Source: a virus
Length of the DNA stretch: 21,539 bases
Reading direction: 5' to 3' (one strand)
Virus record (IMG/VR): IMGVR_UViG_3300042691_011896
Location: 1-21,539 of that record
The notes beneath the pieces are model-generated. The model searched no databases and had not been told where the DNA came from. It saw only the letters and a list, made by a program, of their open reading frames with translations. Numbering within the stretch: position 1 is the stretch's first letter; the number at the start of each line of letters is the position of its first letter. Of the stretch, positions 1-21,539 are shown in pieces. Position numbers and translations under genes: made by a program.

Positions 1-776
1 ATTGGATACTTAACCATGACCATTTGATGTTTGATTCGTTTAATGCTACGGGGTTTGCATCAAAGCTGATAAGGCACATGAGAGAAGCGGATTTAGTTAC
101 CTGTACTCATTATAGATTAGCAGAAGCTGTGGCGGTACATAATCCTAATGTTTTGGTAGTACCTAATTCGATACCTTATGGTCAAGGGCAGTTTAATGGT
201 GAGCGTGTGGCTACGGATGCCATAAAGATATTCTGGGCGGGTGGCATTACGCATGATCAGGATTTAAAGATACTGGAAGCGCCTATGAAAAGAGTCGAAG
301 GTAATGTACAGATGGTTTTAGGTGGCTATGCCGATTCAAATGAAACGGAAAGGTATTATTGGGGGCGCATGGCTAACTACTTCACAGCGGATAAGCGGTT
401 ACCATATACTTTGCTGCGTGGCAAAGAGGTCTTTGAATATTATGAGCTTTTTAAATATGCCGATATTATGCTTATCCCTTTGGTTAAGAACAACTTTAAT
501 AAGTACAAGTCTAATATCAAAATATTAGAGGCGGCCGGTAAGGCGCTGCCGGTGGTGGTCAGCGCGGTGCATCCATATTTAGACTTCCCAGAGGATGTGG
601 TTAATTATGTGCATGATAGGTCGGATTGGCTGAAGCATATTAATAGACTTGTAAATGATAAGGGTTTACGGGATGAGCAGGGCGCAAAACTGCATGAATA
701 TTGTCATAAATATTACAATTTCAAAGAGATAAATGAAAAGCGCCGTAATGCTTTTCAGGCATTGATTACAAAGTAA
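1..776 (+). CDS. Glycosyltransferase, GT4-like, 5' truncated by window edge
   Basis: The frame is open to the window edge: the codons before the first ATG at 27 read W-I-L-N-H-D-H-L, so the gene starts upstream. What is seen is the C-terminal two thirds or so of a GT-B style glycosyltransferase. VPNSIP is followed by a FWAGGITHDQDL segment, which resembles the start of the C-terminal Rossmann domain of GT4 enzymes. Further on comes KYADIMLIPL, then KILEAAGKALPVV, the usual place of the E-x7-E-like nucleotide-sugar binding region. It would transfer a sugar from an activated donor to an unknown acceptor. In a phage this is often a virion protein, DNA or host surface glycan. It lies 30 bp before the capsid genes and probably shares their transcript. 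The family call is fairly firm; the substrate is unknown. Confidence 0.8.
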   Translation, partial: WILNHDHLMFDSFNATGFASKLIRHMREADLVTCTHYRLAEAVAVHNPNVLVVPNSIPYGQGQFNGERVATDAIKIFWAGGITHDQDLKILEAPMKRVEGNVQMVLGGYADSNETERYYWGRMANYFTADKRLPYTLLRGKEVFEYYELFKYADIMLIPLVKNNFNKYKSNIKILEAAGKALPVVVSAVHPYLDFPEDVVNYVHDRSDWLKHINRLVNDKGLRDEQGAKLHEYCHKYYNFKEINEKRRNAFQALITK

Positions 777-806
777 AATGGGGAAAAATTTTAAACATAA
801 GTATAT

Positions 807-1394
807 ATGATTATGAAAAGTCCGATCGAATTATTACAAGAAGTTAAAAAGCTGGTGTTTCAGGAAGAAACAATTGCAGCTCCATCATATTCTTTGGAAG
901 ATGGCACTAAAATCATGATCGATAAGTTAGAGGTTGGCGGTATCGTTACATTGGAAGATGGTACACCTGCTCCGGCTGGTGAGCATACTTTGGCCGATGG
1001 AACTAAAGTAGTTTTAGCTGAAGGTGGTGTTATCGCTGAAATCATGCCCAAAGCAGTAGAAGAGGAAAAAGTAGAGATCGAGATTGAAGGTGCTGAAGAT
1101 TTAAAGAAAAAAGAAGAGGAAGAGATGAAAAAGAAGATAGCTGAAATGGAGGGTAAATTTTCTGCTTATGAATCTAACTTTTCAGCTCTTAAAACTGATT
1201 ATGATGGATTGAAAGCTGCATTTGCTAAACAAAGCGAAGCCATGCAGGGACTGATTAATCTGGTAGATACTTTGGTAAATGTGCCTTCACAAGCTCCAGC
1301 CGAAGTACCTAACAACTTTACAAAACATTCAGCTTCTACAAAGGAAGATAAAATTCGTTCGTATTCTCAATTCGTTTCACAATTTAAAAAATAA
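807..1394 (+). CDS. Scaffold-like or capsid-assembly protein, coiled coil
   Basis: A 195-residue acidic and lysine-rich protein encoded 6 bp before the major capsid gene, the usual place for a scaffold or capsid-assembly protein. Residues 25-80 hold repeated DG turns (SLEDGTKI, TLEDGTPAPAG, TLADGTKVVLAEGG), suggesting a small beta-rich repeat domain. Residues 85-155 are Glu/Lys rich with heptad-like spacing and should form a coiled coil. The C-terminus is basic (SQFKK), which in scaffolds can bind the capsid shell. No protease motif was seen. The role is inferred from position and composition rather than from a recognised domain. A minor structural or decoration protein is the alternative. 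ATG at 807 is used; ATG 813 is also possible. Confidence 0.6.
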   Translation: MIMKSPIELLQEVKKLVFQEETIAAPSYSLEDGTKIMIDKLEVGGIVTLEDGTPAPAGEHTLADGTKVVLAEGGVIAEIMPKAVEEEKVEIEIEGAEDLKKKEEEEMKKKIAEMEGKFSAYESNFSALKTDYDGLKAAFAKQSEAMQGLINLVDTLVNVPSQAPAEVPNNFTKHSASTKEDKIRSYSQFVSQFKK

Positions 1395-1400
1395 AATCAG

Positions 1401-2378
1401 ATGGCATTTTTAGTAACTGGCCTCACGGCTTACACAGAACAAAACGAGCAGCAGCTCGTAACTGCTTCGCTGTTTGAGGCTCGTACTCAACAGCTCATCC
1501 TTTCCGAAGGTAATGTTATGACAGGGGTTAAATCCTCTCAGACCGTTAACCGTATGGATACCGATGTATTTTTCCAAGACGATAGCTCTTGCGGATTTGC
1601 CGCATCAGGTACAACTGAATTTACTCAGCGTACTTTGACTGTCGGTAAAGTTAAAACACAAGAGATTCTTTGTCCTAAAGATTTGGAAGCTTACTATCTT
1701 CAGAAAGCTCTCCCTGCCGGATCTAACTACGATAGCATGATTTTCGCTCAAGAATATACTGCCCGCAAAGCTGGTAAGATTGCTGAAGCGTTAGAGGTTG
1801 CCATCTGGACTGCAACAGGTAGCGGATATGGCGGTACTAACGGACTTTTAAATAAGTTCAAAGGTATCAAACAACTGGTATCTGATGCCGGTGGTAGCGT
1901 TGTAAATGCTAACGTAACTGGTTTTTATGGTGCCGGTGCTCCTATCACAGGTATCGATTCAACTACAAAGGCAAAAGGTGCAATCCTTGCTGTTATCAAA
2001 GCTCTGCCTGCACGTATCAAAGGCAAAACTGATGTTCGCATCTTCTGCGGATGGGATGTTTACGATCTGCTGATTCAGGCGTATGTTGATGCTAATTTAT
2101 ATCACTACAATCCCGGAAGTGTAAACACTCCTCCTGCCGCTGAATTCAAAGTTCCAGGTACTAACTACAGCGTAATCCCTGTACATGGTTTGACTGACAC
2201 TAACGATGTATATGCTTTCAGAATGTCAAATATCTTCTTAGGTGTTGACCTTCAAGGGGAAGAAGATAACTTTGAAATGTGGTATTCTCAGGATGACAGA
2301 AACGTTAAGTTTAGCGCATCATTCAAAATAGGGATTCAGTTTGCCTTCCCTGATGAGATTGTCAAGTTCGAAGCGTAA
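1401..2378 (+). CDS. Major capsid protein, probably HK97 fold
   Basis: A 325-residue protein with the look of a phage major head protein. Its N-terminal part is helical and Gln/Glu rich, the middle reads RTLTVGKVKTQEILCPKD, and later a segment (IRIFCGWDVYDLL region) is like the part of capsid proteins that precedes the P-domain beta strands. The C-terminus, SFKIGIQFAFPDEIVKF, is typical of capsid proteins of Bacteroidetes phages as I remember them. It follows the scaffold-like gene by 6 bp and is followed at once by a strong intrinsic terminator, fitting a gene that must be made in large excess. The codons are noticeably richer in C-ending forms than in neighbouring genes, consistent with high expression. 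There is no transmembrane segment. Fold assignment is inference; the capsid role is quite likely. Confidence 0.85.
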   Translation: MAFLVTGLTAYTEQNEQQLVTASLFEARTQQLILSEGNVMTGVKSSQTVNRMDTDVFFQDDSSCGFAASGTTEFTQRTLTVGKVKTQEILCPKDLEAYYLQKALPAGSNYDSMIFAQEYTARKAGKIAEALEVAIWTATGSGYGGTNGLLNKFKGIKQLVSDAGGSVVNANVTGFYGAGAPITGIDSTTKAKGAILAVIKALPARIKGKTDVRIFCGWDVYDLLIQAYVDANLYHYNPGSVNTPPAAEFKVPGTNYSVIPVHGLTDTNDVYAFRMSNIFLGVDLQGEEDNFEMWYSQDDRNVKFSASFKIGIQFAFPDEIVKFEA

Positions 2379-2393
2379 TTAATTAATAACATA

Positions 2394-2418
2394 GGGCGGT
2401 CAATAGCCGCCCTTTTTT
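2394..2418 (+). terminator. Intrinsic terminator after capsid gene
   Basis: GGGCGG (2394-2399) pairs perfectly with CCGCCC (2407-2412) across a 7-nt loop, followed directly by six T (2413-2418). It lies 15 bp after the capsid stop codon. It probably ends a short abundant capsid transcript, with partial read-through to the genes after it. Confidence 0.9.
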
Positions 2419-2431
2419 AAAACATAATATC

Positions 2432-2950
2432 ATGCCCTGCGCATTAACACAAAATTATAGTTTAGTTTGTAAAGATTCAGCCGGTGGTATAACCGAAGTC
2501 TACTTTATTGAGTTAGCCAATGTAAGCGGAATTGTTTCTGCATCCGGTGTTGTTACCGGACTTACTAAGGCAAGCGGAAAGCATTTCTGGAAGTATGAAT
2601 TGCCAAAAGAGACCGGATCTTTCACTCACAATCCAACAGTATCAACTGAGAATGGCACTTTGTTTTTTGAACAAAATCTTACCATCGTAGTTAACAAGCT
2701 TTCAGCATCCATCAATACTGAACTGAAATTATTGGCTCAAAACATTCTGGTTGCAGTTGTTAAGGATAACAATAACAAGTATTGGATGCTTGGTAAAGAA
2801 AGAGGACTGGATATGTCAGGAAGTACAAGCGGAAGCGGAACTGCATTTGGAGATCGTTCAGGTTATAGCTTAGTGTTTGTAGGCAAAGAGCCTGACCAAC
2901 TTTACGAAGTGAATAGCACTGTGGCCAATGCTTTACAGACTGCCGGTTAA
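2432..2950 (+). CDS. Probable virion structural protein (tail-tube-like or capsid-associated)
   Basis: A 172-residue protein starting MPCALTQNYSLVCKDSAGG. This opening, a short Cys-containing strand followed by a K-D-S-x-G-G turn, is one I associate with a common structural protein of Bacteroidetes phages. The rest alternates beta-like segments and Ser/Gly-rich turns (residues 128-140 are SGSTSGSGT-like), with no membrane segment or catalytic motif. It sits alone between two intrinsic terminators, one after the capsid gene and one after itself. That suggests its own transcript level, as for an abundant virion protein. Tail tube is a guess from size and beta content; head decoration is equally possible. 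No tape-measure gene is found nearby, which argues against a long tail. Confidence 0.55.
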   Translation: MPCALTQNYSLVCKDSAGGITEVYFIELANVSGIVSASGVVTGLTKASGKHFWKYELPKETGSFTHNPTVSTENGTLFFEQNLTIVVNKLSASINTELKLLAQNILVAVVKDNNNKYWMLGKERGLDMSGSTSGSGTAFGDRSGYSLVFVGKEPDQLYEVNSTVANALQTAG

Positions 2951-2972
2951 GAATAGATGATTAATGGTTAAG

Positions 2973-3000
2973 CGCCTGCCTTAAATAGGCGGGCGTTTTT
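2973..3000 (+). terminator. Intrinsic terminator after 172-residue structural gene
   Basis: CGCCTGCC (2973-2980) pairs with GGCGGGCG (2988-2995), with one T-G wobble, across a 7-nt loop, then five T (2996-3000). It starts 22 bp after the stop codon. It is the second strong terminator within 600 bp. Confidence 0.85.
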
Positions 3001-3022
3001 GTTTAAAGGTATTTATAAAAGA

Positions 3023-3409
3023 ATGATAAAGTTCACAAAAGGAAATACTGATACGATTTATTTAACGCTAAAAGAAAAGCAGACTATTTTAGATGCTAAT
3101 TATCTTTGCGTTTTTCAATCGCGGTCTACTAACGAAAAGGTAAAGTTTGTGCTTGTGAATTCCGCAGACCAAAGCCTTTACAAAGATAGGTATAATGAGT
3201 TTGATGTAGTAGTCAATACATACTTTGCAACAAAGGAAGAGGGATGGTTTACTTATACGATATATGAGCAGGCAAGCCCTTCTAATTTGAATGAGGCAAA
3301 CGCTGGTGCTATCATTGAAACGGGTTTAATGTTTTTATCCGATGGTCAGGATGTAACGACAACGAAATACGATAATCCAACAACATTTAAAGTATATGAT
3401 GCGACATAG
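3023..3409 (+). CDS. Conserved phage protein of unknown function, virion-associated by context
   Basis: About 128 residues from ATG 3023 (MIKFTKGNTDTIYLTLKEK). An upstream TTG at 2999 would add eight codons but lies inside the T-run of the terminator, so ATG 3023 is preferred. The protein is beta-rich: a first strand pair around TIYLTL, an aromatic middle (EEGWFTYTIYEQASPSNL) and a final segment like ETGLMFL. I recognise this layout from Bacteroidetes phage genomes, where it is usually annotated as hypothetical, and know no function. Its last 14 bp overlap the start of the portal gene, so the two are translationally coupled. A minor head or portal-associated protein is the likeliest role. Confidence 0.6.
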   Translation: MIKFTKGNTDTIYLTLKEKQTILDANYLCVFQSRSTNEKVKFVLVNSADQSLYKDRYNEFDVVVNTYFATKEEGWFTYTIYEQASPSNLNEANAGAIIETGLMFLSDGQDVTTTKYDNPTTFKVYDAT

Positions 3410-5414
3410 TGTTTCTTTTATAAAGTTTGCCGATGTGAAAGTTCCCGTAATGAAGGAGCTACCTAATAAGGGATGGGTGTTATTTGGGGAGGATAATAAG
3501 TTCCCGAATATGCTTTTGACGATGTTCAATAAAAGCAGCAAACATAATGGCATTGTGTTGGGTAAGGTTAATTACATAACCGGCAAAGGTTTTGATCATA
3601 TAGTACAGGCAAACCCTTATGAAAACTGCAATGAAATACTTAAAAAAGTATGTTTGGATATTGAAGTGTTTGGCGGGTGTTATTTAGAGATTCAATACAA
3701 TGCGGCGGGCACGATCGGAGCATTTTATCATGTGCCTTATCATAAAGTAAGATCGAGCAAAGACAATACGCAGTTTTATGTAAAGGATTGGGATAGCTAC
3801 AAAAAAAATGACGAGCCGAAGGTGTTCGCAGCTTATAATCCTAAATTGGATGTTCAGTTACTACGCAATCAGACTCAGATACTTTATTATAAAGAATATA
3901 GACCGGGCGTAGAGACTTATTCTTATCCGGGTTATATGGGTGCGCTTAATGCCATTCAGACCGATATAGAGATCAGTAAGTACCATTTAAGTACAATAAC
4001 GAATGGTATGTTTGCTTCAAAGATGATTAGTTTCTTTGAGGGTATCCCTACGGAAGAGGAGAAGCGCGAGATTGAGAAGGGTTTCAAAAGTAAGTTTACG
4101 GGGAGTGAGAATGCTGGTAATATTGTTTTGAACTTTGGTAAAGATCCTGCAAAGCGGCCACAGTTAGACGACCTTAGCAGTACGGAATTAGATAAGCATT
4201 TTGATATACTATCTAAAAGCGTTCAGCAAGAGATATTCTGCGGTCATCAGGTAGTTAGTCCGATGTTGTTTGGTATTCGCGTAGAAGGGCAATTAGGTGG
4301 CCGTAGTGAGATTCGTGATGCTTATGAGATCATGAAGTCAACTTATGTAAATGACAAGCAGCAGGCGCTTGAATTGCTATTTAAAGAGATCACAGGTCAG
4401 GAGCATAAGATAATACCCGTTGAGCCGATTGGTGTGGAATTTAGCGAGCAAACATTACTGCAGATCGCTCCTAAAAAATGGCTATTGGAAAAGATCGGAA
4501 TTGATGCGAGCTTATATCCTGAGATTGCACAGCCGGAAGGGGTTGCACCACAATCGCAGCCGATGACCGTTAATGAGAATTTAAAGAACTTGAGCGGCCG
4601 CCAATGGCAGAGCTTAACACGTATCATCAGGAAGTTTGAGAAGGGGGAGATCAGTCAGGAGCAAGCTAAATTGTTATTAAAGAGCAGTTTGGGATTGAAT
4701 GATGACGAAGTGAATACAATGCTTGCAATAGATAATGGCATGGAGTTCAGCAGTCATGAGAAGGATGAATTATTGCTTGCTGAATTTTCAAAATGTGGTG
4801 AGCCTAAGAATGACTATCTGATTGTAAAAAAAAATAAATTTTTGTTCATAGAGAATGAATTTAAATTTTTAAGTCAGGTTGAATTGGATATAATGGATTT
4901 GATACGTAAAGATAAGCGCATCACTCCATCGGTTATTAGTGATGTTTTGGGATTAGAATTACCTTCCGTTAATCAAATATTGAGTAATCTCGAAAGGATT
5001 GGCAAAATCAAAAGTAAGGTGAAAGCTGTTGGCCCTGATCAGGTAGTTGAAAGGGTACTGACGGAATCCATTGCAAGCCAAATTATTAAAGACCAAAAAG
5101 AGAAGATTGCTGAAGTCAAAGAAGTGGCACCGGGAACAAGTCCCGAAATACCAAAGCTTGAGCCGGAGACTTTAAACTTTAAGATTCTATATTCTTATGA
5201 AGGTCCGCAGGATAACAGAAACAGGCCATTTTGCGCACGTCTTATGCAGATGGATAAGTTATGGTCACGTGCTGAGATTGAAAGCATGAGCCGGAGATTA
5301 GGTTATAGCGTATTTGATCGGGGTGGTGGATGGTGGACACAACCTGATGGAAGTCGTTCAAAATCATGCCGTCATAACTGGGTATCTAACGTAGTAATGA
5401 AAAAAGAAAAATAA
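3396..5414 (+). CDS. Portal protein fused to winged-helix segment and Mu F-like C-terminal domain
   Basis: A 672-residue protein, longer than usual portals (about 400-550). Residues 1-345 are the portal part: VLFGEDNKFPN near 30-38, KVNYITGKGF at 57-66, the YPGYMGALNAIQTD segment at 177-190 and the FCGHQVVSPMLFG region at 281-293, like the crown and clip of phage portals. It would form the ring at the packaging vertex and take part in DNA translocation. Residues 395-445 are helical. Residues 490-545 look like a winged helix (LDIMDLIRKDKRIT, then SVNQILSNLERIGKI). Residues 600-662 hold RPFC and CRHNW, the Cys/His signature of the Mu gpF/SPP1 gp7 minor head proteins. The fusion may thus unite portal and minor head function in one chain. 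Start codons 3396 and 3399 are adjacent. Confidence 0.85.
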   Translation: MMRHSVSFIKFADVKVPVMKELPNKGWVLFGEDNKFPNMLLTMFNKSSKHNGIVLGKVNYITGKGFDHIVQANPYENCNEILKKVCLDIEVFGGCYLEIQYNAAGTIGAFYHVPYHKVRSSKDNTQFYVKDWDSYKKNDEPKVFAAYNPKLDVQLLRNQTQILYYKEYRPGVETYSYPGYMGALNAIQTDIEISKYHLSTITNGMFASKMISFFEGIPTEEEKREIEKGFKSKFTGSENAGNIVLNFGKDPAKRPQLDDLSSTELDKHFDILSKSVQQEIFCGHQVVSPMLFGIRVEGQLGGRSEIRDAYEIMKSTYVNDKQQALELLFKEITGQEHKIIPVEPIGVEFSEQTLLQIAPKKWLLEKIGIDASLYPEIAQPEGVAPQSQPMTVNENLKNLSGRQWQSLTRIIRKFEKGEISQEQAKLLLKSSLGLNDDEVNTMLAIDNGMEFSSHEKDELLLAEFSKCGEPKNDYLIVKKNKFLFIENEFKFLSQVELDIMDLIRKDKRITPSVISDVLGLELPSVNQILSNLERIGKIKSKVKAVGPDQVVERVLTESIASQIIKDQKEKIAEVKEVAPGTSPEIPKLEPETLNFKILYSYEGPQDNRNRPFCARLMQMDKLWSRAEIESMSRRLGYSVFDRGGGWWTQPDGSRSKSCRHNWVSNVVMKKEK

Positions 5415-5998
5415 TGAGAGATATATTATTTGTCAGTCCTGAAAATATTTACGAGCGGTCAGCCGTACATAAGAATATTGATAGCAAAATGATTATACCT
5501 GAGATTAAGGCGGTGCAGGAAATGTATCTGCTTCCGGTGTTAGGGACTGCTTTATATGAAAGGCTGCAGGATGGCATTGATAACAATAATCTAAGTGCAG
5601 ATGAAATAACGCTGCTTAAAGACTATATCCGCGATCCGTTAATACATTATACCATTAGCGAACTGGCACCGGCATTAAGCTTCCAATTGTGGAATAAAGG
5701 CCTTACTCGAAAGACTACGGAGAATAGCGAAGCGGTGAGCAGTTCAGAGATTGATGATTTTACGGCCAAGTTTAAGAATCGTGCGGAATGGTATTTGGAA
5801 AGACTTATCAGGTATTTGATTCAGGAAGCGGGCGAGGGGAATAAGTTTCAGGAATATATCAATCCCGGAAGCCGTACGGATACTTTTGTACCAAAGCGCA
5901 CATCCTTTGAGATTGGTATTTATTTGGGGAATACTGACGTAAGCCGTAAGGAAGTGCCAAAGTGGTATAAATATGAGTTCTTATCCTGTTGCAGATGA
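5414..5998 (+). CDS. Head-tail connector-like protein (DUF6712-like)
   Basis: A 194-residue, mostly helical protein. Its start overlaps the portal stop by one base (TAATG), which indicates translational coupling. Residues 1-60 read as an N-terminal helix pair with IIPEIKAVQEMYLLPVLG. Residues 120-145 form an amphipathic helix (FKNRAEWYLERLIRYLIQ). This resembles the DUF6712-type proteins found right after portal genes in Bacteroidetes phages and thought to be head completion or connector proteins. No catalytic residues are visible. It ends with two Cys and an Arg. The function is inferred from position and general resemblance. Confidence 0.65.
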   Translation: MRDILFVSPENIYERSAVHKNIDSKMIIPEIKAVQEMYLLPVLGTALYERLQDGIDNNNLSADEITLLKDYIRDPLIHYTISELAPALSFQLWNKGLTRKTTENSEAVSSSEIDDFTAKFKNRAEWYLERLIRYLIQEAGEGNKFQEYINPGSRTDTFVPKRTSFEIGIYLGNTDVSRKEVPKWYKYEFLSCCR

Positions 5999-6138
5999 AT
6001 GGACAATATACTAACAAAATTCAAAAGCTTCTGAAAGCTTATTTAAAGAAACATGACGCTCAATCAAATAATAAAAAAGCTGATCGAGATAGCCACCGGC
6101 CACAAAATGGTAAGGACGGCAAAGCACGTAAAAGCTGA
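5995..6138 (+). CDS. Possible small basic ORF overlapping two genes
   Basis: A 47-codon ORF whose ATG overlaps the stop of the connector gene by four bases (ATGA) and whose end lies 86 bp inside the next gene in another frame. The product is strongly basic (about a dozen Lys plus several Arg and His) with a helical start, MNGQYTNKIQKLLKAYLKKH. It fills the only gap in this gene block. The four-base overlap is a typical coupled start, but the low-complexity basic tail could be a by-product of the next gene's A-rich codons. This may be chance. Confidence 0.25.
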   Translation: MNGQYTNKIQKLLKAYLKKHDAQSNNKKADRDSHRPQNGKDGKARKS

Positions 6139-6760
6139 AGATTTTATAGTCTTTGATTATAAGGACGTAGAATATCCTGCGGTGTGGTATACGTTAAATA
6201 CCTCATCCATCACAGGCAAAGAAAAAACATACCAAATATTGGTAACCATTGCGGATATACACCACGTTGAAAATATGGATGAATTAGAGATGCAATCCGA
6301 TTGTGAGCAGATTGCTCATGATTTGTTGGCGCAGGTAGGATGGGATTTGCAAGAATGGGTAATGGAGAGGTCATTTAACTTTGAATATTTCAGGCAAGGT
6401 CAGGAAGATGTATTGGCTGGGGTTACTTTTGAGCTTTCTTTAAAATTGCCGATTATTTACAATGCTTGTCAGGTGCCGTCTGATTATGAGCTTCCTAATG
6501 GCAATTTCGTATATATTAATACCAACAGATTTATGACAGTTGCAGATTTCATAGTAAGTATCGGCCAACCGATGGAGGAAGGCGATACTGATTATCAAAA
6601 TAATCAGCTAACTATCCCTCCTTTTGTGTTTATCGATGGGATATTACAAACGTATGTAGTTCGTAACGATAGGAGGTATATCACGCATAATGCGACAACA
6701 AAAACAATAACAATAAATGGCGGTGTCAATGAAGGCGAAAATATTAGGATTCTTTTGTAG
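6053..6760 (+). CDS. Neck or tail-completion-like virion protein
   Basis: A 235-residue protein. Residues 1-135 have the pattern of small tail-terminator or neck proteins: a basic N-terminal helix, then YKDVEYPAVWYTL, a central strand (KTYQILVTIADIHHVEN) and a helix with acidic start (DELEMQSDCEQIAHDLLAQ). The YP-x-x-W motif is common in such proteins of Bacteroidetes phages. Residues 150-235 form a separate beta-rich domain (QLTIPPFVFIDGILQTYVV, then TKTITINGG), like small carbohydrate- or fibre-attachment modules. It could link the neck to the fibre gene that follows, whose start overlaps its 3' end. The assignment is inferred from pattern and position. Confidence 0.5.
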   Translation: MTLNQIIKKLIEIATGHKMVRTAKHVKAEDFIVFDYKDVEYPAVWYTLNTSSITGKEKTYQILVTIADIHHVENMDELEMQSDCEQIAHDLLAQVGWDLQEWVMERSFNFEYFRQGQEDVLAGVTFELSLKLPIIYNACQVPSDYELPNGNFVYINTNRFMTVADFIVSIGQPMEEGDTDYQNNQLTIPPFVFIDGILQTYVVRNDRRYITHNATTKTITINGGVNEGENIRILL

Positions 6761-8192
6761 TTTACTGATTATCAATTTTGCCTATGGGCAGACTATTGAT
6801 GGCAAACTATACACTCAATTCAATAACTTTTATAAGTGGAGGGGAGGTGCTTTTGATAGTACTTTATTATTGCCTAATGTTATTGGTACCGGCGGATTGA
6901 GGCCCGGTGCTATTAGATATGCGGCGGCTGATAGTTCTGTTTATTCGTGGTCAGGTACGCAATGGATAAAGGTTAATGGCGGATCAATACCTACCTTGCA
7001 ACAAGTTACAACGGCGGGGAGTACTACAACAAATGCAATTACAACAGGTAATCTTACAATAAATGAATTAGGCGGTGGAGATCCTTTAATAGCGGCCACA
7101 TATGATTTAAATGATGGAACTGCAAGAATTGTGGCTGAAAGAACATCCGATAATGTTTTTTCGGAATTAATTTTTACAAATAATGACAATATATCAAGTG
7201 CAATTAATTTGCCAGATTCATCGGGTACATTAACGCAAAGAGTTACTATAAATGGCGCAACCTACAATACGGCCGCAAATGGTGTTGTCGATTTAGGAAA
7301 TACAGATACTGCTACTGTTGTGAAAGCCTATGTGACCAATGCCGAAGCTGTTACGATTACTAAAGGGCAGGTCGTTTATATCTTTGGCGCAAGTGGTGAC
7401 AGGGCATCGGTTAAGTTGGCAAAGAATACAAGCGATACATTTAGCAGCAAAACTTTGGGTATAGTTAGAGCAGACATAGCAGCCGGTGCAGCGGGATGGG
7501 TTACTACACAAGGTCAAGTTAGTGGTATTAATTTAGGTGCTTATACGGCGGGGGATATTTTATGGCTGGATAGCGTGCCGGGTGGCTTCACAAAGACTAA
7601 GCCTGTTGCACCCTTACATGGGGTGTTTGTGGGAGTGGTAGAGCGAGCGAATGTAGGAAACGGGCTCATATATGTTAAGCCGCAAAACGGACAAGAATTA
7701 GGGGAGCTACATGACACGAAAATAACTAATCCTAAAACAGGAGATGCGATTACTTATACTGCTTCGTCTGATATTTGGGAGAATAGGCAGGTGGTGTTAA
7801 AGCAAGACACAATACCCCTTGCCGTTTTTAACGTAGGCAGCGCAGCGGCAGGGGATACGGCTGCATTCAGCACCTCCACTTTGGCGGGTAGCTTTTATCT
7901 CGATGGAACGGATACGATGTTTGTAACATCCTATCGTGTGGCTTTGCAGGGTACATCTGCAAGTATCACACCTGACGTATGGTTTAACGATAGTTTAAAC
8001 GTAACGGCAGGCGGCACTAAATTAGTTAATTCACCTTCTGCAATTACAAACCTTACAACAGGGACAAGTGTAACACCTGACACGAATAAAATACCGCCCG
8101 GTAACTTTGTATTTGTTCGCTTTTCAGCGGTTACAACAAAGCCGACATACTTTACCCTTACTTTATTTGGTTACAGAATAAGAAAGCAATGA
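6729..8192 (+). CDS. Tail fibre or appendage protein with Sec signal peptide
   Basis: About 487 residues from ATG 6729; ATG 6717 would add four. The start overlaps the previous gene by 32 bp. The N-terminus is a textbook signal peptide: MKAK, a hydrophobic core (ILGFFCSLLIINFAYG), then a likely cleavage before Q. A 5' region of Thr/Asn/Gly repeats follows. From about residue 195 to 350 comes a domain I know from many phage fibres: VTITKGQVVYIFGASGDRAS, a later SSKTLGIV, and VFVGVVERANVGNGLIYVKPQNG. The C-terminal 130 residues are beta-rich and Thr-rich. It probably forms a trimeric appendage that binds the host surface. A signal peptide on a virion protein is odd. The fibre-type domain is confident; the exact position in the virion is not. 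Confidence 0.75.
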   Translation: MKAKILGFFCSLLIINFAYGQTIDGKLYTQFNNFYKWRGGAFDSTLLLPNVIGTGGLRPGAIRYAAADSSVYSWSGTQWIKVNGGSIPTLQQVTTAGSTTTNAITTGNLTINELGGGDPLIAATYDLNDGTARIVAERTSDNVFSELIFTNNDNISSAINLPDSSGTLTQRVTINGATYNTAANGVVDLGNTDTATVVKAYVTNAEAVTITKGQVVYIFGASGDRASVKLAKNTSDTFSSKTLGIVRADIAAGAAGWVTTQGQVSGINLGAYTAGDILWLDSVPGGFTKTKPVAPLHGVFVGVVERANVGNGLIYVKPQNGQELGELHDTKITNPKTGDAITYTASSDIWENRQVVLKQDTIPLAVFNVGSAAAGDTAAFSTSTLAGSFYLDGTDTMFVTSYRVALQGTSASITPDVWFNDSLNVTAGGTKLVNSPSAITNLTTGTSVTPDTNKIPPGNFVFVRFSAVTTKPTYFTLTLFGYRIRKQ

Positions 8193-9058
8193 GGTTAATA
8201 CTTACGATATTACTAATTGGATTATTTAAAGCAGATGCGCAAATGGTTATAAATGCAAGTGCGCCGTATAGACCGTTAGGCGGATTTAGTGGGTTGTTAG
8301 ATCAATATTCAGGTGCTGCGGCTGCTTATTCTTTGAGGAAATTAGATAAGGATTATACAGGTGCAGCGATAAGGGTACGAAAAGATACAACTGGCCAGCC
8401 AGAAAGCGATATTGGATTTACGGCAAGTGGGGATTTGGATACGGCTTCCCTTAAAAGTTTTTTAAATGCTCGTTCAGGTTTTATTACAACATGGTACGAT
8501 CAAAGCACAAATGCAAGAAACGCAACACAAGCAACACAAGCATTACAACCGAGAATAGCATTAACAGGAGTTATAGATAGAGTTAATACTAAACCTGCCA
8601 TATTTTATAATGGCAGTTATAGGTTAGTGCATCCATCAGGAAACTCAAATAATTATGATTTTTATTATGTTTTAAATACAACGGATAATAGTTATATTTT
8701 TCATAATTCATCTATATCAAGCAATCATTTTGGATATGCGGCAACACAATCAAATACAAGTACAACAATAAGACAAAATTACGGTACTCCTACATTATAT
8801 GTAAATTCTACTTTAAGAACTCCTGCGAATAGAAATGATGTTTATTCATATGCTAATAATATAACATCTTTATGGTCAATAATAAATACAAATATTTCTA
8901 CAATAGAATGGGCAAATATAAATATAGGTTTTTTTGCTACAAGTTCAGCATTTAATTATACTGGATATGTATGTGAATATATTGGATATTCAACTTCTAA
9001 TAGTTCAAATAGGACAGCAATTGAAACAAACATAAATAATTATTATTCAATTTACTAA
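8189..9058 (+). CDS. Secreted arabinofuranosidase-fold-like adsorption protein
   Basis: A 289-residue protein overlapping the fibre gene by four bases (ATGA). Residues 1-18 are a signal peptide (MRLILTILLIGLFKADAQ). Residues 30-145 carry the pattern LLDQYSGAAAAYSLRKL, RVRKDTT, DIGF, TASLKSFL, then FITTWYDQSTNARNATQ and a Q-P-R-I turn. This is the beta-sandwich found in the catalytic-like domain of alpha-L-arabinofuranosidase B and in many phage and Bacteroidetes surface proteins, where it likely binds glycans. The last 140 residues are Asn/Ser/Tyr-rich and encoded by very AT-rich DNA, unlike the first half. This suggests the receptor-binding end was exchanged by recombination. Hydrolytic activity is not assured; glycan binding is the safer call. 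Confidence 0.7.
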   Translation: MRLILTILLIGLFKADAQMVINASAPYRPLGGFSGLLDQYSGAAAAYSLRKLDKDYTGAAIRVRKDTTGQPESDIGFTASGDLDTASLKSFLNARSGFITTWYDQSTNARNATQATQALQPRIALTGVIDRVNTKPAIFYNGSYRLVHPSGNSNNYDFYYVLNTTDNSYIFHNSSISSNHFGYAATQSNTSTTIRQNYGTPTLYVNSTLRTPANRNDVYSYANNITSLWSIINTNISTIEWANINIGFFATSSAFNYTGYVCEYIGYSTSNSSNRTAIETNINNYYSIY

Positions 9059-9059
9059 A

Positions 9060-9524
9060 ATGAAATATTTATTTATCATATTATTTATCCTTTCATCACT
9101 CACAATGAACGCTCAATATATTAAGGTTTTACCCCAAGCAGGACTGACAAGCGAAGAGAGGGCAATTGCAATAAGCCGTGAGTTATTCCGCATTCAGCGA
9201 CCGATCAACCAGCAAAATGATGCGACTTTGTATCTGTTTGGATGGGTTAAGCACCCGACAAAAGATAGTAATTATGTTGATACCGTAAACGCAGCTTTGC
9301 AGATTGATACGAATCAGGTTATTTATGTGCATCCTGATAATGATTTGACTAATCTTATTGCCTTGTTTCCTGAATTATCACAAGCTGAAAGGGATGGGTT
9401 AGCGGCGTTTATTGAATCGCAGCAAATGTTTTTATTTAAGTATATCATTCCGAGCGATGTGACGGTATTTACAGATGCAGAAATGAAAGCAGCAGGGTGG
9501 TTGCCTGATCCGGAGGAGTTATGA
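9060..9524 (+). CDS. Secreted protein of unknown function, likely adsorption-associated
   Basis: A 154-residue protein starting two bases after the stop of the previous gene. Residues 1-19 form a signal peptide (MKYLFIILFILSSLTMNAQ), with the same Ala-Gln cleavage end as its upstream neighbours. The mature part includes a helix (TSEERAIAISRELFRIQRP), a strand segment (DATLYLFGWVKHP) and an acidic C-terminal half ending WLPDPEEL. I recall similar short proteins beside fibre genes in Bacteroidetes phages but no function. It may be a small fibre partner or chaperone. The third consecutive Sec signal peptide in this block is the most informative thing about it. Confidence 0.55.
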   Translation: MKYLFIILFILSSLTMNAQYIKVLPQAGLTSEERAIAISRELFRIQRPINQQNDATLYLFGWVKHPTKDSNYVDTVNAALQIDTNQVIYVHPDNDLTNLIALFPELSQAERDGLAAFIESQQMFLFKYIIPSDVTVFTDAEMKAAGWLPDPEEL

Positions 9525-9865
9525 GAGGATTTGTATTATTAATTGTCGCAATTGTGTTGGCAATAATAATACTGCCAATTGGGTTTGGTTATCAGATTAT
9601 CAGTTCTTTGTTTAAAGCGTTAAATGAGTATTTATTTAAGGTAGCGAAAAGTATTGATCAGTTGGGTAATGTAGTTTGCAGGGATTTATTTAATGATACT
9701 TTGATAAAGAACGGCGGATATAGGTTTGGGAATGAAGACAGGACAATCAGTCACGTGTTGGGGATGAATGAAAAAACAAAAACTTTGAGTATATTGGGTA
9801 TGGGTTTAGCATGGATATTAAATACAATAGATAAGGATCACAATAAAAAAGCAATTGAGAGATGA
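9521..9865 (+). CDS. Membrane-anchored phage protein, unknown function
   Basis: A 114-residue protein overlapping the upstream gene by four bases. One N-terminal membrane segment (about residues 4-26, FVLLIVAIVLAIIILPIGFG) is followed by a helical soluble part with a Cys, an RFGNEDRTISHVLGMN segment and a second weakly hydrophobic stretch near 90-100. Small proteins of this type recur between the fibre and lysis genes in Bacteroidetes phages. No function is known to me. A membrane or lysis-related role is only inferred from place and topology. Confidence 0.5.
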   Translation: MRGFVLLIVAIVLAIIILPIGFGYQIISSLFKALNEYLFKVAKSIDQLGNVVCRDLFNDTLIKNGGYRFGNEDRTISHVLGMNEKTKTLSILGMGLAWILNTIDKDHNKKAIER

Positions 9866-10062
9866 GCGCGAAGTTTGAATATGCAGTATTGACGATAATG
9901 AGTATTATCGGTTTTTTGTCAAAGCATGATATATTATTTAGCATATCGCTAATTGCTCAGATAATTTTTGCCATTAAGAATCTGCCCGGTGCTATTAATA
10001 ATTTAAAACAATTTAAAAATAAAGTATATGCCAGAATGGTTAAAAAGACTGACGAAAACTGA
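9862..10062 (+). CDS. Small membrane protein, possible holin-related
   Basis: A 66-residue protein whose ATG overlaps the previous stop by four bases. It has two short hydrophobic stretches (about residues 8-20 and 25-42, the latter ILFSISLIAQIIFAI) and a basic C-terminal tail with Lys and Arg. Two membrane segments and a charged tail fit a class II or III holin, but the sequence alone does not prove it. It overlaps the next gene by 35 bp in a different frame. Confidence 0.45.
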   Translation: MSAKFEYAVLTIMSIIGFLSKHDILFSISLIAQIIFAIKNLPGAINNLKQFKNKVYARMVKKTDEN

Positions 10063-10264
10063 CATTCGCAATTCACTTGCGATTATTATTGTTGTGGGTA
10101 GCTTTTTGCTTTTGTATCTGCTACAAGTCAAGCCAATACCTGAGCAGAATCATGATTTAGTATTAACGGCCGGCGGCTTCATCTTTGGAGGTGCTTTGGC
10201 CGGTGTGGTGGGTTATTATTTCGGAGCTACAAAAACGGATAAGAAACATGACGCCGAAGGATAA
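10028..10264 (+). CDS. Small two-TM membrane protein, holin candidate
   Basis: A 78-residue protein with a basic N-terminus (MPEWLKRLTKTDIRN), a first membrane helix (about 16-33, SLAIIIVVGSFLLLYLL), an external loop with PIPEQ, a second helix (about 46-66, containing GGFIFGGALAGVVGYYFGAT) and a charged tail (KTDKKHDAEG). Size, two helices and charged ends are as in class II holins. It is part of a chain of overlapping genes that leads to the spanin candidate. Best holin candidate in the window, but not proven. Confidence 0.5.
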   Translation: MPEWLKRLTKTDIRNSLAIIIVVGSFLLLYLLQVKPIPEQNHDLVLTAGGFIFGGALAGVVGYYFGATKTDKKHDAEG

Positions 10265-10487
10265 AGAGATGCACTTTTGGGCGGGCGTATCTGTTAGCTT
10301 TGTTGCTCTAATTTTATTTAAAGCGGTTGAAGTTCAGCATTGCCCGCTGTGGGTGCTTTGTGCGGTATTAGCGGCTGCCATTGGTAAAGAGCTTAAAGAC
10401 TTATTAGACTATGGTAAGTTTGATTGGAGGGATGCTGTTTATACAATCGTAGGTGGTATGTCAGGGTTTATACTTTCATTTTTTTAA
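10248..10487 (+). CDS. Small membrane protein with DK-x-x-HFWAG motif
   Basis: 79 residues from ATG 10248 (MTPKDKEMHFWAGVSVSF). An upstream in-frame start at 10185 would lie deep in the previous gene, and ATG 10248 gives the natural 17-bp overlap. It has three membrane-like segments: 9-24, 33-48 and 65-79. The motif D-K-x-x-H-F-W-A-G and a later KELKDLLDYGKFDWRDAVY are shared, in my memory, with small VanZ-like or putative lysis membrane proteins of Bacteroidetes phages. The acidic-basic loop between segments 2 and 3 is likely cytoplasmic. Function unknown, lysis-related by context. Confidence 0.55.
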   Translation: MTPKDKEMHFWAGVSVSFVALILFKAVEVQHCPLWVLCAVLAAAIGKELKDLLDYGKFDWRDAVYTIVGGMSGFILSFF

Positions 10488-10488
10488 T

Positions 10489-11028
10489 ATGGGCAAATAT
10501 TTGGTTATTTTACTTTTATTCGTATCGTGTGCAAGTCCTAATAAGCTGCATAAGATAATGGATAAACTACCGGAAGCATCCGCCAAAGAATGTGCAGACA
10601 GGTTTCCAATAAAGGAAACTATTGATACAATCCAAGTACCCGATGATCAATTAATAGCAGCCTATGAGCGTGAGTATGCTGGGATGTATGCAATGATCGA
10701 CAGCCTTATAAATGCTAAATGCGATACGGTTTATAAGGATAAGATAATAGAGATTATAAAAAAAATACCCGGCAAGCCTCAAATAAAGCATATTGTAAAG
10801 ACGCAAGAAAATACGGCAAAGACACAAGTAATAATTGACAGTTGTCAAAAAATGTCAAGTCAATTAAATGCAAAACTTGACAAACAAATACAAATATCAA
10901 ACGAACTTACAGCAAAGCTTCATAATGTAAAAGGTCAAAGGAACTGGCTATTTTGGCTGGTTATGGCTTTACTTTTCTGGACCTTTAGAAGATTTATTGC
11001 AACACTTTTAAAACGTTTATATGTATAA
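10489..11028 (+). CDS. Candidate unimolecular spanin (lipoprotein with C-terminal TM)
   Basis: 179 residues from ATG 10489, one base after the previous stop. Residues 1-14 (MGKYLVILLLFVSC) are a lipoprotein signal with F-V-S-C as lipobox, so Cys14 would be lipidated and sent to the outer membrane. Residues 60-140 are helical with repeated K/Q/N-rich heptads and fit a periplasm-spanning coiled coil. The final 30 residues hold a membrane helix (about 150-167, WLFWLVMALLFW) followed by basic residues. An N-terminal lipid anchor plus C-terminal inner-membrane anchor is the layout of u-spanins such as T1 gp11, which fuse the two membranes at the last lysis step. It sits after holin-like genes and upstream of the endolysin. 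The family is inferred from topology. Confidence 0.65.
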   Translation: MGKYLVILLLFVSCASPNKLHKIMDKLPEASAKECADRFPIKETIDTIQVPDDQLIAAYEREYAGMYAMIDSLINAKCDTVYKDKIIEIIKKIPGKPQIKHIVKTQENTAKTQVIIDSCQKMSSQLNAKLDKQIQISNELTAKLHNVKGQRNWLFWLVMALLFWTFRRFIATLLKRLYV

Positions 11029-11329
11029 ATTAGCACCATTAGCAGACAATTTTGATATGTGGATAGCCATTGCCTTTTGCTACCTACCCATTATCCCTTT
11101 GATTATTTTAGCTTACAAATCTTCCAGATCCGGAAGCATGGTTAAGCAGCATCAACCAGGTACACCGGACTGGCAATACACATGGGTTAAATCCGATATT
11201 AACGTACCAATTGTAAAAACAGGATGGTTTCAATTTGCCATTATTTGGTTTGTGCTGGGTAGCTTATTTTTTTGGGGTGCTTTATGGCCTGATCATCATG
11301 ATGTTTGGTTTATTATTACTGACAAATGA
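11021..11329 (+). CDS. Two-TM membrane protein, unknown
   Basis: A 102-residue protein overlapping the spanin candidate by 8 bp. Membrane segments lie at about 13-31 (MWIAIAFCYLPIIPLIILA) and 69-87 (FQFAIIWFVLGSLFFWGAL). Between them is a polar loop rich in Ser, Lys and Pro, with a PDWQYTW segment. Aromatic residues cluster near the membrane borders. Not recognised. It is coupled to the next gene by a four-base overlap, so the two may act together. Confidence 0.5.
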   Translation: MYKLAPLADNFDMWIAIAFCYLPIIPLIILAYKSSRSGSMVKQHQPGTPDWQYTWVKSDINVPIVKTGWFQFAIIWFVLGSLFFWGALWPDHHDVWFIITDK

Positions 11330-11721
11330 CATTACTATATCCCATAGCGGCTGCATCTTTATGCGCGATAATTGAATATATCCGCATTATGCGGTCATGG
11401 GGTGCGCCTAATGTCAACAAGTTATGGACCATTACAATAGGCGTTGTTTTCTTTGCTATATGTTTGAGCTTATCGGTTGGCTATTATGATGAAATTTGGC
11501 CTTATCATGTGGCTATTTATGGCCTTTATTTTGCATCATGCCGGGCAATAGTGTATGATATTCAATTAAATATTTTGAGGGGTTTGCCGATGGATTACAG
11601 ATCGCAAACAACAAACAGCAAACACGATCAGTTAACGGCAAATATCAGCTTTTGGGTGGTCAAAGGCTTTTATCTTTTTTTAGGTGTTTTATGCGGTTAC
11701 TTATGGATTAGGCTCAAATAA
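11326..11721 (+). CDS. Polytopic membrane protein, unknown
   Basis: A 131-residue protein starting with a four-base overlap (ATGA) with the previous gene. Four hydrophobic stretches are visible, at about 3-20, 33-52, 61-75 and 107-128, with charged linkers including a YRSQTTNSKHDQL loop. I recall similar proteins in Bacteroidetes phages, always hypothetical. Together with its neighbours it makes a run of six membrane proteins, too many for a minimal lysis cassette, so some may act at the infected-cell membrane in another way. Confidence 0.5.
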   Translation: MTLLYPIAAASLCAIIEYIRIMRSWGAPNVNKLWTITIGVVFFAICLSLSVGYYDEIWPYHVAIYGLYFASCRAIVYDIQLNILRGLPMDYRSQTTNSKHDQLTANISFWVVKGFYLFLGVLCGYLWIRLK

Positions 11722-11726
11722 CTTTG
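11695..11726 (+). promoter_or_regulatory. Possible promoter with TAnnTTTG -7 box
   Basis: TAACTTTG at 11719-11726 matches the Bacteroidetes -7 consensus TAnnTTTG and lies 12 bp before the phosphoesterase ATG, in the only gap between 10489 and 13379. The -33 side (GGTT at 11695-11698) fits TTTG poorly. It overlaps the stop codon of the previous gene, so a chance match is possible. Confidence 0.3.
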
Positions 11727-11738
11727 TAAATATAACTA

Positions 11739-12725
11739 ATGACAAAAGCAGACATTGCAAGGGAATACAGGTTAAAATATGGGATGAAGATGCCTACGCT
11801 TACACTTGCAAGGATTATGTACAATGACAATAAAGAGGCATTTACCAATGTCGAAGATGCCAGATCATTGTTAAGATATATTGAAGGTAAATATGGCAGT
11901 AAATATCGGGAAAGTAAAAATAAAAAAGAATTCTTAATGACAGAGGAAAGGCCACGTAATCCGTACAAATTACCTGAATCCGAAGAAACTAAATATGAGC
12001 CTTATTTTATTAAAGAAAAAAAGATATCCGTTTTAAGCGATATACACATTCCGTATCATTCCATTGAAGCTTTGACAGCTTGTTTTGATTTTCTCAAATC
12101 TGAAAAGCCAACTGCCATTTTATTGAATGGCGACATACTGGACTTTTACCAATTGAGCCGTTTTGGCAAAGATCCGCGCAAAAGATCGGTGGCGCATGAG
12201 CTACAATCGGCGCGTGAGTTTTTGGATGTATTAAGTCAGTTTGGCGCAAAGATTTATTATAAGATAGGGAATCATGAAGAGAGGTACCAGCATTACCTTA
12301 TGGCTAAAGCTCCAGAGCTATTGAACGTGCCAGATTTTGAATTACAATATCTTTTAAAGCTAAATGAGCGTGGCATTGATCTGATCGGCGATAAGCGGAT
12401 TATAAAGGCAAATGATTTAAATATAGTGCATGGTCATGAATTTGGGCAGTCGATATTCAGTCCAGTTAACGTGGCAAGGGGTTTATTTTTAAGGGGTAAA
12501 GTTTCAGCTATGCAAGGCCATAATCATAGCGTTTCAGAGCACACCGAAAGCAATATGAACGGGGATATAGTTACAACGTGGAGTTTGGGATGTTTGTGCG
12601 AATTGAATCCGGCCTATCTGCCTATAAATAAATGGTCACATGGCTTTGCAATGGTTGACCTATCTGACAACGGCAAAGATTTCCATGTACGCAATTATCG
12701 CATCCATAAAGGCAAAATCTTATGA
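11739..12725 (+). CDS. Calcineurin-like metallophosphoesterase
   Basis: A 328-residue enzyme of the two-metal phosphoesterase fold. All metal motifs are present: D101-x-H103 (SDIHIP), G131-D132 (NGDILDF), G177-N-H-E180, H231-G-H and G260-H-N-H263. It should hydrolyse phosphomonoesters or diesters; the substrate (nucleotide, cyclic nucleotide or DNA end) cannot be told from sequence. Residues 1-65 are an extra helical, basic domain (ADIAREYRLKYGMKMPTL) that looks like a small DNA- or protein-binding unit and is found with this phosphoesterase in other phages, as I recall. The gene is separated by 17 bp from the membrane-protein run and overlaps the following gene by four bases. A DNA-processing or anti-defence nucleotide-degrading role is possible. 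Confidence 0.85.
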   Translation: MTKADIAREYRLKYGMKMPTLTLARIMYNDNKEAFTNVEDARSLLRYIEGKYGSKYRESKNKKEFLMTEERPRNPYKLPESEETKYEPYFIKEKKISVLSDIHIPYHSIEALTACFDFLKSEKPTAILLNGDILDFYQLSRFGKDPRKRSVAHELQSAREFLDVLSQFGAKIYYKIGNHEERYQHYLMAKAPELLNVPDFELQYLLKLNERGIDLIGDKRIIKANDLNIVHGHEFGQSIFSPVNVARGLFLRGKVSAMQGHNHSVSEHTESNMNGDIVTTWSLGCLCELNPAYLPINKWSHGFAMVDLSDNGKDFHVRNYRIHKGKIL

Positions 12726-12979
12726 CAGAGGAAGCTAACATACAGACAGACTTCATGCCGGTTGATAATGAGCTGCTGCAGATTATTGAGGTTGAGTGTA
12801 TGCTACTGGCTACAATTGCGGATATATGTGATACTGAATTTAGGACTTATGAGGAAGAGATTGAGGATATGAATGTAATAAAACGCAATGCTTACAAGGT
12901 TATATTTGCAGCTCAAAAGAAACTATTAAAATTTATTAAGGATTATGAACAAGGGAATACCGATAATCAGAAAATTTGA
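12722..12979 (+). CDS. Small acidic helical protein, unknown
   Basis: 85 residues, strongly acidic in the first two thirds (a YEEEIEDMN segment) with a basic C-terminal helix (VIFAAQKKLLKFIKDYE). The start overlaps the phosphoesterase stop (ATGA) and the last 35 bp overlap the endolysin gene. No domain recognised. Position suggests co-translation with the phosphoesterase and endolysin. Confidence 0.5.
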   Translation: MTEEANIQTDFMPVDNELLQIIEVECMLLATIADICDTEFRTYEEEIEDMNVIKRNAYKVIFAAQKKLLKFIKDYEQGNTDNQKI

Positions 12980-13379
12980 GGGGTTGAAACTACGCGCCTA
13001 CCTTTGCCCAAGTTCGATTTGGACAATTGGCTACGGGAATACTTTTTATGAGAATGGCAGTAAGGTGCAGGAAGGTGATAAAATCACATTAGATAGAGCG
13101 GATAAGCTGTTATTTTTTATTGTCACAAAATTTGAAAATGAAGTGACAAAACTTGTAAAGTCCTCAATTAATGATAATCAGTTAGGTGCGCTCACTTCCT
13201 TTGCTTTTAATGTAGGTGCTGGCAATTTGGCTAAAAGTACATTACTTAAAAAAGTGAATGCTAATCCTAATGATGCGACCATTAGTGATGAGTTTATGCG
13301 ATGGACAAAGGCAGGTGGCAAAGTGTTGAATGGTTTGGTTACAAGGCGCAAAGCCGAAGCTGATTTGTATTTCAGTTGA
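12945..13379 (+). CDS. Endolysin, GH24 lysozyme (muramidase)
   Basis: A 144-residue phage lysozyme that cuts the MurNAc-GlcNAc beta-1,4 bond. The catalytic triad region is E12 (RKFEG), C21 and T27 (W-T-I-G-Y-G). The spacing is identical to T4 lysozyme E11-D20-T26, with Cys in place of Asp as in many lambdoid-type enzymes. The second half has FAFNVGAGNLAKSTLL and the final basic RRKAEADLY helix usual for the family. There is no signal peptide, so it depends on a holin. It is the last gene of the + strand block. Its final ten codons and the DNA after them recur 846 bp downstream (14193-14279), on the far side of a methyltransferase gene. Confidence 0.95.
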   Translation: MNKGIPIIRKFEGLKLRAYLCPSSIWTIGYGNTFYENGSKVQEGDKITLDRADKLLFFIVTKFENEVTKLVKSSINDNQLGALTSFAFNVGAGNLAKSTLLKKVNANPNDATISDEFMRWTKAGGKVLNGLVTRRKAEADLYFS

Positions 13380-13435
13380 TCGTTTCGCCTATCCATCCAA
13401 AATAGGGGTTATTACGCATTGCGTAAAGCCAATAG
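13347..13435 (+). repeat. Direct repeat copy 1: endolysin 3' end and downstream DNA
   Basis: About 88 bp from the tenth-last endolysin codon to beyond its stop, repeated at 14193-14279 with close to 88% identity by eye. It contains a 15-bp near-palindrome, TTACGCA-T-TGCGTAA, with perfect 7-bp arms. The copies bracket the methyltransferase gene, so they look like borders of an inserted cassette. Confidence 0.85.
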
Positions 13436-13447
13436 TTATGTGCAACC

Positions 13448-14131
13448 CTAAAAGAGCCTCATCTGTGAAATAAATTCTTTGTATCTTTTTTCCCCATCAT
13501 TGAAATATTTACTATCAATTTCGCAACCAACAAAACGCAACTTGGCTTTATTTGCTGAAATCCTACTACTTGCACTTCCCAAATGGGTATCTAAAACCAA
13601 ATCGCCTTCCTTTGAAAATTCGCTAAAAATCCAATCATACAATTTAACTGGTTTTTGAGTTGGATGTATCTTGCCATTAGTGTCCTCCCATTTTGAAGCT
13701 GAACCGCACCAATGAATTTTCTTTATCCTCATTGGTTTGTCAAATGAAGTCCACGCCATTTCACCGTCCGCAAAGTCGCTTTCACCATTATTTTTATCCC
13801 AAACAATCCAGCATTTTGAAGGTGGCAACTGATAGTAATTACCACCCCACACAATTTGGTTTTTAGATACCCTAAATAGTTGCTCCCAATATTCAGCGGT
13901 AGGTATGGAATTATCCCAATCATTTTCACCTCTGTATATTTTACGTTTTCCATTGCCAAGTTGCATTTTGTTTGCTCCAATTCCGTATGGTGGGTCAACT
14001 ACCGCCAAATCAAAGAATTTATCTTCATATCGTTTCATTACCTCAATGCAATCTTCATTATAAACTTCCGAAAAGGGCTGCGTATAACAGTGGTTTTGCG
14101 TCATTGGGGCTTTTGTGCTATCTATAATCAT
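13448..14131 (-). CDS. DNA N6-adenine or N4-cytosine methyltransferase (cassette gene)
   Basis: A beta-class amino-methyltransferase transferring a methyl group from S-adenosylmethionine to DNA. From the TTG at 14161 (237 codons) the motifs are DPPY at 56-59 (catalytic), HPTQKP at 166-171 and the SAM-binding DTHLGSASS at 191-199, in the order IV then I. The SAM loop is D-T-H-L-G rather than the usual D-P-F-x-G, a form I have seen in phage enzymes. ATG 14131 is used here; ATG 14104 and TTG 14161 are alternatives, and upstream bases do not decide. It is convergent with the endolysin and framed by direct repeats of the endolysin end, so it was probably acquired as a unit. It likely protects phage DNA from host restriction. 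Confidence 0.9.
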   Translation of the reverse strand: MIIDSTKAPMTQNHCYTQPFSEVYNEDCIEVMKRYEDKFFDLAVVDPPYGIGANKMQLGNGKRKIYRGENDWDNSIPTAEYWEQLFRVSKNQIVWGGNYYQLPPSKCWIVWDKNNGESDFADGEMAWTSFDKPMRIKKIHWCGSASKWEDTNGKIHPTQKPVKLYDWIFSEFSKEGDLVLDTHLGSASSRISANKAKLRFVGCEIDSKYFNDGEKRYKEFISQMRLF

Positions 14132-14192
14132 TTGTTCTAAATTTAAAATTTGTACAATCAATCGGCTTTAGTGCTGGGAAACCCCCAACGAA

Positions 14193-14279
14193 CGCAAAGC
14201 CGAAGCTGATTTGTATTTTAGTTGATTGTTTCGCCTATCCAGCAAAATAAGGTCTTATTGCGCATTACGTAAAGCAATG
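14193..14279 (+). repeat. Direct repeat copy 2: remnant of endolysin 3' end
   Basis: Matches 13347-13435. The ten codons R-K-A-E-A-D-L-Y-F-S and the stop are kept, with one silent change (TTC to TTT), although no endolysin gene runs into them here. The palindrome has two changes in this copy. It lies upstream of the methyltransferase and downstream of the small - strand gene at 14329. Confidence 0.85.
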
Positions 14280-14328
14280 AATTAGTGGTTATTGCTTTTT
14301 TTACAACATCCATAATCAGTTGTTTCCA

Positions 14329-14439
14329 TTATGGAAAGTCCTCACCTTTGTAGTCCGGATGTTCTTTGCTCATCTTATCAATACCACTTACCCATAAATA
14401 GCTTATAAAAGCTATAAGCAATATTCCAATTAAAAACAT
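14329..14439 (-). CDS. Small membrane protein, 36 residues
   Basis: MFLIGILLIAFISYLWV forms one membrane helix, followed by a polar tail SGIDKMSKEHPDYKGEDFP. The tail motif HPDYKGEDF is one I remember at the end of tiny phage membrane proteins in Bacteroidetes, which supports a real gene despite its size. The start codon is the last part of a 31-bp repeat that it shares with the gene at 14826-15047. Function unknown. Confidence 0.65.
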   Translation of the reverse strand: MFLIGILLIAFISYLWVSGIDKMSKEHPDYKGEDFP

Positions 14440-14467
14440 AATTATAAATTTTGAGCCGCTGCAGGAT
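14437..14467 (-). repeat. 31-bp repeat, copy A: tRNA 3' end plus start codon
   Basis: Identical over 31 bp to 15045-15075. Read on the - strand it carries the 3' half of a tRNA T stem and the acceptor 3' strand, then an A/T-rich leader and the ATG of a gene. At this copy no tRNA body is present, so it looks like a duplicated tRNA end. Confidence 0.9.
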
Positions 14468-14472
14468 AATAC

Positions 14473-14721
14473 TTAAAGTTCGATCAAATAAAAATATTTT
14501 TCTACAATATCAGCATATTGATTTGATTCACTACCTTTTTCAATATTAATAGGTTTTCCAAAAATATCTTTAAAATATTGTGACTTTAAATTAATAAAAT
14601 AATAAATCCTATTTTCTGCTTTTAATATAAGGCGAACATCATTTTTAGATCCATTTGAAATTATATCCCCACGCTCAAATATGTGTTTAACCTCATTACT
14701 GCTTTTTTGTTTTTTATTCAT
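14473..14721 (-). CDS. Small phage protein, unknown function
   Basis: 82 residues, basic N-terminus (MNKKQKSSNEVKHIFERGD), then a probable small beta-barrel (DIISNGSKNDVRLILKAENRIYYFINL) and an amphipathic C-terminal helix. The F-x-x-G-D-I-I pattern and later aromatic strand are like small SH3-like or DUF proteins in Bacteroidetes phage early regions. The ATG is preceded by an A-rich leader, nearly identical to that of the gene at 14743-14823. Stop 33 bp before the 36-residue gene. No specific function. Confidence 0.6.
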   Translation of the reverse strand: MNKKQKSSNEVKHIFERGDIISNGSKNDVRLILKAENRIYYFINLKSQYFKDIFGKPINIEKGSESNQYADIVEKYFYLIEL

Positions 14722-14742
14722 AATTAATCTTTTTTAGGTTGG

Positions 14743-14823
14743 TTAAGGTCTAAGTTTATGTGCTATTATACATCCTAATACAAACCCTAAGAAAAGTGCC
14801 ACTATAATTATTAATTCATTCAT
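14743..14823 (-). CDS. Tiny membrane protein, 26 residues
   Basis: MNELIIIVALFLGFVLGCIIAHKLRP: one membrane helix with a short basic end. It begins two bases after the stop of the 73-residue gene, in a tight cluster on one strand. Its leader is 19 of 20 identical to that of the next gene. Short single-helix proteins are common in phage early regions. The coupling and the repeated leader support it, but size alone leaves doubt. Confidence 0.5.
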   Translation of the reverse strand: MNELIIIVALFLGFVLGCIIAHKLRP

Positions 14824-14825
14824 AA

Positions 14826-15047
14826 CTAATCTTTTTTAAATGTTTCTTGATAGTATTCTTCAAATGATATTTCTTTTGTTAGGCTCAAAGGATGTGAAAT
14901 ATCCATACCATTACTTTTACCTTCAAAAAAAGCATTTCCAATCTCTCGCTTGTGCATTTCTTTGGCTTTCTCAAAATCTTCATCTGTTAAAAAACTTTCT
15001 GGACAATTATCATATTTCTGTTGTAACCATTCTATTGATGTTTGCAT
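14826..15047 (-). CDS. Small conserved phage protein, unknown
   Basis: 73 residues, acidic and helical: LTDEDFEKAKEMHKREI, then NAFFEGKSNGMD, and a C-terminal EEYYQETFKKD. The E-K-A-K-x-M helix and the final Y-Y-x-E-T-F motif are typical, as I recall, of a short family near replication genes of Bacteroidetes phages. The function is not known. The ATG lies 13 bp after the tRNA-like gene's 3' end, inside the 31-bp repeat, so its leader is the tRNA end itself and translation depends on processing or read-through of the tRNA transcript. Confidence 0.6.
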   Translation of the reverse strand: MQTSIEWLQQKYDNCPESFLTDEDFEKAKEMHKREIGNAFFEGKSNGMDISHPLSLTKEISFEEYYQETFKKD

Positions 15048-15075
15048 AATTATAAATTTTGAGCCGCTGCAGGAT
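15045..15075 (-). repeat. 31-bp repeat, copy B: tRNA 3' end plus start codon
   Basis: Identical over 31 bp to 14437-14467. Here it is part of the full tRNA-like gene and runs into the start of the 73-residue gene. It is the likely parent copy because only here does the matching 5' acceptor strand exist. Confidence 0.9.
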
Positions 15076-15150
15076 TCGAACCTGCATCTACCTGACTGAT
15101 CAGGTACGTTATCCCGAGGTGGTATTTATTCCCACTTACGCCAAGCGGCT
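15061..15150 (-). tRNA. tRNA-like gene with non-canonical D/anticodon region
   Basis: On the - strand the ends form a perfect 7-bp acceptor stem (AGCCGCT with AGCGGCT), then a C discriminator, no encoded CCA. The T arm is perfect: GCAGG, loop TTCGAAT, CCTGC. The rest does not fit. A D stem GCGT/ACGT can form, but its loop is about 28 nt and holds a GTGG/CCAC hairpin. Without the hairpin the loop would read as a normal 11-nt D loop with GG and a final A. The anticodon arm would be ACCTG/CAGGT with a 6-nt loop ATCAGT, or 6 bp with a 4-nt loop. The anticodon cannot be assigned. It may be a broken tRNA, one with an insertion, or a tRNA mimic. Confidence 0.6.
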
Positions 15151-15221
15151 ATCCAATTGCCGTTCCCTTTAAGTCATTAATACTAACTAACCGTTTTAAT
15201 TAAAAACTTACGGCAATAAGT
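15151..15221 (-). other. Spacer between helicase gene and tRNA-like gene with long-range inverted repeat
   Basis: 71 bp after the helicase stop. TTGCCGT (15157-15163) and ACGGCAA (15210-15216) are perfect 7-bp arms 46 nt apart, with a palindromic TTTTAATTAAAA within. No T-run typical of a terminator follows, so it may be a processing signal or chance. Confidence 0.4.
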
Positions 15222-16562
15222 TTAAAATCCTATTTCATCTCTTTGAATATCTGCAATGCTTTTAAATACCTGTATCTCATTTCTAAAATCCAGATCGCAA
15301 GTCATAAGCATCCCATTCCGCTGCTTCATTATCCTTACCCGTCTTTTCCCTTCAAAGCTTTTGTCATTTGATAGTTCAGCATCATTTGCACCCCAAAGCA
15401 TAAGGATAAGGTCCGCATCCTGCTCGATTGCACCAGACTCACGCAGCGCGGATATTGGCGGTGGTACATCCCATGTACTATTTTTCACCCCGTCACGGCT
15501 AAGTTGTGAAAGGGCAATAATCGGAATCTCTAGTTCCTGAGCAAGGTTTTTAAGTTCCCTGCTAATCGTAGCAATTTCCTGCTCCCGGTTAGATTTACTT
15601 TCACCGTGCATCAATTGCAGGTAGTCAATAACGATCAGGCCGATGTCATGCTTCTTTTTTAACCGGCGGGCCTTTGCTTTTAAGGATCGTAAATTTACGG
15701 CATTTGCATCGTCAAAGAATATATTGAACCGGCTGAGATTATTGGCAGATTCTGCCAGCTTTTTGTATTCAGCTTCCGTCAGGCTGCCGGTCTGTAATTT
15801 GCCCAAAATTATATCGGATTGCGCTGCAAGCATTCTAAGGGCTAAATAAGGCGCTTTCATTTCGAGTGACCATACACCTACCCCAGCACCATTGAGGGCC
15901 GCATTTCGCACCAAATTAAGCGCAAACGCGGTTTTGCCTACGGATGGGCGCGCTGCCACGATAATCAGGTCACCGGGTTGCCAGCCGCGGGTTGCATTGT
16001 CAAGGTCTGAAAATCCTGATTTTATGCCGGTAATAGAGCTGCCAGTAGCTTTCCATTTATCGATCTTTTGTAAAGTATTAACCAAAACGCTCGAAATGTG
16101 TATAGTATCGGCAGCATTGGCATTGGATAATGTCATAATCTGCTTTTCGGCAAGGTCGATCAATTCGAAGCAGTCGGTTTCAGGATCGAGAGCTTTGGCG
16201 GTTATTTCAGATGAAACGGATATTAGTTTTCTTAAAGTAAACTTTTCGTGTACGAGCCGGGCGTGGTTTACGATGTTTGCGGATGAAACGATGGCATTGG
16301 TAAGCTTTACAAGTTCGTAAGGGCCGCCGATTTCATCGAGGTGCCCGGCCTGTTTCAGTTCTTCGGTAACTGTCACAAGGTCAATAGGTTGATGTTTCTT
16401 TTGCAGGTTAAGGATGGATGTGAATATCTTTTGATGAGCAGTTACATAAAAGCTATCCGGGGTTAGTAGGTCGGTCACTTTGTCGATAGCATTTGACTCG
16501 ATCAGTATAGCTCCAAGTATTGCAATTTCGGCATCCTTTGCTTGTGGCTGTAGTCCTTTCAT
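15222..16562 (-). CDS. dnaB: Replicative DNA helicase, DnaB type
   Basis: 446 residues, full length for DnaB. The N-terminal helical domain (1-105) starts with the family's P-Q-A-K-D-A-E-I-A-I-L-G. The RecA-like motor has Walker A at 204-211 (ARPSVGKT), the catalytic glutamate in SLEM (E234), Walker B LIVIDYLQL at 309-317, the LSQLSR motif near 351-356 and ALRESGAIEQDAD at 372-384. It is a hexamer that unwinds DNA at the phage fork. The start overlaps the C5 methyltransferase end by four bases (16559-16562), suggesting one operon. It lies in the - strand replication block with the DnaA-like and DUF1376 proteins. No intein or break. Confidence 0.97.
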   Translation of the reverse strand: MKGLQPQAKDAEIAILGAILIESNAIDKVTDLLTPDSFYVTAHQKIFTSILNLQKKHQPIDLVTVTEELKQAGHLDEIGGPYELVKLTNAIVSSANIVNHARLVHEKFTLRKLISVSSEITAKALDPETDCFELIDLAEKQIMTLSNANAADTIHISSVLVNTLQKIDKWKATGSSITGIKSGFSDLDNATRGWQPGDLIIVAARPSVGKTAFALNLVRNAALNGAGVGVWSLEMKAPYLALRMLAAQSDIILGKLQTGSLTEAEYKKLAESANNLSRFNIFFDDANAVNLRSLKAKARRLKKKHDIGLIVIDYLQLMHGESKSNREQEIATISRELKNLAQELEIPIIALSQLSRDGVKNSTWDVPPPISALRESGAIEQDADLILMLWGANDAELSNDKSFEGKRRVRIMKQRNGMLMTCDLDFRNEIQVFKSIADIQRDEIGF

Positions 16563-17530
16563 GGTTTTAGGTTTTGGGTTTCAAAGGTATGTATTGCTTT
16601 GAATATTTGGTAAACTACTTGGGGAACGACTGCGTTACCTCCTGCTTTGATGGATTCGTTTCGCCATTTAGGAAAGGTAATAGAGTCCAGTCGGTCGGAA
16701 AACCCATCATCTCCATTACAAACTGGGGAGACAGTTGGGAAGTTTTGCCAGTTGGATTTTGATCCATTGCCCATTGTCTCAAAGGATACTCCAAGTTCAC
16801 TCCTTTCTCCATTTGATATTCTTTCCTCTTTTGATATTTGTCCGGATATTCCGCATTGTTGGCGTCTCTCATTGCTGGAGTTGGTAGCATTTTCATTACA
16901 ATGTATTCCATCAACTGACCTTGCTTTCTGTTTCTGTCTAATCTGTTCAAAAGAGTTTCTGTTGCTTCTATTGTTTGGCTTGAAGTTGCTGGACTGGTCG
17001 TTACAGTTGGCAATAAACCAAATTCTATCCCTTCGGTGCGGAGCGTTGACGGCACAAGCTGGAAGTAAAAACGGGAGCACTTCGTAGCCATTAGCTTCCA
17101 AGTCAGCTTGCACTTCGTCGAATACCATCCCTCCATTCCAATTAGTAAGGCCGCGAACGTTTTCGCCCACAATCCAACGCGGGGAAACCTCTCGAATGCA
17201 TCTAAGCATTTCCGGCCAGAGATGTCTCTCATCATCTTTGCCGAGGCGTTTTCCTGCGGATGAATATGGTTGGCATAGTTATGGGAAGCCACCCGTGAGG
17301 ATGATGTCATCATTCCTCCAGTGGCTTCCGAATCGTTTTGAAAGTTCAAAATTAATTGTGTCATAATTTAGAGTATGTATATCTCTGTGGTGATAGGCAT
17401 CTGGCCAATAATATTCTAAAATCTTATTTCCAAATTCATTTATTTCGCATGAGACAATATTTTTCCATCCCATCCATTGCGAAGCAAGATCAAAGCCCCC
17501 AATCCCACTAAATAAACTTATATGGAGCAT
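16559..17530 (-). pseudogene. C5-cytosine DNA methyltransferase, interrupted by in-frame stop at motif IV
   Basis: Read through, about 322 residues of a cytosine-C5 methyltransferase. Motif I is FSGIGG (residues 7-12). Motif IV should be GGFP-CQ, but a TAA at 17279-17281 plus a CTA codon separate P83 from the catalytic C-Q. The same frame then continues unbroken with AGKRLGKDDERHLWPEM, ENVRGL (motif VI), RRDRIWFIA (motif VIII) and GGNAVVPQVVYQIFKAI (motif X). Compared with a normal gene there are six extra bases (TAACTA), which keep frame. As written the enzyme cannot be made whole unless the TAA is read through. The downstream ATG at 17209 would give a product lacking the catalytic Cys. The upstream end overlaps the HNH gene by 13 bp. 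A recent mutation is likelier than a sequencing fault, given six bases. Confidence 0.85.
16615..17364 (-). CDS. Overlapping ORF inside C5 methyltransferase, conserved-looking
   Basis: 249 codons, in a different frame from the methyltransferase and wholly within it. It is not random-looking: it has LLIGMEGWYSTKCKLTWKLM, FYFQLVPSTLRTEGIEFG, two LLPT/MLPTP motifs (MLPTPAMRDAN), and SPQFVMEMMGFPTDWTLLPF near the end. From memory, the K-L-T-W-K, L-L-P-T-P and L-x-P-x-F-V-x-x-M-G-F-P-x-x-W-T series is a familiar set in proteins encoded with phage C5 methyltransferases, where it is sometimes within the methyltransferase chain. Here one stretch of DNA encodes this series in one frame and motifs VI-X in the other. 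Unlike the other frame, it has no internal stop. Function unknown; target recognition or an accessory subunit is a guess. ATG 17364 is the first start. Confidence 0.6.
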   Translation of the reverse strand: MTQLILNFQNDSEATGGMMTSSSRVASHNYANHIHPQENASAKMMRDISGRKCLDAFERFPRVGLWAKTFAALLIGMEGWYSTKCKLTWKLMATKCSRFYFQLVPSTLRTEGIEFGLLPTVTTSPATSSQTIEATETLLNRLDRNRKQGQLMEYIVMKMLPTPAMRDANNAEYPDKYQKRKEYQMEKGVNLEYPLRQWAMDQNPTGKTSQLSPQFVMEMMGFPTDWTLLPFLNGETNPSKQEVTQSFPK

Positions 17531-17946
17531 TTTTTTCTTCCTTTAGTGTATTGATTATTATGTGGTGAATATTTACGTGTATGTTCTGATTTAGGCAAGC
17601 ATTCTAAATTTTCTATTCTATTATCAGATTTTATTTCATTTATATGATGTATATCATATCCATTTGGAATCTTACCACGTTCTTTTTGCCATACATATCG
17701 ATGCATCAAACATCTGTCATTTTTAGTCAATGCATAATATCCAGTATTTTTTAATGTAAATTTTTTGCCATCATATTCTTGAAATGGTCTAAAATTAACA
17801 CCTCTTAACTGTAATCCTCTTTTTTTAAATGCTTTATAAACGCATTGCCTTGTAACATTTAACTCTTTAGCTACTTGTTCAAGTGATAAACCTGACAAAT
17901 AAACTTGGTAAGCTTTGTCGTATTTTATATCTTTTGTCTTTCCCAT
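17518..17946 (-). CDS. HNH endonuclease with N-terminal helix-turn-helix, homing-type
   Basis: 142 residues. Residues 11-45 form a resolvase-like helix-turn-helix (SGLSLEQVAKELNVTRQCVY). Residues 70-125 are an HNH nuclease: CLMHRYVWQKERGKIP, then H100-H101-I-N, N109 and N113-L-E. This order, DNA-binding followed by HNH, is found in free-standing phage homing endonucleases, which nick DNA and spread by gene conversion. The final part is basic. It overlaps the first codons of the C5 methyltransferase (13 bp) and is the gene just before it, as expected if it entered next to a conserved target. A Bacteroidetes-type promoter lies directly upstream of its ATG. Catalytic residues are intact. Confidence 0.85.
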   Translation of the reverse strand: MGKTKDIKYDKAYQVYLSGLSLEQVAKELNVTRQCVYKAFKKRGLQLRGVNFRPFQEYDGKKFTLKNTGYYALTKNDRCLMHRYVWQKERGKIPNGYDIHHINEIKSDNRIENLECLPKSEHTRKYSPHNNQYTKGRKKCSI

Positions 17947-17950
17947 GATG

Positions 17951-17982
17951 CAAACTTAATAAATGAGGTTGACATTTGCAAA
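17951..17982 (-). promoter_or_regulatory. Bacteroidetes-type promoter before HNH gene
   Basis: On the - strand, TTTG (17982-17979) and TAAGTTTG (17958-17951) match the -33 TTTG and -7 TAnnTTTG boxes with a 20-nt spacer. The -7 box ends four bases before the ATG at 17946, so the transcript would start at or almost at the start codon and be leaderless or nearly so. The repeat AAGTTTGCA occurs at both boxes. Confidence 0.65.
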
Positions 17983-17990
17983 CTTTATTT

Positions 17991-18656
17991 TTATTTGTGT
18001 AATTGTTCAAATCGTTCACGTTCCCTCTGCCATCTTTCCCGGTTAGCTTGTGCAAGCTTTTCATGTTCAGTAGGCTGTTTTTTATTTTCATCTTTAAACC
18101 ATACCATCCGCATTTTTTGCTTCCAGCTTACTACCGGGTTACCTTTACTATCTTTCCAGTCTCCATCATTGTAATAGTTCCATGCCTTATCTCCGTTCGT
18201 ATATCCATGCTCTTCAAAGAACTTAACAACTTCATCAATTGTTGGCGATATAAACTTTGGTTTTTTAGGTTTACCCTTATTATTTTTATCTTTATTTATA
18301 TCTTCATTTTCATTTTCATTTTCATTTTCCATATGTTCAACATATGTAGAAGATATGTTTTTCTTATGTTTGTTCAATTTATTAAGACGTCTGGATTCAG
18401 AATAGTTTGATCTTTTAATAGCTTCCTCTCTTAATCTAACATTATAAAATTTACCATCTTCAGTTTTTACAAACTTAGAAAATATATCATGATCATAAGT
18501 TTTACATATGAATAACATATCTTTTTCAGTAAGTTCAAATTTTTGATGCTGCAAACATAATAGACGAATATACCTACCTACCTGCTCATCAGTCATGGTT
18601 AGCGTACCTGTTAAAAAATCGCTTGTGTAAAATAAAAATGCGGGATCTTTTGCCAT
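17991..18656 (-). CDS. Replication protein, DUF1376-like N-terminus with phage C-terminal domain
   Basis: 221 residues. Residues 1-75 (FLFYTSDFLTGTLTMTDEQVGRYIRLLCLQH) match the DUF1376-type winged-helix found in phage replication initiators and helicase loaders. A low-complexity linker (residues 110-130, repeated N-E then K/N/G) joins it to a C-terminal domain at 138-182 (PTIDEVVKFFEEHGY, then NYYNDGDWKDSKGNPVVSWKQK), a domain seen in phage replisome organisers. The last 25 residues are Arg/Glu rich. It probably loads the DnaB helicase encoded further downstream in the same strand. Its start follows a structured leader and U-run at 18657-18763. Confidence 0.8.
   Translation of the reverse strand: MAKDPAFLFYTSDFLTGTLTMTDEQVGRYIRLLCLQHQKFELTEKDMLFICKTYDHDIFSKFVKTEDGKFYNVRLREEAIKRSNYSESRRLNKLNKHKKNISSTYVEHMENENENENEDINKDKNNKGKPKKPKFISPTIDEVVKFFEEHGYTNGDKAWNYYNDGDWKDSKGNPVVSWKQKMRMVWFKDENKKQPTEHEKLAQANRERWQRERERFEQLHK
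18305..18329. repeat. Hexanucleotide tandem repeat (CATTTT)4
   Basis: Four units of CATTTT plus C inside the replication protein gene; on the coding strand they give alternating Asn-Glu. Gain or loss of whole units keeps the frame and would change only linker length. Confidence 0.85.
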
Positions 18657-18763
18657 AAAAAACTAATGCCCTCCGGAATAAAGGAGGTCGCCGTCTCCAA
18701 TATCCCATTGGGCAATAAAATTTTTAAAATTGATGCGGCGACTCATCTTTTGCTAAATTAATA
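18657..18763 (-). promoter_or_regulatory. Structured leader RNA, copy 1, upstream of replication protein
   Basis: Lies between the nuclease stop and the replication protein ATG. A conserved 21-bp entry block (18743-18763, with a TAATTTAG promoter-like -7 box) leads to a 7-bp stem P1: GTCGCCG (18742-18736) with CGGCGAC (18693-18687). P1 encloses hairpin CCAAT/ATTGG (18711-18707 with 18701-18697). Next, CCTCC can pair with GGAGG (P3) and is followed by six U just before the ATG. The element recurs at 20310-20413 with compensated stem changes. P3 would hide the only Shine-Dalgarno-like GGAGG, or with the U-run act as an attenuator. A 27-codon ORF also fits here but has no counterpart in copy 2. 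Confidence 0.7.
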
Positions 18764-18770
18764 TTTTTTT

Positions 18771-19169
18771 TTAATATACAATCTTTTTGAATGAATTAAT
18801 TGGAAAAATAGTTCTCGGTTTTATACCATTTGTTTTATAAAATTCACCATTTAATAAATTGATGAAACTTTGAATATAAATACATTTATCTGACAAACAA
18901 TTTACTATTAAATATGGCTCAACATTTGTATCATTATAAAATTTCATTCTAAAATCAATCTGCCATTGAGGTAATCCATGTCCATCAAAAGGAGGAGATA
19001 AATATTTTTCTTGTGTTTTTATTTCTGCCAAGCACCATTTATTATTATAAAAAAATATCAAATCTGCTTGCATAAAATTAATACCTATATTTTTAAAATA
19101 CTCTCTTATTTTACTTTCGCCATCAAGACCTTTTTTTAAATTATCTTTTGTGTTTTCGAAAAAACTCAT
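18771..19169 (-). CDS. PD-(D/E)XK nuclease-like protein
   Basis: 132 residues. E18 in a helix (GESKIREYF), D36 in ADLIFFYNNKW, then E49-I-K51 (LAEIKTQ) give a D...E-x-K nuclease core. They are followed by PPFDGHGLPQWQ, a loop I know from phage nuclease proteins of this size. It probably cuts or processes DNA, for example recombination intermediates. It overlaps the start of the methyltransferase's last codons by four bases (19166-19169), so they are co-translated. The gene is very AT-rich, like the C-terminal half of the methyltransferase, and unlike the rest of the block. The nuclease family is inferred from the motif only. Confidence 0.65.
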   Translation of the reverse strand: MSFFENTKDNLKKGLDGESKIREYFKNIGINFMQADLIFFYNNKWCLAEIKTQEKYLSPPFDGHGLPQWQIDFRMKFYNDTNVEPYLIVNCLSDKCIYIQSFINLLNGEFYKTNGIKPRTIFPINSFKKIVY

Positions 19170-20305
19170 AATCTGCTTTTTATTAATTTATAATAATTGT
19201 TTTCTAATTCAATTCCTGTAGCCATTCTGTTTAAACTTTTTGCGGCTAAAAGAGTACTGCCTCCTCCGGCAAAAGGATCTAATATGCAGTCCTTTTCCTT
19301 AGTGCTTTTTTTAATTAAATATTGCAATAAATCTAATGGCTTTTCTGTTGGATGTATGTTTTTTAAAGGATCAACTCTATTAAATTCTAATATATCCCTA
19401 TCTCTAACACCATTTAATTCTTTAAATATTTTTTTATATCCAAAGTAAATAATATCATAAGATTTCCCATAGCTTTTTAAATCGCCCATTCCAATAACTT
19501 TTCTATCCCATATTAAAATATTTTTTAAAACAAGATAATTTTCTATTATTGGTTTTATTTGTTCTAAATAATCAATATTTCCAAATATATAAAAATGAGC
19601 ATCATCCTTTAGCAATGGTATAGATTTTAACAAAACATCATTTAAAACAGATATTGTATTATTTATATTGTCATTTGCAATTTTGTTTTTATCATTCCAT
19701 CCACTTTTAAAATCCATTCCATAAGGTGGATCGGTTAATAAAAGATCATATTTGTTTTTTTCTAAAGTTGGTAAAATATCAATACTATTACCATTTATTA
19801 TTATTTGATTTTCGTTTGTTGTTTCAATAATTTTATCAAATTCTGTTTTATTTGTTTCAAATTCATATTTTTTTGCAGCTGTTAACAATCTACTTGTTGT
19901 TAGCTCAATTCGTTTTTTACTTTCATCTTTTGCAACGGATATCTCACGTTCAAATATTTCTTCCGGTAGTGCGGCAATCTTTTGAAAGGTACTGCTTTCG
20001 TTGGCACTAATTCCGAAATCAGATAATTTTGTTTTAGGTGGAATACTATCTTGTGATTCCACTTTTTTCATTGGAGCATAACCAGCTTTACTCACCTCAC
20101 TTTCCTTCAATAGTTTCCCTAATATCCTTTGAGTTCTGATCTTTTGTTCAGCAATCATGTTTTGAAGTTCAGCATCTTTCTTTTCTGCCTTTGCCCAAAC
20201 TTCAATCGCTTTTACTTTGTTGAGATAGTTTATGCCTGTTTCAATACTTTTGATTTCGGCAAGTTGTTGTTTTGCGTTGTCTCGCAATAATAATACATCC
20301 GTCAT
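19166..20305 (-). CDS. DNA methyltransferase (N6-adenine/N4-cytosine) with helical N-terminal domain
   Basis: 379 residues from ATG 20305; ATG 20332 would lie inside the leader element. Residues 1-150 are a helical region (LAEIKSIETGINYLNKVKA, IRTQRILGKLLKE, LSDFGISANESSTFQKIAAL) that resembles the ParB-like, C-terminal type DNA-binding helices found in front of phage methyltransferases. The catalytic part has DPPY at 192-195, HPTEKP at 318-323 and DPFAGGGST at 343-351. It would methylate adenine or cytosine amino groups in DNA. The first part has normal base composition for the window; the catalytic part is very AT-rich. The gene looks like a chimera joined near residue 150. The structured leader precedes it. 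Confidence 0.88.
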   Translation of the reverse strand: MTDVLLLRDNAKQQLAEIKSIETGINYLNKVKAIEVWAKAEKKDAELQNMIAEQKIRTQRILGKLLKESEVSKAGYAPMKKVESQDSIPPKTKLSDFGISANESSTFQKIAALPEEIFEREISVAKDESKKRIELTTSRLLTAAKKYEFETNKTEFDKIIETTNENQIIINGNSIDILPTLEKNKYDLLLTDPPYGMDFKSGWNDKNKIANDNINNTISVLNDVLLKSIPLLKDDAHFYIFGNIDYLEQIKPIIENYLVLKNILIWDRKVIGMGDLKSYGKSYDIIYFGYKKIFKELNGVRDRDILEFNRVDPLKNIHPTEKPLDLLQYLIKKSTKEKDCILDPFAGGGSTLLAAKSLNRMATGIELENNYYKLIKSRL

Positions 20306-20309
20306 ATTT

Positions 20310-20413
20310 AAAAAATTTAGGCCATCCAGCATAAAGGAGCTAACGGACTCCTAAATGCCTTCAGGCCAATATGTTAAAATTGATGCCGTTAGTCATCTAT
20401 TGCTAAATTAATA
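20310..20413 (-). promoter_or_regulatory. Structured leader RNA, copy 2, upstream of methyltransferase
   Basis: Lies between the HTH-like gene and the methyltransferase ATG. The 21-bp entry block (20393-20413) differs from copy 1 by one base. P1 is CTAACGG (20392-20386) with CCGTTAG (20346-20340), again 7 bp, four of which differ from copy 1 on both sides. An inner hairpin CCTGAA/TTTAGG (20365-20360 with 20355-20350) corresponds to that in copy 1. CATCAATTTTA after the 5' strand, and GGAG/CTCC around the 3' strand, are kept. Six U (20315-20310) precede the start codon. It carries stops in the peptide frame of copy 1, so RNA structure rather than a peptide is what is kept. Confidence 0.7.
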
Positions 20414-20415
20414 AT

Positions 20416-20736
20416 TTACTTTGATTTTACCAACTTTTTTTTGAGCTGGTTACATTTTGTAACCGATTGCAATTCGGCAACGGCTTCCTTCATGGCCTTA
20501 ATGCCTTTGGCATTGATACGATTTGATACTAACCGATACTCAAACCATTCGCAATGGCTGCCATATTTGGTCTCCCCTTCCATCTTAGTTCTGGTTAATA
20601 CGACATTAAAAGGTTTTTCAATCAGCCGGATAACTTCTCGGCTGACATTACTAATTCCAAAATGCCGATAAGCGTTCATGATGGAAAGTTTACCACCGGC
20701 CAAAAGATACTGAGCTAATGCAAGTTTACGTGTCAT
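20416..20736 (-). CDS. Small helix-turn-helix-like phage protein
   Basis: 106 residues. Residues 5-40 (ALAQYLLAGGKLSIMNAYRHF, then GISNVSREVIRLIEK) fit a winged-helix unit as in small phage DNA-binding proteins of Bacteroidetes. WFEYRLVS is a likely wing strand, and the C-terminal 30 residues form a basic tail with Lys pairs. It could regulate the early genes or bind the origin, but no operator is seen. It overlaps the VRR-NUC gene by four bases. Its last codons run up to the leader element at 20310-20413. Confidence 0.6.
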   Translation of the reverse strand: MTRKLALAQYLLAGGKLSIMNAYRHFGISNVSREVIRLIEKPFNVVLTRTKMEGETKYGSHCEWFEYRLVSNRINAKGIKAMKEAVAELQSVTKCNQLKKKLVKSK

Positions 20737-21125
20737 TTGATTTGATTTTGTTTTTTAAAATATTCGTCAATTACTGATTTAATATGCTCAAAGCCGCATC
20801 CAAAGATAGCAGCATATCCCAGCCGCTTCAATTCCTCCAAAGATTTCAATTGCTCCTGTACATGCTGGTCATTCCTAAAAGTCCCAGACTTAGTCAATAT
20901 TTGGGAGAGATCTTTTTTAATCTCAATAATCAGTCCGTGATAGCTTTTATTCGGGTGCATGATAATCAAGTCAGGTATCTTATACCCTTTGCACCGGATG
21001 GCCTTTAATGCCTTTGCCATTCCTATGCTTACCCGCACCCCTGAGCTATCAGAAGTATAAATAACTTTCGGATATTGAAGGTCAAGGTATCTGCACACCT
21101 GTGAGTGTATCTGCTTTTCGGTCAT
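20733..21125 (-). CDS. VRR-NUC domain nuclease
   Basis: 130 residues, full size for a stand-alone VRR-NUC (PD-(D/E)XK superfamily) nuclease. S-D-S-S-G-V-R opens the fold, P51-D52 (IPDLIIMHP) is followed by E68-I-K70 (LIIEIKKD), then QHVQEQLKSLEELKRLGY and a final AAIFGCGFE strand. Phage members are thought to cut branched or flapped DNA during replication and recombination. The start overlaps the DnaA-like gene by 44 bp and the end overlaps the HTH-like gene by four bases, so it is part of the same operon. Motifs are complete. Confidence 0.85.
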   Translation of the reverse strand: MTEKQIHSQVCRYLDLQYPKVIYTSDSSGVRVSIGMAKALKAIRCKGYKIPDLIIMHPNKSYHGLIIEIKKDLSQILTKSGTFRNDQHVQEQLKSLEELKRLGYAAIFGCGFEHIKSVIDEYFKKQNQIK

Positions 21126-21534
21126 CTTTTAGTCTTGAATTTTCGGGAACAAATGGGGTGATCTTATAATCTCTGAAATAATGGATAATAGTTGTATGAT
21201 CACGATTCAGGAACTTACCCAAAGTTTTAAAACTGGCATTGTGGATTAATCTCATATGCCTGCAAAAGTGTACGCGAGCCATGACATACGTATGATACCT
21301 TTCTTTGCCTTTCAAATTATCCATACTTATGCCGTAAATATTACAAATATCTTCAGCATTGCTTTGTAGCATTTCCGGAGATACGAAGCCGCCTACACGA
21401 TATGCCCTTACCTTATCTTTGAGGTAGGCATTTTCATATTCCTGCAAAATATCCACAAGAACATTGTAAGCGGCCGGGATTAGTGTCACTTCCAGTAATC
21501 CAGTAATTCTTTTTATCAATTGGTTTCTGGTCAT
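21082..21534 (-). CDS. DnaA domain IV-like DNA-binding protein
   Basis: 150 residues. Residues 85-125 match the DNA-binding domain IV of DnaA: VMARVHFCRHMRLIH, then SFKTLGKFLNRDHTTIIH with the R-D-H-T-T signature (111-115) that contacts DnaA-box DNA. There is no Walker A, so no ATPase domain. Residues 1-80 are helical and include a Tyr/Arg-rich piece; I do not recognise them. As a DnaA-type binder it may mark the phage origin or act on host DnaA boxes, ahead of the helicase and loader genes. The start codon is five bases from the window end, so no upstream regulation can be seen. Confidence 0.8.
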   Translation of the reverse strand: MTRNQLIKRITGLLEVTLIPAAYNVLVDILQEYENAYLKDKVRAYRVGGFVSPEMLQSNAEDICNIYGISMDNLKGKERYHTYVMARVHFCRHMRLIHNASFKTLGKFLNRDHTTIIHYFRDYKITPFVPENSRLKDDRKADTLTGVQIP

Positions 21535-21539
21535 GATTA

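Follow-up and report, generated by a model that had tools for sequence, protein, structure and literature searches.

In the rep attenuators of pT181- and pIP501-type plasmids, a structured leader carries an intrinsic-terminator hairpin between the promoter and the coding region, and kissing hairpins play a central part (PMC4878617, PMC8383071). The leader of the replication initiator gene repZ of ColIb-P9 (IncI-alpha) forms a pseudoknot, a long-range pairing that is used as a switch (PMC8383071). Two hairpins with kissing loops also make up the 5′ leader of the Guanidine-II riboswitch (PMC9300104), and T4-type phages have promoter early stem-loop (PeSL) cassettes, in which an early promoter and a terminator-type stem-loop stand at sites of module exchange (PMC4503421). 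In their way of working, the phage leaders reported here would come closest to the plasmid rep-gene attenuators and the repZ pseudoknot leader; in their placement they resemble PeSL cassettes.

The window, that is, the whole stretch of DNA analyzed, is a virus record 21,539 bases long; its identified genes include those for a portal protein, a DnaB helicase and methyltransferases. Three DNA methyltransferase genes or fragments (two N6/N4, one C5) lie at 13448–14161, 16559–17209 and 19166–20305, all within 21.5 kb. An earlier note, made from this sequence, had reported two structured elements, and both are present on the minus strand: E1 (18747 down to 18657) and E2 (20397 down to 20306) are 5′ leaders that run from promoter to start codon. 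Downstream of E1 lies a replication-type gene (17991–18656, minus strand; phrog_15768) whose 221-residue product begins with MAKDPAFLFYTSDF and is 56% identical in its C-terminal part to the replication protein of the Flavobacterium phages elemo. E2 is followed by a DNA N6/N4 methyltransferase gene (19166–20305, minus strand; 379 residues; Pfam N6_N4_Mtase, 1.1e-28; phrog_67, 1.7e-53), and a gene for 132 residues that belong to no Pfam family (18771–19169, minus strand) fills the space between the methyltransferase gene and E1. The two genes at 18771–20305, between the two leaders, look like an inserted cassette and may be a modification/restriction pair.

Each leader is preceded on the minus strand by the same −7 promoter element, TAATTTAG, at 20403–20410 for E2 and at 18753–18760 for E1; as the sequence reads, the TAA within the E2 box doubles as the stop codon of the gene upstream. 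The −7 element of Bacteroidetes has the consensus TAnnTTTG with its G at −5 (PMC6847099), which places the predicted RNA starts at about 20398 (E2) and 18748 (E1), at the base of the first hairpin, H1. In all close relatives the box lies 4–5 nt upstream of H1, and the AUG follows at 88–92 nt from H1 in every member of the window subfamily, two divergent subfamilies included.

H1 of E1 (18732–18747, minus strand) consists of the stem GATG/CATC and the 8-nt loop AGTCGCCG, which holds the word GTCGCCG (18742–18736); in E2 (20382–20397, minus strand), the same stem closes the 8-nt loop ACTAACGG with the word CTAACGG (20392–20386). After a linker of 14–18 nt in window-type leaders comes H2, built of a G+C outer stem, two inner stems separated by internal loops, and an apical loop, and followed by a U-rich stretch and the ATG. 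In E1, H2 (18668–18713, minus strand) has the outer stem GCCC/GGGC, the inner stems GGGAT/ATTCC and GGAG/CTCC, and the apical-loop word CGGCGAC (18693–18687); the U-rich tail ATTAGTTTTTT (18657–18667, minus strand) stands immediately 5′ of the start codon. The corresponding parts of E2 are an H2 at 20320–20367 (minus strand) with the outer stem GGCC/GGCC, the inner stems GGCAT/ATGCT and GGAG/CTCC, and the apical-loop word CCGTTAG (20346–20340), and a tail, TAAATTTTTTAAAT (20306–20319, minus strand), that extends from H2 to the methyltransferase start codon. The H1 loop word is complementary to the H2 apical-loop word in both leaders (GTCGCCG with CGGCGAC; CTAACGG with CCGTTAG), and the words of the two leaders differ and are not interchangeable. 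When the minus strand of each leader is folded alone, both kissing loops stay open, with z scores of −2.25 and −2.75 relative to shuffled sequences. Four of the seven pairs differ between E1 and E2, with both partners changed every time, exactly as the earlier note had listed. What it took for a closing stem, P1, is instead a loop–loop kissing helix between two separate hairpins. The flanks it saw to be shared are indeed shared and can now be resolved: the entry block comprises the −7 box, the predicted start and the 5′ strand of the 4-bp GATG/CATC stem, and the second flank, CATCAATTTTA, comprises the 3′ strand of the GATG/CATC stem and the linker.

Viral contigs were scanned with patterns that left the kissing pairs unspecified, which provided leaders from about 30 contigs; a kissing filter had served to choose the first 16 leaders. 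A covariance model, R1, built without the kissing pairs to avoid circularity, was used to collect members and gave 23 distinct leaders. Across these, the kissing helix is paired in 161 of 161 cells with no G–U pair, and six of its seven positions show two-sided change. The structure as a whole is paired in 97.4% of cells as against 81% after shuffling, with 71 two-sided changes against 15.6 and a covariation score of 0.403 against 0.118 (at most 0.095 in controls with slid pairing). These whole-structure measures exceed all 500 shuffles and all slid controls, with the exception of the pair-type count, which 11 of the 500 shuffles reached. The stems covary as well: GATG/CATC becomes GTTG/CAAC, C–G becomes G–C in the outer stem, and A–U becomes C–G in the upper stem; G–U pairs are frequent in the stems. 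L201 and L235, which lie outside the R1 set and were absent from a further model, R2, match R2 at 29 bits, with an H1 stem TGTTAT/ATAACA, the H1 loop GTACGAG and the H2 loop CTCGTAC. The structure of the leader, shown by covariation, is thus close to certain. The earlier note had argued for selection on structure and had named further copies with compensated pairs as its support; such copies exist. Of its two options, RNA or hairpin DNA, frequent G–U pairs in the stems and the fixed orientation from promoter to gene favor RNA and speak against hairpin DNA. Two copies in one sequence are seen only in the window and in L003, whose sequence is the same as that of the window; the contigs are mostly fragments, which leaves the copy number per genome uncertain. 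At 2585 (plus strand) in L383, we observe a longer variant with a 14-bp H1, a 25-nt linker and the kissing word GTGGAAC, before a gene for 90 residues.

Like the pT181 type, all the phage leaders carry a putative terminator, formed by the terminator-like H2 and the U-rich tail that separates it from the start codon. The kissing partner in pT181 and pIP501 is an antisense RNA from the opposite strand, whereas the phage leader kisses within one RNA. We found no antisense promoter: boxes of the form TAHHTTTG on the antisense strand number 0 in the leaders (1.4 expected) and 2 in the first 150 nt of the genes (3.4 expected). Nor did we find an antiterminator that competes with the terminator stem, the long-range covarying pairing of the phage leaders being one between loops only. 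The phage leaders are therefore not plasmid-type rep-gene attenuators. With repZ they share a long-range pairing inside the leader of a replication gene; the repZ pairing acts on translation and is countered by the antisense Inc RNA, whereas the phage leaders have two complete hairpins, a 7-bp loop–loop pairing and a U-run. The kissing of Guanidine-II is very short and joins conserved loops around the ligand, in contrast to the 7-bp helix of almost free sequence in the phage leader, whose loops are variable and lack the conserved mini-ykkC kissing sequence; the Rfam scans gave no match. The put antitermination RNAs of HK022 are structured RNAs with which early phage transcripts begin, as the phage leaders would be; they consist of two adjacent hairpins without kissing and act on the E. 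coli polymerase. PeSL cassettes, reportedly described by Arbiol in 2010 and Comeau in 2014, likewise combine a promoter and a terminator-like stem-loop at junctions of exchanged modules. They belong to T4-type phages of other hosts, and the account of them in PMC4503421 mentions no loop–loop helix.

The phage leader is a structured leader RNA that is unusual in conserving structure while lacking sequence conservation, and it falls in no Rfam family. Against Rfam 15, the window gave no match at the gathering threshold and nothing credible at a relaxed one, in line with the earlier note, which had recognized no known family; a scan of 12 further loci also returned none. BLASTN of the leaders against isolated phages produced chance or upstream-region matches only; it was the replication protein and the architecture scan described below that led to the members in isolated phages. 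A match in Tenacibaculum phage PTm1 was rejected, being inside a coding sequence with no leader. When 84,980 genomes of bacteria and archaea were scanned for the pattern, with no positive control, 61 matches resulted, none of which has the architecture by the kissing check. Model R2, likewise run without a positive control, found no match in 300 genomes of Flavobacteriaceae or in 4 further ones. No convincing member turned up in phages 6H and crAss001 (first 50 kb), and there is no leader among the matches listed for phage B124-14. An alternative terminator hairpin, CCTCC/GGAGG, is present in E1 and was rejected on inspection, several relatives not having kept it.

To find members independently of the leader sequence, we chose 80 orthologs of the window replication gene by protein and inspected their upstream regions, which provides an unbiased test. 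Ten leader places with a strong model match emerged, together with about 25 weaker ones. At many of the weaker ones, an independent architecture scan located a kissing leader whose sequence is unrelated. That scan relied on the −7 box, two hairpins, loop complementarity and position only; it yields no false-positive rate for single weak cases. A second version additionally required a G+C stem followed by T, with dinucleotide-shuffled sequence as control, and returned 90 places against 8 in shuffled sequence at a score of at least 24, and 49 against 0 at a score of at least 27. An open reading frame begins 9–27 nt past H2 at the true places and is missing at the false ones. Many orthologs have no leader directly upstream, the gene being inside an operon or preceded by a different structured leader, which argues that the element belongs to promoters and not to the gene family. 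A second, different leader lies upstream of the KDPAFLFY gene, an ortholog of the same replication gene, in L366–L373 and L389 (for example L366, about 2920–3000, plus strand). By eye, its outer stem (GCCTCG/CGAGGC, GCTCCG/CGGAGC, GCCCCG/CGGGGC), middle stem (CTGTG/CACAG, CAGCG/CGCTG) and inner stem (CATCC/GGATG) change together; AGTA, GTTCCAC and GCGAAA are conserved, a T-run stands before the ATG, and Rfam gave no match.

Among cultured phages, the architecture scan located a leader before the replication operon of Flavobacterium phage elemoC 14-1A, with TGAGAGC pairing to GCTCTCA, and one in Flavobacterium phage 11b, with CGGGCAGG pairing to CCTGCCCG. The region is present in 68 elemo records, 59 of which share one allele while 9 have diverged. 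The kissing pair is GTGAGATG/CATCTCAC in elemoA 13-1A and GTGGAGG/CCTCCAC in elemoE 6-9C; altogether, three alleles occur among the elemo phages of one host, and the kissing pair of each is compensated in its own way. Between elemoA 13-1A and 7-9A, the downstream genes are 92–100% identical, the linker is identical, and the base of H2 and the tail are conserved, whereas the kissing hairpins differ in a compensated manner. In the elemo phages L446–L448, the tRNA gene between the upstream module and the leader varies (tRNA-Ala or tRNA-Met); identity drops locally to 39–62% there, with flanks mostly above 85%.

The genes that follow the leader encode small proteins, endonucleases of the HNH and GIY-YIG kinds, and replication initiators that fall into several unrelated types; most are replication genes. 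In L057, L109, L133, L237 and L284, the first gene after the leader encodes a member of a family of small proteins of 60–75 residues with a C-terminal F-I-N-D motif; the one tested, from L237, has no Pfam match. Junctions between gene modules coincide with the leader. Up to the promoter, elemoA 7-9A and elemoE 6-9C are mostly 85–100% identical, one tRNA region excepted, and from the leader on they are unrelated (26–54%). L109 and L122 agree at 93% upstream and 100% in the leader, with 3% in the gene; window E2 and L135 share 95% upstream and 5% in the gene; and window E1 and L119 share 96% in the gene and 4% upstream. On the simplest reading of the window, the methyltransferase cassette would be an insertion that separated the replication gene from an upstream gene, the two being neighbors in relatives. 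The idea that the leaders coordinate the replication protein with the methyltransferase in particular finds no support: the same leader precedes unrelated genes in relatives, and the kissing sequences of the two window copies cannot substitute for each other.

At roughly even probability, we read E1 and E2 as members of a large, undescribed class of cis-acting, attenuator-type 5′ leader RNAs for early genes of Bacteroidetes phages. The attenuation mechanism, which we infer, would run as follows. Transcription would start at, or just before, the base of H1; after a linker of about 10–29 nt, the longer H2 forms. The H1 loop pairs with the H2 apical loop through 6–10 Watson–Crick pairs, usually 7, and could capture it before the 3′ arm of H2 exists. 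H2 resembles an intrinsic terminator, with a G+C-rich base and a U-run and with the start codon about 9–27 nt later, and H1, by clamping the H2 loop while the polymerase is still transcribing, would set read-through into the early, mostly replication, gene. Promoter and leader together may form a portable expression cassette and a joint for the exchange of gene modules, because the leader works without gene-specific sequence.

A U-run follows H2 throughout the members. T makes up 69% of positions −12 to −1, compared with 29.5% for the remaining genes on these contigs, and an A at −3 occurs in 2 of 24 cases as against 50%, which suggests that the U-tract persists in place of the A-rich context usual at start codons. 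The U-run of divergent members directly follows the G+C stem while the AUG can be 19–27 nt further, so that it is H2, rather than the AUG, to which the U-run belongs. The window subfamily weakens the attenuator reading on this point, its U-run beginning 4–6 nt past the G+C-rich base. By the usual rules, a U-run 4–6 nt beyond the stem makes a poor terminator. The only match of a terminator scan in this subfamily was an alternative hairpin that several relatives do not keep. In addition, the structure shows no evident on/off switch, since there is no competition between the kissing pairs and the stem of H2.

The main rival, that the leader chiefly controls translation or message stability, we consider possible yet clearly less probable than attenuation, and such a role would fit most of the leader anatomy. 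A 5′-terminal hairpin locked to a second hairpin would shield the 5′ end, in keeping with an H1 at predicted +1/+2 in the window subfamily and the constant 88–92 nt between H1 and AUG. The rigid structure would hold a U-rich tract of the S1-binding type just 5′ of the AUG, and kissing may prevent contacts between the linker and the start region; when folded with open loops, the U-run is mostly free, though several members show pairing of the linker with the U-run or the AUG. Bacteroidetes, moreover, initiate translation without a Shine–Dalgarno sequence and tune it by structure near the AUG (PMC6847099), which counts for this rival. Against it, the AUG lies 19–27 nt past the U-run in elemo, 11b and the L399 group, where the U-run tracks H2, and the tail lacks the A at −3 that favors initiation.

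A less probable view, which we regard as doubtful, is that a short terminated leader RNA acts in trans, pairing by its loops with other copies and regulating replication genes between co-infecting phages, with loop sequences as compatibility groups like those of plasmid copy-number RNAs. Leaders that mostly precede replication genes, kissing parts that differ between close relatives with identical flanks and linker, as in the three elemo alleles on one host, and the mismatched loops of the two window copies would all agree with this. Yet pairing in trans should lose out to kissing within the molecule, cis pairing alone accounts for the covariation because the two loops of each RNA match one another, and the missing antisense promoters weigh against it too. 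Very improbable is an action as DNA, in which a recombination or replication hairpin promotes module exchange and the RNA structure is incidental: the module junctions do coincide with the leader, but they would be expected at any conserved intergenic cassette, the common G–U pairs of the stems would be mismatches in DNA, and the element always has one orientation with a −7 box upstream and a start codon downstream. A conserved leader peptide from the ATG in GATG, with covariation as a by-product of coding, is refuted as a general explanation: a similar peptide of 25–29 residues can be read in about 13 of 21 close members, but both window copies, along with several other close members whose RNA structure is intact, have a frameshift or a stop in that frame, the ATG is missing at the site in divergent subfamilies, and coding cannot yield exact complementarity of two separated 7-mers.

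Returning to the attenuator reading, we know of no example of an attenuator that clamps a terminator loop in cis. If the leaders are attenuators, they would work in this way and offer a ready source of mutually independent parts. We suggest only tentatively, and think it rather less probable than the attenuator assignment itself, that they represent a new class of RNA regulator with a conserved three-dimensional plan and almost free sequence, in which a terminator hairpin is controlled in cis by kissing from the loop of a 5′ hairpin. Its loops would diversify between co-circulating phages, possibly under selection for orthogonality, as compatibility groups of replication operons, and it would serve as the exchange joint of early modules. 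The strength of the covariation means that such structures can be found by architecture in raw phage sequence where sequence searches fail. The presence of the leader in cultured phages (elemo on Flavobacterium sp. BAL314; 11b) makes its function directly testable. The leaders constitute a natural, abundant set of orthogonal kissing loops, in a phylum, Bacteroidetes, and a virosphere whose regulatory RNAs are little known.
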